Shown: one piece after another, positions 1 to 64,000 of the stretch
Numbering within the stretch: the first letter of the stretch is position 1
How the letters are laid out: every line of letters starts with the position of its first letter
Source of the DNA: Psychrobacter urativorans
Lineage (GTDB): Bacteria > Pseudomonadota > Gammaproteobacteria > Pseudomonadales > Moraxellaceae
Length of the DNA: 64,000 nucleotides
Direction of reading: 5' to 3'
NCBI RefSeq assembly: GCF_001298525.1
Contig: NZ_CP012678.1
Span: forward strand, 1,302,001 to 1,366,000
Made by a program: the position numbers and the translations under genes
Notes under the pieces: generated by a model
The model's database searches: none
What the model was told of the DNA's origin: nothing
What the model saw: the letters and a program-made list of their open reading frames with translations, nothing else

Positions 1-239
1 CGTCCAAACTGAACGAGTAAGCAAGATTTTTGGTTACGCTTTAAGACTGGTGCTATCTGCTATTTTTAATTATGATAGCAATCTTTTGCTCAGCCATTAG
101 GTAATCGTAACGGTCAGAGGCAACGTCGTTCATTTGCGCCAATAACGCTGTCATCACTATTTACTATGACACTAGATACTTGTCCAATGCATCAAGCGGA
201 TACCACTGGCATGATCATCAAAAGACTAAAGGATAAAAC
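1..239. other. Leading intergenic sequence
   Basis: No gene is recognised here. An open frame from base 2 runs to a stop near base 100, but its translation has no recognisable features, so it could be either the tail of a truncated gene or chance. The last bases carry the ribosome binding site of the next gene (AAAGGAT ending five bases before the ATG). Confidence 0.4.
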
Positions 240-797
240 ATGAGTCTGTTACCGAAAAATTTAGAGACGCTAAGACGTAAAACCAAAAAAAGCATCATGC
301 CCCTACTCACCCCTCATCTACTCAAGCTGCGTATCAACACCTATGCACCTTACGTTGGTGCCGGCATTAAAGTTGAACACGTTGATTTAGATCAAGGGTT
401 GTGTGTGGTCAGTATGGGTCTTAACGCGCTTAATAAGAATATTGTGGGCACGCAGTTCGGTGGCAGCTTATACTCAATGGTCGACCCTTTTTATATGTTG
501 ATGCTCATGCACCAATTAGGCAGTACCTACGTTGTATGGGACAAAAGTTCGCATATTGAGTTTATCGCTCCCGGTAATAGTAAAGTGACGACTCGTATGA
601 AAATTCCCAGTACCGAAATTGCAACGATTCAAGAGCTTGCAAAAGAAGGTGAACCGGTCTTTCGTGAATACACCACCGATATCGTTGATGAGCAGCAAAA
701 AGTTATCGCGACCGTCACCAAGACTATCTATATACGCCTGCGTAAGTACAGTAAATCTAAAGAGCAGAGCAGCCGTATTGATATTATGGAAGCATAG
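240..797 (+). CDS. DUF4442 hotdog-fold thioesterase-like protein
   Basis: The 185-residue protein matches the pattern of DUF4442 (YiiD C-terminal/PaaI-like hotdog) proteins: a basic N-terminal helix, then a beta-rich core with GTQFGGSLYSMVDPFYMLML around residues 72-92, in the position of the hotdog helix that normally carries active-site residues, and the strand WDKSSHIEFIAPG after it. The family is expected to bind or hydrolyse acyl-CoA-type thioesters in the cytoplasm, but the substrate is unknown. The ATG follows AAAGGAT. The gene stands alone and is followed by short AT-rich octamer repeats and a strong hairpin terminator. The function is inferred from fold resemblance only. Confidence 0.7.
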   Translation: MSLLPKNLETLRRKTKKSIMPLLTPHLLKLRINTYAPYVGAGIKVEHVDLDQGLCVVSMGLNALNKNIVGTQFGGSLYSMVDPFYMLMLMHQLGSTYVVWDKSSHIEFIAPGNSKVTTRMKIPSTEIATIQELAKEGEPVFREYTTDIVDEQQKVIATVTKTIYIRLRKYSKSKEQSSRIDIMEA

Positions 798-802
798 AAA
801 AA

Positions 803-842
803 ATTAAATGATTAAACGATTAAACGATTAAACGATTAAAAT
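803..842. repeat. Tandem octamer repeat ATTAAACG
   Basis: Five consecutive eight-base units follow the DUF4442 stop codon: ATTAAATG, three identical copies of ATTAAACG, then ATTAAAAT. The tract is short and non-coding, and probably arose by slippage. Confidence 0.85.
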
Positions 843-860
843 CTAAACTCTACACATACA

Positions 861-896
861 AAAACCCCAATCTGGCATCAGCACAGATTGGGGTTT
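861..896. terminator. Bidirectional terminator between DUF4442 gene and rplS
   Basis: A 14-base perfect stem (AAAACCCCAATCTG pairing with CAGATTGGGGTTTT) has a 8-base loop. T-rich runs follow on the plus strand and, more weakly, on the minus strand. It can end both the upstream plus-strand gene and the rpsP-rplS operon arriving from the right. Confidence 0.85.
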
Positions 897-1046
897 TGTC
901 TTTTTTGGTACTACCCGCTTATTTATATGATAAACCTATGAATAAGGGCTTGTATCTGATTTTTCTTTATTGCCGAAACGCATAATATGGGCTCAGCAAT
1001 AAAGTAATATTAAGCGCAATGCTTAAAACCAGATACTGGATAAAAT

Positions 1047-1439
1047 CTAAGCGTCAGCTTTTGGCTTAACAACTTTAGGTGCACGCGGAGCAAGCTTCTC
1101 GCGGATACGTGCTGATTTACCAGAGCGCTCACGTAAGTAGTATAGTTTCGCACGGCGAACTGCGCCACGGCGTTTCACTTCAATGCTCTCAATGATGGGT
1201 GAATGCAATTGGAATGCACGTTCAACACCAACACCACTTGAAATTTTACGAACCGTAAACGCTGAGTTTAAACCGCGGTTACGTTTAGCAATAACAATGC
1301 CTTCAAAAGCCTGTAAACGCTCACGTTCGCCTTCACGTACTTTTACTTGAACGACGACAGTGTCGCCAGGACCAAAGCTTGGACGTTCAATAATTTGAGC
1401 GTTTTCAACGGCTTGAACCAATAGATGCTTGTTGCTCAT
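1047..1439 (-). CDS. rplS: 50S ribosomal protein L19
   Basis: This is the large-subunit protein L19, located at the 30S-50S interface. The 130-residue sequence contains the family core [23 protein letters not shown] and the conserved stretch [20 protein letters not shown]. It is about 15 residues longer than Escherichia coli L19, and the extra length is a basic, alanine-rich C-terminal tail (ending KVVKPKADA). It is the last gene of rpsP-rimM-trmD-rplS, about 200 bases after trmD. The ATG is preceded by GGAGATAACTCTC on the minus strand. Identification is secure from sequence and operon position. Confidence 0.97.
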
Positions 1440-1642
1440 GAGAGTTATCTCCTCACATTAGATAATAGAGGCTTCGCGCATATCACCTGTTTGTAATAAG
1501 TAATCATGTCTATTATTGATATCTTGTATTAATCTATCTATAACAAACACAACGTAAATGGGGTTGCAAACGGCCATTATGATATGACCTGTTTAGTATT
1601 GCTCAAAATTTTACTTATTAACTGTTTATCAAACTATGCAAG

Positions 1643-2407
1643 CTATTTTTTAGTGGCTTTAGCCAACGCTTTTAGCCACTTAGCTTGCTGTACACTGGGG
1701 CTGAACGCTTGCCATAAGTCAGGACGCCGTGTTTGCGTGCGCTCAACTTGTTGACTAAAGCGCCACTCGGCAATATTGGCATGGTGACCTGATAGCAGTA
1801 CTTCAGGCACTGCCATACCCGCAAACTCATGCGGCTTCGTATAGTGTGGGCAGTCCAGCAAACCATCGACAAACGAGTCTTGCTCTGCTGACTTATCATC
1901 ACCCATGATATCGGGCAGACGACGTATCACACTATCCATCAGCACCATCGCTGGCAGCTCACCACCGGTCAGTACGTAATCACCCAGTGACACTTCCATA
2001 TCGACATATTGTGCTAATAAGCGCTCATCAATGCCTTCGTAACGACCACATAATATAATCATGCCATCATAGTCAGCCATGCTAACCACGCTATTCTCAC
2101 TCAGCGTCTGCCCTTGCGGTGACATATAAATCACCGGACAGTGCGCTGCATCCATACGGCAACCGTGTTGACTTGCCCGCAAGCGTGCATCGTCAATGGC
2201 TTTAGATAATGGCTCAGCCATCATCACCATGCCAGGACCACCGCCATATGGACGTTCATCAATACGGCGATAATTGTCAGTGGTATAATCACGTGGATTA
2301 AGGCATTCAATGGTGACTTGTTCTTGAGTGATTGCACGCCCCGTAATACCAAAATCACGAATCGTTGCAAACATCTCAGGGAAAATACTAATCACGGCAA
2401 AATACAT
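1643..2407 (-). CDS. trmD: tRNA (guanine37-N1)-methyltransferase TrmD
   Basis: TrmD transfers a methyl group from S-adenosylmethionine to N1 of G37 in tRNAs reading CNN codons, which prevents +1 frameshifting. The 254-residue protein has the SPOUT trefoil-knot signatures: [12 protein letters not shown] near residue 55, [11 protein letters not shown] in the cofactor region and [18 protein letters not shown]. The start ISIFPEMF is typical of the family and its length is normal. It lies between rimM (37 bases upstream) and rplS in the conserved operon. Confidence 0.97.
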
Positions 2408-2443
2408 CTGGATCCCACATTAAGGCGTCTTAAGAACGACTCG

Positions 2444-2977
2444 TTAATAGTCGCTCTGCCATGCTACAAGTACGGTTTTGGCAGCCATATCGACTGTCAC
2501 CACCGTTTGCTTATGCCACGGTATCAAACGCTCTTCACCATCTAAACTGTCTGCCGTTGATGCCACACGCATAATATCATGAGCACCCGTTGCAAACATC
2601 TCAGTGATATCACCCAGATACTCGTCTTGTTCATTCATGACCCGCATACCAACCAAATCCGACCAATAATATTCGTCTTCGTTTGGTTCTGGCAACACAT
2701 CTTTTGCGACCCAAATCGTCACACCGTTCATGGTTTCAGCAACATTACGGTCTGGAACTTGCTCAAACTGAGCGACCAGTCCTGTACCTTGCTCACGCCA
2801 TGCTTTAACGGTTAGTGGTTTCATACCGCTAGCTGTTTTCATCCACCACTGTTTAATATCAAATATTTCCGCATGTTCATCTGTATCGCTAAATACCCAC
2901 AGCCAGCCTTTAATGCCATAAGGCTTCTTAAGCTGACCAATTTTCATAAGGGTATTGGCGTCTGGAACAGAGGACAT
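2444..2977 (-). CDS. rimM: Ribosome maturation factor RimM
   Basis: RimM binds S19 and assists maturation of the 30S head. From the chosen ATG the protein has 177 residues: an N-terminal RimM barrel (IGQLKKPYGIKGWLWVFSDTD) and a C-terminal PRC-barrel-type domain (YYWSDLVGMRV onwards). A longer frame reaches 22 residues further upstream, but those residues are hydrophobic and not family-like. MSSVPDANTLMKIGQ at 2977, with an AGGTTA motif upstream, is the better start. It sits between rpsP and trmD as in most gammaproteobacteria. Confidence 0.94.
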   Translation of the reverse strand: MSSVPDANTLMKIGQLKKPYGIKGWLWVFSDTDEHAEIFDIKQWWMKTASGMKPLTVKAWREQGTGLVAQFEQVPDRNVAETMNGVTIWVAKDVLPEPNEDEYYWSDLVGMRVMNEQDEYLGDITEMFATGAHDIMRVASTADSLDGEERLIPWHKQTVVTVDMAAKTVLVAWQSDY

Positions 2978-3156
2978 AACGGCTAACCTGATATAAATAG
3001 CAGTAAATAATAAAGGATGGTTAAAACAAACCAACAGCGACAAACAGTTAATCGCGTATACCGGTCAGACCAGCTACGCTATGTGTTCTAAAGCCGACTA
3101 ATGAACGCGGCGAACGCGCTATCAGTACTTAACAACTAAAAGTGACTGCTTAAAAC

Positions 3157-3426
3157 TTAAGCAGTCGCTTCAGTAGTAGTTGCAGCCTTGTTGTAAGCTC
3201 TTACTAATGAAGCAACGCGGTCTGAAGGTTGTGCACCTTTAGCAATCCACGCATGATACGCTTCCATGTTTAAGCGTACTGCTTCTTCTGACTCTTTAGC
3301 GAGCGGGTTAAAAAAGCCAATGTTTTCGATGTAGCGACCATCACGCGCGCGGCGTTGATCAGCAACAACAACTTGATAAAACGGGCGTTTCTTGGCACCG
3401 CCCCGTGCTAAACGAATAACAACCAT
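3157..3426 (-). CDS. rpsP: 30S ribosomal protein S16
   Basis: This is the small-subunit protein S16 needed for 30S assembly. The 89-residue protein begins [17 protein letters not shown] and includes [21 protein letters not shown], both diagnostic. An open frame extends 26 residues upstream but crosses the promoter, so the ATG at 3426, preceded by AAAGAGAG, is chosen. It is the first gene of the rpsP-rimM-trmD-rplS operon, with a promoter at 3466-3494. The C-terminal tail is alanine/threonine-rich ([11 protein letters not shown]). Confidence 0.97.
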
Positions 3427-3465
3427 GTGAATTCTCTCTTTCGCAGGTATACCAAAAAGGGCATA

Positions 3466-3494
3466 ATTATACCATAGTTTTATTTTATTGAAAA
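3466..3494 (-). promoter_or_regulatory. Putative sigma70 promoter of rpsP operon
   Basis: On the minus strand a perfect -10 box TATAAT (3466-3471) lies 17 bases from TTTTCA (3489-3494). Transcription would begin near 3459, giving a leader of about 33 bases before rpsP. It also shows why the longer upstream frame of rpsP is not the start. Confidence 0.65.
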
Positions 3495-3722
3495 TATAAA
3501 ACATGTTTATTTAATTATTTTATAACAAGGGCTTAAAGAAGATTAAGTGAAAAATAAGGTCAATAATTATTACGCTGTATTTAGTAAAATTGTGGTCAAA
3601 ATCTCTCCTACCGTAATGCTGATAAAACATACTGATAACACGAATACCAAGCGTGCACCCATAGCGCATTGAGAGCGATTACACTATACTTTATGGCATA
3701 CCTGTAAGAGTAAATCATACTA

Positions 3723-5171
3723 ATGACGACACCACCCTTACCCACGCGCCGTAATAGCGGGTCTACACTGTCTTATTCTAATAGCTGGCTGACGACTTTA
3801 ATGGTCGCATTTATTGTTATCATCAGTGTAGGAATAACGATTTGGTTTTTTTGGCGTAGTTTCTATTTGCCAGAATTAAAAACGCATGCGCGTTATTTGA
3901 CTAGTGAGCTACAGCTGACCAGTAGTGTAAAAAGAGACTGGCGGAACAATCCTGAAATACGCCAGTGGGTCTATCAGCATTCACATGTGACCGTAATCGA
4001 CAATCCCAATGAGTTTCCAGAGGTTGAGGACAAGGCTTTTGTGGGAATTTTTACGGATGTCTTACAGCGTGAAATTAGCGCACAACTGGGTCGTCCAGTT
4101 AAAGTTTATTTTAAATTTAAGCCTACCCCGCAGCTGTGGGTACAAGATAGCCGCGACAGTAGTTTTTGGATTCGTGAGTCGGTGGTTTATTATTCACAAT
4201 ATAGTCCAACCTTATTAATATTATTTTTATTTGGGCTGCCGATATTGACGCTGCTGACCATTATTTTACTTGCGCAACAGCTCAACCGTCCGTTACGCCA
4301 TTTACAACGTGCCGCTAATAATTATATTCGTCTTGGTCATGCAACGACTTTACCTACGCACAAGGGTCCTACTGAGATACGTCAGGTAAATATGGCGTTT
4401 AATCAAATGTTTACCACGCTTAATCAAGCGCAAAAAGAACGAACTATCATGCTAGCGGGCATTTCACATGATTTGCGCACACCGCTTACCCGTATGCGCC
4501 TAACCGCAGAGATGCTACCGGACGATTTTTTTCGCGAAGGGTTGATCTATGATATCGAGGATATGGATGCCATCTTGGAGCAGTTTATCTCATTTATGAA
4601 AGATGGCTCTGATGAACCGGTGAGCTTGACCAATTTAGAGGTAATTTTTAATGAAATTATGGTGCAATTTGCGCCAATGAAGTTTGTTTATCAGTCAGAA
4701 TGTCATAAGGCTGTACCCGTACGTCCGCTCTCGATTAAACGCTTAATTATCAATCTGGTGAACAATGCCAATCGTTATGGAAAACCACCGATTTATCTGT
4801 CTACCACCATAGTGCCAACAGTCGTAGAAACGGCTATTGCAGAAGATAATATCGTTAGTGAAAATGCGGTCAATAAAGAGGCCCAAGAGCAGCTGATAAT
4901 CTGTGTGCGCGATTGTGGTGACGGTGTAGCAGAAGATCAATTAGAGCGTATTATGCAGCCCTTTGAGCGTGGCGAAACCGCACGCACCACCCAAGGTAGT
5001 GGACTTGGTTTGGCAATTGTGAACCGTATTGCGCGATTACATCATGGTACCGTTGAGGCCATTAATCATCCTGATGGCGGCTTGCAGGTCTGTGTACGCA
5101 TTCCCTTAATCTCTAAAGTTGAGGGTGAAGACCTAGAACGCATAGCAAGCACAGAAGACATTGATGTTTAG
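3723..5171 (+). CDS. EnvZ-like membrane sensor histidine kinase
   Basis: This is an inner-membrane two-component sensor kinase of 482 residues. Transmembrane segments lie at about 24-45 and 163-184 and flank a periplasmic region of about 115 residues. Then come a HAMP linker, the dimerisation/phosphoacceptor box AGISHDLRTPLTRMRL (H249) and an HATPase domain with an N box (NLVNNANRYG), a G1 box (RDCGDGV) and a G2 box (GSGLGLAI). The phosphoacceptor box is the form found in EnvZ. No response regulator is adjacent, so the partner, perhaps an OmpR-like protein elsewhere, cannot be read from here. An insertion of about 20 residues (IVPTVVETAIAEDN...) lies between the N and G1 boxes. It faces the bfmRS genes. 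Confidence 0.85.
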   Translation: MTTPPLPTRRNSGSTLSYSNSWLTTLMVAFIVIISVGITIWFFWRSFYLPELKTHARYLTSELQLTSSVKRDWRNNPEIRQWVYQHSHVTVIDNPNEFPEVEDKAFVGIFTDVLQREISAQLGRPVKVYFKFKPTPQLWVQDSRDSSFWIRESVVYYSQYSPTLLILFLFGLPILTLLTIILLAQQLNRPLRHLQRAANNYIRLGHATTLPTHKGPTEIRQVNMAFNQMFTTLNQAQKERTIMLAGISHDLRTPLTRMRLTAEMLPDDFFREGLIYDIEDMDAILEQFISFMKDGSDEPVSLTNLEVIFNEIMVQFAPMKFVYQSECHKAVPVRPLSIKRLIINLVNNANRYGKPPIYLSTTIVPTVVETAIAEDNIVSENAVNKEAQEQLIICVRDCGDGVAEDQLERIMQPFERGETARTTQGSGLGLAIVNRIARLHHGTVEAINHPDGGLQVCVRIPLISKVEGEDLERIASTEDIDV

Positions 5172-5286
5172 TCATTACAAGCGCCCACTCATACCATAGA
5201 ATAAAAGACAAAACTGCGATACGGTGGATAAAAGAATAAGGGGTTAGCGATCTGCCTATTAAGATTAAAATTGCAAATAAGCACTC

Positions 5287-5466
5287 TTAATCTTTGCTAC
5301 CGATTAGCGGTGGAATGTGGACAGCGCTATTGGTAAAAGCTAACGGCTCAATCAACTCGGCTTGTGCCATTTTTACACTATGAGTCGCTGTCGGCTGCTG
5401 AACGAAAAGATAATAGCCCAGCGTGAGGGCATTTAATATCACTAATCCGCCAAATAAATATGGCAT
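5287..5466 (-). CDS. Small single-pass membrane protein (59 aa), unknown
   Basis: This is a short gene encoding 59 residues, starting MPYLFGGLVILNALTLGYY and ending PPLIGSKD. Residues 4-21 form one hydrophobic membrane segment, followed by a short polar, probably extracytoplasmic tail. The ATG has a strong ribosome binding site (AGGAAGG, six bases upstream). It follows bfmS on the same strand after an 89-base gap, so it may be co-transcribed with it or have its own promoter. I do not recognise a family. The N-terminus resembles the membrane anchor of SPOR-type proteins, but no SPOR domain follows. Confidence 0.6.
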   Translation of the reverse strand: MPYLFGGLVILNALTLGYYLFVQQPTATHSVKMAQAELIEPLAFTNSAVHIPPLIGSKD

Positions 5467-5555
5467 GCTCTACCTTCCTATTTTTTGAAATGATATGAAT
5501 GTTAACATACGCGCTTAACGCTTATCAGGATGTCCTAGCCTAGTACAACCCTTTA

Positions 5556-7238
5556 TCAACTAAACGTTCGGTCACTTTTTTCTTGGGTAATTTGATCCGC
5601 GGCAATCGTTTGAGTCAATGGTTTGACAGGCCATGTCATGGTGAAACGAGCACCACCAAGATTCGGACTTTCATCCACACTCATACTGCCACTAAACCAA
5701 AAGGCAATCCGTGACACAATCGACAGTCCTAGTCCGTAACCACCCGACGCGCGTGTCCGGCTGTCATCTAAGCGCGAAAAGGGAATAAATACTTTTTCGC
5801 GATCCGCTTCTGGAATACCTTGTCCATCATCCTCAACGCACACAAAAGCGTTGCCTTTCTTGACGCCAGCGCTAATAATAATGGTGGTTTCAGCATAGCG
5901 CAGCGCATTACCCGCAAGGTTTTGAATCACGCGGTGCAAATAGCGACGATCAGCTATTGCGGTCACTTTTGAGCTTGGCGGATTGCCAACGATTTTGATA
6001 TCTTTACCTAAAGCATTGGTCTCACGCACGATTTGCTCAATCAGTTCTTTAAAATTTACAGGTTCTAAATCTAATTTTGGCGAACCTTCTTCAAGCTTCG
6101 CATAAGTTAACATCTCATCAATCAGACCATTAAGCGCCTCAATATCTTCATCGATATAATCACGCTGCGTGAAGCGCGATTCTTCGTCATCCGTATCGGC
6201 AAGCATATCCACTGCAAAGCGAATACGTGCGACGGGCGTACGCAGCTCATGTGATACCGCCCGCGTTAGCTCGCGCTGCGACTCAATCAGGCGTTTAATA
6301 TGCGACGTCATCGCATTAAAAGTCGCTGATAATCGGGCGATTTCATCTTGACCAATGACTTGAACTTGACTGTCTAGGTTGCCTTGGCTCACCTCATTGA
6401 CACCCACTTGAATCAATTGTAATTTACGTTCAAGCGGGAAAATCAGAGCATAAACGCCTAAGCTGATCAAAAACATACTAATCAGAATCATACTGACAAT
6501 TAAATTTAGCGGGAACCAGTTAAATAAAGGTACAGGTCCCATTAAAATTGCCATGCCACTGATTTCTGAGGGCACAACCACTCGGATAGAGGAATCACTT
6601 TGGCTGGTACTTGTGTCTTGAAACAAAATTACGATTTCATCACGGCGTAAGCGTGCAAGCTGGTCACTGTCGAGGTTAAGCTCATTCACCCCTTCTAACG
6701 CTAACGGGAAAGGAAACTTTTTTTCTAGCTCGGCAAGACGCGCACGCTTAGCGGATAGCGTTGTATAATAAGACATATCATCTAATAAGAATACCGACAT
6801 GGCACGCACTTGCTGTTCAGTAACTTGTGATACCTTAACGGTTAACACACTCTCGCCATCTGGCATACGGTGATAAACATCAGCATAGTTTTGTTGGCTA
6901 ACATAGCGCACGACTGTTTCATCTCTATCAAAACGACGAAGCTCATTGGCGCTAAAATTAACCTCTTTAATCGGTATAATACGAAAGGTTGAGCCGAATA
7001 AACTACTGGCATCAGATAACCAGTATTCGCGTTGGCTTTCACTATCTTGACGTGCGATACCCTCAGCAACCAAGTAAAAAGCACCCGTGGCCATATTTTC
7101 ACGGTATGACTGTACGCGTTCCTTATTAATCGTATCCATCAATAACTGCGCAAATAACGCCACACATAAGCAGACAATTAAGAGCCCAGCATAGATGCGA
7201 ACAAAAATACTGTGTTTTAAAGAAGAAACTAATGACAT
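5556..7238 (-). CDS. bfmS: Sensor histidine kinase BfmS (RstB-like)
   Basis: This inner-membrane kinase is predicted to phosphorylate or dephosphorylate BfmR. In Acinetobacter the pair controls envelope, capsule and biofilm genes. The 560-residue protein has a transmembrane helix near residues 15-35, a large periplasmic sensor region of roughly 200 residues, a second helix (LNLIVSMILISMFLISLGVY), HAMP, the phosphoacceptor box VSHELRTPVARIRFAVDM, an N box (NLAGNALRYA), G1 (VEDDGQGIPEADREKVF) and G2 (GGYGLGLSI). The ATG at 7238 was preferred to an in-frame TTG at 7253, although neither has a good ribosome binding site. It lies 218 bases after bfmR, with a terminator between them. Confidence 0.9.
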   Translation of the reverse strand: MSLVSSLKHSIFVRIYAGLLIVCLCVALFAQLLMDTINKERVQSYRENMATGAFYLVAEGIARQDSESQREYWLSDASSLFGSTFRIIPIKEVNFSANELRRFDRDETVVRYVSQQNYADVYHRMPDGESVLTVKVSQVTEQQVRAMSVFLLDDMSYYTTLSAKRARLAELEKKFPFPLALEGVNELNLDSDQLARLRRDEIVILFQDTSTSQSDSSIRVVVPSEISGMAILMGPVPLFNWFPLNLIVSMILISMFLISLGVYALIFPLERKLQLIQVGVNEVSQGNLDSQVQVIGQDEIARLSATFNAMTSHIKRLIESQRELTRAVSHELRTPVARIRFAVDMLADTDDEESRFTQRDYIDEDIEALNGLIDEMLTYAKLEEGSPKLDLEPVNFKELIEQIVRETNALGKDIKIVGNPPSSKVTAIADRRYLHRVIQNLAGNALRYAETTIIISAGVKKGNAFVCVEDDGQGIPEADREKVFIPFSRLDDSRTRASGGYGLGLSIVSRIAFWFSGSMSVDESPNLGGARFTMTWPVKPLTQTIAADQITQEKSDRTFS

Positions 7239-7382
7239 ACGTGCCGTGACCAAATTTGTTGAGTTATGAGTTACCGGATAATGAAAAGCGACTACTTAAA
7301 TAAACATTCAGCGCTTTGGCTTCATCGCACAATTAAACCACATAACGCTGACTATAAGGCTAAAAACTTAAAATTTATCCAC

Positions 7383-7406
7383 AAAAAAACCAGCATCACG
7401 CTGGTT
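7383..7406 (-). terminator. Terminator after bfmR
   Basis: On the minus strand the stem AACCAGC/GCTGGTT (7388-7394 with 7400-7406) has a 5-base loop and is followed by seven T residues. It lies between bfmR and bfmS, so most bfmR transcripts should end here unless read-through occurs. Confidence 0.8.
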
Positions 7407-7456
7407 CTTTATGTTTTACAAATAGCTATCAATACATCAACAATACTTTGGTAGAC

Positions 7457-8173
7457 TTAGTTACCTTCTTTTACGAATAAATAGCCTTTACTGCGTACGG
7501 TTTTAATACGTTTTGGGTTCTCTGGATCATCACCAATTTTTGGACGAATACGCGAGATACGTACGTCAATCGAGCGATCTTGACCATCATACTCAATACC
7601 ACGTAGACGCTCAAAGATATCTTCGCGCGATAAAATACGACCAGCATTCGAAGCAAGAAGCCACAATAAGTCATATTCAGCGCTGGTGAAATCAACCAAC
7701 TCTTCGCCAAGCATGACCGAACGACCACCATTATCAATAATCAATTCGCCGAACTCTAAACGCTGAGGCACATCTTCTGATGGGGCATTTTCAGAGCGGC
7801 GTAATAACGCACGAATACGAGCAAGCAACACACGTGGCTGAGCAGGCTTAGCGACATAATCATCCGCACCCATCTCTAAACCCAATACTTGGTCCATATC
7901 TTCAGTACGAGCCGTCAGCATCAAAATAGGATTTTGATAATGTGGGCGCACTTCACGACATACGGTTAAACCATCGCTACCAGGAAGCATGACATCGAGT
8001 ACTACTAAATCTGGCTGTTCATTCACGATACGGCGAATAGCACGATTACCGTCCGTTTCAATCGCTACTTCTAAACCATTTTTGACCAAATAGTCTTGGG
8101 TCAACATCGCTAGACGCTCATCATCCTCAACAATTAGGATTCGAGGGGTGTTATCGTCTTCGTTCATTGTCAT
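7457..8173 (-). CDS. bfmR: Response regulator BfmR (OmpR/RstA family)
   Basis: This is a DNA-binding response regulator of 238 residues: a receiver domain (residues 11-125) with acidic pair E17/D18, phosphoacceptor D60 in LVVLDVMLPG and the conserved lysine K109 in VAKPAQPR, then an OmpR-type winged helix (FTSAEYDLLWLLASNAGR to RSKGYLFV). Long stretches such as LTARTEDMDQVLGLEMGADD and LSREDIFERLRGIEYDGQD agree with Acinetobacter BfmR as I remember it, more closely than with E. coli RstA. The ATG at 8173 follows AGAGGATAT; a second ATG two codons later is possible. A terminator follows. Confidence 0.94.
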   Translation of the reverse strand: MTMNEDDNTPRILIVEDDERLAMLTQDYLVKNGLEVAIETDGNRAIRRIVNEQPDLVVLDVMLPGSDGLTVCREVRPHYQNPILMLTARTEDMDQVLGLEMGADDYVAKPAQPRVLLARIRALLRRSENAPSEDVPQRLEFGELIIDNGGRSVMLGEELVDFTSAEYDLLWLLASNAGRILSREDIFERLRGIEYDGQDRSIDVRISRIRPKIGDDPENPKRIKTVRSKGYLFVKEGN

Positions 8174-8616
8174 TGTGATATCCTCTAATGTATAAAATCG
8201 AGATAAGAAAAAGTTAATCGTCTAATAAAGTAGAACAAGTCATGTTCATATAGATGGTATAAATGTGGTAGCACAGTATACTATCAAACACGCAACTTCC
8301 TATACTATAGCCTATTGCTGTTAACAAAACCTATAAACAACACCGACTAAAACGTTAGTTTACGTCCGTTACTGGTCATTATTACTGCAATAAATAATGA
8401 TAACGCTAATCACGCTTCTATCTCTTATTGATTTATTTTGGTTTATAAATTTATTTGTAAAAAAATGGTCAATGATAATATAACCAAATAGTCGTCATCA
8501 CGCTAGTCTCTTTCTATTCTCTTTGTGACTTTCTATTTAGCATCCTATAAAACAACCATGCGCACATGGAATATTAATGAATACGTTTAAAGTAGGTTGA
8601 AGCAACATTGATTAGA
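8174..8616. other. Intergenic region upstream of bfmR
   Basis: About 440 AT-rich bases lie between bfmR and the atp terminator. The region must hold the bfmR promoter. Several TATACT/TATAGT-like boxes occur on the minus strand near 8275-8310, but none has a convincing -35 partner. I see no other gene. Confidence 0.5.
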
Positions 8617-8655
8617 CAATAAAAAAACAGCCCGTAATGGGCTGTTTTTTTATTG
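8617..8655. terminator. ATP synthase operon terminator
   Basis: A 17-base stem (arms CAATAAAAAAACAGCCC and GGGCTGTTTTTTTATTG) closes a five-base loop 40 bases after the atpC stop codon. It is symmetric and works in either direction; its role is to end the atp operon on the minus strand. Confidence 0.92.
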
Positions 8656-8694
8656 CAATTAAGCTATCACTCAAAAATTCTAAAGCGGATAAGC

Positions 8695-9111
8695 TTAGGC
8701 GCGGTTTTTGAACTTACGAATCGTCTGTAACTGCGCCACTGACTCTGCTAATGAGGCTAGAGCTACGTTAGTTTGCAGAGTATCAGATTGATTGACGAGC
8801 ATTTGCTCTGCTTTTTTGCGTGCTTCGACGATTTTGCTTTCGTCAAGGTTATGTGCACGCATTGCCGTATCAGCTAGTACAGTAACCATCTTCGGTTGAA
8901 CTTCTAACACACCACCTGATACATAGATAACGATTTCTTCACCATCTGGTGTTTGTACGCGCATTGGACCCGGTTTTAGCAAAGTAATGAGCGGAGTATG
9001 GCCTGGTAACACACCAACTTCACCCTCGCTACCAGTCGCAATCAACATACTGATTTCGCCTGAGTATAGCTCTTCACGGGCACTTACGACGCGACATTGA
9101 AACGTTGCCAT
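8695..9111 (-). CDS. atpC: F1Fo ATP synthase subunit epsilon
   Basis: This is the central-stalk epsilon subunit, which couples rotation to the F1 head and inhibits ATP hydrolysis. The 138-residue protein has the N-terminal beta-sandwich (FQCRVVSAREELYSGEISML, GVLPGHTPLITLLKPG) and a C-terminal helical hairpin from about residue 88. It is the last gene of the operon, about 100 bases after atpD, and is followed by the operon terminator. Length is normal. Confidence 0.97.
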   Translation of the reverse strand: MATFQCRVVSAREELYSGEISMLIATGSEGEVGVLPGHTPLITLLKPGPMRVQTPDGEEIVIYVSGGVLEVQPKMVTVLADTAMRAHNLDESKIVEARKKAEQMLVNQSDTLQTNVALASLAESVAQLQTIRKFKNRA

Positions 9112-9210
9112 CCCTCTCTCCTTACTATTTCAGCAGTTATAAAACGGTAATGCGAACCAGTAAACGGCTTAATAAACAGCAATTTACTGATTCGTGCCTA
9201 ACGATGTCTA

Positions 9211-10662
<1,452 letters not shown>

Positions 10663-10682
10663 CTATATATAGGGGGTGTCAA

Positions 10683-11564
10683 TTATGAAACAGCGGCAGC
10701 ACCGCCAACGATTTCCGAAATTTCTCGGGTAATCGCCGCTTGACGCAGCTTGTTATAAACCAACTGTAAATCGTTAATGAGGTCACCAGCATTATCTGTT
10801 GCTGCTTTCATCGCAACCATACGCGACGACTGCTCAGAGGCAATGTTTTCCATTACCGCTTGATACACAATCGACTCAATATAGCGCCCCAGCAGACCAT
10901 CAATCAACGTTTTGATATCAGGCTCATAGATATAATCCCAGCTCAACTCAGTCTGTATGCCACTGTTTTCCTCATTCAGTGTACCTTCTGGTAGCGGCAC
11001 TAATTGAGTAATAGTTGGCTTTTGAGTCATCGCATTAATAAACTGATTATACACCACATAAATGCGGTCAATTTTGCCCTCATTATAATCGTCTAACATT
11101 GCTTGAACGGGAGCGTTTAGCTGCTCAAAGGTTGGGTTATCGCCATAATCTGTAATCGCTGAGGTCACTTTACCACCAAAGCTTTTAAAGAAGCTGACAC
11201 CTTTAGAACCAATAACTGCAAATTCAGCGTGTACAGACTGGTCTTGGTAGCTCTTAATATTTTTGCTTAATGCTTTAAATAAATTAATATTCAAGCCACC
11301 AGCAAGTCCGCGGTCAGAGGTGATAACGATGTAACCCACCTTATTAACTGGACGCGCTTCCATATACGGGTGTTTATAATCAGATGAAGCATGCACCAAA
11401 TGCGAGATAACCCGGCGCATACTATCAGCATACGGGCGCCCCACAACCATGCGCTCTTGGGCACGGCGCATTTTACTCGCAGCAACCATTTGCATGGCGC
11501 GGGTAATTTTCTGGGTGCTTTGAATACTGGTGACTTTGGCACGTATTTCTTTTAAGTTTGCCAT
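10683..11564 (-). CDS. atpG: F1Fo ATP synthase subunit gamma
   Basis: This is the rotor subunit of F1. The 293-residue protein starts [20 protein letters not shown] and ends with the signature [22 protein letters not shown]. The longer frame beginning at 11594 adds ten non-family residues and was not used. It lies between atpA and atpD. Confidence 0.97.
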
Positions 11565-11742
11565 AATGATTCCAATATAGAGGGTTAAAAGCATTGGCGC
11601 AGTTCACAATTTTTTAATATAAAACAAGGTATTAATATCTCGTGGCACTACGCGATCACATGCCGTTGGTTGCGGGCAAAGCGGCACGACTGTCTATTAA
11701 TGACACCGTACCGCTAGTAAACAACCAACCAAACCCGTTAAA

Positions 11743-13287
11743 TTAATAACTGTGGTTTGTTTTAAAGGTCTCAATAGCTGACTTCAAACGACCTGCAATA
11801 TCATCATTATAGTTGGCAGTGTCATCAATCTCAGTCATTAGTGCTGCTTGCTCATCACGCATATAACGTAAGTAAGCTTCTTCAAAAGCACCGATTTTTT
11901 CAACCGGAATGTCTGATAAGAATCCTTCGTTTGATGCATAAATAACCGCCGCTTGTTCAGCAATAGACATCGGCTGATACTGCTTTTGTTTCATCAATTC
12001 AGTGACACGCTCACCGTGGTCAAGCTGTGCACGAGTGACATCATCAAGATCCGATGCAAACTGAGCAAATGCGGCAAGTTCACGATACTGTGCTAAAGCG
12101 GTACGGATACCACCAGATAGCTTTTTGATAATCTTAGTTTGCGCCGCACCACCAACACGTGATACCGAGATACCAGCGTTCACTGCCGGACGGATACCTG
12201 AGTTGAATAAGCTTGACTCTAAGAAAATCTGACCATCAGTAATTGAAATTACGTTAGTCGGTACGAATGCAGATACGTCACCAGCTTGGGTTTCAATAAT
12301 TGGTAGCGCGGTTAAAGAACCGGTTTTACCAACCACTTCACCATTGGTGAACTTTTCTACGTACGCGGCGTTTACGCGTGAGGCACGCTCAAGTAAACGT
12401 GAGTGTAAATAGAATACGTCACCAGGATAAGCTTCGCGACCTGGCGGACGACGTAATAGTAGTGAAATCTGACGATACGCAACCGCTTGTTTTGATAAAT
12501 CATCAAATACGATTAGTGCATCTTCACCGCGGTCACGGAAGTATTCGCCCATCGTACAACCTGAGTACGGTGCGATATACTGTAGTGCGGCTGGCTCTGA
12601 CGCAGAAGCTACAACAACAGTCGTATATTCAAGTGCGCCAGTTTGCTCAAGCTTACGAACCACGTTCGCAATCGTTGAGCGTTTTTGACCGATAGCCACA
12701 TAGACACACTTAATGCCAGAAGCTTTTTGCGCAATAATCGCATCGATTGCCATCGCCGTTTTACCGGTCTGACGGTCACCAATGATAAGCTCACGCTGAC
12801 CACGACCGATTGGAATCATGGTATCAACTGCTTTATAACCCGTCATTACTGGCTGATCTACTGACTGACGGTCGATAACGCCAGGGGCGATTTTTTCAAC
12901 TTTATCAGTAAGCTTGGCGTTGATAGGACCTTTGCCATCAATAGGGTTACCTAAAGCATCAACAACACGACCTAGCAGCTCAGGACCTACCGGAACTTCA
13001 AGAATGCGACCTGTACAATAGGCTTTTTGACCTTCTTGTAGTTTTAAGTAGTCACCAAGGACTACCGCGCCCACAGAATCACGCTCTAAGTTCAGCGCCA
13101 TACCATAGACTTCGCCTTCAAATTCAATCATCTCGCCATACATGGCATCTTCAAGACCATGAATTTGCACAATACCGTCAGATACTTTGACAATCGTGCC
13201 TTCATTCTTTGCAGTTGCACCTGCATCAAGGTCTTGAATGCGCTGCTTAATCAGATTACTGATTTCCGCTGGATTCAATTGTTGCAT
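11743..13287 (-). CDS. atpA: F1Fo ATP synthase subunit alpha
   Basis: This is the non-catalytic nucleotide-binding F1 subunit, 514 residues. Walker A is GDRQTGKTA (near residue 170) and the signature [17 protein letters not shown] contains the arginine finger in the beta-facing site. It begins [17 protein letters not shown] as is usual. An antisense frame of about 100 codons inside it is a shadow. Confidence 0.98.
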
Positions 13288-13384
13288 TGCCGTGTTTCCT
13301 TTAATTTATGATAACCCGCCCACTGACTTAAATACTCTTATATCACGCACACCCGATAAGGCAAGTTTGCGTTCATGATTGGTA

Positions 13385-14008
13385 TTAGGCCGTTAGCTGT
13401 GTTTTTAACTGTTGTAACTTGCCACGCATGGAATCATCAATGACTTTATCGCCAACCTTGATGGTTGCGCCTGCCAAAAGACTTGCATCAACCGACTCAT
13501 GAATCACTACGCTGGCATTAAGCGAGGCAGCAAGACGTGATTGCAACAGCTCGCGCTGCGCATCGGTTAAAGGATAGGCAGAGGTCACATAAGCGTCAAG
13601 TTGCTTTAAGCTTAACGCCTTATGATGACGATAATGCTCATAAACTTCAGGCAGCAGCGCCAGACGCTCGTGCTCTGATAACTGAATAACGAAGTTGCTA
13701 AGCTCGGTTGATACTGGTGGATAGCGGACGTTACCGTCATGACTATGACCTTGGTTATTTTTCAATAACAACTTAAAGGCAGAATCATTATCGCTCGCCA
13801 CTTGTGTATCATAAAGATCGACCAAAACGGCTGACTTTTGCTCAGCAGAAACGGCTGGATTGTCTAGCAATGGTTGGAACGACGTGTCTTTGACAATCGT
13901 ACTGGCAATAAACAAGAAGTCTTCCCACTCATTTACTACCCCGTTCTCATTGGCATAGTCAAACGCGGCTTTAGCGTAGGGTCGTGCTAAGGTTGATAAG
14001 TCAGCCAT
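13385..14008 (-). CDS. atpH: F1Fo ATP synthase subunit delta
   Basis: This peripheral-stalk subunit links F1 to the b subunits. The 207-residue protein starts [20 protein letters not shown] and has the C-terminal signature [19 protein letters not shown]. It is about 29 residues longer than the usual 178; the extra segment lies roughly at residues 67-100 and contains the polar stretch [17 protein letters not shown], with normal delta sequence resuming at [20 protein letters not shown]. It lies between atpF (13 bases) and atpA. Confidence 0.95.
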
Positions 14009-14021
14009 TATATCCTCACAA

Positions 14022-14492
14022 TTACAGCTTCGCCGCCAGTTGGTCTAACATTTTGGCATGTGTTTGCATATCGACTTTGTCTTGCAAAATCTTCTCAGCA
14101 CCCAATACTGCAAGCTCTGCCACTTGAGCACGTAATGATTCACGGGCTTGATTGATCTCTTGATCAATGGCAGTTTGCGCTTGTTGACGGATACGTTCGC
14201 CTTCCACTTGGGCTTGCGATTTAGCATCTTCAACAAGTTGGTTGGCGCTTTTATTCGCCTGCTCAATTAATGCAGCCGCTTTTGTCTTAGCCAAATCAAG
14301 CTCTTGCTGTACATCTTGCTCAGCGGTTGCCAAGTCTGCTTTTGCTTTTTCAGCAGCACTTAAGCCTTCAGCAATTTTACGCTGACGGTCATTAATTGCG
14401 CCAATAAGTGGTGGCCACACGAATTTCATGCAGAACATCACAAAGATTGCAAAAGCAATGGCTTGACCGATGAGGGTAGAATTGATATTCAC
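14022..14492 (-). CDS. atpF: F1Fo ATP synthase subunit b
   Basis: This is the peripheral stator stalk, 156 residues: one N-terminal membrane helix ([20 protein letters not shown]) followed by a long alpha-helical coiled coil rich in A, E, K and Q. The start codon is GTG, with AGAGGTGAT upstream, and the encoded [10 protein letters not shown] is the normal N-terminus of the family. There is one b gene, as expected for two identical copies per enzyme. Confidence 0.97.
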
Positions 14493-14608
14493 GTGATCAC
14501 CTCTTTGTTAATGAAAAATCAGTGTCATTGATCATATTTGACAGTCAAATTTCGATGCGGTGCATCTATAAATATTGACCATCAAACATTTACAACTGAG
14601 CTTTCTGA

Positions 14609-14875
<267 letters not shown>

Positions 14876-14890
14876 CTATTGAATGTCTAA

Positions 14891-15769
<879 letters not shown>

Positions 15770-15960
15770 TTATTAATCAACGATTTAATCAACTACCAAA
15801 AAATACGGTTGTCATCTGATGAATAGTTTAGCGCGGCAATTTGCATCGTTTAAAATACCTGCAAATCATCGTACTCAAGCTATCATGTAATCAACAACAC
15901 CCAACCTATAGAACTGATGCAAGTACCTGATTTTATTAGCTTTTTATAAAATTTAGCTAT

Positions 15961-15996
15961 CAAAAAAGGGCTTAATAGTAGTAATTACCAGCCCTT
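15961..15996 (-). terminator. Terminator/attenuator upstream of atpB
   Basis: On the minus strand the stem AAGGGCT/AGCCCTT (15990-15996 with 15966-15972) closes a 17-base loop and is followed by a run of T. It lies about 200 bases before the atpB start, so it ends or attenuates any transcript coming from the atpI side. Confidence 0.7.
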
Positions 15997-16146
15997 GGTA
16001 TCTGCACATGAAAATATCATGTTAGTACTTGCTCATATCCTTGTAGCAAGATTAATGCTTAATACAACACGTTTAAGCAAAACATTTAACTGTGTATCTT
16101 AATGCAGCGTTGTATTCGTGTAAAGTAAATTATCTGTTTTTTATTC

Positions 16147-16174
16147 ATTGTATCAGTAAGGTGGCAGCTGTCAG
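16147..16174 (-). promoter_or_regulatory. Putative promoter in the atp leader region
   Basis: On the minus strand CTGACA (16169-16174) and TACAAT (16147-16152) are separated by 16 bases; each box differs from consensus at one position. A transcript starting near 16140 and ending at the hairpin at 15961 would be about 180 bases long. Confidence 0.55.
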
Positions 16175-16649
16175 CGTTTAGCAATCTAGCTTTGCGCTCA
16201 TAAATAAATTGTAAAACTTTATTTTTATACTGTCTTTACTTTATGTTTTATATCTTAAATCCGCTAATAACGCTCATTATGACATTAAATGTGACGATTC
16301 ATATCGTTTTATAATAAAAATGAGTCGCGTTTTACTTTAAATACATTTCTTATTTAGGTTTATTAATATTAGAAGACGTTATTTACTAGTACATTTAATG
16401 CTATTGATATATTTAACGGTGCTGAGTTAGCCGTAAAGAAATTGGACGGCAGGGTGACCTCATGAGCGCTATTGATAACGATATACTATTAATACTGGTG
16501 TACTTTTAATGACAATATGTTCTTAATGACAATATAGTTTGTAAGCAGTATCTTGGTTATAAGTATCTTGGTTACCCTGAACGACGGTAGATCACAAAAG
16601 CTCAGTTCAATTTAATTATTATCTCTGAGCAATTGTATTGTTACGGTCG

Positions 16650-17048
16650 TTAGCGTATGTGCCACAACATCCAACTGTGACTAATCTGCATTACCATAAA
16701 ACCGATAAACAGCGCAGGTGCTGATAGGGGTTGTATGGTAATAAAAATTAGTGCGAAACCAAACACGGTCAGTAGCCATTTGACCATCTGACCCCGATAT
16801 AGCTGGCTGACAATACGTCCGCGCGCGCGATATCCGGTATGCCAAAAGATAAAACTAGCAAAAACCACTTGGGTGGCAAAACTTAATAGCGCACCGATGG
16901 CTAGACTTTTTGCGGCGATAAGCTGCGTATGCAGCCACGCGACATCTACTATCCCAGCAATAACAATCAGGATAAATAATATCCATGCTTGTCGTTTGAG
17001 ATAAATGCCAATATTATCTTTTTGCGTGCGTTTGGCAGGCTTGGTCAT
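16650..17048 (-). CDS. atpI: ATP synthase subunit I
   Basis: This is a non-essential assembly factor thought to help build or insert the c-ring. The 132-residue protein has a short basic N-terminus and four hydrophobic helices (from WILFILIVIAGIVDVAWL to PALFIGFMVMQISHSWML), the architecture of AtpI. Its ATG at 17048 is on the same strand as the atp operon, but a gap of about 890 bases with a terminator separates it from atpB, so co-transcription is doubtful. Confidence 0.85.
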   Translation of the reverse strand: MTKPAKRTQKDNIGIYLKRQAWILFILIVIAGIVDVAWLHTQLIAAKSLAIGALLSFATQVVFASFIFWHTGYRARGRIVSQLYRGQMVKWLLTVFGFALIFITIQPLSAPALFIGFMVMQISHSWMLWHIR

Positions 17049-17147
17049 CAGCTATCCTATAATATAGCGTTGGGATAATAGCAGCACAAAAGCAGACTTA
17101 TCCGTGAATGTCTCACTATACAGGCATCACCTTTAACCAAAATTAAA

Positions 17148-17168
17148 CGCTCCTCATTATAGGGAGCG
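17148..17168 (-). terminator. Weak hairpin after znuA
   Basis: The inverted repeat CGCTCC/GGAGCG has a nine-base loop and is followed on the minus strand by TTTAATTTT. It lies about 110 bases after znuA and may end its transcript; the U tract is interrupted, so it is only a weak candidate. Confidence 0.4.
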
Positions 17169-17278
17169 GACGCCTGTTAAGCAAGTAAAATGTGAGGTTT
17201 GTCAGCCATTTAGAGCCAAACAGGTGGTGCTTTTGATGATCACCCTTACTTGCTAGGTGAATCTGTCGCCTGATAATT

Positions 17279-18235
17279 TTATGAAATACAGTTTACTATC
17301 TGCTGCGCCATACTTAACCAACCGCTCACGAAGTCTTTACTTGCGCTCATATCTTCGACTTGGACGGTGCTTTTTACCGGTTGGAGTTTGGCAAGTAAAC
17401 CTTTGGCAGGCTCACCTTGACTAACTAAGCACATTTGCTTCATCGGACGCTGCTCATTAAGCCAGCGCAGTTGACTGGCTTTGGGTGCTAAATGATGGTC
17501 TGTGCTTAGGCTGCCGATAAACTGTAGATGCAAAGCCGGTTCCATATATTGATAGGCATCATGGTACGCCCAATAAGGTCGTTTTTTATTATTCTGCTGC
17601 TGCATTTTAGCGACAGCGGCATCCATGCGCTGGGCGAATTTTTGCGTATTGGCTTGATAGAGCTTTTTATATTGCGGATTGGCATGACTATGAATGACGG
17701 CAAGAGCGCGGGTAATTGCTTTGGCGTTTTCAGGATCTAGCCAAATATGAGGATCTAGTGTGCCAGCAATGGGCATAGATTTTACGTCACGGAGCGGATG
17801 ACGGTTAAACGCTTTAAAGTTAAACAACGAGATAGCATTGGGCGCGGTATTGAGAGTGGTTGCCAAGTTGTTCTCTAGCGATGCACCAAACCAAACCACA
17901 AAGGTGCTGTCTTGAATGGCTTTAATATCGCCCGGGCTGATACTGCCATGATGACCCACCTCCCCTGCTTGCAATAATTGCTTAGCAGGCGGTGCGCCTT
18001 CTGTTACTGCCTGACTGAGCAAAAACAGCGGATAGTTACTGACGCTAACCGTGGCTGCTTGAGCACTTAGCATCATCACTGAGCCTAATAGCATGATAGA
18101 CGCGGCTATCCAGCGCTTAGGTTGGCGTAATAGTGTGCTTCCTTGGCGCAAAAATGCTTTTCTAATTGGTCCAACTTTAGCTTGAGAGAGGTTATTATTA
18201 GCCGCGTTGGCGCAGCGTTGATGATTGGCAGTCAT
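17279..18235 (-). CDS. znuA: Zinc ABC transporter substrate-binding protein ZnuA
   Basis: This periplasmic zinc-binding protein hands Zn2+ to ZnuBC. It has 318 residues, with an unusually long polar lead of about 40 residues before the signal hydrophobic segment (IAASIMLLGSVMMLSAQA, cleavage after AQA). Candidate zinc ligands are histidines in EVGHHGSISPGD, DPHIWLDPENA and YHDAYQYM, and there is a further HH in STDHHLAPK. The His/Asp-rich loop seen in many ZnuA proteins is missing. The ATG at 18235 follows AGGAT. It is divergent from zur and shares the Zur operator. Confidence 0.9.
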   Translation of the reverse strand: MTANHQRCANAANNNLSQAKVGPIRKAFLRQGSTLLRQPKRWIAASIMLLGSVMMLSAQAATVSVSNYPLFLLSQAVTEGAPPAKQLLQAGEVGHHGSISPGDIKAIQDSTFVVWFGASLENNLATTLNTAPNAISLFNFKAFNRHPLRDVKSMPIAGTLDPHIWLDPENAKAITRALAVIHSHANPQYKKLYQANTQKFAQRMDAAVAKMQQQNNKKRPYWAYHDAYQYMEPALHLQFIGSLSTDHHLAPKASQLRWLNEQRPMKQMCLVSQGEPAKGLLAKLQPVKSTVQVEDMSASKDFVSGWLSMAQQIVNCIS

Positions 18236-18316
18236 GTGGTCATTATCCTATGCGGTATATTTTCAAAAAGTGTGGTGAGGATTTATGATTATAATTTTAT
18301 TATTCAATCTGCATTA

Positions 18317-18331
18317 TGTTATACTATAACA
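18317..18331. promoter_or_regulatory. Zur-box-like operator
   Basis: A 15-base palindrome, TGTTATACTATAACA, lies in the znuA-zur intergenic region. It matches the core of the known gammaproteobacterial Zur operator (GTTATAnTATAAC). It is placed to let zinc-loaded Zur repress both the znuA transcript and the zur-znuC-znuB transcript. Confidence 0.85.
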
Positions 18332-18366
18332 ATTGAAAGCGCACGATTATTTTGGGGGTTCGTACG

Positions 18367-18915
18367 GTGTCTATTTCTTCATCGGTCTGTGACCATGTAC
18401 ATGATGTGCAACAATTGACGTCTACTGATGTGAATGACCGTCTGATAGCAGCCGAAGAGCAATGCCGCATACGTGGGGTAAGATTTACGCTGCTACGTCA
18501 GCAGATATATGCACTGATATTGCAAGCCGATAAACCAGTTGGGGCTTATGATTTGATTACCCAATTGCAGCAAACGCGCTTAGCAGAAATAGAGCATGCT
18601 GAGACCATTAACAACGGTGACGCAAAAAAAGTGACGCAAAAAAATGTTGCACCGCCGACGGTTTATCGTAGCCTAGAGTTTTTATTGGCAGAGAACTTGA
18701 TTCATCAGCTGACCTCCATTAACGCCTACGTGCCTTGCTGTCATCCACGCGCGCAACATACCGCCGCTTTTTTGATTTGTGAGCAGTGCCAGCGTGTACA
18801 AGAATGTAGTAGCGTGCCGGTGCAAGAAATCATGAGCTTTGCGGAACACGATGTTGGCTTTACGGTCACGCGTAGTGTTATTGAGCTGAGTGGACGCTGT
18901 CAAACTTGTCATTAA
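18367..18915 (+). CDS. zur: Zinc uptake regulator Zur (Fur family)
   Basis: This zinc-sensing repressor has 182 residues from the chosen GTG: an N-terminal winged helix (IRGVRFTLLRQQIYALIL, PTVYRSLEFLLAENLIHQL) and a C-terminal metal-binding domain with C-x2-C pairs CEQC and CQTC plus CCHP, H and E residues. An insertion of about 20 residues (RLAEIEHAETINNGDAKKVT) extends the loop before the recognition helix. The start is uncertain: an in-frame TTG lies five codons upstream, but GTG at 18367 has GGGGG nine bases before it. It is the first gene of zur-znuC-znuB, and the genetic context confirms Zur rather than Fur. Confidence 0.9.
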   Translation: MSISSSVCDHVHDVQQLTSTDVNDRLIAAEEQCRIRGVRFTLLRQQIYALILQADKPVGAYDLITQLQQTRLAEIEHAETINNGDAKKVTQKNVAPPTVYRSLEFLLAENLIHQLTSINAYVPCCHPRAQHTAAFLICEQCQRVQECSSVPVQEIMSFAEHDVGFTVTRSVIELSGRCQTCH

Positions 18916-19015
18916 TCGCTTAGCCACATATCTTTGCTATTTTTATCGCCCGTTTTTTTATTGACCATTTTTTATTGACAGTTACCCTCACTTTTAACTT
19001 ATTCGCTGTGACCTC

Positions 19016-19822
19016 ATGAGCCCATTTGCATCCCCATTACGTCAACCTTCTACTTCTGCGCTTGATAATGGCACGGTTGAAAATAAATCTAATGACAATA
19101 GTACTCAGCTACTGAGTTTAAATGATGTCAACTTTGATATTGGCAGGCAGCGTTTGGTTTCCCATATTAATATTGATATCGCGGTCGATGAAACGGTGAG
19201 CTTAATAGGACCGAATGGCGCGGGTAAGTCAACGTTGGTCAAGCTGATTTTAGGCTTAATCAGCCCTACTAAAGGTCAAATTACCGCGCATCAAGCGCTA
19301 CAACTTGGCTATGTGCCGCAACGATTTTCAGTGCCACCCATCTTGCCGCTACGGGTGCAAGACCTGCTAGCGCAAGCGGATAAACGCCGGTTGAATGATA
19401 CCCAGCGCCAGTTTATTTTTGATAATTTATCATTGACGCATTTACTACCGCGACAAATGCTGCATTTATCTGGTGGTGAAACTCAGCGTGTATTATTAGC
19501 GCGCGCCTTGTTAGATAAGCCCAATCTGTTGATTTTGGATGAGCCGATGCAAGGTCTTGATCCGGATACTGAAGTTTGGCTGTATAAGTTTATTGATGAG
19601 CTGCCTGATTTTTTACGCTGTGCCATGTTAGTGGTCTCCCATGACTTGCATTGGGTCATGAAAGGCAGTCGACGCGTGATTTGTCTCAATAAGCACATTT
19701 GCTGCGAGGGCAAACCAAGCGAGCTTGCGACGACTGCTGAGTTCCAACAGCTGTTCGGTCATCATTACGAGCAACCGTATGTCCATCAGCCCCACGCTTG
19801 TGAGCATCATGCCCCAAATTAG
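19016..19822 (+). CDS. znuC: Zinc ABC transporter ATP-binding protein ZnuC
   Basis: This cytoplasmic ATPase of the zinc importer has 268 residues. Walker A is GPNGAGKST, the ABC signature is LSGGETQRVLLARALL, Walker B is LLILDEPMQGLD and the switch histidine is in VVSHDLHWV. A histidine-rich C-terminus (YVHQPHACEHHAPN) may bind zinc. About 35 unusual polar residues precede the ABC domain. It lies 100 bases after zur and 99 bases before znuB. Confidence 0.95.
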   Translation: MSPFASPLRQPSTSALDNGTVENKSNDNSTQLLSLNDVNFDIGRQRLVSHINIDIAVDETVSLIGPNGAGKSTLVKLILGLISPTKGQITAHQALQLGYVPQRFSVPPILPLRVQDLLAQADKRRLNDTQRQFIFDNLSLTHLLPRQMLHLSGGETQRVLLARALLDKPNLLILDEPMQGLDPDTEVWLYKFIDELPDFLRCAMLVVSHDLHWVMKGSRRVICLNKHICCEGKPSELATTAEFQQLFGHHYEQPYVHQPHACEHHAPN

Positions 19823-19921
19823 TGGAAAGTTGCGCTAGGCGTGCCGTCTCGTTGACTACTTTGCCTTGCTTTACTCCCTTTCTCTCTTTCTCTTTATTAA
19901 AAGCTTTAACGGATACCTGTT

Positions 19922-20737
19922 ATGACCGCTTGGTTAGCCATCATTGCCCCTGCTTGGATTGCCGGCAGTATTTTAGGATTGCTGTCAGCGCCGCTTGGTT
20001 GCTTAGTATTATGGCGACGGATGGCGTTTTTTGCCGACGCTTTAGCCCACGGAACGCTATTGGGTGTCGCCCTTGCGGTGTTGTGGCAGTTGCCCATGGG
20101 CATTGGCGTTGCTATGGTCAGCGTGATGGTGGTGGTAGGCTTGGTAGTGATTGATGATGAGCGCCTGCCAGTCGATGCGGTGTTAGCCGTTGTCTCTGTC
20201 ACGCTGCTGTGCTTAGGATTATTAACCTTAACCCAGTTAACCGATCAGCAAGCCAATGTTTTAGGATTTTTGTTTGGTAATTTGCTAGATATTGATTGGG
20301 CAGATTTACCCCTACTTGCCGGTAGTGTGTTGGTAGGCTTAGGATTTTTAATTTATATTTGGTCAGCACAAGTGAAGCTTGCTACTCACGAAGCACTAGC
20401 GCGTATTCAAGGTATCAATCCAACACGGCAGCGGCTATTCTTTATGGGTGTACTCGCCGGATTTTGTGCCATCGCGTTGCAAGCGGTGGGGAGCTTACTC
20501 ATCAGTGGCTTGTTGGTATTACCTGCATTAACAGCGCGTTTATATTCTAGCGCGCCAAAGCAGATGGTCATTATCGCGCTGCTAGTGGCACAAGTGGGCG
20601 TAACGTTGGGGATTTGGGGTAGTATTTGGTTAGATATTCAAACGGGACTGGCGATTGTTTTAGTGTTGGCGATTCTGTTTTTTGCGGCATTAATCGTATC
20701 AAATTTTTGGACAGCGAATCGTCAATCACGCTACTAA
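19922..20737 (+). CDS. znuB: Zinc ABC transporter permease ZnuB
   Basis: This is the inner-membrane permease of the zinc importer, a 271-residue ABC-3 family protein with seven to nine hydrophobic segments. The motif FFADALAHGTLLGVALA near residues 37-53 is typical of the family, as is the late VGSLLISGLLVLPALTARL. It completes the zur-znuC-znuB unit. Confidence 0.95.
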   Translation: MTAWLAIIAPAWIAGSILGLLSAPLGCLVLWRRMAFFADALAHGTLLGVALAVLWQLPMGIGVAMVSVMVVVGLVVIDDERLPVDAVLAVVSVTLLCLGLLTLTQLTDQQANVLGFLFGNLLDIDWADLPLLAGSVLVGLGFLIYIWSAQVKLATHEALARIQGINPTRQRLFFMGVLAGFCAIALQAVGSLLISGLLVLPALTARLYSSAPKQMVIIALLVAQVGVTLGIWGSIWLDIQTGLAIVLVLAILFFAALIVSNFWTANRQSRY

Positions 20738-20967
20738 AACCTCCACGAGATATGACACTTTATTGCTGTTTATCACGTACTTATTCAACTTTATTTGGCA
20801 AATATCGCTAGGGCTTTTCTAAAATATATGTTATAAACCGCCTAAATATAATTGTATATGATATTTAACTGACCACGCCATTAAACAGATGTATGAAATG
20901 ATAGGATAAAAATAGCTATTGCTCTGTGATAGCAACGACTGTTTTGGCATGCTGAGGGACAGACCCT

Positions 20968-21801
20968 ATGCGAAGCTATCCCCCCTATAATCTTAGTACA
21001 CCAGATAAGCAACTAAACGTGCTGCAAATCACTGATTTGCATTTATCGATGCATGATATCTGTCTTAATGATGTAGTCGCTACCGTTAACTGTCGGCAAC
21101 GCTTTGAAGCTGTGTTACAGCAAGCGCTAAATGAAGACATTCGCTGTGATTTAATCGTGGTGACAGGCGACTTAGTAGATGAAGTACAACCCGCTATTTA
21201 CGATTATATTTTTGCGGTACTAGACGCTACCAATATTCCTTATGCCTGTATTGCGGGTAACCATGATGTGACCGATGAAACGGGTAGAGAGCTACCTTTT
21301 TTTCAACGTCAGCTGGTCGCCAAATCTGCTGATCCACGCTTACTCAGTCGCCATGTGATTCACACGGACGATTGGCAGTTGTTATTTTTGGACTCGGCTA
21401 TAGCAGGCAAGGTGGCGGGTGAAATTACTCCTACTGATATTGATTGGTTGTGTGCGCAGCTGAGCGCCTGTGATAAGCCGGCATTTTTAGCATTACATCA
21501 TCACGTGCTCCCCATGCACTCTGACTGGATAGATGAGTATATTGCTAAAAATGCAGAGACTTTTTGGCAGCGTATGGATGATTTTAGCCATCTTCGCGTG
21601 GTCATCAGCGGTCATACCCATCAAGAACAAGCGCGTGAACATCAGGGTGTGACCGTCTATAATACTCCTTCTACTTGCTATCAGTTCAAGCCTTATGAAA
21701 ACGACTTTGCTTATGATAACCATGCACGCCCCGGTTATCGCTGGTTGCAATTAGCCAACAATGGACAGGTTGCAAGCTGGGTAAAAAGATTGGATACTTG
21801 A
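20968..21801 (+). CDS. cpdA: 3',5'-cyclic AMP phosphodiesterase CpdA
   Basis: This metallophosphoesterase of 277 residues is predicted to hydrolyse cAMP in the cytoplasm. The di-metal motifs are present in order: ITDLHLS (D-x-H), VTGDLVD, GNHD, LALHHH and SGHTHQ. The layout and length fit CpdA/Icc (E. coli 275 residues). It stands alone between the zinc operon and dksA; the assignment to cAMP rather than another phosphodiester is by family. Confidence 0.88.
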   Translation: MRSYPPYNLSTPDKQLNVLQITDLHLSMHDICLNDVVATVNCRQRFEAVLQQALNEDIRCDLIVVTGDLVDEVQPAIYDYIFAVLDATNIPYACIAGNHDVTDETGRELPFFQRQLVAKSADPRLLSRHVIHTDDWQLLFLDSAIAGKVAGEITPTDIDWLCAQLSACDKPAFLALHHHVLPMHSDWIDEYIAKNAETFWQRMDDFSHLRVVISGHTHQEQAREHQGVTVYNTPSTCYQFKPYENDFAYDNHARPGYRWLQLANNGQVASWVKRLDT

Positions 21802-22154
21802 CCGCCAGTATTATTGACCTAAATCACATAACTGCTATATTAATAAGTGATAGCCATCATAAATACTGTCATAACAAACTGCCATACTATTGACAATCAC
21901 AAGCAGTAAAATACATGAATAATAAAAATAATAAATTTTAAAATCGATAAGCAAAATGAGATAGAAGCTATTATTATCTAGATACTCTATTAATGGCTAG
22001 GATAACCAAGGCGATTGAGTAGCGCTAGCGCTTACGTTGTTCAGTAATAACGCGTTCCTTAGCAGTACAGTTCTGACCTATAGTAAAAATTTTTACGTCT
22101 TGTTTTTTTATAATGTCGTTTTGTTGAATTAATTTGAAAAAGTAGGAGACCCAT
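21802..22154. other. Intergenic region upstream of dksA
   Basis: About 350 AT-rich bases. A perfect -10 hexamer TATAAT lies at 22109-22114, 41 bases before dksA, but no good -35 box stands at the right distance. I see nothing else. Confidence 0.45.
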
Positions 22155-22592
22155 ATGAGCACCCTGACTACGAATCCGAGTGATGTGAAGTTCACCCCTT
22201 ATGTGCCTGCTAAAGACGAAGAGTATATGTCTGAGGCGCAGTTAGAGCACTTTAGAGCTATTTTATTGGCATGGAAAGATGAGCTGATCGGTGAAGCTGA
22301 CCGCACCATGACTTATATCCAAGATGAATCGAGCGCCATGCCGGATATCAATGACCGCGCGACTCAAGAAGAAGAGTTTGCGTTAACCTTGCGTACGCGT
22401 GACCGTGAACGTAAGCTCATTCGTAAAATTGACAAATCAATAGCAGAAATCGATGGTGATGACTATGGATTTTGTGAAACGTGTGGCGTTGAAATTGGAC
22501 TACGTCGTTTAGAAGCCCGTCCAACGGCAACGCAGTGCATTGATTGCAAAACGTTATCAGAGATGAAAGAACGTCAAAATCAAGGCGCTTAA
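22155..22592 (+). CDS. dksA: RNA polymerase-binding transcription factor DksA
   Basis: DksA enters the RNA polymerase secondary channel and, with ppGpp, mediates the stringent response. The 145-residue protein has a coiled coil with the conserved acidic tip DINDRAT (D-x2-D-x-A) and a four-cysteine zinc finger (CETC ... CIDC). It starts with ATG after AGGAG. It is followed by a terminator and then gluQRS, the classic dksA-gluQRS neighbourhood. Confidence 0.97.
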   Translation: MSTLTTNPSDVKFTPYVPAKDEEYMSEAQLEHFRAILLAWKDELIGEADRTMTYIQDESSAMPDINDRATQEEEFALTLRTRDRERKLIRKIDKSIAEIDGDDYGFCETCGVEIGLRRLEARPTATQCIDCKTLSEMKERQNQGA

Positions 22593-22622
22593 ATCTAATA
22601 GCACGACAGTAGTTATCACAAG

Positions 22623-22650
22623 AAGCGACCATATCACGGGTCGCTTTTTG
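22623..22650 (+). terminator. dksA terminator
   Basis: The stem AAGCGACC/GGTCGCTT with an eight-base loop is followed by TTTG, 30 bases after the dksA stop. As in other proteobacteria it would limit read-through into gluQRS. Confidence 0.85.
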
Positions 22651-22814
22651 TATTGTAGTGGATAGCTTTTTAGCAAATCACTACTTATTAGCGTATTAAG
22701 GACTAAGTAACGTAGAAAGTGACTACTAACAAAATACTTTCATTTAATAAATATCTTTTTATAGTCACATTCTTTATGCTATCGGTACTCTTTCACTTTT
22801 AATAGCGCTCTATT

Positions 22815-23846
22815 TTGACATTGATTCATACGCCGACCGACCTATTATCGAGCAAGCGCCACCCTATTGGACGCTTTGCGCCATCACCGACTGGTGAGCT
22901 ACATTTAGGGTCATTGACCACGGCACTGGCAAGTTTTTGCCAGATTAAGTCGTTGGGCGGTTCATGGCTATTGCGTATAGAAGATACCGATAGTGAACGA
23001 TGTGATGAGCAATTTAGTGAGCAGATATTAATAGACTTAGAGGCACTTGGGTTGTATTGGGACGGTGATGTTATTTATCAGTCAGAGCGTATTGATATTT
23101 ATAATGATTACTTATCGTCTGCCCTATTTCCTCTCACCTATGGTTGTCAATGCTCGCGTAAAAGTCTGGCGCAATATTGGGCACAACAGGGGGCGCAACA
23201 AGACTCGCAACCATCAAACCAAACTGCTCCAGACAAGAGCGTTCTAAATAAAACCGCTTCAAATACAACCGCTCCAAATAAAAATAACCATACAGCCGAA
23301 CATCAACGCTATCCGCGCTGCTGTCTAGACGCACATCTGAATAAAGAGCAGCATAAACTGCGCTTACAGCTGCCCGATTATACCACTGGCTTTATCGATG
23401 GCATTCAGGGGCTACAATGGCAAAATCCGCAGCAAACGTTGGGGGATATGGTGGTACGGCGGCAAGATGGGATGATTAATTATATCTTGGCGGCAAGTAT
23501 TGACGATGGGCTGCAACACGTTAGCCATGTCATGCGCGGTTTGGATATTTTACCGCTGACCACCGCCCAAATTAGCATCATGCAAGCAGCCAAGCTGCCA
23601 AGTATTGATTACTGGTATCACTTGCCACTGATATGTCATGCGGATGGACAAAAACTCTCCAAACAAAACCTTGCGCAGCCAATTGATACGCGTAAATCAA
23701 GTGCGCTTATCGCCACTGCGTTGCGGCTGCTACAACAACCGGCTGTTGATATGGACACGCCAACACGTATGCTAGAACAAGCCATTGCGCAGTGGGATAA
23801 CGCCCCTTTACAAGGCAAACAGACTTTAAATAGCTTTAATATCTGA
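22815..23846 (+). CDS. gluQRS: Glutamyl-Q tRNA(Asp) synthetase
   Basis: This truncated GluRS paralogue attaches glutamate to queuosine at position 34 of tRNA(Asp). The 343-residue protein has the class I motif [16 protein letters not shown] and the KMSKS-like QKLSKQNL, and lacks an anticodon-binding domain. The zinc site CQCSRKSL ... YPRCC is split by an Asn/Thr/Ala-rich repetitive insertion of about 40 residues. No ATG precedes the conserved N-terminus; the frame starts at TTG (22815, or 22821), without a clear ribosome binding site, so the exact start is uncertain. Confidence 0.93.
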
Positions 23847-23922
23847 ATAGCTTCAATATCTAAACAGCCCTAATATTTAAATATTGGAGCTATTTAAACA
23901 GAAAGAGCAAAAGCTAAATAAT

Positions 23923-23952
23923 AAAAAGCGCCGCTACTTGCGACGCTTTTTT
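23923..23952. terminator. Bidirectional terminator between gluQRS and ftsW
   Basis: Arms AAAAGCG-C-CGC and GCG-A-CGCTTTTTT enclose a five-base loop. It lies between two convergent genes and has T runs on both strands, so it serves both. Confidence 0.88.
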
Positions 23953-23983
23953 ATGTTGACGAATTATTAGCTTAAACGATTGC

Positions 23984-25180
23984 TTAATAATAACGACATT
24001 GGCTTTTTTCGATTTCAGGGCTTTCTTTATAAATTTTCAGCAGGATAGCGACCATAATTAAACTGATTAACATTGAAGAGCCACCATAACTAAAGAATGG
24101 CATGGTCAAACCCTTAGTCGGCATCGCACCCATATTCATCGCTGCATTAATCACCGTCTGCGCAATAAAAATAATCCCAATGCCAAATGCTGTATAGCTC
24201 ATACGCATTTGCCGACGCTTCAAAGCATTGTAACTGATGCGCATCGCGCTACCGATAATGAGCGTCTCTAATAGCAAAATCATCGCCACACCAACGAAAC
24301 CAAGCTCTTCACCGGTAATTGCCAATAAAAAATCCGTATGTGCCTCCGGTAGATGTGAGAGCTTTTGCACACTTTCGCCATAACCCACACCGGTAAATTG
24401 CCCACGACCAAAGGCAATTAAACTGCGTGCCAGCTGATAATCTGTATCTTGAATATCATCAAACGGGTCTAGAAATGATAACGCTCGCGTCAAGCGATAT
24501 TGCACAAAGGCAACCGCCATGACTGCTAAAGCACCAACTACCGCTCCTAACGCAATGAACTGCTTATAAGGTGCGCCAGCAATATAGAATATCGCAAATA
24601 CAGTACCGACAATAACGACTAATGAACCAAAATCAGGCTGTAATAGCAGCAATACTGTCAGCAAGCCAATGACCAAGGAGATGCGCAAAAAGCCATCCCA
24701 GCCATTTCGCACCTCAAATGAGCGCCGCACCACAAAATCAGCAACAAACACAATGATGACCAGCTTTGCCAGCTCAGCGACTTGAAAGTTAATGAAGCCA
24801 AGGTCGAGCCAGCGTTTTGAACCATTAACTGGCGTACCAAACAGCGCCGCTACCAGTAGCAATCCTGTGATGCCCAATAAGACAAACTGAGTCGTCGTTT
24901 GATACAGCATTCTGAGCGGTACGAGGAAATAGGATATGCCTGCTACCACCAATCCGATAGCCATATACAACAGCTGACGATTAAAAAAGTGCAGCTCTGT
25001 CATCCCGCGACTGAGCGAAAATGGAATAGAAGCAGACGCCACCATCAGCAAGCTGAGCACCAACATACAGCCAACACTAGACAACAAAGTGGTACGTGCT
25101 GAAGGCATATACGGCCTACTACCTAAGTCAGTCGTTGACTGAGGCGAGCGAGAAGAACGAGAAAGAAAAGAGAACGCCAT
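23984..25180 (-). CDS. ftsW: Septal peptidoglycan glycosyltransferase FtsW
   Basis: This SEDS-family lipid II polymerase works with FtsI at the division septum. The 398-residue protein has about ten membrane helices and conserved SEDS stretches: QPDFGSLVVIVGTVFAIFY, FLLAITGEELGFVG and PTKGLTMPFFSYGGSSM. The partner gene murD immediately upstream points to FtsW rather than RodA. The ATG at 25180 (MAFSFLSRSS) is chosen; an in-frame GTG at 25231 would add 17 residues, and neither has a strong ribosome binding site. Confidence 0.93.
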   Translation of the reverse strand: MAFSFLSRSSRSPQSTTDLGSRPYMPSARTTLLSSVGCMLVLSLLMVASASIPFSLSRGMTELHFFNRQLLYMAIGLVVAGISYFLVPLRMLYQTTTQFVLLGITGLLLVAALFGTPVNGSKRWLDLGFINFQVAELAKLVIIVFVADFVVRRSFEVRNGWDGFLRISLVIGLLTVLLLLQPDFGSLVVIVGTVFAIFYIAGAPYKQFIALGAVVGALAVMAVAFVQYRLTRALSFLDPFDDIQDTDYQLARSLIAFGRGQFTGVGYGESVQKLSHLPEAHTDFLLAITGEELGFVGVAMILLLETLIIGSAMRISYNALKRRQMRMSYTAFGIGIIFIAQTVINAAMNMGAMPTKGLTMPFFSYGGSSMLISLIMVAILLKIYKESPEIEKSQCRYY

Positions 25181-25328
25181 AATATTTGAATACACTAACA
25201 AACAAAAAACACGGCGTTTATTCAACGCCACCGTTTACTTCATAAAACCTAAAAATACTATCTAAAAAAAGACATTGAGCGAATACATAGCCAAGCCATC
25301 CTCTTTAGACGTGAGTGAATGCCAACCT

Positions 25329-26780
25329 TTAGCTAACAATCACAGTATCTAATTCTGCGACCAATTGACTAAAATACTCACCGCGCGCCGCGTAGCCACT
25401 AAACTGATCAAAACTGGCACAAGCGGGCGATAATAGTACCGCTTGTACTTGCGACAAACTGCTCGCAGTCACCTGCTGAATCGTTGCAAATGCGCCCTCT
25501 AACGTTTGGCACTGGTGCAACGTAACGTCATCACTCAGCTTTGCGGCACGTAGATCTTGCTCGATTTGTAAGCTGTCTTGACCAATAAACAGCACTTGGC
25601 TGACGTATTGATTGATAAACGGGGTTAATTCTCCGAATTGCTGCCCTTTACCTTCACCGCCTAAAATCAATAATAGCTTGCCATCTTTAGGGGCATAGAC
25701 TGCGCCTAACCCTTCAATAGCTGCCATCGTTGAGCCGATATTCGTACCTTTTGAATCATTAAAATAATCAATACCGGCTACCGTTGCGACATATTGGCAG
25801 CGATGGTCAAGCCCAGCGAATTGCTGTAGCGTGGTTAGCATACTATCGAGCGGTAATCCTGCAAGCTCACCCAGCGCCAAGGCAGATTGAGCATTGAGTA
25901 AATTATGGCGACCTTTAATAATTAGTTTGTCCGCTGATAACAGACGTTCTGTACCACGTGCCAAATAAGTTTGTCCGTCAGAATCAATAATCAAACCGTA
26001 TTGACCGTTAGCAGGCGCATGAATCCCCGTGCTTAAACGCGGTACATTGTCCGCCAGTAAGGGATGGGTCAGCGCATCTTCACGATTAATGACTACTGAC
26101 TTCGCACCTTGAAAAATGCGATGCTTGGCTTGATGATAACCGAGCATATCACCGTGGCGATCCAAATGATCGGGGGACATATTGAGCACGGTGGCGACTT
26201 GGGCGCCTAAATTGGTGACCGTTTCTAATTGAAAACTGGATAGCTCAAGTACGGCTAACTGCATATCCGGATTTTTAAGTAAATTTAATGCCGGTATGCC
26301 AATATTGCCGCCAACCCCAACGTTGACCCCTGCATCAGCTGCCATTTGCCCAACCAAAGTGGTCACCGTGCTTTTGGCATTTGAACCCGTAATAGCCACG
26401 ATCGGTACGGTGCAAGCTTCACAAAATAACTGAATATCACTAACTACAGGAATATTTGCCTGCCGAGAAGCAGCTACCGCCTCCGTATCTAGCGAGATAC
26501 CAGGGCTAATAATAATACGCGCTGCTTGCTGCAACAAATCACCATCAATCGCACCAAAGCGACGAATTTCAACCGCGGTTGGTAATTTATCCGCTAATGT
26601 CGGCGCACTCTGATTGTCCGTCACTGCCACGCGGTAACCCTGCTCAGTCAGATACTGTGCTACTGATAATCCCGATTGTCCTAATCCAACCACGACTTGT
26701 AGGTCATTATTTTGTAGATCACTGTTTTGTAAGGCATTGTCTTTATGGATTAATAATTCTGTTGCGGCAAGACGGGTCAT
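25329..26780 (-). CDS. murD: UDP-N-acetylmuramoylalanine--D-glutamate ligase
   Basis: MurD adds D-glutamate to UDP-MurNAc-L-Ala in the cytoplasm. The 483-residue protein has the N-terminal dinucleotide-like loop GLGQSGLSVA, the ATP-binding loop GSNAKSTVT (usually G-T-N-G-K-S-T, so slightly divergent), MSPDHLDRH and NDSKGTN. The ATG at 26780 has AAGGAA upstream; a GTG nine codons earlier is less likely. It carries a polar lead of about 26 residues with repeated NSDLQ/NNDLQ. It is followed by ftsW, as in dcw clusters. Confidence 0.95.
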   Translation of the reverse strand: MTRLAATELLIHKDNALQNSDLQNNDLQVVVGLGQSGLSVAQYLTEQGYRVAVTDNQSAPTLADKLPTAVEIRRFGAIDGDLLQQAARIIISPGISLDTEAVAASRQANIPVVSDIQLFCEACTVPIVAITGSNAKSTVTTLVGQMAADAGVNVGVGGNIGIPALNLLKNPDMQLAVLELSSFQLETVTNLGAQVATVLNMSPDHLDRHGDMLGYHQAKHRIFQGAKSVVINREDALTHPLLADNVPRLSTGIHAPANGQYGLIIDSDGQTYLARGTERLLSADKLIIKGRHNLLNAQSALALGELAGLPLDSMLTTLQQFAGLDHRCQYVATVAGIDYFNDSKGTNIGSTMAAIEGLGAVYAPKDGKLLLILGGEGKGQQFGELTPFINQYVSQVLFIGQDSLQIEQDLRAAKLSDDVTLHQCQTLEGAFATIQQVTASSLSQVQAVLLSPACASFDQFSGYAARGEYFSQLVAELDTVIVS

Positions 26781-27475
26781 ATTGTTTCCTTGTACAGTAT
26801 TATTCACTGAGCAATCAAGTTATCTAGCGGACAAAACGGCATCCATCAGGTACATGGCAAATACGTGTCAGTTACATGGCAGCCACTGGTCTATTGAAGA
26901 TAAGAACCGATACATACTATTCTAAGCATCATAACGGTATCGTTCAGGTTTCGGTACTGCTTTTTTATCTCTATGTGGTATTATGCGCATGTTTTTAGTT
27001 TAACGTTCTGTGACTTTGACAGCCACGTTCATTTGGCGTTTTAGTTTAGCATGTTGTAACCCATATCGCCCTATTGTCACGCAGTATTCAGCAACTATTC
27101 TTAGTCTCATTCTACTTCTATAGCCTCTTGAATTTTTCATCGGATTTTTATGTAAGCTATGACGGTATCTTATTTTATGATCGATACTATCACTGACACT
27201 ATTTCACACGGTGAGACGCTCGATAGCCCTACTTATTGTTGCTCCTACTATATTGATTCATGATTGTTGATTGTTGATTAGTGACTGTCGGTTAATGACT
27301 GTTTTTTTGATAAGACGCTAAAATTTCTTGATAAGACGCTAAAGCTTAGGACCACTTAACAGTACGACTATGTTAAGCGACGCGGTAGATTAGCCAGTGG
27401 TTACTATTGTCAATAAACCATATGACTACTGGCTAATGATTACTTTTTTTGCCCCTAATGGTATGCAGTTTATTT
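26781..27475. other. Non-coding region between murD and sulP
   Basis: Nearly 700 bases divide divergent genes. They contain an exact 16-base direct repeat at 27307 and 27328 and short repeats of GATTGTT and GTGACTG-like words near 27259-27300. I see no gene or RNA. Promoters for murD and sulP must lie here. Confidence 0.5.
27307..27343. repeat. Direct repeat of 16 bases, TTGATAAGACGCTAAA
   Basis: Two exact copies start at 27307 and 27328 (21 bases apart, about two helical turns), 133 bases upstream of the SulP gene. The spacing is compatible with a tandem binding site, or a simple duplication. Confidence 0.7.
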
Positions 27476-28975
27476 ATGACCTCTTTTCTTGATAACGTAC
27501 GTGACGAATGGTTTTCTAACGTGCGAGGCGATATCCTATCGGGTATCGTGGTCGCATTGGCACTGATTCCAGAGGCGATTGCCTTTTCTATTATCGCAGG
27601 CGTTGATCCTAAAGTGGGATTATACGCCTCGTTTTGTATTGCGGTAGTGATTAGCTTTGTCGGTGGACGTCCGGGGATGATTTCAGCGGCAACTGGTGCG
27701 ATGGCTTTGGTCATGGTGACCTTGGTCGCCGACCATGGACTACAATATCTACTGGCCGCCACCTTATTATGTGGCGTCATTCAAATTGTCATTGGCATCT
27801 TAAAGCTGGGCAATTTGATGCGGTTTGTGTCGCGCTCGGTGGTGATTGGCTTTGTGAATGCGTTGGCAATTTTAATATTTGCCGCCCAACTGCCTGAGCT
27901 CAATCCAATGACGGAACGGGTCGGCATGACGGTGTATATCATGACCGCAGCGGGACTTGCCATTATTTACTTATTTCCATTGATACCGAAAATTGGACGC
28001 GTACTGCCCTCACCGCTGGTCTGTATCGTTGGTTTGACGATTGTGGCAATGTATATGAATTTAGACATCCGCAATGTGGGTAGTATGGGCGAGCTGCCAG
28101 ATTCGCTACCGATGTTTTTATTACCGGATATTCCACTGAATTTGAATACGCTAGTGATTATCGCGCCGTATTCTATTACGCTAGCGATTGTTGGACTGCT
28201 GGAATCCATGATGACGACCACCATTGTTGATGAATTGACCGATACCCCAAGTAATAAAAACCGTGAATGCCGTGGTCAAGGAATTGCCAACGTGGTGACG
28301 AGCTTTTTCGGTGGGATGGCAGGTTGCGCGATGATTGGTCAGTCAATGATTAACGTTAAATCTGGCGGACGCACGCGCTTATCGACCCTGATTGCTGGTG
28401 TCGTTCTATTGATTATGGTTGTGTTTTTAAGTGAATGGGTTCGCCAAATTCCAATGGCGGCATTGGTTGCCGTGATGATTATGGTGTCTATTGGTACTTT
28501 TAACTGGCAGTCTATTCGCGAGTTTAAAACCCATCCTATGTCCTTTAATATCGTGATGTTATCGACGGTATTGACCACTGTCTTCACTCATAATTTAGCG
28601 TATGGTGTGGGCGTTGGCGTGCTGCTATCGGCACTATTCTTTGCCAACAAAATCAGACAGTTTTTAACGGTCTTTAGTGAGTATGATGATAGTAGTAATA
28701 CTCGCTATTATTATGTGCAAGGTCAGGTGTTCTTTGCCTCTACGACGCAATTTTTGCAAAGTTTTGATACCAAAGAGGCGTTAGATAATGTGCATATTGA
28801 TGTGAGCCAAGCGCATTTTTGGGATATCAGTGCCGTCGATACGCTCGACAAGCTAGTGATGCGCTTGCAACGCGAAGGCATTGATGTCAAGGTGGTTGGA
28901 CTCAACAATGCCAGTCGCACGCTGATTGATCGCTTCTCTGTGCATGATCGCCGCGATATTGGTTTGCTTGATTAA
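27476..28975 (+). CDS. SulP family anion transporter with STAS domain
   Basis: This inner-membrane anion transporter of the SLC26/SulP family has 499 residues from the chosen ATG. It begins with a cytoplasmic segment and then ten or more hydrophobic segments with typical motifs [21 protein letters not shown] and [16 protein letters not shown]. It ends in a STAS domain from about residue 410 ([20 protein letters not shown] ... [20 protein letters not shown]). Substrates in the family include sulfate, bicarbonate and dicarboxylates, and this sequence does not decide between them. The start is uncertain (ATG at 27458 also possible). A Usp gene follows. Confidence 0.88.
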
Positions 28976-29037
28976 AGGTGTGCATTCCACCCTTTATTTC
29001 GACTGTATTTTCATTCTTAAGATGATGTGGTTGTGTT

Positions 29038-29895
29038 ATGAGTAATTTAAAACCAGATAGTGTGATTGCCTGTTTAGACTGCCCAGACCATGTGCAAGCG
29101 GTACTGGATGCCAGCATGTGGGCAGCGGTACGTCTGCAAGCGCCCATTGGCTTGCTCTACTCTGTGCCAAGTCTACAACAAAAAGCCGCGATTAATTATT
29201 CAGGCTGCTTAAATATTGATGATGAAAGCGCCTTGCTGGAAGAATTTACCACTAAAGAGCATTTAAGCAACTCTGAGCTAAAAGCGCAAGGTAAACTCTT
29301 GCTGTATCAAGCTACTGCTTACTGTGGACAACAGCATTATAAACGACCAGTCTATACCTTACATCGGCACGAGCCGCTGGTTGAAAGCTTAGATTACGTC
29401 GATGAAAAATCGCAACTGGTGGTCATCGGTCATCATCTCACCTGCAAGCTGACTTTGAGTGAGCTGGTGCGTTTAAGCCAATGTCCGGTGCTTGTCACCC
29501 ACGTGCATTTTTTAGCGCCAACCACTGCTTTATTTGCCTTTGATAATCGCCCAACCTCTCATAAAATGCTCAAATGGCTTTGTAAAACACCCTTAGTACG
29601 TGCATTAACCATTCATATCGTTATGATTGGCAAAGAAAATGCCACAAACTGCGATGCCCTGCGCGAAGCGTATGCTAGACTTAAGCAAGCAGGTATCAAC
29701 TGTAAAAAAGCCTTAATAGAAAGCCGCGACGTCTGTGCTGCTTTGAATCATTACCAAAATGAACACCATCTTGGCATGCTCATGAGCGGTGCATTTGGAC
29801 AATCACGCCTGCGTGAGCTGCTCCAAGGTAGCGATACTAAAAAGCTACTTGGCAGTACTAAAACGCCTTATCTTCTTTTTCCCAAGGATTTATAG
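29038..29895 (+). CDS. Universal stress protein (tandem UspA-type)
   Basis: The 285-residue cytoplasmic protein has two Usp-like halves (about 1-145 and 160-285). The first contains VVIGHHL followed by CPVLVTHV, the second contains GMLMSGAFGQSRLRELLQGS and ends KTPYLLF, the typical C-terminal ATP-loop and last strand of the family. It starts 63 bases after the SulP gene on the same strand, an arrangement seen elsewhere, and may regulate or be co-regulated with the transporter. Its ligand is unknown. Confidence 0.82.
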   Translation: MSNLKPDSVIACLDCPDHVQAVLDASMWAAVRLQAPIGLLYSVPSLQQKAAINYSGCLNIDDESALLEEFTTKEHLSNSELKAQGKLLLYQATAYCGQQHYKRPVYTLHRHEPLVESLDYVDEKSQLVVIGHHLTCKLTLSELVRLSQCPVLVTHVHFLAPTTALFAFDNRPTSHKMLKWLCKTPLVRALTIHIVMIGKENATNCDALREAYARLKQAGINCKKALIESRDVCAALNHYQNEHHLGMLMSGAFGQSRLRELLQGSDTKKLLGSTKTPYLLFPKDL

Positions 29896-30775
<880 letters not shown>

Positions 30776-30989
30776 TAGAGTATAGCGTAAACCTAATCTC
30801 GCTAAAAATAGAGGTATATTAGCTATCTCATTTCCTATACGATGCATCTTATTTGTGGCGATATTTGTGGCGATGATTTTATGTTAGGGTCGGATATCCT
30901 AGACTATGCTTAAGAAGATTATCCAGAATTTCTACGCCAATTAATGTCTGCGTGATGCAAATTATTAACCTTAATGAATGCCGCAATAT

Positions 30990-31027
30990 AAAAACCCCGT
31001 ATCACCTATTGGTAATGCGGGGTTTTT
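30990..31027. terminator. Bidirectional terminator between PII gene and DUF2147 gene
   Basis: The stem AAAAACCCCG/CGGGGTTTTT lies in the roughly 300 bases between two convergent genes. T runs on either strand let it end both transcripts. The remainder of the gap holds nothing recognisable. Confidence 0.88.
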
Positions 31028-31083
31028 ATGACACTAAGGTATTAAGCTAATAATTTAGATTATCCAAAATAACGTTTATAAAG

Positions 31084-31467
31084 TTATTTCTTTTTCCACG
31101 TTTGAGTACGTGTGAATGGCCCTAAATGACCTTTTAAATCCATAGTATCGCCTTTGACCGTAGCGGTCAGACGGTAAGTTTTACTCTTTGCTGGGTCAGT
31201 AATTGTACCGCCGCTATATTTACCATTACCATCTGCTTTTAGCCCTGAGATAATGGTCATACCGACGTATTGCTTACCTTTTGCGGTATTGGCTTCCACA
31301 AGCTTGCCAGTCAAAACGCCATTTGATTCAGTGATTTTTACCACACCTTTAGGCTTACCATCTTCGAAGGTCTGCCAGCTGGTATTAGCCAAAGGGTCAG
31401 CGGCGAATGCCATGGTTGCCATGCTGATACCAGCGACCGTTAATACAGTTTTAGTAAATAATTTCAT
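31084..31467 (-). CDS. DUF2147 domain secreted protein
   Basis: The 127-residue protein has a classical signal peptide (MKLFTKTVLTVAGISMATMAFA, cleavage after AFA). The rest is a small beta-barrel-like domain in the DUF2147 pattern (NTSWQTFEDGKPKGVVKITE, GKYSGGTITDPAKSKTY, LKGHLGPFTRTQTW). It is predicted to be periplasmic or exported. No enzymatic function is known. It is a monocistronic gene between a bidirectional terminator and an AT-rich gap. Confidence 0.85.
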   Translation of the reverse strand: MKLFTKTVLTVAGISMATMAFAADPLANTSWQTFEDGKPKGVVKITESNGVLTGKLVEANTAKGKQYVGMTIISGLKADGNGKYSGGTITDPAKSKTYRLTATVKGDTMDLKGHLGPFTRTQTWKKK

Positions 31468-31687
31468 AGATCGATTCCTTTCGTACGATGAGAATATAAA
31501 ACGTGATGGTGTTTATACTTATTTATCATTCCAATGCTAACTATCGTTGACCATTTTTTAATGGTTTTTATATTTAGCCTTGGAGTAACATAAATGCCGT
31601 TTCATTCATTATAAGCAAATTCCGAATTTTGCATAGTCATTTCTTTATAGATGAGGATGACTATACAATCCAAACTATATCAAATAG

Positions 31688-31951
31688 TTATAAGAATGGA
31701 TTGTCTATAGTTTCATCTGCTGAGTCATTGTTATCCTTTGACTCAGCTAGATTTTTGCTATTTTCAGGATAATTATCAAACGCTTGTAATATTTTACTGG
31801 TGAGCTCGTGCAGTTGCTGCGCTTGCTGCTTTCCTACAACGTCACGCTTGAGGTCTATATCGCCATAAATAGTGATTTTATCCGTCTGATTTTCGATCAC
31901 TAAGTCGCCAATCTGCATACTTTGATGGTTGTTCGCAAAAGGTTCAATCAT
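31688..31951 (-). CDS. Small conserved protein, unknown (87 aa)
   Basis: The start MIEPFANNHQSMQIGDLVIE is followed by NQTDKITIYGDIDL and a helical stretch (QQAQQLHELTSKILQAF), then an acidic, asparagine-rich tail. I recall similar unnamed proteins with TVENRLDRVSLYG-type motifs in other proteobacteria, but no function. It has no signal or membrane segment. It lies 74 bases after the nuclease gene on the same strand. Confidence 0.65.
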   Translation of the reverse strand: MIEPFANNHQSMQIGDLVIENQTDKITIYGDIDLKRDVVGKQQAQQLHELTSKILQAFDNYPENSKNLAESKDNNDSADETIDNPFL

Positions 31952-32025
31952 TTATGTTTCCTATTTATCAACAAAACAGCGTGGTACGCATGGAATATTT
32001 ACAGCGTGCGACTCCAAATTGGTAT

Positions 32026-32967
32026 TTAAGCTTGTAGTTGCGCCATTACCCAATCAATAATGGCGACAACAAAAAGCATCCAACTGGGTTTTTCTGCTGG
32101 CGTAACGGGCGTATCAATTTTTTCGCCTGCCTTCAGTGGTAGCGTAAAAGCTTGTGCTTTCACCTGTCGATCGAGTACGGGCAACACATCAATACCTATC
32201 CGCGCAGTCAACTCATCGACACTAATAATTTCTATCCGCTCTGATTCGTCATTGGGTGCATAATATACGCCTGCTTTATTAATAGCTGGAATATAGACGG
32301 CTTTAAAAAAGTGACTCGGAACTAAGACACGACCTTTTAGTTGCTGGACTTTTTTATCGGTAAATGCCACACCGGTAATGATGTAAGCTTCGCCATATTG
32401 CTGGGTTAAATAGCGGGTTGCCGTTTCAATATTGCGCCAAATATAACGGTTGTTACGTGGTGACTGTGGAGCAATATTTGCCAGACTAAAGCTATCATAC
32501 TGCTGGCTACGATTCGCCATATCACCATTCGGTGCTAAGTGTCCACGGTCAAAACCAGAGCCTGAATAATCAGCTAGTTTAGCGCGGGATGATGTCGGTA
32601 GCCGACTCTCTTCATGAAAGCTATCCTCACGATCGATCTGTTTGGCTTGCTCTAAACGCTGACGCGTTAAATATTCTGCTGACCATAATGGTGTGCGCGA
32701 CACATCAGAATACAGCACGGCAAAACCATTAAAACATAAATCCTGAGTGTCTTTACTCAGTTTTTTATTGGTAAACTCTGGATAAACGCCGCCATAGAAA
32801 GACTGACTGCACTTAGAGAAATCAGCAGCATGGGCGGGTACTATTCCTATTATTATGCTTATTAACATACTGACTATGGTCAGCGTTATGCTGGTCATAC
32901 GCGTCCAAGAATGACGAGGTCTGCCCACTTTATTTTCTCTATGCTTATAGCTATCTAACGTTATCAT
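32026..32967 (-). CDS. Secreted DNA/RNA non-specific endonuclease (NUC1 family)
   Basis: This is a predicted exported Mg2+-dependent nuclease of the beta-beta-alpha-metal Endonuclease_NS (Serratia nuclease/NucA) family, 313 residues. The catalytic motif DRGHLAPNGDM is intact, with the metal-coordinating asparagine in NNRYIWRNIE. A basic N-region and the hydrophobic segment ITLTIVSMLISIIIGIVPAHA (cleavage after AHA) form a signal peptide; ATG codons at M1 and M24 are both possible starts. It could scavenge extracellular nucleic acid. A hydrophobic C-terminus (WMLFVVAIIDWVMAQL) might anchor it. Confidence 0.9.
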   Translation of the reverse strand: MITLDSYKHRENKVGRPRHSWTRMTSITLTIVSMLISIIIGIVPAHAADFSKCSQSFYGGVYPEFTNKKLSKDTQDLCFNGFAVLYSDVSRTPLWSAEYLTRQRLEQAKQIDREDSFHEESRLPTSSRAKLADYSGSGFDRGHLAPNGDMANRSQQYDSFSLANIAPQSPRNNRYIWRNIETATRYLTQQYGEAYIITGVAFTDKKVQQLKGRVLVPSHFFKAVYIPAINKAGVYYAPNDESERIEIISVDELTARIGIDVLPVLDRQVKAQAFTLPLKAGEKIDTPVTPAEKPSWMLFVVAIIDWVMAQLQA

Positions 32968-33075
32968 TTAACCGTCAACTCTCTCTATCTTACAATACCC
33001 TATCCTAGCAGGCACGCATCGATAAAGAAAGACATGCCTACGCTGCACATTTTTGTTTATTGGCAGGCGCAAACC

Positions 33076-33104
33076 GTGACATTGCCGCCACTATCGGCTA
33101 TACT
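33076..33104 (+). promoter_or_regulatory. Putative promoter of tRNA-Ser
   Basis: GTGACA (33076-33081) and TATACT (33099-33104) are spaced by 17 bases, about 85 bases upstream of the mature tRNA. Confidence 0.55.
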
Positions 33105-33188
33105 AAGCCGTCTAAAATAACAGATGACTATCAATATCGCGCCATTCTTCATGACGTGCAACACATTGGTGGTAAGCAGTTATCAAAC

Positions 33189-33279
33189 GGTGAAGTGGGT
33201 GAGTGGCTGAAACCGCACGCCTGGAAAGTGTGTATACGTTAATAGCGTATCGAGGGTTCGAATCCCTCCTTCACCGCCA
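33189..33279 (+). tRNA. tRNA-Ser (anticodon GGA)
   Basis: The acceptor stem GGTGAAG (33189-33195) pairs with CTTCACC (33269-33275), followed by the discriminator G and an encoded CCA. The anticodon loop contains GGA. A long variable arm and the T loop GGTTCGAATCC confirm a serine tRNA, reading UCC/UCU. Confidence 0.96.
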
Positions 33280-33424
33280 ATCTTATCAACTTTTATAACA
33301 CTCCTATTTTCCTATCCTGTTCTACCCTCTCTTAAACATCCTAAACCTATAAAAATACTTTAAGTATAAAGCTTACGGTTTATATGCCCATGCCTTCATT
33401 TTTTTATATTGAGTAACATTGCCC

Positions 33425-33460
33425 AAAAAAAATAAGCCACTTAAAGTGGCTTATTTTTTT
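33425..33460. terminator. Bidirectional terminator after tRNA-Ser
   Basis: An almost perfect palindrome with arms AATAAGCCACTT and AAGTGGCTTATT, flanked by A8 and T7 runs. It separates the tRNA from the convergent gene at 33545. Confidence 0.88.
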
Positions 33461-33544
33461 GATCAATTTAGCTGATTTTTGGAAAAATAATGCTCGGTAT
33501 TCCATAATCTCGCAAAATATAAGTTATTTTTATAATGACTATTT

Positions 33545-33976
33545 TTACAGTGAGGTTAGACCTGCGTATTCTGTACCTTTAGACAAGACATAGCGCTTGT
33601 TGGTTTCGCCATCGGTTAAGAAACCACCAAAGGTTTGCGATACGGCACTGAACAAAATAATACTAACTGAGGTTAATGCTTCTTCTGCCAATACTTCGGT
33701 ATGTAGTAATTCTTTGGCTTTAGCGACACTGATAACCGCACAGCTTTCGTTTTCACTCAGGCGTGGATTGGTTTCTTCATTATAGTTTTTATAGCAAAAG
33801 GCGATGGATATATATTCATCAGACCCAGCGAGTTCAGCAAGATATTCTTTATCAATAGCTCTTGTCGCTTCGACACACTTAACAGCCGGTTGTTTTTTCA
33901 GCGGCTTGAGGCGCGGACTGTGGACAATATGAATAAATGTTTCTAATTTTGGGTCTATTTTGGCGTTAGCTTTCAT
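33545..33976 (-). CDS. Hypothetical protein (143 aa)
   Basis: I do not recognise this protein. It is predicted soluble and cytoplasmic, with a basic N-terminal third (KLETFIHIVHSPRLKPLKKQP) and a more hydrophobic C-terminal half (ALTSVSIILFSAVSQTFGGFL). It has no signal peptide. The ATG has AAGGAT upstream, supporting a real gene. It stands alone between a terminator and a non-coding gap. Confidence 0.6.
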   Translation of the reverse strand: MKANAKIDPKLETFIHIVHSPRLKPLKKQPAVKCVEATRAIDKEYLAELAGSDEYISIAFCYKNYNEETNPRLSENESCAVISVAKAKELLHTEVLAEEALTSVSIILFSAVSQTFGGFLTDGETNKRYVLSKGTEYAGLTSL

Positions 33977-34397
33977 CTTTTAGCATCCTTTCTAATTAAA
34001 GCTTATAAAATTTAAGCTCAGTGGGTTGGTCTGTTCCTCGTACTTCTATTTCTTGTACTGCTCGTACTTCTGGTTCTCGTACTGCACTAATAGGAACTAA
34101 CTATGCGCTATAGTTGACCAAGTCGTTAGGTTTATTAGTATTCCATAACTTGACAAACTATGCCATATGTTTAACAAGTAAATAAATAAGTAAACTTTGG
34201 TTATCAATGAAATACGGGCAAATATAGTATTTCTTATTGTTGAATCGCTTAGAAATATCTGCCCGCCCTACTCTATCACGCTTAATGGCGCTGTCTTGTT
34301 CCTAATATGTTCTCTTGTCGCTGTGCTTCATACCTTTGCTGATATTCTACGATTTTGCTCAGTGGTAAATATTTGTGAATAGAGCTGTTTTATCGGC
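33977..34397. other. Intergenic region with TCGTACT-type repeats
   Basis: About 420 bases without a convincing gene. Four imperfect copies of (T/C)CGTACT-like words with short pyrimidine-rich spacers lie at 34037-34084. A 61-codon frame at 34197 has no ribosome binding site or family features and is not called. Confidence 0.5.
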
Positions 34398-35282
34398 TCA
34401 TTTTTGATTATCGCAATATTGATGCGCTAATGTTATAAATGCCGCCCCCGCCGCACTTTGGTAAGCGCCTTTGCGTTGCAGCAATACTGCGGTGCGCTTG
34501 AGCAAAGAGGGCGCTAAGGCAATGGCTACCAGCTCATCGCGATTACTGACAATATTCGAGGGCAGTAAGGTGGTCAATTGGGTATTCCGTACAATTTCAA
34601 TCACTGCACTAAGTGAATTAGCTTCCATAAGCACTTTGGGCTGTATGTCATGTTGACGACAATAGCGCTCAATTTGTTCACGGGTGACAAATTCATGGCT
34701 TAACAGCACCAATGACTGGGCGCTCAGGGTTTGTAGGTCAATGGCTTGGTGCTGCGCAAGCGGATGATTTTTATTCACAACCAAGGCAAGCGTTTCAATC
34801 AGTAACGTTTGCGCTTCTATATCGCTAGAACGCACATCAGCAAATGCAATACCCACATCAAATTCATCGTCAAGTAATTGTTTTTCCATCTTCTCCTGCG
34901 ACATCTCTTGCACGCTCAGCGTGATATTCGGATGACTGTTATGAAATTCTTTTATCAATGGACCTATGAGATAAGTGGTAAAAGTCGGTGTAATGGCAAT
35001 ACGTAACGCCCCACGACTCAAGTTTTGGACATCGTGAATCGCTCGACGACCCTCTTCTAAGTCCTGTAAGGCTTTTTGCGCGTAGTGGGCATACACTTCT
35101 CCGGCATCGGTTAACTTGACAGTGCGCCCCGAACGGTCAAACAATATCGTGCCCAGTGTCTCTTCGAGCTGCTTAATCTGTTGTGATAAGGCAGGCTGCG
35201 AGACATACAAAGACGCTGCTGCCCGCGTAAAGCTTTCGTACTTGGCAACTGCCAAAAAATAGTTGATGTGTCGAAGTATCAT
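34398..35282 (-). CDS. cynR: LysR-type cyanate operon regulator CynR
   Basis: This LysR-family regulator has 294 residues: an N-terminal winged helix ([39 protein letters not shown], given in two overlapping family motifs) and an effector domain. Segments such as [33 protein letters not shown] and [12 protein letters not shown] closely follow E. coli CynR. It is divergent from cynT with a 162-base gap, so it likely activates cynTSX in response to cyanate and represses itself, as in E. coli. Confidence 0.9.
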
Positions 35283-35356
35283 AATTTATCTATCAGCTTC
35301 ATGATCAATGTTGGGGTCAATGTTTTAGTCAACGTCATGGTTTAACTATAAGTATT

Positions 35357-35375
35357 TATTATCGATATCATAATA
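35357..35375. promoter_or_regulatory. Candidate CynR operator
   Basis: The inverted repeat TATTAT-N7-ATAATA contains a T-N11-A LysR box and lies in the middle of the cynR-cynT intergenic region. No other repeat of this kind is visible there. It is AT-rich, so chance symmetry is possible. Confidence 0.5.
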
Positions 35376-35444
35376 TACCAGTCTTTTACCTTATTACAAT
35401 AACCGCGTAGTATTCACTTTATCAACACGATAGAGACAGCGCTT

Positions 35445-36086
35445 ATGAAAGATATCATTGAAGGTTTTTTAAAATTCCACAGCGACGCCTTTCCTGAACG
35501 CGCGGATTTATTCAAAAATTTAGCTACGCAGCAAAATCCGCGCACGCTCTTTATTTCTTGTTCAGACAGCCGCTTAGTCCCTGAGCTGGTCACGCAGCGC
35601 GAACCCGGTGGTCTGTTTGTTATTCGCAATGCCGGTAATATTGTACCGTCTTATGGTCCTGAGCCGGGTGGCGTGTCTGCATCGGTAGAGTACGCCGTGA
35701 CGGCATTACAAGTCACCGATGTGGTGATTTGTGGTCACTCAGACTGCGGTGCCATGACTGCGATTGCTAATTGCACTTGCATGGATCACATGCCAGCGGT
35801 GGGTAGCTGGCTAAAATACGCTGACTCAGCGCGGGTGGTGAATGAATCTATTACTCATCTCAATGACAGCGAACGGATTGCATCCATGGTGCGCGAAAAT
35901 GTGATTGCGCAAATTGAAAATATCAAAACCCATCCGTCAGTTCGTTTAGCCATAAGAGAAGGACGTTTGGCACTGCATGGCTGGGTTTACGATATCGAGA
36001 CCGGCAGCATTGATGCTTTAGATGGCTCGAGCAATCATTTCGTTTCCCTTGCCGAACATACGGAGGTGCGCGCCTATCCTATATAG
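35445..36086 (+). CDS. cynT: Beta-carbonic anhydrase CynT
   Basis: CynT hydrates CO2 to bicarbonate, the co-substrate of cyanase, and stops CO2 loss. The 213-residue beta-class enzyme has zinc ligands C39, H98 and C101 ([18 protein letters not shown]) and the Asp/Arg dyad D41/R43. It is the first gene of cynTSX, next to cynR. Confidence 0.94.
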
Positions 36087-36199
36087 CATTGTCCTAATTC
36101 GCGCTCACGCCATTACTTTTTAAATGAACACTTTTTAAATTAACCCTTGTTTAAATTAACACTAACGATACTTCACTTACTATAAAAGGTATTACCATA

Positions 36200-36667
36200 A
36201 TGCAAACTCAAGTTAGCAACACTGCACGCCAAGCGTTAACAGACATTATCATTGCCGCTAAAGCTGAAAAGAACCTATCATTTGAGCAAATCGCAGCCGG
36301 CACGGGTTTAAGTGATGTCTACGTAACCGCCGCCTTGCTTGGTCAGCATCCATTACCTGCTGAGGCCGCGCAAAAAGTTGGCGACACGTTGGGACTTGAT
36401 GCCAACGCTATCGCTTTATTACAAGCGATTCCACTACGCGGTAGTGTTGGCGACAGTATGCCGACCGATCCAACCATTTATCGCTTTTATGAGATGATGC
36501 AGGTGTACGGCACTACCCTTAAAGCATTGGTTCATGAACAGTTTGGCGACGGTATCATCAGCGCTATTAACTTTAAAATGGATATCAAAAAAGTAGCAGA
36601 TCCAGAAGGTGGCGATCGCGCTGTTATTACCCTTGATGGTAAATTCTTACCTTTTAAACCTTTTTAA
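36200..36667 (+). CDS. cynS: Cyanate hydratase (cyanase)
   Basis: This decameric enzyme converts cyanate and bicarbonate to ammonia and two CO2. The 155-residue protein has an N-terminal helix-turn-helix-like domain and a C-terminal catalytic domain. The catalytic triad is present as R95, E98 and S121 ([21 protein letters not shown]), one residue earlier than in E. coli. It is 113 bases after cynT. A terminator follows before cynX. Confidence 0.97.
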
Positions 36668-36736
36668 GCGTTTGCCTGACAACTTTTTCTAAAAAAGCCA
36701 TCATGCTAAAATAGCAGCACAATTATTGTAATATGG

Positions 36737-36766
36737 AAAAGTCGGCGTTTCGCGCCGACTTTTTTG
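36737..36766 (+). terminator. Terminator between cynS and cynX
   Basis: The stem AGTCGGCG/CGCCGACT has a small loop, flanked by A4 and T6. It lies 70 bases after cynS and 25 bases before cynX, so cynX expression probably depends on read-through. Confidence 0.85.
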
Positions 36767-36790
36767 GCGACTAAGGACATCTCTTCAATC

Positions 36791-38002
36791 ATGAGCACTG
36801 ATCATATTTCTTCCCACAGCCGCCAGTCCGTTCTGACGCTATTTTTTCCTATGGTTATCATTGCGGTATTGGCAATGACTCTACGCCCGACTCTGACCTC
36901 GACGGGTCCGCTGTTACAAGAAATCCGGCTGAGCACAGGTATCAGCTTACAAGTCGCCTCGTTATTGGTGGTGCTGCCGATGCTCTGTATGGGTGTCTTT
37001 CCGTTATTACTACCGTGGATTGGCAAACGATTAAGCGAAAGTGTGTGGATAACGGGCGGGCTATTTGCCATTGCCTTAGCGGGCTTATGGCGTTTGGAAC
37101 TGGCATCAGGGTGGACATTAATTGCCAGTACTTTATTGGGTGGTATCGGCATCGCTGTTGTACAAGCGATGGCACCTGGCGTTGTGAAACGCTGGTATCC
37201 ACAGCGTGTTCCGCTTGCGATGGGTATTTATTCTGCGTCATTAATGGCGGGCGGTGGTAGTGCCGCAATGCTAAGTCCATTGGTCGCGCAGCATTATGGC
37301 AGTTGGCAAGCAGGGTTGGGTATTTGGCTAATACTGCCTGTCATTGCGCTATTATTATGGTGGTTAAGACCCAGTGAAGAGATGACCACCAAACACAGTA
37401 ACGGGAAGATTAATTTCTTTAGTAATCGTCGCGCATGGCTACTGGCGAGCTACTTTGGACTGGCAAATGCCGGTTACGCTTGTATGATTGCTTGGCTACC
37501 CAGTTATGCGCGTGGTTTAGGCTGGAGTGCGCAAGATAGTGGCGAGCTGATTGGTATCATGACTATTTTTCAAGTTATCGGCGCACTCGCAGCACCTGCA
37601 CTGTCAGCAAGCCGCTTGGATCGACGTCCTTGGCTATTTTTTGCAGTAGGCATTCAGGTGCTCGGCTTTGTCGGACTAATGCTAATGCCTGACTCAATGT
37701 TAATCCTATGGGTGTCCATGATTGGGTGTGGACTTGGTGCTTGCTTTTCACTGACGCTGACAGTAGCGCTTGATCACTTATCAGCACCCAGTCTGGCGTC
37801 GGCATTGACGGCATTTGTACAAGGTATTGGTTTTATTATTACCGCCATTGTTCCTTACCTTGCAGGATTTTTGCGTGAATGGACAGGCAGCTTTCAAGCC
37901 GTTTGGATCATGCTGCTGATTACGCTCGTGGGTATGCTACTGGTCACGATTAAGTTTGCCCCTGCCAGTTATGCAAAGGCTATAAACTTACCGAATGTTT
38001 GA
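36791..38002 (+). CDS. cynX: CynX-type MFS transporter
   Basis: This 12-helix major facilitator of the cyanate permease family has 403 residues. Family-typical features are the start of helix 1 (IIAVLAMTLRPTLTSTGPLL), the mid-protein loop (KINFFSNRRAWLLASYFGLA) and helix 11 near the end (GFIITAIVPYLAGFL). The ATG at 36791 is chosen because an in-frame TTG at 36764 lies inside the terminator hairpin. It is assigned as CynX by its place behind cynTS; substrate unproven. Confidence 0.88.
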   Translation: MSTDHISSHSRQSVLTLFFPMVIIAVLAMTLRPTLTSTGPLLQEIRLSTGISLQVASLLVVLPMLCMGVFPLLLPWIGKRLSESVWITGGLFAIALAGLWRLELASGWTLIASTLLGGIGIAVVQAMAPGVVKRWYPQRVPLAMGIYSASLMAGGGSAAMLSPLVAQHYGSWQAGLGIWLILPVIALLLWWLRPSEEMTTKHSNGKINFFSNRRAWLLASYFGLANAGYACMIAWLPSYARGLGWSAQDSGELIGIMTIFQVIGALAAPALSASRLDRRPWLFFAVGIQVLGFVGLMLMPDSMLILWVSMIGCGLGACFSLTLTVALDHLSAPSLASALTAFVQGIGFIITAIVPYLAGFLREWTGSFQAVWIMLLITLVGMLLVTIKFAPASYAKAINLPNV

Positions 38003-38044
38003 TAAATTTTATCTTCATACATAGAATAGTCACTAGGATTTAAA

Positions 38045-38581
38045 ATGAAAAAATTAACCATTTATGGCGCTTTGCTCATGTCGATAGTCTCAGTTACCGC
38101 TTGTGCCAGTACCTCACCAACCACTCCAATAAAACAGAATGTAACGCCTATGCAAAATCTATCAAATGATAACGTAACCGTTCCATTATTAACGGGCGAT
38201 ATGGCACAGAAGATTGTGAATGCCGCTGCTTTAGAGGCGCAAAAAAATAACTTTATGGTGACAATCACGGTGGTTGATCGTTCTGGGCAGACGCTAGCGG
38301 TCTTACGCGATCACCGAGCGGGCGTGCATACCATTCGCGCCAGTTATAAAAAAGCGTATACCGCTAATTCGCAGAAAAGAGAAACGGCAGCTATTGCTCA
38401 AGGTGTTGTGGATGGAACCGTTCCTGCCGATATTAGATATTTAGATGAAAACATACTGATTCTAGATGGCGGTGTGCCGATCTATATTGATGGCATCGTG
38501 GTTGGTGGTATTGGGGTTGGCGGTGCGCACGGCAGCGAAGATGTACAGATTGCCAAAGCAGGATTAAAAGCGTTAGATTAA
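38045..38581 (+). CDS. GlcG/HbpS-family lipoprotein
   Basis: The 178-residue protein has a lipoprotein signal peptide ([20 protein letters not shown], lipobox VTAC with the cysteine at 20) and a GlcG/HbpS (DUF336) domain, seen in [31 protein letters not shown] and [19 protein letters not shown]. Members bind heme or small ligands, and the ligand here is unknown. It follows cynX by 42 bases on the same strand, so it may be in the same transcript. Confidence 0.85.
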
Positions 38582-38877
38582 GATAGTTCATACTTTGAAA
38601 ATCAACTTAGCGTATGGCAACGACGCTCAAATGCTTTAGCAACGCCAAGGTGCTAAAGCATAAATGTAGTCAATCTATTACCTCTCTGCCCTCTTTATTT
38701 AACCTCTTATGTACCCTCTTTTTCTGCGCTTTTCTTCCCTTCTGTTTTTAGTTCAGCATGGCATGCCTCACTCTAATAAGCGCCCTTAATAAGCGCTAAA
38801 CATATCTCAAGCCAGAGTACGTTATACTTAGCAAAAGAGCTAAATAACAATTTAAATAACAATAATAGGCAGCCCTT

Positions 38878-40326
38878 ATGGCTATAAATATAATAAATAT
38901 CCTGCTTGGCATCCATTTTATCTTACTGATTATTATCTCCTTACGCGTGCTGGCACGGCATGACTTTACCTCATCAGCACGACTGGCATGGCTGGTGATT
39001 CTATTTATACTGCCTTATGTTGGGGTGGTAGTCTATTGGATGTTCGGCGAGATTCATTTGGGACGCGACTTTGAGCGCAAAAATCGCGAGATTATCAATA
39101 AATTACATGCGCATAACCCTGAAGTACTTAGTAGTCAGTCGGTGTTAAAAGCAGCCATTAAACCTGAATACCAAGCGGCATTTGCTTATGCTGCGAATGT
39201 GACCGGCTTTCATACTACCTTGGGCAATCGTGCGGAGCTGATGGCAGATGCGGCGGAAACGCGGGCGCGGTTGATTGCTGATTTTGATGCAGCGACCGAT
39301 CATATTCATGTGCTGTATTATATTTGGCTGAACGATGGTATGGGTAAGGCTACCGCCCAAGCGCTGATACGGGCGGCAAAACGTGGGGTTACTTGCCGAG
39401 CCATGGTTGATGGCTTAGGCTCGCGCAAAATGGTGAACTCAAAGCTATGGCAGGAAATGAAAAACGCGGGCGTACAAGTCAGTGTGGCGCTACCGATTAG
39501 CAACTTAATTAAGGTGCTATTGTTTAGCCGTATTGACTTGCGTAATCACCGAAAAATCACAGTTATTGACGGTAAAATTGGCTATTCTGGCAGTCGCAAT
39601 TGCGCTGATCCTGAGTTTAGCCCAAAGCCAAAATATGCGCCTTGGGTAGATATTATGCTGCGTGTCCAAGGTCCAGTGGTCGCGCAAAACCAAATGCTGT
39701 TTGCCAGTGATTGGCTGACAGAGCACCCCAATACGCCTTTAGAAAGCTTTTATTATGACACTACGCCGCAACCCGATGGCTTTGCGGCACAAGTATTCGC
39801 GGACGGTCCAATTCAAAAACGCGGCACATCGCCGCAGTTCTTAGGCGCGCTCATCAGTCAAGCTCAGCGCACTTTGATTATTTCAACGCCCTACTTTGTA
39901 CCCGATTACTCACTGGTTAGCATCTTATGTGCCACGGCTTATCGCGGTGTAGAGGTTACGTTAATTTTTCCCAAAAATAATGACTCATTTGTAGTGGCTG
40001 CCACCAGTCGCAGCTATTACTGGGAATTATTAGAAGCTGGGGTCAAAATTTATGAGTATAAGCCGGGCTTATTACACGCCAAAACCTTGACCATTGATGG
40101 TGAAATCAGTCTGATTGGCTCGACCAATTTAGACTTACGCAGCTTCGACCTTAATTATGAAAATAACGTGATTATGAGCGATAAGGCGTTAACTGCTAAT
40201 ATCATGGCACGCCAATATCAATATATTACGGACTCGGTCGAAGTCAAACGCGAACAAGTAGAACAGTGGTCATTACCGTATAGGATTTGGAATAATATTG
40301 TATCCACAATGGGTCCTGTTCTTTAG
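38878..40326 (+). CDS. cls: Cardiolipin synthase
   Basis: This inner-membrane phospholipase-D-type enzyme condenses phosphatidylglycerol to cardiolipin. The 482-residue protein has two N-terminal membrane helices and two HKD motifs: HRKITVIDGKIGYSGSRN and HAKTLTIDGEISLIGSTNLD. Length and layout match ClsA. The start is ATG at 38878. Confidence 0.95.
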   Translation: MAINIINILLGIHFILLIIISLRVLARHDFTSSARLAWLVILFILPYVGVVVYWMFGEIHLGRDFERKNREIINKLHAHNPEVLSSQSVLKAAIKPEYQAAFAYAANVTGFHTTLGNRAELMADAAETRARLIADFDAATDHIHVLYYIWLNDGMGKATAQALIRAAKRGVTCRAMVDGLGSRKMVNSKLWQEMKNAGVQVSVALPISNLIKVLLFSRIDLRNHRKITVIDGKIGYSGSRNCADPEFSPKPKYAPWVDIMLRVQGPVVAQNQMLFASDWLTEHPNTPLESFYYDTTPQPDGFAAQVFADGPIQKRGTSPQFLGALISQAQRTLIISTPYFVPDYSLVSILCATAYRGVEVTLIFPKNNDSFVVAATSRSYYWELLEAGVKIYEYKPGLLHAKTLTIDGEISLIGSTNLDLRSFDLNYENNVIMSDKALTANIMARQYQYITDSVEVKREQVEQWSLPYRIWNNIVSTMGPVL

Positions 40327-40345
40327 CATGCTCGACCGATTTGAT

Positions 40346-41305
40346 TTATCCGTGAGCGTTATCAGCAGTTTTTTGTAAAATGTAAACGACAAATTTTGCT
40401 TCAGTATTAAATGCTGTCGTCTCCGCACTGGCTAATAGCGCTTGGCGATTCTCAGCGCGAGCGCGATAAGCATAAGGCGTCATGGTTAATAAATCTGCCA
40501 AAGCGTCAGCTGGTAAGCTCAGGGCGCTTGTCACCTGATGCGTTGCTATTAACGTAAAATATGGCGCTAAGGTCGGTAAAAATTTATCAGAATCGTGCTC
40601 ACGCACACTATCAAACAATGATTCACGCAAAGTCATTAAGTGTCCAATATCTGGCTTGGCAATGATTAAATAGCCATCTGCTGTCAACATATCAGCGAAG
40701 ATTTCTGGCAAAATCGGGCTAAAAATACTGCTAATGCCGTGCATACTATGCGTACGTAATGGCAAATGCGCGGCGCTGGTCACTAGCGGATAAATTGCCA
40801 TTTTATTTGCATGTATTTCGTTTTTATTTTCTTGCTGATACCACAACCTACCATTTGCTTTACTGGCTTTTGCAAGCTCGACCAATGCAGGTTTGCTGAT
40901 ATCAGCGGCTATTAGATTATCGATAATCCCTTGTTGCGCCATGGCTTGGGTGTAATAGCCCTCACCGCAGCCAATGTCTAGCCAGTTAACCTCGCTATTA
41001 TCATGGTCAGTATTGGCTTTATCTTGCCCCAATAACTGTGCCAGTTGCTCACAGATTAAGTCTCGCAACGGCTGATAATAGCCTGCGGCTAAAAACCGTT
41101 GTCGCGCGATAATGGACTGCTGGCTGTCACCGGGCGCTTTAGATTTTTTTTGTTGTACGGGTAATAAATTAACGTAACCTTGGCGCGCCACATCAAAGGG
41201 ATGCGAGGTTTGTTTCGGGTGCAGGCTGCCATCACAGCGCCATGTATCGGCGGCAGGGTGCAATGGAGATTGACAGATTGGACAAATAAATAAGGACACA
41301 AGCAT
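40346..41305 (-). CDS. rlmA: 23S rRNA (guanine-N1)-methyltransferase RlmA-like
   Basis: This SAM-dependent methyltransferase is predicted to modify G745 (RlmAI) of 23S rRNA. The 319-residue protein has an N-terminal zinc ribbon (CPICQSPL ... WRCDGSLHP) and a Rossmann methyltransferase core with WLDIGCGEGYYTQAMA. The motif FDVARQGYVNLLPVQQKKSK is characteristic. An insertion (NSEV preceded by KANTDHDN) precedes motif I. ATG at 41305 was chosen over an upstream TTG. It is convergent with cls, and follows the mraY terminator. Confidence 0.9.
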   Translation of the reverse strand: MLVSLFICPICQSPLHPAADTWRCDGSLHPKQTSHPFDVARQGYVNLLPVQQKKSKAPGDSQQSIIARQRFLAAGYYQPLRDLICEQLAQLLGQDKANTDHDNSEVNWLDIGCGEGYYTQAMAQQGIIDNLIAADISKPALVELAKASKANGRLWYQQENKNEIHANKMAIYPLVTSAAHLPLRTHSMHGISSIFSPILPEIFADMLTADGYLIIAKPDIGHLMTLRESLFDSVREHDSDKFLPTLAPYFTLIATHQVTSALSLPADALADLLTMTPYAYRARAENRQALLASAETTAFNTEAKFVVYILQKTADNAHG

Positions 41306-41362
41306 CTCTAAGTCATACAAATATAATAAGCATAGTAGCAAAATTCAGGTCTTTTAAGCGAC

Positions 41363-41400
41363 AAAAAAGCCACTTCTACCGAAATAGAAGTGGCTTTCTT
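41363..41400 (-). terminator. Terminator after mraY
   Basis: The arms AAAGCCACTTCTA and TAGAAGTGGCTTT enclose a short loop. T6 follows on the minus strand. It ends the ftsL-ftsI-murE-murF-mraY operon. Confidence 0.88.
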
Positions 41401-41419
41401 ATGCATGAGTAACGGGAAT

Positions 41420-42538
41420 CTAGCGCAGCTTTAAGGTCATTAAACCCATAACCACCAATACAATGGCTATAATCCAAAATCTGACTACCACTTGCGTCTC
41501 TTTCCAACCAAGCTCTTCAAAATGGTGATGCAATGGCGCCATACGAAAGACACGTTTCTTGCGTAGCTTATACGAGCCTACTTGTAGGATAACGGATAAT
41601 GCTTCGGCAACAAACAGTCCACCCATAATCGCAAAGGCAATCTCTTGGCGAGTCATGACAGCAATCGTACCGAGCATTGCGCCCAGTGACAATGCTCCCA
41701 CGTCACCCATAAAGACTTGTGCTGGATGGGCGTTAAACCATAAAAATCCAAGTCCTGCGCCAATCATCGCCCCGCAGACGATAATCACCTCAGAGTTATA
41801 GGCGATATACGGTACGTGTAAATAATCGGCAAACCGAACGTCACCTGACACATACGCCATCACACCAAGACCCGCTGCTACCAATACCACCGGCAAAATA
41901 GCCAAGCCGTCTAAACCGTCGGTTAAGTTAACTGCGTTGGACGCACCATTAATCACAAAGTAGGTAAAGATAATAAAGCCAATCCCAAACGGCACCGCGG
42001 AGAATGGAATCGTTAAGTTTTTAAAGACAGGCAATAGCACATCTTGCATCTCACGCGTGGTATTAATATCGGCTTGCTGCGTGGCGATATAATATAACGA
42101 TACGCCGACGAATAAGGCACCCATTGATAACCAAAAGTATTTTTTGCGGGCGATTAAGCCAGTTGGGTTTTTATATTTTATTTTCAGCCAATCATCCGTC
42201 CAGCCTACCAAACCAAAAATCACCATGACCACTAGCAAAATCCAGACGTAGGGATTATTCAGCCGTGCCCACAGTAAGGTTGAAACCCCGATAGCGGTTA
42301 AAATCATTACCCCGCCCATGGTTGGCGTGCCTGTTTTTGCCAAATGCGACTGCGGACCATCATTACGAATGGCTTGCCCATATTTCAAGGCGCGTAAATG
42401 GCGAATGACACGCCCACCAAAAATCAGACTGAACGCCAGCGCCGTGACTACCGCAAGTAAAGCACGCAATGTTAGGGAAGAAACCGCATAAAACGGAGAA
42501 TAAAACTGCCCAAGCCAATTAAACAACCAAACTAACAC
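41420..42538 (-). CDS. mraY: Phospho-N-acetylmuramoyl-pentapeptide transferase
   Basis: This inner-membrane enzyme makes lipid I by moving phospho-MurNAc-pentapeptide to undecaprenyl phosphate. The 372-residue polytopic protein has [37 protein letters not shown] and [13 protein letters not shown], the expected catalytic motifs. The start is GTG at 42538 ([10 protein letters not shown]), with AAGGAG seven bases upstream. It lies three bases after murF. Confidence 0.97.
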
Positions 42539-42541
42539 GGT

Positions 42542-44020
42542 CTACTCCTTTACTAGCGCATCAATGAGAGTTTCCATTTCCATGGAACGAGAGCCTTTGA
42601 ACAACACGGTACAAGGCTGTGCTTGCTGCGCCTGTAAATACGGCTGTAAAAAATCTAACAAATGGGATTTATCTGTGAATGCGTGCGCTTCAATACTGCT
42701 AGCGGCATTGGCATTAATATTTGTATTGGCACCAGCAACGCTATGCGGTGCAAATTCGCCAACACACAACAGCATATCAATGCCAGTATCCGCAATCGCG
42801 CGTCCAAGATTATGGTGCTCACTAACTGCGGCTTCACCAAGTTCACCAATATCGCCCAGCACCATAATTTGAGTGCCCGTTTGCGCGGCTAATACGTGCG
42901 CAGCAGCGCGGACAGAATGCGGATTAGCATTATAAGTATCATCAATCAGCCGATGCTCGCCTAGCATTTGACTGTCTAAACGACCTTTCGCTGGTCGGGC
43001 ATTATTCAGCCCGATGACAATATCATTGATATCAATATTGAGCGCATAAGCACATGCCGCTGCTGCTAAAGCATTACTCACATTATGCTCACCTGCCAGC
43101 GGTAAACGGACTGCACCTGCTTGACTACCAAGATGCAAGGTAAACTCACTGCCTTCAGCATGAATTTTAATGTCACTAGCGGTCACATCGGTGCTGCCAA
43201 AGCCAAGCACTTGCGACGTATGCGTTTTAGCTATGTTTCGCAACTGCTGAGCATAATCATCGGTATCTGGCACGATGGCAACTTGCTTATCCGTTAAGGT
43301 ATGAAAAATTTCGGCTTTGGTTTGGCAAATGCCGTCACGGCTACCAAACTCTCCTAAATGTGCGGTACCGATATTTAAAATACATGCTACATCCGGACGA
43401 ACAAGCTCAGTAGTATAAGCAATCTCGCCAATATGATTGGCGCCCAACTCTAAAATGGCATAACGATGCTGATCTGTCAGCTCAAGCATCATCATAGGCA
43501 CGCCAAAATCATTATTTAAATTACCACGGGTAATTAGGGTCGGTGCTAGGCGACTAAAAATACTGCCGAGCATCTCTTTAGCGGTTGTTTTACCGCTTGA
43601 ACCAGTAATGGCAATAATCGTCAAATCCGGATGCTGCTGACGACGATACGCTGCCAATTGTCCTAATGCCAAACGGGTATCACTAACCACCAGTTGCGGA
43701 ATACTATTAGCAATATCAGATGCCATAGGACGTGAGATGATAACGGCAACCGCACCTTGGGCAGCAGCGGTATTGATATAGTCGTGACCGTCAAAGTTAT
43801 CACCACTAATCGCTAAAAAAATGTCGCCAGCTTGAATTTTTCGCGTATCCGTGGCAATGCGCGTACTGGCGATATTGACGGCTAAATCAGCGTGGCTACT
43901 CTCTATTTGGTTGTCACCGAGCTGCCAGTGACCATCGAGTGTCGCTGTAGCCGCCAGCAAATTATCTGCTTGCCAGACATACAGTCCTTGCGACTGCCTA
44001 CTATTATTGTCAGCTGTCAT
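42542..44020 (-). CDS. murF: UDP-MurNAc-tripeptide--D-Ala-D-Ala ligase
   Basis: MurF adds D-Ala-D-Ala to complete the UDP-MurNAc-pentapeptide. The 492-residue protein has a variable N-terminal domain, the ATP-binding loop ITGSSGKTTAKEML, ELGANHIGEI and the C-terminal domain with DDTYNANPHS. The C-terminal region carries an alanine/asparagine-rich insertion near ANTNINANAASS. It precedes mraY and follows murE by 72 bases. Confidence 0.96.
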   Translation of the reverse strand: MTADNNSRQSQGLYVWQADNLLAATATLDGHWQLGDNQIESSHADLAVNIASTRIATDTRKIQAGDIFLAISGDNFDGHDYINTAAAQGAVAVIISRPMASDIANSIPQLVVSDTRLALGQLAAYRRQQHPDLTIIAITGSSGKTTAKEMLGSIFSRLAPTLITRGNLNNDFGVPMMMLELTDQHRYAILELGANHIGEIAYTTELVRPDVACILNIGTAHLGEFGSRDGICQTKAEIFHTLTDKQVAIVPDTDDYAQQLRNIAKTHTSQVLGFGSTDVTASDIKIHAEGSEFTLHLGSQAGAVRLPLAGEHNVSNALAAAACAYALNIDINDIVIGLNNARPAKGRLDSQMLGEHRLIDDTYNANPHSVRAAAHVLAAQTGTQIMVLGDIGELGEAAVSEHHNLGRAIADTGIDMLLCVGEFAPHSVAGANTNINANAASSIEAHAFTDKSHLLDFLQPYLQAQQAQPCTVLFKGSRSMEMETLIDALVKE

Positions 44021-44092
44021 AACGATTACCTTGTCGTATTTACCTGATTATGGTGACTGCTTATTGTATGCCCTAGCAGCATAGAGTATTTT

Positions 44093-45703
44093 TTAGACAC
44101 GCCCAACTTGCTGCAATGCCTGATATAAGATAACGCTGTCATCAAAGTCATGACGGACACCGTTAATTTCTTGATAGGTTTCATGACCTTTACCGGCAAT
44201 CACGACAATATCATTGGCGCTGGCATACTTAACCGCATAGGTGATTGCCTGTTGGCGATCAGGCTCAATATGGGTGCGCTGGTATTGTTCAGCAGTCATG
44301 CCTACTTGCATATCTTGTAAAATGACGTTGGGATCTTCGGTGCGTGGATTGTCCGCAGTCAATATCACTTGATCTGCACCCGCCAATCCTGCCTGCGCCA
44401 TCAATGGCCGCTTGCCGGTATCGCGGTCACCACCGCAGCCGAATACTGCCCACAGTTTGCCTTGGCAATGCGTCCGTAGACTGTCCAATACTTGCACCAA
44501 GGCATCAGGCGTATGCGCATAATCCACGATAAAGCAGCCCTCTTTTGACGGCACGCGCTGCATACGCCCAACCGCGCCTTGCAATTGTGGTATTAGATCA
44601 GTCATACGTTCAATATCAATACCCAATGCGACTGCCGCTGCAATCGCGGCAAGTAAGTTAGCAACATTAAATCGTCCTAACAAAGGACTTATCATATTAA
44701 TATTGCCAAATTTACTCTGTAAGGTAATTTCAACCCCTTGCAGACTTGGTGCGATACGCGATGCCACAAAAGTCGCCGTCGACGCTGCGTCTAAACTATA
44801 CGTCCAGACTGTCAAGCCACTGGCATGCGCCATATCCAGCATCATTTGTGCATATTCATCATCGCTATTAATAATGGCATGCGTCAAAGTCGGAAAATGT
44901 GTTTTATCAAATAATCTGGCTTTCGCTGCTACATAATCCGCCATGGTGGCATGATAATCTAAATGGTCGCGGCTGAGATTGGTATAAATGGCAACGCTGA
45001 CCGGCACACCTTGCAGGCGCTGTTGATCAAGACCATGCGAGCTGGCTTCTAACGCCAATAAATCGGCTTTTTCCTCACCCATTTGATATAAAAATTGCTG
45101 CACTGCTAGCGCATCGCCCGTGGTATGACTGGCTTGTATCAGTGCGCCAAGCTTACCATTACCTGCCGTACCCATGACCGCGCTGCTCATACCCGCCAAT
45201 TGTGCCAATTGCGCGACCAGCTGACTAATGGTGGTTTTACCATTCGTGCCCGTCACGGCTACCACCGTTGGCAACGTCACTGGCTTACGATATTGCAAAC
45301 ACGCTTGCACCAAATCGCCTAAAAAATCACGAATCGTAGGCACATAAATAACCGGACAAGAAGGCGACTCATTCGTGAGTAACGCTTGCGGATCAACTTC
45401 CGATAAAATAAATGCTGCTTGCTGCGCTGCTTGATAGAGATAGTCACGGCTCTTTTGGCAATTTTGCGTCTGACTTTTTAAAAGTACAAATACGTCTTTC
45501 GGCGCAACATGGCGGCTGTCTAAACGCAAGTGCTGAAACGGCAGATGAGCGACTGTCGTTGGATTCACTGATGCCTGTATCATTGCCAATAGCTGATATT
45601 GCAACCCCTTACTAGCACTATGAGTGCCTTTATTATTGGCAATATCGTGATCGATTAACTGCTGTAAAGTCAGGTCACTTTGCGATGAAGTCGGCATGGT
45701 CAT
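44093..45703 (-). CDS. murE: UDP-MurNAc-dipeptide--meso-diaminopimelate ligase
   Basis: MurE adds the third residue of the peptide stem. The ATP loop TGTNGKTT, HTTGDALAV, DHLDYH and DNPRTEDP are present; DNPR is the meso-diaminopimelate-selecting motif, so the peptidoglycan is DAP-type. The protein is 536 residues from ATG at 45703; the frame continues 21 residues upstream to a TTG with non-family hydrophobic sequence. ATG at 45697 is also possible. Confidence 0.96.
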   Translation of the reverse strand: MTMPTSSQSDLTLQQLIDHDIANNKGTHSASKGLQYQLLAMIQASVNPTTVAHLPFQHLRLDSRHVAPKDVFVLLKSQTQNCQKSRDYLYQAAQQAAFILSEVDPQALLTNESPSCPVIYVPTIRDFLGDLVQACLQYRKPVTLPTVVAVTGTNGKTTISQLVAQLAQLAGMSSAVMGTAGNGKLGALIQASHTTGDALAVQQFLYQMGEEKADLLALEASSHGLDQQRLQGVPVSVAIYTNLSRDHLDYHATMADYVAAKARLFDKTHFPTLTHAIINSDDEYAQMMLDMAHASGLTVWTYSLDAASTATFVASRIAPSLQGVEITLQSKFGNINMISPLLGRFNVANLLAAIAAAVALGIDIERMTDLIPQLQGAVGRMQRVPSKEGCFIVDYAHTPDALVQVLDSLRTHCQGKLWAVFGCGGDRDTGKRPLMAQAGLAGADQVILTADNPRTEDPNVILQDMQVGMTAEQYQRTHIEPDRQQAITYAVKYASANDIVVIAGKGHETYQEINGVRHDFDDSVILYQALQQVGRV

Positions 45704-45850
45704 GGGCAATTCAAATCCTAGACGTATAAAAAATAATGAGAATAATAGGGTTGAGTAATGATTCAATAAACAACAGCAACAGCAGCAGCAAAAATTTCAC
45801 ATCTAACTAACCGTTAATTAAAACAGTCAGAAGCCAAACTTAATCTAAGA

Positions 45851-48025
45851 CTATTTAGTCTGTAATGGCTTATCTAGCGGCACATTATATAAACGCAGCG
45901 CCTCTTTCATGACATTGTGAAAGACGGGCGCGGCGGTTACACCGGCATAATACTGTCCACGCGGATCTTCGACCAAAACGACGCCAACCAATCTTGGATT
46001 AGATGCGGGTGCAATACCTGCAAAAACGTTACGGTATTGATCGGTATAATAACCACCTTCTGGATTCACTCGACGTGACGTTCCAGTTTTACCAGCGACA
46101 CGATAGCCATCAATCGCTGCTGCAACGGCTGTACCCCCTGGAGCCGTGACCGCCTCTAACATCTGGACAATAGACATGGCTTGCTCATGCGCCATAATGC
46201 GCTTGCTTGGCTGCGGTTTGTCACTTTTAATCAAGGTAAGTGGATGCATCACGCCGCCTGCTGCTAGCGCAGAATAAGCTTGTGCCACCTGTGCCAGCGT
46301 GACTTGTAAGCCGTAACCATAGCTAATCGTAGCGCGCCGTGACAGCTCTTTTTCTTTTGGGGTCACAATTGAACCACGACCTTCACCCGGAAACTGTAGC
46401 GGTGTTTTTGTCCCAAAGCCAAACTGCCGTTGCATATTGCTAATGGCATCAGGTGGCAACGATAATGCAATCTTGGTCGAGGCGACGTTACTTGATTTTT
46501 GTAGCAGCGTTGCCATCGTAATAGAGCCTAAATTATCATGGTCACGGATGGTATAGCCTTTAACATAAATAGAGCCAGGATTAGTATCAATCAAAGAGCT
46601 GGTGGTATATTTTCCTGAATCTAATGCAGCCGCTACCGTGAATGGTTTCATCACCGAACCCGGCTCAAAGACATCCAATACCGCACGGTTACGCTGGTTC
46701 TCACCGGTCATCTCGTTTAGATTATTCGAGTTAAAAGACGGCCATGTTGATAAAGCCAACACCTCACCCGTTTGTACATCGACTATCATGCCCGTTGACC
46801 ATAGAGCTTCACGCGAGCGCCCTACTTTTTCCAGCTCTTTATAGAGCAAATACTGCAACCGCGAATCAATCGTCAGCGCGACATTTTGTCCTGCTATTTC
46901 TGGCTCAAGTTGCTTGATTTCTTTTAGGCTGTTTTGCTTGGCATCTTTTAGAATCAACACTTTGCCATCTTTACCCGCCAGCTCTGTTTCATACTGCCGC
47001 TCAATACCAGCGCGCCCTTCGTAGCCACCGTCTGGATCATCGGCATTTTGTCCCATAAAGCCCAACAGTTGCGCGTTTGGCTGCGGTTGCGGATAAAAAC
47101 GCTGAAAGAAGTTTTTCTCGTAAACGCCTGGAAATTCAAGGTCGCTGACACTTTGGGCAATTTCAGGCGTGACTTTATTGAGTAATGGCAGATAGTGTGA
47201 ACCGGCACCAGATGGCAAGGCTACTTTTACCGCGTCGGCATCAGTGACGTCAATACTGTCATCAATAGCCGTGGCTTTTTGTAATTTAGCTAAAGGCATA
47301 TTTGACGCCGCTGCTAAACGCGTCAAATCCATATTATCCAAACGCTTTTGCATTTGCGCTTGTAGTTTTGGACTGTCAGGATTGGCAACTTTAACCCGTT
47401 TAATCTCATAGTATTCGCGTGCATAATCGTGCGGACTAAACGACACGGTCGCCAATGGGGCGCTGACGGCAAGCGGCAAATTATTACGGTCAGTAATCAT
47501 TCCGCGATAAGATTTTTGGGTGCGTTTACTGGTGATGAGCTCATCACCTTTATCTTGATAAAACTGCGCATTCGCTACTTGTAAATAAAAGGCACGCCCG
47601 ATGAGCATACAGAGTATTACTAAGGCAATCCCCCAAATGGTACGAAAGCGGTTTTTATCATTTTCAAAGCCACCACGTGAGGATGCCCCTGACGCTTTAC
47701 TAAATATCACCTTTTTACTTTTACGGTTTTTGACACTGGTATACGCGCCTTGCGTTTCATTCTTTTTCAGGCGGCTTGTCAGCTTATTTGAGCGATTTTT
47801 TACATTTTCTTTGGAGGCGTTATTTTTTGTCGCAGTTTTATTTATAGACGTCTTGTTTGTAGACTTACTGCCAGCGGTGGTTGATTTTGTAGTACTAGAA
47901 CGGCGTAATGGCTTAATGACGGTGCCACTGGTTGGGTTTTTAGTGCTATTTTTCGCCGTGCTTTTGTTAGCCGCTGCACTGGGCTTTTTAATAGTAGGCT
48001 TTTTAGTAGAGTTGTTATCACTCAT
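45851..48025 (-). CDS. ftsI: Septal peptidoglycan transpeptidase FtsI (PBP3)
   Basis: This class B penicillin-binding protein acts at the septum with FtsW. Of 724 residues, 1-128 form an unusual cytoplasmic segment very rich in K, S, T and N, followed by one membrane anchor (about 130-150), a pedestal domain and the transpeptidase domain with SVMK (457-460), SSN (511-513) and KTGT (646-649). Typical gammaproteobacterial FtsI has 580-610 residues with a cytoplasmic tail of a few tens of residues. Its ATG overlaps the ftsL stop by four bases. Confidence 0.96.
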   Translation of the reverse strand: MSDNNSTKKPTIKKPSAAANKSTAKNSTKNPTSGTVIKPLRRSSTTKSTTAGSKSTNKTSINKTATKNNASKENVKNRSNKLTSRLKKNETQGAYTSVKNRKSKKVIFSKASGASSRGGFENDKNRFRTIWGIALVILCMLIGRAFYLQVANAQFYQDKGDELITSKRTQKSYRGMITDRNNLPLAVSAPLATVSFSPHDYAREYYEIKRVKVANPDSPKLQAQMQKRLDNMDLTRLAAASNMPLAKLQKATAIDDSIDVTDADAVKVALPSGAGSHYLPLLNKVTPEIAQSVSDLEFPGVYEKNFFQRFYPQPQPNAQLLGFMGQNADDPDGGYEGRAGIERQYETELAGKDGKVLILKDAKQNSLKEIKQLEPEIAGQNVALTIDSRLQYLLYKELEKVGRSREALWSTGMIVDVQTGEVLALSTWPSFNSNNLNEMTGENQRNRAVLDVFEPGSVMKPFTVAAALDSGKYTTSSLIDTNPGSIYVKGYTIRDHDNLGSITMATLLQKSSNVASTKIALSLPPDAISNMQRQFGFGTKTPLQFPGEGRGSIVTPKEKELSRRATISYGYGLQVTLAQVAQAYSALAAGGVMHPLTLIKSDKPQPSKRIMAHEQAMSIVQMLEAVTAPGGTAVAAAIDGYRVAGKTGTSRRVNPEGGYYTDQYRNVFAGIAPASNPRLVGVVLVEDPRGQYYAGVTAAPVFHNVMKEALRLYNVPLDKPLQTK

Positions 48026-48435
48026 TGTCCTGCCTCCACGGTGGGTTCGCTGATAGGTTCAGCGACGGCAGCGCCCGGCTGGATAATGAGCTTATCTTTA
48101 AAAGTTGGGGTATACATACCCAGTTCGGTAACCGCGCGACTGGCGATTTGTGGAGTGGCGCTAAAGGTTTGCTGTTCAATTAATAGGCGTTGATGCTCAA
48201 TTTGCAACGTGCGCTCTTGTTTTTTCATATCTTGCAACGCTTTATAATCCTGATGATATTGCTGAATTGCTTCGGCAGTTTTGATACCGCTCCACACGAT
48301 GGCAGCGGCTAATAGCAATAATACCGCCACATAAATACCCACCATACTAAAACGCTGCACCAACACTTCGCCAAAATCAGCAGAATGTGGCAGCGGAGGG
48401 TTGCGACGGTTTGCAGGTTTGCCAGATATTGCCAT
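48022..48435 (-). CDS. ftsL: Cell division protein FtsL
   Basis: This bitopic divisome protein partners with FtsB and FtsQ and activates FtsWI. The 137-residue protein has a basic cytoplasmic tail, one membrane helix (MVGIYVAVLLLLAAAIVW, about 31-48) and a coiled coil with heptad pattern (ALQDMKKQERTLQIEHQRLLIEQQ, in two halves). The position before ftsI with a four-base overlap supports the name more than sequence similarity, which is low in this family. Confidence 0.9.
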   Translation of the reverse strand: MAISGKPANRRNPPLPHSADFGEVLVQRFSMVGIYVAVLLLLAAAIVWSGIKTAEAIQQYHQDYKALQDMKKQERTLQIEHQRLLIEQQTFSATPQIASRAVTELGMYTPTFKDKLIIQPGAAVAEPISEPTVEAGQ

Positions 48436-48789
48436 GACGCTCTCAAAAAAGTAAACTCAAATATAAAAGACAGACCAGGATAACCCTTTATCAGCGTCAC
48501 ACTTCCCATCAGACTCATCAATAACACACAAAACACAATAACAACGGCTGTCAAACATTTACAGCGCCAATAACCAACAAAAGCCAAATAAAAAATTGGC
48601 TTATGAGAGTAGCAGATAATATTTACAGCTTTTTAACAGTAACGTAGTAATTAGTCTACCATCATCGCATCAGCATAAAAAATACCTATGCAACACTGCC
48701 AATTCTCTACTTTTAAATACTTTACGTCTAGCTGTTTTATTTTAAACAGAAGGCTTTATACATTTACGATAGTAGCTTTCTACGCTTAC
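48436..48789. other. Gap between rsmH and ftsL
   Basis: About 350 AT-rich bases where other bacteria have rsmH and ftsL almost touching. On the minus strand a hairpin at 48581-48602 (AAGCCAA/TTGGCTT) is followed only by TTTTG and could be a weak terminator of rsmH. The promoter of ftsL must lie in this gap. No gene is seen. Confidence 0.55.
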
Positions 48790-49830
48790 CTAGCTTGGCT
48801 CGTTCTGATAAGCCGTATCCGTACGCGTTGCCGACCGTAGCCAAGCACTGCGCGAACGTGGATTACCCGCAATCTCTGTGTTACTTGGGGCGACACGTTT
48901 AGGCTTACCAAAGTAGCGCGGACGATTGGGCGGCATCGGTAGCTTCTCGTCTTCAGGATATTGCCCTTTACTGTGGCGCTGCAAAAACTGCTTAATACGG
49001 CGGTCTTCTAAGGAGTGAAAGCTAATCACCGCCAGCTGACCGCCCGCTTTAATAATGGCAATACTTTGTTCTAAAAAGCTATCGACGTCACCAAGCTCAT
49101 TATTAATAAAAATACGCATCGCTTGAAAACTTTGCGTCGCGGGATGTTTGCCTTTTTGCCATTTTGGGTGCGCCACTTTAATCACTTCAGCTAATGCTAA
49201 GGTAGAATCAAAACTATCCATCGCTTTAATCGCACGGGCAATACGGCGACTGTGACGCTCCTCGCCAAAATCATAAAGCACATTGGCTAAAGTTTCTTCA
49301 TCGACTGTCATCAGCCACTCAGCAACCGACTGTCCGCGACTGGTATCCATACGCATATCAACCGCGCCATCACGCATAAAGCTAAAGCCACGACTGCCAT
49401 CATCAATTTGCGGTGACGATACACCCAAATCTGCCATTAACCCGTCAACTTGGGTAATACCCATCGCTGCTAAACTGTCTGTTAGGGTCGCAAAACTATC
49501 ATGAACCACGGTTACGCGGCTGTCTATACGTGCCAATTCACGCGCAACGCTAATTGCGGTCGGGTCTTTATCAAACACAATCAGCTGCGCATCATCAGCA
49601 AGCTGACTTAATAACAATCGACTATGACCACCACGCCCAAACGTTGCATCGACATAGATACCGCTAGCTTTTGGTAGACTATTATTAGCTTCGTTTTTTG
49701 AATGGGACAACGATTTGACGCCCAATACCGCGGCAACGGCTTCTTGTAACAGTACAGCATCATGCGCAAAATCATTCACAGCACTTAAGGGTTCAGGCAC
49801 TATTGGCTGTTGATCAGGCGGATTACTCAT
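48790..49830 (-). CDS. rsmH: 16S rRNA (cytosine1402-N4)-methyltransferase RsmH
   Basis: RsmH (MraW) methylates C1402 of 16S rRNA. The core shows DATFGRGGHSRLLL, VDGLMADLGVSSPQIDDGSRGFSF, FQAMRIFINNELG and AVISFHSLEDRRIK. The open frame extends to an ATG at 50022, but that codon lies between the boxes of a good promoter (50005-50032), so the true start is downstream. ATG at 49830 (MSNPPDQQP, 346 residues) is chosen; a GTG at 49929 would add 33 residues. An insertion around SLSHSKNEANNSLPKASG precedes motif I. Confidence 0.93.
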   Translation of the reverse strand: MSNPPDQQPIVPEPLSAVNDFAHDAVLLQEAVAAVLGVKSLSHSKNEANNSLPKASGIYVDATFGRGGHSRLLLSQLADDAQLIVFDKDPTAISVARELARIDSRVTVVHDSFATLTDSLAAMGITQVDGLMADLGVSSPQIDDGSRGFSFMRDGAVDMRMDTSRGQSVAEWLMTVDEETLANVLYDFGEERHSRRIARAIKAMDSFDSTLALAEVIKVAHPKWQKGKHPATQSFQAMRIFINNELGDVDSFLEQSIAIIKAGGQLAVISFHSLEDRRIKQFLQRHSKGQYPEDEKLPMPPNRPRYFGKPKRVAPSNTEIAGNPRSRSAWLRSATRTDTAYQNEPS

Positions 49831-50004
49831 AGCAGAAGAGTCCACCGATGGAGCAGAAGCATCTGCGGCAGATAAAGGATGGACTTTAGAATTTGGCTTA
49901 TACTTTGGCTTAGAATTTGATATTGACACAAATAACTCAGTAAATGACGACCAATTTGGCCAATAATTAGATGAAAATAAACAAGTTATGACTTGTCTTG
50001 CGTT

Positions 50005-50032
50005 ATTATCGCAAGGATACATCTGTAGTCAA
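50005..50032 (-). promoter_or_regulatory. Putative promoter of rsmH
   Basis: On the minus strand TTGACT (50027-50032) and GATAAT (50005-50010) are separated by 16 bases. Transcription would begin near 49998, inside the longest open frame of rsmH, leaving a leader of about 70 or 170 bases depending on the start codon. Confidence 0.65.
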
Positions 50033-50071
50033 GTACCATCTGAGCTTTTCGGCAAAAATATTAGCCATCCC

Positions 50072-50080
50072 TGTTATAAT
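50072..50080 (+). promoter_or_regulatory. Extended -10 promoter of gltX
   Basis: TGTTATAAT provides a perfect -10 box with the TGn extension. It has no clear -35 box. Transcription would start near 50087, about 83 bases before gltX. It is back to back with the rsmH promoter. Confidence 0.6.
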
Positions 50081-50169
50081 GGGGCATTATTTTACGCCAT
50101 CTCGCTTCTTTTTTAACCCCTACTCTTTCACTGACTCTCTTTAATTAACAACAACATTTTGAGACTACT

Positions 50170-51711
50170 ATGACCCAAACCTTATCGCAAACATTGACTC
50201 ATTCTAACGGCAGCCGTCCTGTCCGTACTCGCATTGCGCCCTCGCCTACTGGTTTTCCTCATGTCGGCACCGCTTATATTGCCTTATTTAACTTGGCATT
50301 TGCTAAAGCACATGGCGGCGAATTCATTTTACGTATTGAAGACACCGACCAAGTGCGCTCAACCGAGCAGTCTGAAAAAATGATTTTGGATGCGCTGCGT
50401 TGGGTAGGTTTGGATTGGGCGGAAGGTCCTGACGTTGGTGGTCCACATGCCCCTTATCGCCAAAGCGAACGCGCGGATATCTATAAACAACATGCGCAGC
50501 AATTACTCGATAGCGACCATGCGTTTCGCTGCTTTTGTACGTCTGAAGAATTAGACACTATGCGCGCCGCCCAAATGGCAAATGGCGAAACACCGCGCTA
50601 TGATGGTCGCTACGCCAACTTAACACGTGAAGAATCCGATAAAATGGTCGCCGACGGTATGCCGTTTGTGATTCGTATGCGCGTACCAACGGAAGGCGTC
50701 TGCCGTATTGAAGACATGCTGCGCGGCACCGTTGAGATTCCGTGGGCGCAAGTGGATATGCAAGTATTGCTCAAAACCGATGGTCTGCCAACCTATCATT
50801 TAGCCAACGTTGTTGACGATCATTTGATGGACATTAGCCACGTGTTACGCGGTGAAGAGTGGCTCAACTCGGCACCTAAGCATCAATTGCTGTATGAATA
50901 TTTCGGTTGGGAAATGCCGGTTCTGTGCCATATGCCATTACTGCGTAATCCTGATAAATCAAAACTGTCTAAACGTAAAAACCCAACCTCAATCACTTAT
51001 TATCGTGATGCGGGCGTCTTACCTGAAGCCCTGTTGAATTACCTCGGACGTATGGGCTATTCTATGCCTGACGAAGCAGAAAAATTCACCTTAGAGCAAA
51101 TGATTGCCAGCTTTGATATTCAGCGTGTCTCGCTTGGCGGCCCTATTTTTGACATCGAAAAGCTAAACTGGCTCAATGCGGAATGGCTACGTGCCCTAAC
51201 CCCTGAAGAACTGAAAAACAAAATTCTTGACTGGGCAAATAATAGCGATAAATTAACCGCCATGGCAGCTGCCATTCAACCCCGTATCGAGTTGCTATCT
51301 GATGCCGTTAATTGGGGTGGATTCTATTTCCAAAATTTACCGAAAATCACCGCTGAAAGCTTTAGCCACAAGTCACTATCAGATGAGCAAATCATAGAAA
51401 TGCTACAACTGTCTATTTGGCAGCTTGAAACGCTACCGACATGGTCAGAAGAAAACATCTACGCTACCATGCAGGGGCTATCGACCGAGCTTAATATTAA
51501 AATGCGCGACTTTATGGCACCGTTCTTTGTCGCCATTGCCGGTAGCACCTCATCGACACCAGTGATGAATTCGATGGCAATTATTGGCGCGGATATGACG
51601 CTTAACCGCTTACGTCATGGCGTTGAAGTACTTGGTAGTTTAGGTAAGAAAAAACTGAAAAAGCTTGAGAAACAAGCAGCTGAGTTTCCGGATTTTCTAG
51701 AAAACAGTTAA
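50170..51711 (+). CDS. gltX: Glutamyl-tRNA synthetase
   Basis: This class I synthetase charges tRNA(Glu). The 513-residue protein has the HIGH-type motif [14 protein letters not shown] and the KMSKS-type motif [10 protein letters not shown], followed by a helical anticodon-binding region. It is preceded by GAG in the ribosome-binding position. Its substrate tRNA-Glu(TTC) is encoded 1.5 kb downstream. A strong terminator follows. Confidence 0.97.
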
Positions 51712-51735
51712 TCAAAATAGATTAGCAATAATACT

Positions 51736-51778
51736 AAAAGGCGTGAATTCTACGAATATAGAATACATGCCTTTTTTT
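51736..51778 (+). terminator. gltX terminator
   Basis: An imperfect stem (AAAAGGC-G-TG-A-ATTCTA with TAGAAT-A-CA-T-GCCTTTT) ends in seven T residues, 25 bases after the gltX stop. Confidence 0.85.
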
Positions 51779-51862
51779 AGAAGTTAGTTTTTTTCAAAAA
51801 AACTAAAATATTGTAGACTGTATACTTGTTTGGCTTATTTTATCAATTTGGAGATGAAAGAC

Positions 51863-52372
51863 TTGAAGCAGATAACTTTCTTGGTACTAATACTTATAAG
51901 CAACTTTGTAATAACGCCAAGTTATGCTACTAGATTCGAAACTTCTGTATCTTGGACGCAATTAGGCAATGGAAGTGCAGTAATAGAATATAGTAGTGAC
52001 TACAGTGATGAGACTAAAATTTTTACAGCCCAAATCACACACTCTAATTCAGGGTATCAAAGACTTTACTTTAGCGATTACTATGCCGAAGATACTAATG
52101 TTTGTACATATAGAACCACTACGCCCGATAGCATTACGATGATATTTAATGGTCAAGCGGTCAAGATGTTACGTTGGTGTCAAAAATTTACAGATACGGA
52201 ACAGTATTATTTTAACTTAACTCCTGAAACAGATCGTGGTGACAGTTATATCATTAATCTATTTAAAACAGCCACTTCACCTATTAAAATTCAATATAAT
52301 AATGAGACATTCTATTTCCCAGTAACAGGCTTTACCAAAGCATGGAATAGCGCTGGCGGTAATGCAATTTAA
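51863..52372 (+). CDS. Secreted hypothetical protein
   Basis: I do not recognise this protein. From TTG at 51863 it begins MKQITFLVLILISNFVITPS, a typical signal peptide ending YA-T at about residue 22, and GGAG lies nine bases upstream of that TTG, which is better placed than for the ATG at 51854. The mature part of about 145 residues is predicted beta-rich with two cysteines (NVCTYRT and RWCQKF) that could form a disulfide. Base composition (about 35% GC on one sample line) is lower than in gltX. Its frame is intact. Confidence 0.6.
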   Translation: MKQITFLVLILISNFVITPSYATRFETSVSWTQLGNGSAVIEYSSDYSDETKIFTAQITHSNSGYQRLYFSDYYAEDTNVCTYRTTTPDSITMIFNGQAVKMLRWCQKFTDTEQYYFNLTPETDRGDSYIINLFKTATSPIKIQYNNETFYFPVTGFTKAWNSAGGNAI

Positions 52373-52470
52373 TAAGCTCTAAATAAAAAATGATAAAAAC
52401 AGCAGTTTACGCACTCACTAATTCACCCTACTTCCTATTATTTTAATGAATACCTCAACTGGACATAAAT

Positions 52471-52836
52471 ATGGCAGCCAAAACCGTCACGATAGACAGC
52501 CAAGACGTTGTATTTCCAACGTTAAAAGAAGCGCAGCACTATTATCGTAAAGTCGTCGAAGAGCTTTATCATACCAACCTCACACTGTCTGCTGGACAGG
52601 ACTTTGAAGATTTAAAGTGGATATATACCACTTACTGCGGCTATACCGATAGCAAATTAGCCTCATTAAAAGCAACGGATATCACTGGCTTTAAAGGCAT
52701 CATGGCAGTCATCCAAAATAGTGGCAGATTTGTTCCGACTGAATGTTGTGCCGTTCTGTTTGCTGATGGCACGCAAGCAGAATTTACTACCGATAAAGCC
52801 ATTAAAGAAATCGCTAGTAAGCAAAATCCACGATAA
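52471..52836 (+). CDS. DUF3223-like small protein (121 aa)
   Basis: This soluble protein of 121 residues starts MAAKTVTIDSQDVVFPTLKEAQHY (first 20 quoted as MAAKTVTIDSQ... in family form) and ends with GTQAEFTTDKAIKEIA. The pattern, a PT-x3-A-x2-Y(F)-x2 helix, a central G-x-G/I strand and a final DGT-x-x-F/E strand, resembles DUF3223, a domain seen alone in bacteria and in plant RNA polymerase V. The match is by eye. No function is known. It lies 98 bases after the secreted protein and before tRNA-Ala. Confidence 0.55.
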   Translation: MAAKTVTIDSQDVVFPTLKEAQHYYRKVVEELYHTNLTLSAGQDFEDLKWIYTTYCGYTDSKLASLKATDITGFKGIMAVIQNSGRFVPTECCAVLFADGTQAEFTTDKAIKEIASKQNPR

Positions 52837-52913
52837 TTTGTACGGATAATTCAGATGAAATCGTATTAAATTCAGTTTTTAAGATATTTATTGCGATTTA
52901 TTTAAAATAGGTG

Positions 52914-52942
52914 TTGACATACCCCCCTTATTTCCCTAAAAT
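52914..52942 (+). promoter_or_regulatory. Promoter of tRNA-Ala
   Basis: A consensus TTGACA (52914-52919) lies 17 bases from TAAAAT (52937-52942), 18 bases before the mature tRNA. It can also serve the tRNA-Glu downstream. Confidence 0.8.
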
Positions 52943-52959
52943 ATGCTCACTCTTAGCGA

Positions 52960-53035
52960 GGGGCTATAGCTCAGTTGGTAGAGCACTTGCATGGCATGCA
53001 AGGGGTCAACGGTTCGACTCCGTTTAGCTCCACCA
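52960..53035 (+). tRNA. tRNA-Ala (anticodon GGC)
   Basis: The acceptor stem GGGGCTA pairs with TAGCTCC; the anticodon arm TTGCA-TGGCATG-CAAGG contains GGC. The T loop is GGTTCGACTCC and CCA is encoded. The length is 76 bases. Confidence 0.97.
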
Positions 53036-53163
53036 TACTATTTATGATAAGTCTCCACTGTTTATGATAAACTACTTGCTAATTGTACAGCATCAGTCTA
53101 GGCACCGCTTATTAAGCAATCTGATGTTGTTACCGTTATAGATATTTTATAACAACCCTATGC

Positions 53164-53239
53164 GTCCCCATCGTCTAGTGGCCTAGGACACTGCCCTTTC
53201 ACGGCGGTAACCGGGGTTCGAACCCCCGTGGGGACGCCA
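53164..53239 (+). tRNA. tRNA-Glu (anticodon TTC)
   Basis: The acceptor stem GTCCCCA pairs with TGGGGAC, the anticodon loop CTTTCAC contains TTC, and the T arm is CGGGGTTCGAACCCCCG. CCA is encoded. It lies 128 bases after tRNA-Ala and is probably co-transcribed. Confidence 0.97.
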
Positions 53240-53305
53240 CTACATGGCGTCAATTGTTAGCACTGTTGCTAAAAAGCATCGGATTAGACTAACAAGCGTA
53301 CCACT

Positions 53306-53346
53306 AAAAAGCCCAATCACAGTATATTGTGATTGGGCTTTTTTTT
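53306..53346. terminator. Terminator after the tRNA pair
   Basis: The 16-base stem (AAAAAGCCCAATCACA and TGTGATTGGGCTTTTT) with a short loop is followed by a T run. It ends the tRNA transcript and, read the other way, the EamA transporter gene. The stem core GCCCAATC recurs at 54421. Confidence 0.9.
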
Positions 53347-53438
53347 ATGCGTTTTTTATTGGTATAAACAGCTCATGTTTGAGTAAGTGTTTTTGCCTGA
53401 GTAAGCATTTTTACCAATGAACCTTTATAAACCAGCTT

Positions 53439-54341
53439 TTATGACCGAGCCAAATTCTTCAAAGATAAATTTAAAGATAAGTACGTGCCAAATAATATGA
53501 CCACTGAACCAATAATGGCACCAATATCTAATGCCTCATCAAGCAACACATAACCAAAAAATATCGCAAAAATGGGAATGACTAAGGTAATACTGGTCGC
53601 CCTCATGGCACCGATATTTTTAATCAACTGATTCATAAAAATAAGCGCGATAGCAGTCGAGAATACGCCAACGCAAATGACCGATGACCATGCTGTTACA
53701 CTGATGCTTTGTCCATACGGAAAGGCATAGATAGCAATAGGCAGCATAATTAAACTGGCAATAATGAGCGAACCTGCAGTGATAGCAATGGGTGATATCT
53801 CGGACAGATAATTTTTGGTGACATTTGCCCCCGTTGCGTAACCGACACACGCCAATAAACCATAACCCATCGGTAGTAAGCTTGAGCTTAAACTTACCGC
53901 TTGCCCTTGCTCAGTAAATAAGCTTTCACTCATTAAAATAAAAACGCCCACAATACCAATAATCAAACCGATAATTTGTTTTTTAGACAGTTTATCTTTA
54001 AAAAAAGTACTGGCAATAAAGCCACTCATCATGGGTACAGACGCATTGAGCACCGCCAATACACCAGCGTTGATGGTCTGTGCTGAAAAAGCAAACAGGA
54101 CAAACGGAATGGCAGCAGAAAGTAAGCCAACCACGGCAAGCACTTTGTAATTTTCACGAATACCTTGGCGATTTTTTGCGTTTAACAGCACAAAAACCAA
54201 CATGGTCAACCCCGACAATACCACCCGCAGGCTGGCAAATGCTAACGAGCCAAACTCAGGCACACCGATACGATAGAATATAAAAGACAGCGACCACATA
54301 AAAGATAAGGTGAAAAAGGTAATTAGGTCGCGTCGGGTCAT
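53439..54341 (-). CDS. EamA/DMT-family transporter
   Basis: This is a predicted metabolite exporter or carrier of the drug/metabolite transporter superfamily, 300 residues, ten hydrophobic helices in two EamA repeats. Typical features are SFMWSLSFIFYRIGVPEFG, the repeat end AQTINAGVLAVLNASVPM and PIFAIFFGYVLLDEALDIGAIIGSVVI (shown in parts). ATG at 54341 (MTRRDLITFF) is chosen; the frame runs 29 codons further upstream into the acnA terminator. Substrate unknown. Confidence 0.85.
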   Translation of the reverse strand: MTRRDLITFFTLSFMWSLSFIFYRIGVPEFGSLAFASLRVVLSGLTMLVFVLLNAKNRQGIRENYKVLAVVGLLSAAIPFVLFAFSAQTINAGVLAVLNASVPMMSGFIASTFFKDKLSKKQIIGLIIGIVGVFILMSESLFTEQGQAVSLSSSLLPMGYGLLACVGYATGANVTKNYLSEISPIAITAGSLIIASLIMLPIAIYAFPYGQSISVTAWSSVICVGVFSTAIALIFMNQLIKNIGAMRATSITLVIPIFAIFFGYVLLDEALDIGAIIGSVVILFGTYLSLNLSLKNLARS

Positions 54342-54417
54342 GGTGTACTCAGTTTGGCTGCAGAATAGTTTTAAGATAAAAATACTTTGAAATAACAGTT
54401 TGATTATATCATCCAAT

Positions 54418-54447
54418 AAAAAGCCCAATCATGACGATTGGGCTTTT
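54418..54447 (-). terminator. acnA terminator
   Basis: The stem AAAAGCCCAATC/GATTGGGCTTTT with a five-base loop is followed on the minus strand by TTTTT, 27 bases after acnA. It shares its stem core with the terminator at 53306. Confidence 0.88.
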
Positions 54448-54473
54448 CTTCAACTAAAAGAAGTTAACATGTC

Positions 54474-57296
54474 TTATGAGGCATTGATGCTGTCACTGGC
54501 TAGATGACGCAAGACATAATGGAGTACGCCACCATGACGGACGTATTCACGCTCTTTTGGCGTCTGGAGCATGACGTTGACTTCAAAGGTTTCTGTTGAA
54601 CCATCAGCGCGCGTGGCAGTAACAGTTGCCGTTTTACTTTCACCGTTATTGAGTCCGGTAATACTTAATACTTCGGAGCCATCGAGCTTATGGGTTTGCG
54701 CATTTTCACCTTCTTTAAAGGTTAATGGCAACACGCCCATACCGACTAAGTTAGAGCGGTGAATACGCTCAAAGGAGCCCGTTAGTACGGCTTTAACACC
54801 TAGTAAAATCGTACCTTTCGCTGCCCAATCACGGCTCGAGCCTGAGCCATATTCGTCGCCACCGAGCACCACGAGCGGACGCTTGTCTTCTTTATACTTC
54901 ATTGCCGCATCATAGATAGCCATTTGCTTACCATCTTTCAGGGTAGCTTTATCGCCTTTAAAGTAATAGGTATAACCGCCCTCTTTACCATCCATCATGA
55001 GATTTTTAATACGAATGTTGGCAAAAGTACCGCGTGTCATGACGGCATCGTTACCACGACGTGAGCCATAACTGTTAAAGTCCGCTTCCATCACACCGCG
55101 TGATTGCAAGTACAAGCCAGCAGGAGAATCCGCATCAATATTGCCCGCAGGTGAAATATGGTCGGTGGTAATAGAATCGCCAAACATACCAAGGATGCGC
55201 GCATTCTCAATATCAGGAATACCTTCTGGTTCCATGGTCATACCTTCAAAGAAGGGCGGATTTTGAATGTACGTTGACGCTTCACTCCATGGATAAAGTT
55301 GACTGTCGGGAGAGGCGATCGCATTCCATTCCTTGCTACCATTAAATACTTCACCGTAGTTTTTATGGAACATTTCGGCATCAATATTATTAGCAATCAG
55401 CTCGTTAATCTCTGCAGACGTTGGCCAAATATCTTTTAAGAAGACATCGTTGCCTTCACGGTCTTGACCCAATGGTTGGGTAGTCATATCGATATCTACC
55501 GTACCTGCCAGCGCATAAGCGACCACTAATGGCGGAGATGCTAAATAATTGGCTTTCACGTGAGAGTGAATGCGCCCTTCAAAGTTACGGTTTCCGGATA
55601 ATACGGCAGCGGCGACCAAGTTATTTTCTTCAATGCCTTTTTCGATACTTTCAAGCAAGGGTCCTGAGTTACCGATACAAGTGGTACAGCCATAACCCAC
55701 CAAGTAGAAACCAATTTTTTCCAGCTCGTCCATGAGTTTGGTTTTTTCAAGATAATCGGTGACGACTTTTGAACCGGGTGCAAGGGAGGTTTTTACCCAC
55801 GGCTTAGCGGTTAGCCCTTTTGCGGCGGCATTTCTAGCGACCAGTCCTGCGCCAATCATAACCGCTGGATTGGAGGTATTGGTACAGGAAGTAATCGCCG
55901 CGATAACCACCGCCCCATCACGCAAATTGTATTCTTCATCATTAATATCAACGATGCTACAAAAATTACTCGTGACATCACAAAAGGCGCTTGGTTCAGC
56001 CGCTAACGATTTCGCCTGCGCTTGCTTGCCGCCTTCTTCTTCAAAGCGATCTTTACCTTTAATGGCAGCCTTACGATCTTTAGTCATGGTCTCTAAAGTG
56101 GAGCTAAAGCTTTTATGCATATCCGCTAAATTGATGCGTTGATGCGGCAATTTTGGTCCGGCAAGTGAGGTCTGAACCGTGGCTAAATCCAGATGAAGCT
56201 TACTTGAATAGCAAGCATCTTCTGTATCAGCATCATGCCAGAGACCTTGAGCTTTGGCGTATTTTTCCACCAGTTCAATTTGCGCCGCATCGCGTCCAGA
56301 TAGGCGCAGATACTCAATGGCGATTTGATCAATCGGGAAAATACCACAAGTGGCGCCATATTCTGGTGCCATATTGGCAATGGTGGCACGATCAGCAAGC
56401 GGCATATTGTTTAAGCCTTCACCATAAAATTCGACAAATTTACCCACCACACCATGCGCGCGGAGCATCTCAACAACGCGCAGTACCAAATCAGTCGCGG
56501 TAACGCCTTCGGACAACTGTCCTGTCAACTCAAAGCCAACGACTTGTGGAATCAGCATCGACGACGGTTGTCCGAGCATTGCTGCTTCCGCTTCGATACC
56601 ACCAACGCCCCAACCAAGCACGCCAATACCGTTAATCATAGTCGTATGACTGTCCGTACCAAAAACCGTATCGGGGTAAGCGGTCAGCTCGACCCCATCG
56701 CCATTATCAACGGCAGCTGCCATGACCACGCGCGCTAGATATTCCAAATTCACTTGGTGCACAATACCGGTTGCTGGTGGTACGACGACAAAGTTTTTAA
56801 ACGCCTGTCTGCCCCAATGTAAAAATTCATAACGTTCATTATTACGCTGAAACTCAATTTTTTTATTTAAATCGAGCGCATCTTCGCGACCATAAACATC
56901 GACTTGTACCGAGTGGTCAACGACCAATTCACTCGGGATAAAAGGGTTAATTTGCTCGGCTTTACCACCCAACTTGACCACCGCATCACGCATTGCCGCC
57001 AAATCCACTACCGATGGCACACCCGTAAAATCTTGGAGCACCACGCGCGCGGGCATAAAAGCAATCTCTTGCGATGGGGCAGCGCCCTCATCCCAATTCG
57101 CGACGGCTTCGATGTGCTCTTTACCCACCGACTGTCCACCATCTTCATTACGTAGCAAGTTTTCCAGTACAATTTTCATGCAAAATGGCAGTTTTTCGAT
57201 ATGCGGATAGGTTTTTGCCAATGTCGGTAAACTATAGTAGGCATATTCCTTGCCAGCGACGGTTAGAGTATCTTTTACGTTAAAAATGTCACTCAT
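54474..57296 (-). CDS. acnA: Aconitate hydratase AcnA
   Basis: This TCA-cycle enzyme isomerises citrate to isocitrate with a [4Fe-4S] cluster. The 940-residue protein has the IRP/AcnA layout, with the cluster cysteines in ITSCTNTSNP and GYGCTTCIGNSGP, substrate motif VFGTDSHTTMINGIGVLGWG and the swivelling domain VLGGDEYGSGSSRDWAAKG. ATG at 57296 has AAGGAAG upstream; the longer frame to 57380 is not needed. It is monocistronic, ending at the terminator at 54418. The length is about 50 residues over E. coli AcnA. Confidence 0.97.
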   Translation of the reverse strand: MSDIFNVKDTLTVAGKEYAYYSLPTLAKTYPHIEKLPFCMKIVLENLLRNEDGGQSVGKEHIEAVANWDEGAAPSQEIAFMPARVVLQDFTGVPSVVDLAAMRDAVVKLGGKAEQINPFIPSELVVDHSVQVDVYGREDALDLNKKIEFQRNNERYEFLHWGRQAFKNFVVVPPATGIVHQVNLEYLARVVMAAAVDNGDGVELTAYPDTVFGTDSHTTMINGIGVLGWGVGGIEAEAAMLGQPSSMLIPQVVGFELTGQLSEGVTATDLVLRVVEMLRAHGVVGKFVEFYGEGLNNMPLADRATIANMAPEYGATCGIFPIDQIAIEYLRLSGRDAAQIELVEKYAKAQGLWHDADTEDACYSSKLHLDLATVQTSLAGPKLPHQRINLADMHKSFSSTLETMTKDRKAAIKGKDRFEEEGGKQAQAKSLAAEPSAFCDVTSNFCSIVDINDEEYNLRDGAVVIAAITSCTNTSNPAVMIGAGLVARNAAAKGLTAKPWVKTSLAPGSKVVTDYLEKTKLMDELEKIGFYLVGYGCTTCIGNSGPLLESIEKGIEENNLVAAAVLSGNRNFEGRIHSHVKANYLASPPLVVAYALAGTVDIDMTTQPLGQDREGNDVFLKDIWPTSAEINELIANNIDAEMFHKNYGEVFNGSKEWNAIASPDSQLYPWSEASTYIQNPPFFEGMTMEPEGIPDIENARILGMFGDSITTDHISPAGNIDADSPAGLYLQSRGVMEADFNSYGSRRGNDAVMTRGTFANIRIKNLMMDGKEGGYTYYFKGDKATLKDGKQMAIYDAAMKYKEDKRPLVVLGGDEYGSGSSRDWAAKGTILLGVKAVLTGSFERIHRSNLVGMGVLPLTFKEGENAQTHKLDGSEVLSITGLNNGESKTATVTATRADGSTETFEVNVMLQTPKEREYVRHGGVLHYVLRHLASDSINAS

Positions 57297-57608
57297 GGTA
57301 GCTTCCTTATTTATGCTATAGATTAAGTTAGGTCTATCGGTATAACAGGTGGCTAAATAGCTTCTTGAAGAGAAAATCAATAATATTAAAACCGGTTTCC
57401 TTAGATAACGCTACTCACAAGCGCATTAATAAACGCCATAAAAACCATTTCAATCGATAAAAGCGTCCTTTTACCATAGCAAATAAGCGCACAGTTGTTA
57501 ACCCTAACTGCTTAACGAATGGTGGCAAAACAGTAAACGAAACAGAGAGTTAGTACCTAAGCAATAATCTATAGTTAAAAGAGGTAGCTATTTATACGGG
57601 CGTCCGAC
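57297..57608. other. Gap between acnA and the DUF3025 gene
   Basis: About 310 bases on the 5' side of acnA and the 3' side of the DUF3025 gene. It must hold the acnA promoter, but no box pair is convincing. I see no gene or strong hairpin. Confidence 0.45.
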
Positions 57609-58652
57609 TTATAGGGAAGTACGGCGACCACTACGAAAGACTCGGCTATCACTGTAAAATTCAGGATTAACATTGTCTGCCCAAAAATGCGGCACGCCCA
57701 ATATCGGTAAGGGAGCAAGCTGACGCGGCGTAACCGCTTCTTGCGAGAGTAGATGATGCATATGTTCTGCCAGCAGCGTATCTATCTGCGCTATCCGTTC
57801 AGGCAAGGCTTGCGTAAAGAAATCGGGCGACACGTTCAACACCACGCTATGGGCGCATAAGGTTTTACGCGGCTCGATAAGCTGCTCCAGCAAGGCATGA
57901 CCAAAAATATATACTGCCGCCTTGGCATCATTACGTGGCGCCAATGGGTTATCCCACTCAGCACGCGGCGCAACCAAACTGTTTTGCCAATTAAAATCAA
58001 TCAATGCCGTACCAATATCTGGCTCACACGTCACCAATATCGCGCCATTTTCATCAAATACCGTAATGGTATCGCGTACTCGCCCTCGGGGATTTTTTGG
58101 ACTATCAATAGCGTTCGTACTTTGCGCAGCCATTTCAAGCATATGATGATAATTCAGCAAGGCTTTGGTTTTTGGAAAGGTCAGCCAAATACTGCCATTA
58201 AATAAATCATGCAAATTTTCACGGGTCGGAATATTGCCTGTCGTGCCAATAAAATGCTCATAGCCTATGCCTTCTGGCAAATCATCTTGCGCTACAAATT
58301 TTAAGGTATGCGCTTGATTATTTAATATCGATTTGGCTAGTAACAGTTTGGTCTGTGGCTGATGCTGGGTTCTCTCAGCTTGTTGACACATTCCAGTATT
58401 CAATAAGTCAGCAATAACGGTGCTGCTTTTACCAGAATTTTTATCAGACTCCGCTTTATCAATCTTTTGCGCTTCCACATTTTTAGCCGAACACTCTGTA
58501 CGATTGCTTAGATTTTGTACCCTCTCACTAAGAAAGCGTAAGTGGCTGATATGTGCCATCCATGGCGCTTGCCAGTCAATCGCAGCAAAGCTTAAATCAA
58601 GTGACGCTTTAGGAGTGGTGAATGATGGAGTTGGTGGAACAGTATCGTTCAT
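57609..58652 (-). CDS. DUF3025 domain protein
   Basis: This soluble protein belongs to DUF3025, seen in GYEHFIGTTGNIPTRENLHD, LFNGSIWLTFPKTKALLNYH, GRVRDTITVFDENGAILVT and IFGHALLEQLI. It has 347 residues from ATG at 58652; an ATG at 58721 would add 23 residues, and neither has a strong ribosome binding site. A polar insertion (CSAKNVEAQKIDKAESDKNS region) near residue 55-100 is not part of the domain. Its function is unknown. Confidence 0.82.
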   Translation of the reverse strand: MNDTVPPTPSFTTPKASLDLSFAAIDWQAPWMAHISHLRFLSERVQNLSNRTECSAKNVEAQKIDKAESDKNSGKSSTVIADLLNTGMCQQAERTQHQPQTKLLLAKSILNNQAHTLKFVAQDDLPEGIGYEHFIGTTGNIPTRENLHDLFNGSIWLTFPKTKALLNYHHMLEMAAQSTNAIDSPKNPRGRVRDTITVFDENGAILVTCEPDIGTALIDFNWQNSLVAPRAEWDNPLAPRNDAKAAVYIFGHALLEQLIEPRKTLCAHSVVLNVSPDFFTQALPERIAQIDTLLAEHMHHLLSQEAVTPRQLAPLPILGVPHFWADNVNPEFYSDSRVFRSGRRTSL

Positions 58653-58774
58653 GATGACAATCTCTACGGGTCGTGTGGTTTCTATGATATCAATCTCTAT
58701 GCATTTGGCGTGGTGACTCATGGTATCATAGTGCGCTTTTTTTCCGCTTGGCGACTGGTCTATGGTAAGTTTTT

Positions 58775-59491
58775 ATGGCAAATTTTAATACCCACTTAAA
58801 TGGCGCATTTGCAGTCAGTGGCGTACTTGGCTTGACGGTGTACAAAGCCGGATTGATTAATGATTCAGGATTTTTGATGTGTGTCGCTTTGGGTACGATA
58901 GGCGGCTTGTTACCCGATTTGGATTCTGATAATTCAACGCCGATTAAGCTTGGCTTCAATATTGCCTCCTTTATCTTTGCATTTGGCTTGGTGATGCATT
59001 GGCGTAGTGAGCTGAGCTTGGTGGCGCTGATTGCTTTATGGCTGGCAGGTTACGGCTTTATGCGTTATGTGGTCTTCCGCTTATTCACTAGCATGACGGT
59101 GCATCGCGGTGTGATTCATTCGGTACCGTATATGGCAATCTTGGGGCTGGGGCTGACGTGTTTGAACTATTACGGCTTGCATAATCCGCTGTCTATCAGC
59201 TGGTTTTATGGGCTGTTCTTATTTGGTGGCGCGATGGTACATTTGTCGCTTGACGAGATGTATAGCGTGAATTTATCGGGGATGACGCTGAAACGCTCAT
59301 CAGGCACCGCCATGAAGTTTTATCAACATAAAGATAAACAGTGGTATCTATTATTGTATGTGCTGCTGGCATTATTGGTGTATGCCGCGCCACCTTTTGC
59401 ACCGTTTTGGGAGCAATTGCGCGACCCAACTCATTGGGCACAGCTTAAGGTTGGCGTGCTACCTGATTTAATAGATAATTTGAATAGATAG
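58775..59491 (+). CDS. YdjM-like membrane-bound metal-dependent hydrolase
   Basis: The 238-residue inner-membrane protein has at least five hydrophobic segments and the YdjM/DUF457 pattern: MANFNTHLNGAFAVSG (early histidine), GTIGGLLPDLDSDNS (D-x-D), TVHRGVIHSVPYM and HLSLDEMYSVNLSGM with histidine and aspartate, which fit a metal site. E. coli YdjM is LexA-regulated, but no LexA box is visible here. It is divergent from the DUF3025 gene. Confidence 0.82.
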   Translation: MANFNTHLNGAFAVSGVLGLTVYKAGLINDSGFLMCVALGTIGGLLPDLDSDNSTPIKLGFNIASFIFAFGLVMHWRSELSLVALIALWLAGYGFMRYVVFRLFTSMTVHRGVIHSVPYMAILGLGLTCLNYYGLHNPLSISWFYGLFLFGGAMVHLSLDEMYSVNLSGMTLKRSSGTAMKFYQHKDKQWYLLLYVLLALLVYAAPPFAPFWEQLRDPTHWAQLKVGVLPDLIDNLNR

Positions 59492-59548
59492 CTTGCACTA
59501 TTAATCGCCTTGAACCGTCATATTTTATTTTAAAAACGAGTCCTACTG

Positions 59549-60094
59549 ATGTCTATCAATGCGTCCCTAACCTGCCCTTGCCAAATCAATCCAACAGACG
59601 CGGCAACCACACTGTTGTCTTATAAAAACTGCTGTCAGGACTATCATGACAATATTGATAAAACAGATGGCATAAAGGCAGACAGCGCAGAACGTTTGAT
59701 GCGCAGCCGTTATAGTGCTTTTGTATTGATTAAACCAGATTATATTGTTAAAACCACCTTCCCTGCGCAACAAACTTTGCTCGATATTGAATCGATATCA
59801 TCATGGGCAAAAGAGACTGATTGGGCAGGATTAGAGATAGTAAAACATACGCCAAAGCTGGGCAAACGACGCGCGCAAGTTGAATTTAAAGCGTTCTACA
59901 ATACTGAACATGGGTTGCAAGCGCATCATGAACTATCTGCTTTTGTAAAAATAACCGACAAATCTGCTAATCAGAAAAATGAACGATGGTATTTCCTTGA
60001 CCCAACGGTTGACATGACCGTGAGCCAAAAGCAGCCGTGTATTTGTGGGTCTGGAGAGAAGTTTAAGCGCTGTTGTGGGGTTTATTTAGTGTAG
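59549..60094 (+). CDS. YchJ-like protein with SEC-C zinc motif
   Basis: The 181-residue protein fits the YchJ/UPF0225 family: an N-terminal cysteine cluster (CPCQINP ... NCCQDYH), SAERLMRSRYSAFVLIKPDYI, and a C-terminal SEC-C zinc motif CICGSGEKFKRCCG. SEC-C motifs bind zinc and often contact SecA or ribosomes. The N-terminal cluster has an insertion compared with other members. It follows the YdjM-like gene by 57 bases and converges with the next module. Confidence 0.88.
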   Translation: MSINASLTCPCQINPTDAATTLLSYKNCCQDYHDNIDKTDGIKADSAERLMRSRYSAFVLIKPDYIVKTTFPAQQTLLDIESISSWAKETDWAGLEIVKHTPKLGKRRAQVEFKAFYNTEHGLQAHHELSAFVKITDKSANQKNERWYFLDPTVDMTVSQKQPCICGSGEKFKRCCGVYLV

Positions 60095-60129
60095 CTACTC
60101 TCTCATAACCTAACTCTATCAACACGCTA

Positions 60130-60594
60130 TTAACCCTTTTTTATCAAAGAACGATATTCACTTGAAAACTTAAAAGCAGATATCTGATCAAAAATTATAT
60201 AAATTAAAGTTAGCGAAAAAAATATTGTAGCCAATAAATTCAGGTTGGCTGAGGTGTAATTAATATTACATGAAAAGAATTTCAGATTATTTACAATATA
60301 ACTTACCAGTAGAATACTAACGGCTAGTATAAGATTGGATATTATTTCATTCTTAAGTGCTGTTAAACTGTCTATAGCGCTATTATATAAATCTTTTTTT
60401 GTATCTCTTAGAACCTCAGGTATATCTTTGATGATTGTATCTATGTGGTTATAAATAAATAGAGAAATAGTGGTAATCAATATAGTGATAGCACTTTGAT
60501 ATGGAGTAATATTGTCTAACAACATACAAAGATATTGAACCATCGCTATATAGTTAATTATAGCAACAAGTATTAAGCTGACTATAAAGACCAT
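60130..60594 (-). CDS. Four-helix membrane protein of an AT-rich two-gene module
   Basis: I do not recognise this protein. From ATG at 60594 it has 154 residues: helix 1 (MVFIVSLILVAIINYIAMVQ), helix 2 (AITILITTISLFIYNHI), an amphipathic stretch of about 35 residues (KDIPEVLRDTKKDLYNSAID), helix 3 (SNLILAVSILLVSYIV) and helix 4 (NLLATIFFSLTLIYIIF), then a short charged tail. GAGGAA lies eight bases upstream, overlapping the stop codon of the preceding gene; the frame could also start at TTG 60609. Low GC suggests acquisition. A membrane effector role is inference only. Confidence 0.65.
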   Translation of the reverse strand: MVFIVSLILVAIINYIAMVQYLCMLLDNITPYQSAITILITTISLFIYNHIDTIIKDIPEVLRDTKKDLYNSAIDSLTALKNEIISNLILAVSILLVSYIVNNLKFFSCNINYTSANLNLLATIFFSLTLIYIIFDQISAFKFSSEYRSLIKKG

Positions 60595-60605
60595 TAAAAG
60601 ATTCC

Positions 60606-61520
60606 TCAAAGCGTTCTCACTTTACCCTTGATATAGTCCTTGATATTTAAAAGAAATTTATTCGTACGCGATATACTAAGTTCATATAGCTCTAGCTGCT
60701 TAGTATCCATTATTTCTAAATTATTTTTTTCTAATTCCTCGGTATCAACCTCTAAAATTTCTGGAGTTCCGTCACTATTATATTTTTTCTTCTTTTTTGT
60801 TTTATGATCATCTGTTACAAGCTCCCACTTTCCCTCGCCCTCTTCAATATAATTCACGTAACCGTCAATAGGCTCATACGGAATAATAAGCTCTCCTGCT
60901 GAATTTTCCATCTTTATAATTGTCTTCTCTTGATTAAATAAATTTTTCATATTCTCAAGAGCCGCACGAGCTGTTTTATCTGTCTCCATAATATTAGGAG
61001 ATATCATCATCAACTCTAATCTATAAATTTTTGCGCTATTATCTACAATTTCCCAAAACTTACCTTTAGAAGGAACAGGTTCAACGAATACCTTGTAGTT
61101 ATATTCAGGAATGACTACTTTATTAATTCCTATTTGTATTGAATTACATATCTGAGATACATCACCAAATAAAGAGGTTTTTCTAGCAAAAATAAACTGA
61201 TTTTTAGTATCTACTATAAGAATAACTGCTTTCCAGTCATCTATTTCCTGCTCGACTATATCTTCAGAAGTTTTAACACCAAGCTGCGCTTTTTTCAGTT
61301 TAGCAATTTTACCAACGTAAAATATCGAGTCGTCTATAACCTCCTTAGAAAAACCTATAAACGCATAACTAACCCCTCTTGTCTCCCATGAATATCCTGA
61401 TAAAAGGGTTGATAAAATAGTGTCACCTTTAAGCTCTGGGAGATTTTTCGTTTCAATAAGTGTGGGTTCCTCTTTAACGATAGAATAACGCAAAACATAA
61501 AAATCTTTAATATTATTCAT
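60606..61520 (-). CDS. Unknown 304-aa protein of an AT-rich two-gene module
   Basis: This is a soluble protein of 304 residues that I do not recognise. The N-terminal half is alpha/beta (SYAFIGFSKEVIDDSIFYVG, WKAVILIVDTKNQFIFARKT), the centre has VPSKGKFWEIVDNSAKIYRLE and MMISPN, and the C-terminal part contains YIEEGEGKWELVTDDHKTKK with a run of five lysines. No signal peptide or membrane helix. ATG at 61520 has AAGGG nine bases upstream. It lies directly upstream of the membrane gene and is about 32% GC on two sample lines. Function unknown; the pairing suggests a defence or toxin-type module. Confidence 0.65.
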   Translation of the reverse strand: MNNIKDFYVLRYSIVKEEPTLIETKNLPELKGDTILSTLLSGYSWETRGVSYAFIGFSKEVIDDSIFYVGKIAKLKKAQLGVKTSEDIVEQEIDDWKAVILIVDTKNQFIFARKTSLFGDVSQICNSIQIGINKVVIPEYNYKVFVEPVPSKGKFWEIVDNSAKIYRLELMMISPNIMETDKTARAALENMKNLFNQEKTIIKMENSAGELIIPYEPIDGYVNYIEEGEGKWELVTDDHKTKKKKKYNSDGTPEILEVDTEELEKNNLEIMDTKQLELYELSISRTNKFLLNIKDYIKGKVRTL

Positions 61521-61544
61521 GAGTGTTACCCTTGTAAGCTACCA

Positions 61545-62483
61545 TTAAACACTCGCCCCAACCGCCCGTGCAATCGCAATTCCTTCCTCAATACTCAAAA
61601 ACTTACGCTGGCTTGGACTGTCTTTATAGAGAACTTCGCCATCTTGAAAAATCAAGCATTCATTAACGGCTAGCTGCTGCCATTTTTCGTTTTCAGTGAG
61701 CGGAACAGTAACAATAATGGTCACTTTGTCTTTATCAGTGGTCACATCGCCAAAATTAATGGCTAAATCATCATCAGCCAATTTTGCTTCACCAAACGGT
61801 GCTTGGCGCGTGAGATAAAACAATAAGCTACCAGCGTACGCTAACTGCCAACTGCCATTTGATATCAAGCAATTAAACAAGCCATTTGCCGCCAAATATC
61901 GACATTGGGTGGTTAAGAAATTAAATAACGTTTGTTCATCGGGGCGGGTTTTAAAACTGCTTTTTAAGCGATTAATCAGGTAACAAAACGCCATTTCCGA
62001 ATCGGTTGAACCAACGGGTTGGCAGTGCGAGGCATTACCGTTATCTTGCAAGCGCTGGCAGCGTTTAATGAATTCTTTATTCATCTGCCCATTATGCGCA
62101 AATACCCACTGCTCGCCCCACACTTCACGGGTAAAGGGATGGGTATTTGCCAAACAGTTTTGTCCTTGCGTTGCTTTACGGATATGGGCAATGACATTCA
62201 TGGCTTTAATAGGATAATTATTGACCAAATCAGCAACGGGGGATAAATGGCTAGGGCGGTTATCATGGAATAAACGCAAACCGGTTGAGGCATTTTGCGA
62301 CTCTTCATTATTCGTATTGCCGTTACTATTACCATTACTCGATGGACAATGGCTGCGCTCAAAAAATGCAATGCCAAAGCCATCTTCATGGCTATCTGTC
62401 ATGCCACCACGACGACGAAATCCAGCAAAACTAAAGCCTATATCGGTTGGGGTATTACAGTTCATTCCTAAAAGTTGACACAT
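61545..62483 (-). CDS. yafJ: Class II glutamine amidotransferase YafJ-like
   Basis: This Ntn-type glutamine amidotransferase domain protein starts MCQLLGMNCNTPTDIGFSF, so Cys2 becomes the N-terminal nucleophile. Motifs are HIRKATQG, NTHPFTREVWGEQWVFAHNGQM and PVGSTDSEMAFC, as in E. coli YafJ. The 312 residues include a Ser/Asn-rich insertion (NGNSNGNTNN). No partner synthase is fused, and the acceptor is unknown. Its ATG follows the stop codon of the DUF2007 gene with no gap. Confidence 0.9.
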   Translation of the reverse strand: MCQLLGMNCNTPTDIGFSFAGFRRRGGMTDSHEDGFGIAFFERSHCPSSNGNSNGNTNNEESQNASTGLRLFHDNRPSHLSPVADLVNNYPIKAMNVIAHIRKATQGQNCLANTHPFTREVWGEQWVFAHNGQMNKEFIKRCQRLQDNGNASHCQPVGSTDSEMAFCYLINRLKSSFKTRPDEQTLFNFLTTQCRYLAANGLFNCLISNGSWQLAYAGSLLFYLTRQAPFGEAKLADDDLAINFGDVTTDKDKVTIIVTVPLTENEKWQQLAVNECLIFQDGEVLYKDSPSQRKFLSIEEGIAIARAVGASV

Positions 62484-62825
62484 TTATGCATTACCGCCTT
62501 TATTAATATTATGACCATTATCGTCAGTCGTTATATTGTCTACTATACTCTCGTCTTTCGTACCATCGAGTATGATGGTGCTGTCAATATTATTAAGGTC
62601 AGCATCATTAAGATTAGTATTAATGCTTGACAAAATACGCTGCGCTTGTGCCAAATCAGTATCTTGCACCCATAATACGGCACCTGAATTCATACCGGGC
62701 AGGCTACTTAATGCTTGCACGGATACTTTGATATCATTATTTCGCAGCAAATTCGCGTGAAGTTCACCTTGTATATTAGTATCGTAGCGCGCCAGTTTGT
62801 GCCAATTATCGATTTGATCGGTCAT
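62484..62825 (-). CDS. DUF2007 domain protein (putative signal transducer)
   Basis: The 113-residue protein contains a DUF2007-like domain (residues 8-65: WHKLARYDTNIQGELHANLL, VLWVQDTDLAQAQRIL) followed by an Asp/Asn-rich tail. DUF2007 resembles PII-like signal proteins, but no function is known. ATG is preceded by AAAAGGAATTT. The stop TAA abuts the ATG of yafJ, so the two are coupled. Confidence 0.78.
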   Translation of the reverse strand: MTDQIDNWHKLARYDTNIQGELHANLLRNNDIKVSVQALSSLPGMNSGAVLWVQDTDLAQAQRILSSINTNLNDADLNNIDSTIILDGTKDESIVDNITTDDNGHNINKGGNA

Positions 62826-62973
62826 GGTAAATTCCTTTTAGAGATAGAGTGCTCGCCACCTTTGACGGCAATACGCCACATTGCTATTGTCATTTGCCGC
62901 TGTTATTTGCTTTTTTTACTTTATAATCCCTTAAGCTGATTTTATTAAGCAGGTTGAGCTTATTGAATAAATA

Positions 62974-63972
62974 TCACGCTTTTTCGACATGCGACCAATG
63001 ATAAGCAGCCAGACGTTTCATCAGGTCAGGATTCTTAACCATAATGTTATCACCCGTGCGCCCTTCGGTACGGTTGTAATGAATGACGTTGAGACGTAGC
63101 AGCCAAAATATCACTGCCGCTTTCGCCAACATGACTGGTAGGGCTTGCTTTTCGTCCGTATTCAAAGTGCGTTTTGACTCGTAGCCTTGTAAAAATGCTG
63201 CCATTTTTTGGCGGTCAAAATCAACCGATTCGCCCTGCTCAGCATCGCCCCACGTGGTGCAAAAGTCATTAATAGTAATAGCAATATCCATCACATAATG
63301 CTCGACACTGACTTCGGTAAAATCGAGCAATCCGCTCAAAGTTTCGTTATTGTCGTCTAAATGCCACAAGGTGTTATCGGCAAACATATCGAGATGACAT
63401 AAGCCTTTTGGCAAAGTATCGAGCGGCAAATCGCTATAAGATTGCCAAATAACAAGCATCAGCTTGGCTTCATCGCTTGGCATGAACTGGATTTCGCGGT
63501 CGCGCACCTCATTCCACGGATATAGCGCCACGCCATAGTCTTCGCTTGGCTGCAATGCTTGCAACGTTTCATGGAGTACGGCTAATGCTGCGCCCATATC
63601 CGCACACATGGTTTCGGTGGTTTGCTGCGGATGTGCACCACTCAAACACGGCACGAGGGTAATGGCTTTATTATCATAATGAATCACATAGCTCTTATCC
63701 TTACCGTCAACCAATGCCATTGGTGCGGCTACGGGTAGTTTGCCCACCAATTGATTAAGAATCACTGCCATTTTTTCGATATCACTTGGCGGACGCTCTT
63801 CAAATAACGTGAAGACATAAGAATGCTCGCCCTCATTATCGTCTGTCGTCTGAATAAACCAGTTAGAGTTTTTGATACCTTGAGTAATAGGAATGGCACG
63901 AGCAAACGCCACGCCAAAACGTTGGCAAAATTCGGCAAATTGGGCATCGGTTAACTGGGTATAAACAGACAT
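62974..63972 (-). CDS. thrB: Homoserine kinase (APH-type ThrB)
   Basis: This aminoglycoside-phosphotransferase-fold homoserine kinase phosphorylates homoserine for threonine synthesis. The 332-residue protein starts MSVYTQLTDAQFAEFCQRFG and has the phosphate-anchoring GIKNSNWFI, the catalytic HLDMFADNTLW and the metal aspartate in GLLDFTEVS. This is the form used by Pseudomonas and relatives rather than the GHMP-type E. coli ThrB. The ATG at 63972 is near the right edge of the window. Confidence 0.93.
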   Translation of the reverse strand: MSVYTQLTDAQFAEFCQRFGVAFARAIPITQGIKNSNWFIQTTDDNEGEHSYVFTLFEERPPSDIEKMAVILNQLVGKLPVAAPMALVDGKDKSYVIHYDNKAITLVPCLSGAHPQQTTETMCADMGAALAVLHETLQALQPSEDYGVALYPWNEVRDREIQFMPSDEAKLMLVIWQSYSDLPLDTLPKGLCHLDMFADNTLWHLDDNNETLSGLLDFTEVSVEHYVMDIAITINDFCTTWGDAEQGESVDFDRQKMAAFLQGYESKRTLNTDEKQALPVMLAKAAVIFWLLRLNVIHYNRTEGRTGDNIMVKNPDLMKRLAAYHWSHVEKA

Positions 63973-64000
63973 GACATCTCACTTATGACAATTAAAAAGG

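Follow-up and report, generated by a model that had tools for sequence, protein, structure and literature searches.

The locus

In the window, i.e. the whole stretch of 64,000 nucleotides of Psychrobacter urativorans DNA that was analysed, two tandem genes on the minus strand lie between a yafJ-like and a ychJ-like gene (Table 1). Both open reading frames were confirmed where the original prediction had placed them, and its description of a soluble 304-residue protein with a small four-helix membrane protein holds as well: with a plain hydropathy rule (a mean of 1.4 or more over 19 residues) in place of a trained predictor, the 304-residue protein has no hydrophobic segment above threshold and the 159-residue protein has four. 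The TTG start codon of the membrane gene overlaps the TGA stop codon of the soluble gene, and the N-terminus given by this start is common to several homologues of the 159-residue protein. The pair is co-oriented with yafJ. With a GC content of 30.4% versus 43.2% for yafJ, 42.3% for ychJ and 43.3% for the whole window, it is AT-rich to the extent claimed before (about 32% against about 42% for the neighbours). Between positions 56000 and 64000, GC values of 500-bp stretches drop to 28–33% at the pair only, and the bin 60001–61000 has the lowest GC content (0.319) among the 64 kilobase bins of the window.

Table 1. Features of the locus (positions in the window)
Feature	Position	Strand	Description
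ychJ-like gene	59549..60094	+	Convergent conserved hotspot flank; match in 100 of 105 genus genomes; name taken from the original prediction
Variable yafJ-ychJ junction	60095..61544	.	RexAB-like pair is the sole content in the window
RexB-like membrane gene	60130..60609	-	159 aa, TTG start, four hydrophobic segments
Central loop, segments 2-3 (about residues 57-92)	60334..60441	-	Probably cytoplasmic
RexA-like soluble gene	60606..61520	-	304 aa, ATG start
Spacer, yafJ stop to RexA-like start	61521..61544	-	24 nt
yafJ-like gene	61545..62483	-	Conserved hotspot flank; match in 104 of 105 genus genomes; name taken from the original prediction

The soluble protein

A protein search with the soluble gene found seven proteins, the window's own included, with identities to the latter down to 42% and nearly constant length. 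When the alignment was widened with loci from Alteromonas, Desulfobotulus, Pseudomonas, Thiobaca and viral contigs, the family grew to 150 proteins at E up to 0.001, again counting the window's own (120 are listed). The family is rare in whole genomes, being found in 3 of 105 genomes of the genus, 3 of 348 of the taxonomic family and, in an even draw from the phylum, 2 of 398, one of which is the window's own genome (G000). Both proteins of the pair had chance-level matches only in Pfam, NCBIfam, PHROGs and PADLOC at E up to 10; for the soluble protein this includes the absence of an RdgC family match in Pfam and NCBIfam, and sequence searches against solved structures gave nothing convincing. 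Alignment of the soluble family by hhalign to lambda RexA and CarolAnn gp44 yielded probabilities of 0.3% and 0.1% (0.3% and 0.2% with the wider profile), with target profiles that are shallow and devoid of secondary structure.

A possible link to DUF4747 (PF15931) emerged from the widened family. Of the 120 relatives listed, 36 carry a precomputed PF15931.11 label; these labels were not reproduced by the local Pfam copy, in which neither the window protein nor eight rescanned labelled relatives matched the DUF4747 model, and the genome search used PF15931.10. Aligned by hhalign to six DUF4747 loci, the widened family gave E 1e-3 over 214 columns, a match that is suggestive, with reversed controls covering other pairings. 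The unwidened family gave E 0.02, which is not above chance since reversed controls reach E 0.019–0.04 at worst. The six DUF4747 genes above the cut-off in the phylum sample (L099–L104), all from other Pseudomonadota, are each followed by a same-strand membrane gene, for whose product a stricter hydropathy threshold of 1.6 gives two or three segments. It may be that DUF4747 is a marker of RexAB-like pairs in general.

What kind of fold does the soluble protein adopt? An AlphaFold2 model based on 74 sequences reached a pLDDT of 86 and a pTM of 0.85, and in a Foldseek search of the PDB lambda RexA (8twq) was its top match, followed by RdgC (2owl_A, E 6.6e-5) and then by the inner-kinetochore chains CENP-N and Iml3, all three of which are relatives published for RexA. 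An early model from 7 sequences, superseded by the one described, was poor (pLDDT 53), yet RexA already ranked first. RexA also leads both later structural searches; in a viral structure library uncharacterised phage proteins came first. The predicted layout consists of a split globular domain formed by about residues 1–148 and the C-terminal helix 288–300, with a middle, dimerisation-type domain of about residues 150–260 inside it. The soluble protein is predicted from this model to have the split two-domain RexA/RdgC fold. Since a sequence link to RexA, RexB or gp44/gp43 was undetected, the case for RexAB kinship rests on fold and architecture.

The membrane protein

Eight proteins, the window's own among them, were found in a protein search with the membrane gene, and their identity to the window's protein goes down to 28% at nearly constant length. 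By the same hydropathy rule four segments are present in 16 of 17 aligned family members (P0011 has three) and in each of lambda RexB, CarolAnn gp43, the partner in the Vibrio phage described below and the partner at locus L098. Five lysine or arginine residues in the 35-residue central loop and four in the C-terminal tail indicate an N-in/C-in topology. Loop and tail are also the best conserved parts, with a mean entropy of 1.52 and 1.53 bits, respectively, versus 1.83 for the whole protein, and K61, D62, L85, K86, E88 and N92 of the loop are invariant or nearly so. For Sbash gp31, a central loop with invariant positions is described in which the replacements R70A or D73A abolish defence (PMC6426596). 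By analogy to Sbash gp31, the central loop is predicted to be the docking site for the RexA-like protein. Alignment of the membrane family by hhalign to RexB and CarolAnn gp43 gave probabilities of 0.0% and 0.1%; the tested membrane protein of Pseudomonas putida is likewise reported as unmatched to RexB by HHpred (PMC12894663).

Pairing and carriers of the relatives

As had been proposed, the pair was sought in other genomes. Among 21 loci examined, one (L006) was set aside as its contig ends 140 bases after the gene, and at all 20 testable loci a small same-strand membrane gene lies directly behind the soluble gene, overlapping it or at most 2 bases away, with four segments in 18 cases and three in two (L106, L113). 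One partner (L010) fell outside the ORF rule of this count and was read by eye and then checked. The 20 loci are not all independent, as the proteins of L005 are identical to those of L107, L113 resembles L114, and L008 and L015–L019 are close kin. Judged by sequence identity, near-constant length and the partner at 20 of 20 loci, conservation of the pair is more than chance.

Because ten of the 20 loci (L015–L019, L106, L107, L113–L115) were drawn from scans of a viral collection, viral carriage is overstated in this set. Three of the eight loci from the genome collection (L004, L005, L008) adjoin an integrase- or terminase-like gene, two (L006, L009) are situated at the Psychrobacter junction and the other three show neither setting. 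In Pseudomonas mandelii and viral contigs an integrase-like gene lies directly 5' of the pair, the integrases being near-identical; in Alteromonas such a gene faces the pair, in Desulfobotulus the pair is found near a terminase-like gene and at L113 in the vicinity of Mu-like head genes (where a locus is unannotated, its genes were identified from translations). In E. coli RHB23-SO-C02 (L116:6530-9108) an annotated integrase is followed by a RexA-like gene, whose product has 23–29% identity, and then by a four-segment membrane gene, near icd. This E. coli pair sits on a 1.3-Mb record labelled as plasmid. In the non-tailed Vibrio phage 10N.261.45.F7_PE002B (Vinavirales; L021:2178-3543) the RexAB-like pair is annotated as hypothetical proteins.

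The yafJ-ychJ junction

The yafJ and ychJ genes lie next to each other in convergent orientation on a single contig in 98 of 105 genomes of the genus; four genomes lacking a ychJ match and two with the genes on different contigs are outside this set. Their aligned ends are 2–50 bp apart in 53 genomes, 51–300 bp in 6 and 301–1000 bp in 9; in the remaining 30 the distance is 1.3 kb or more. As a control, the gap on the other side of ychJ exceeds 300 bp in none of 92 genomes with an adjacent neighbour, which is the number left of 100 ychJ genomes after subtracting five with the neighbour on another contig and three with the neighbour far away. The 30 large inserts comprise PtuA-like ATPase plus PIN-domain modules (16), PD-(D/E)XK (PDC-S26) proteins (5), Schlafen-AlbA_2 proteins (4), TIR plus STAND modules (2, one broken), a SIR2 protein (1) and the RexAB-like pair (2, in G000 and G092). 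A third copy is seen in G084, where the RexA-like gene lies at a contig end behind yafJ. Inserts were sorted into these classes by tblastn against a single representative of each, and ten cargo representatives were scanned with PADLOC and Pfam, the PtuA match being to broad AAA ATPase models. By this measure the class representative has a PADLOC match for 24 of the 30 large inserts; for the representatives of Schlafen-AlbA, Imm8 and two short cargo classes without known family such a match was absent. All 30 large inserts are on the strand of yafJ with their first gene roughly 12–94 nt after its last sense codon, and no recombinase was noticed in them by eye from ORF starts and in the representative scans. 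Nine inserts are smaller: four (L058, L060, L061, L062) encode an Imm8-like protein (one representative scanned, Pfam E 1.2e-7), and the other five encode proteins of 102, 149, 160 and 211 residues without known family, the 211-residue ORF of G057 and G064 being on the other strand.

The yafJ-ychJ junction is a hotspot for single small defence-type modules in Psychrobacter. The suspicion that the locus is a variable island in related strains is supported, as other strains carry defence-type modules there. In a limited literature search we found no report of a Psychrobacter defence hotspot or of ychJ-yafJ as a hotspot. Some details of the cargo are worth recording. The commonest cargo (L071–L086) combines the PtuA-like ATPase with a PIN-domain protein, and the known partner of Septu is HNH; ATPase and PIN types seem to be mosaic in their combination (e.g. 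G026, G036). A Schlafen-AlbA_2 plus HATPase_c_4 protein (one representative scanned) is the sole cargo in four genomes (L087–L090), in pieces in G051 and G091; broken cargo is also found in G020 and apparently in G081.

Turnover at this site is evident from the two complete copies of the pair. Between G000 and G092 identity is 93% for yafJ, 73% for ychJ and 83% for the next gene, versus 43% for the RexA-like and 28% for the RexB-like proteins; G065 has a 97% identical yafJ, yet a different junction insert. Either two different versions reached the site or the pair evolves very fast, and both fit a defence gene. As the flanks are near-universal and the junction is near-empty in 53 genomes, the insert in the window is the pair alone and does not belong to a larger prophage.

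Interpretation and alternative explanations

Taken together, the pair is best explained as a divergent abortive-infection system of the RexAB type that forms a free-standing cassette in a chromosomal hotspot, a predicted function to which we assign a probability of about 0.83. The original proposal of a small defence system is supported as far as a soluble sensor and a membrane effector in a variable spot are concerned, on account of fold, topology, pairing and context; its analogies to CBASS, Pycsar and Kiwa are not, as no model of these systems matched. Its suggestion that the system is not yet described is only partly right, since the pair resembles lambda RexAB in kind and the family is unreached from RexA by the sequence methods used.

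How could such a pair act? We expect that the RexA-like protein forms a DNA-binding dimer, which would sense an early product of phage infection, either a replication intermediate or a phage protein, and would then engage its RexB-like partner at the conserved central loop. Oligomers of this partner would thereupon open and permeabilise the inner membrane, which would stop growth and abort the infection. Sensing, binding, pore opening and protection by the pair are deduced from the analogous systems. For P. putida RexABpp it is reported that overexpressed RexA arrests growth and damages the membrane of a subpopulation in a manner dependent on RexB, with depolarisation given as undetected (PMC12894663).

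A promoter scan of positions 60000–62900 returned 16 sites versus 11.2 (sd 3.7) in shuffled sequence, and the one terminator-like site in this region lies inside yafJ, with none between yafJ and the pair. Because promoter-like sites are not clearly above shuffles and every large cassette sits just behind yafJ on the same strand, the pair is probably expressed, at least in part, by read-through from yafJ. We lean, with moderate confidence, towards the broader scenario that a branch of RexAB, unlinked to RexA by the sequence methods used, left the prophage-repressor setting to become an exchangeable chromosomal cassette. It would share the recombinase-free site behind yafJ with the PtuA-PIN, PD-(D/E)XK, Schlafen, TIR-STAND and SIR2 modules, with exchange by homologous recombination within the flanks and expression by read-through from yafJ.

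Alternatively, the roles could be reversed as in mycobacteriophage Butters gp30/gp31, with the soluble protein being the anti-phage effector and the membrane protein keeping it inactive. The anatomy is the same for both modes, and Butters gp30 alone is reported to suffice against two phages (PMC7542560, PMC12894663). However, the lambda, Sbash, CarolAnn and P. putida systems are described as depending on both genes, the effector being the membrane protein (PMC12894663). Moreover, the invariant residues of the soluble family include, in our judgement, no conspicuous catalytic-looking motif, and we consider such a reversal unlikely.

Somewhat less probable still is an RdgC-like role of the soluble protein in DNA handling (recombination or replication), with a membrane partner and outside defence. 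RdgC is a housekeeping protein, and its second rank in the Foldseek search is what speaks for this reading; a strong structural match to a housekeeping family and conservation of the pair at this locus in all Psychrobacter had also been named beforehand as findings that would weigh against a defence system. RdgC, however, comes only second to RexA and is itself a published structural relative of RexA, no RdgC family matched at E up to 10, and no more than 3 of 105 Psychrobacter genomes have the gene, at a junction otherwise filled by defence-type modules and with a constant small membrane partner.

That the pair is a passenger without defence role, i.e. a prophage remnant or a stranded lysogeny regulator, is very improbable. 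In its favour, viral genes are numerous among the relatives, some of the other cargo of the junction is broken, as listed above, and lambda RexA is reported to affect the lysis-lysogeny switch as well (PMC11077077). Against this, both ORFs are intact in the window and in G092, two divergent versions occupy one site between better conserved flanks, and relative to the near-empty junctions nothing but the pair is inserted. That the system is of the Kiwa, CBASS or Pycsar type has a negligible probability: Kiwa also combines a soluble with a four-helix membrane protein, but its KwaA (membrane) gene precedes kwaB whereas the soluble gene comes first here, neither KwaA nor the KwaB-type domain, which we take to be DUF4868 as included in the Pfam and PADLOC libraries, was matched in Pfam or PADLOC at E up to 10, no nucleotide cyclase or other model of these systems matched either protein in Pfam, NCBIfam or PADLOC at that cut-off, and yafJ and ychJ, rather than a cyclase gene, directly adjoin the pair.

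What, then, does this RexAB-like pair add? RexAB-like systems as a kind are already known. Rex is described as the oldest Abi system linked to anti-phage defence, with a trigger that is unsettled, and five RexAB-like systems had been described by a 2026 count (PMC12894663). Since orphan RexA homologues outside prophages were mentioned earlier (PMC11077077) and a study on capK/capS reports 17 DUF4747/CarolAnn operons that lie behind the two regulators (PMC13373217), relatives that stand alone come as no complete surprise; a literature search on Rex-like chromosomal defence returned nothing beyond two RexAB papers already cited. New is a family unreached from RexA by the sequence methods used, away from a repressor and carried as hotspot cargo outside a visible prophage. 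With a copy outside any visible prophage, defence becomes testable apart from lysogeny control, and the soluble family of 150 proteins includes pairs in tractable hosts such as Pseudomonas and E. coli. Defence modules would have a small, recombinase-free hotspot in the yafJ-ychJ junction, one that is useful for finding further compact systems.

Comparison with known systems

In lambda RexA/RexB as in the window pair, a soluble protein of the RexA/RdgC fold, predicted here to be the sensor, is followed in the same gene order by a small four-segment membrane protein, the predicted effector, and the 159-residue partner has the size and the N-in/C-in topology of RexB. Unlike this likeness in build, no sequence similarity to the lambda proteins is detectable by hhalign, and the lambda rex genes are 15 nt apart whereas the window genes overlap. 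The pair is not located behind a cI repressor and, unlike lambda Rex, fills a chromosomal junction rather than being part of a prophage; carriage by temperate phages, often beside the repressor, is a trait of RexAB-type systems that the window pair lacks, some of its relatives being viral or beside an integrase. E. coli RdgC, the second structural match, differs by the lack of a family match and is a housekeeping protein without membrane partner.

P. putida RexABpp (PP_5643/PP_5644), a tested defence system, is likewise gammaproteobacterial, has a four-segment membrane partner and is reported with almost the same structural score to RexA (PMC12894663). Unlike the window pair, it is described as part of a cryptic prophage with a CI-like repressor upstream and two genes between, and its membrane protein has at least 181 residues, judging from a Y181H mutant, versus 159 here (PMC12894663). 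CarolAnn gp44/gp43 and Sbash gp30/gp31, representing the DUF4747/CarolAnn systems, are likewise pairs of a soluble and a four-segment membrane protein with N-in/C-in topology and a functional central loop, but they are actinobacteriophage genes, and the CarolAnn pair is located downstream of the immunity repressor (PMC6426606, PMC6426596). The CarolAnn genes have no sequence-level match to the window pair, and Sbash is likened to it by description. Genes 5 and 6 of the Vibrio phage 10N.261.45.F7_PE002B (L021) differ in their carrier, a non-tailed virus, but encode a soluble protein with 28% identity to family member L016 (E 6e-8) and an overlapping 161-residue four-segment partner; with an hhalign probability of 98.4% to the window's family, this soluble protein is a true relative in sequence.
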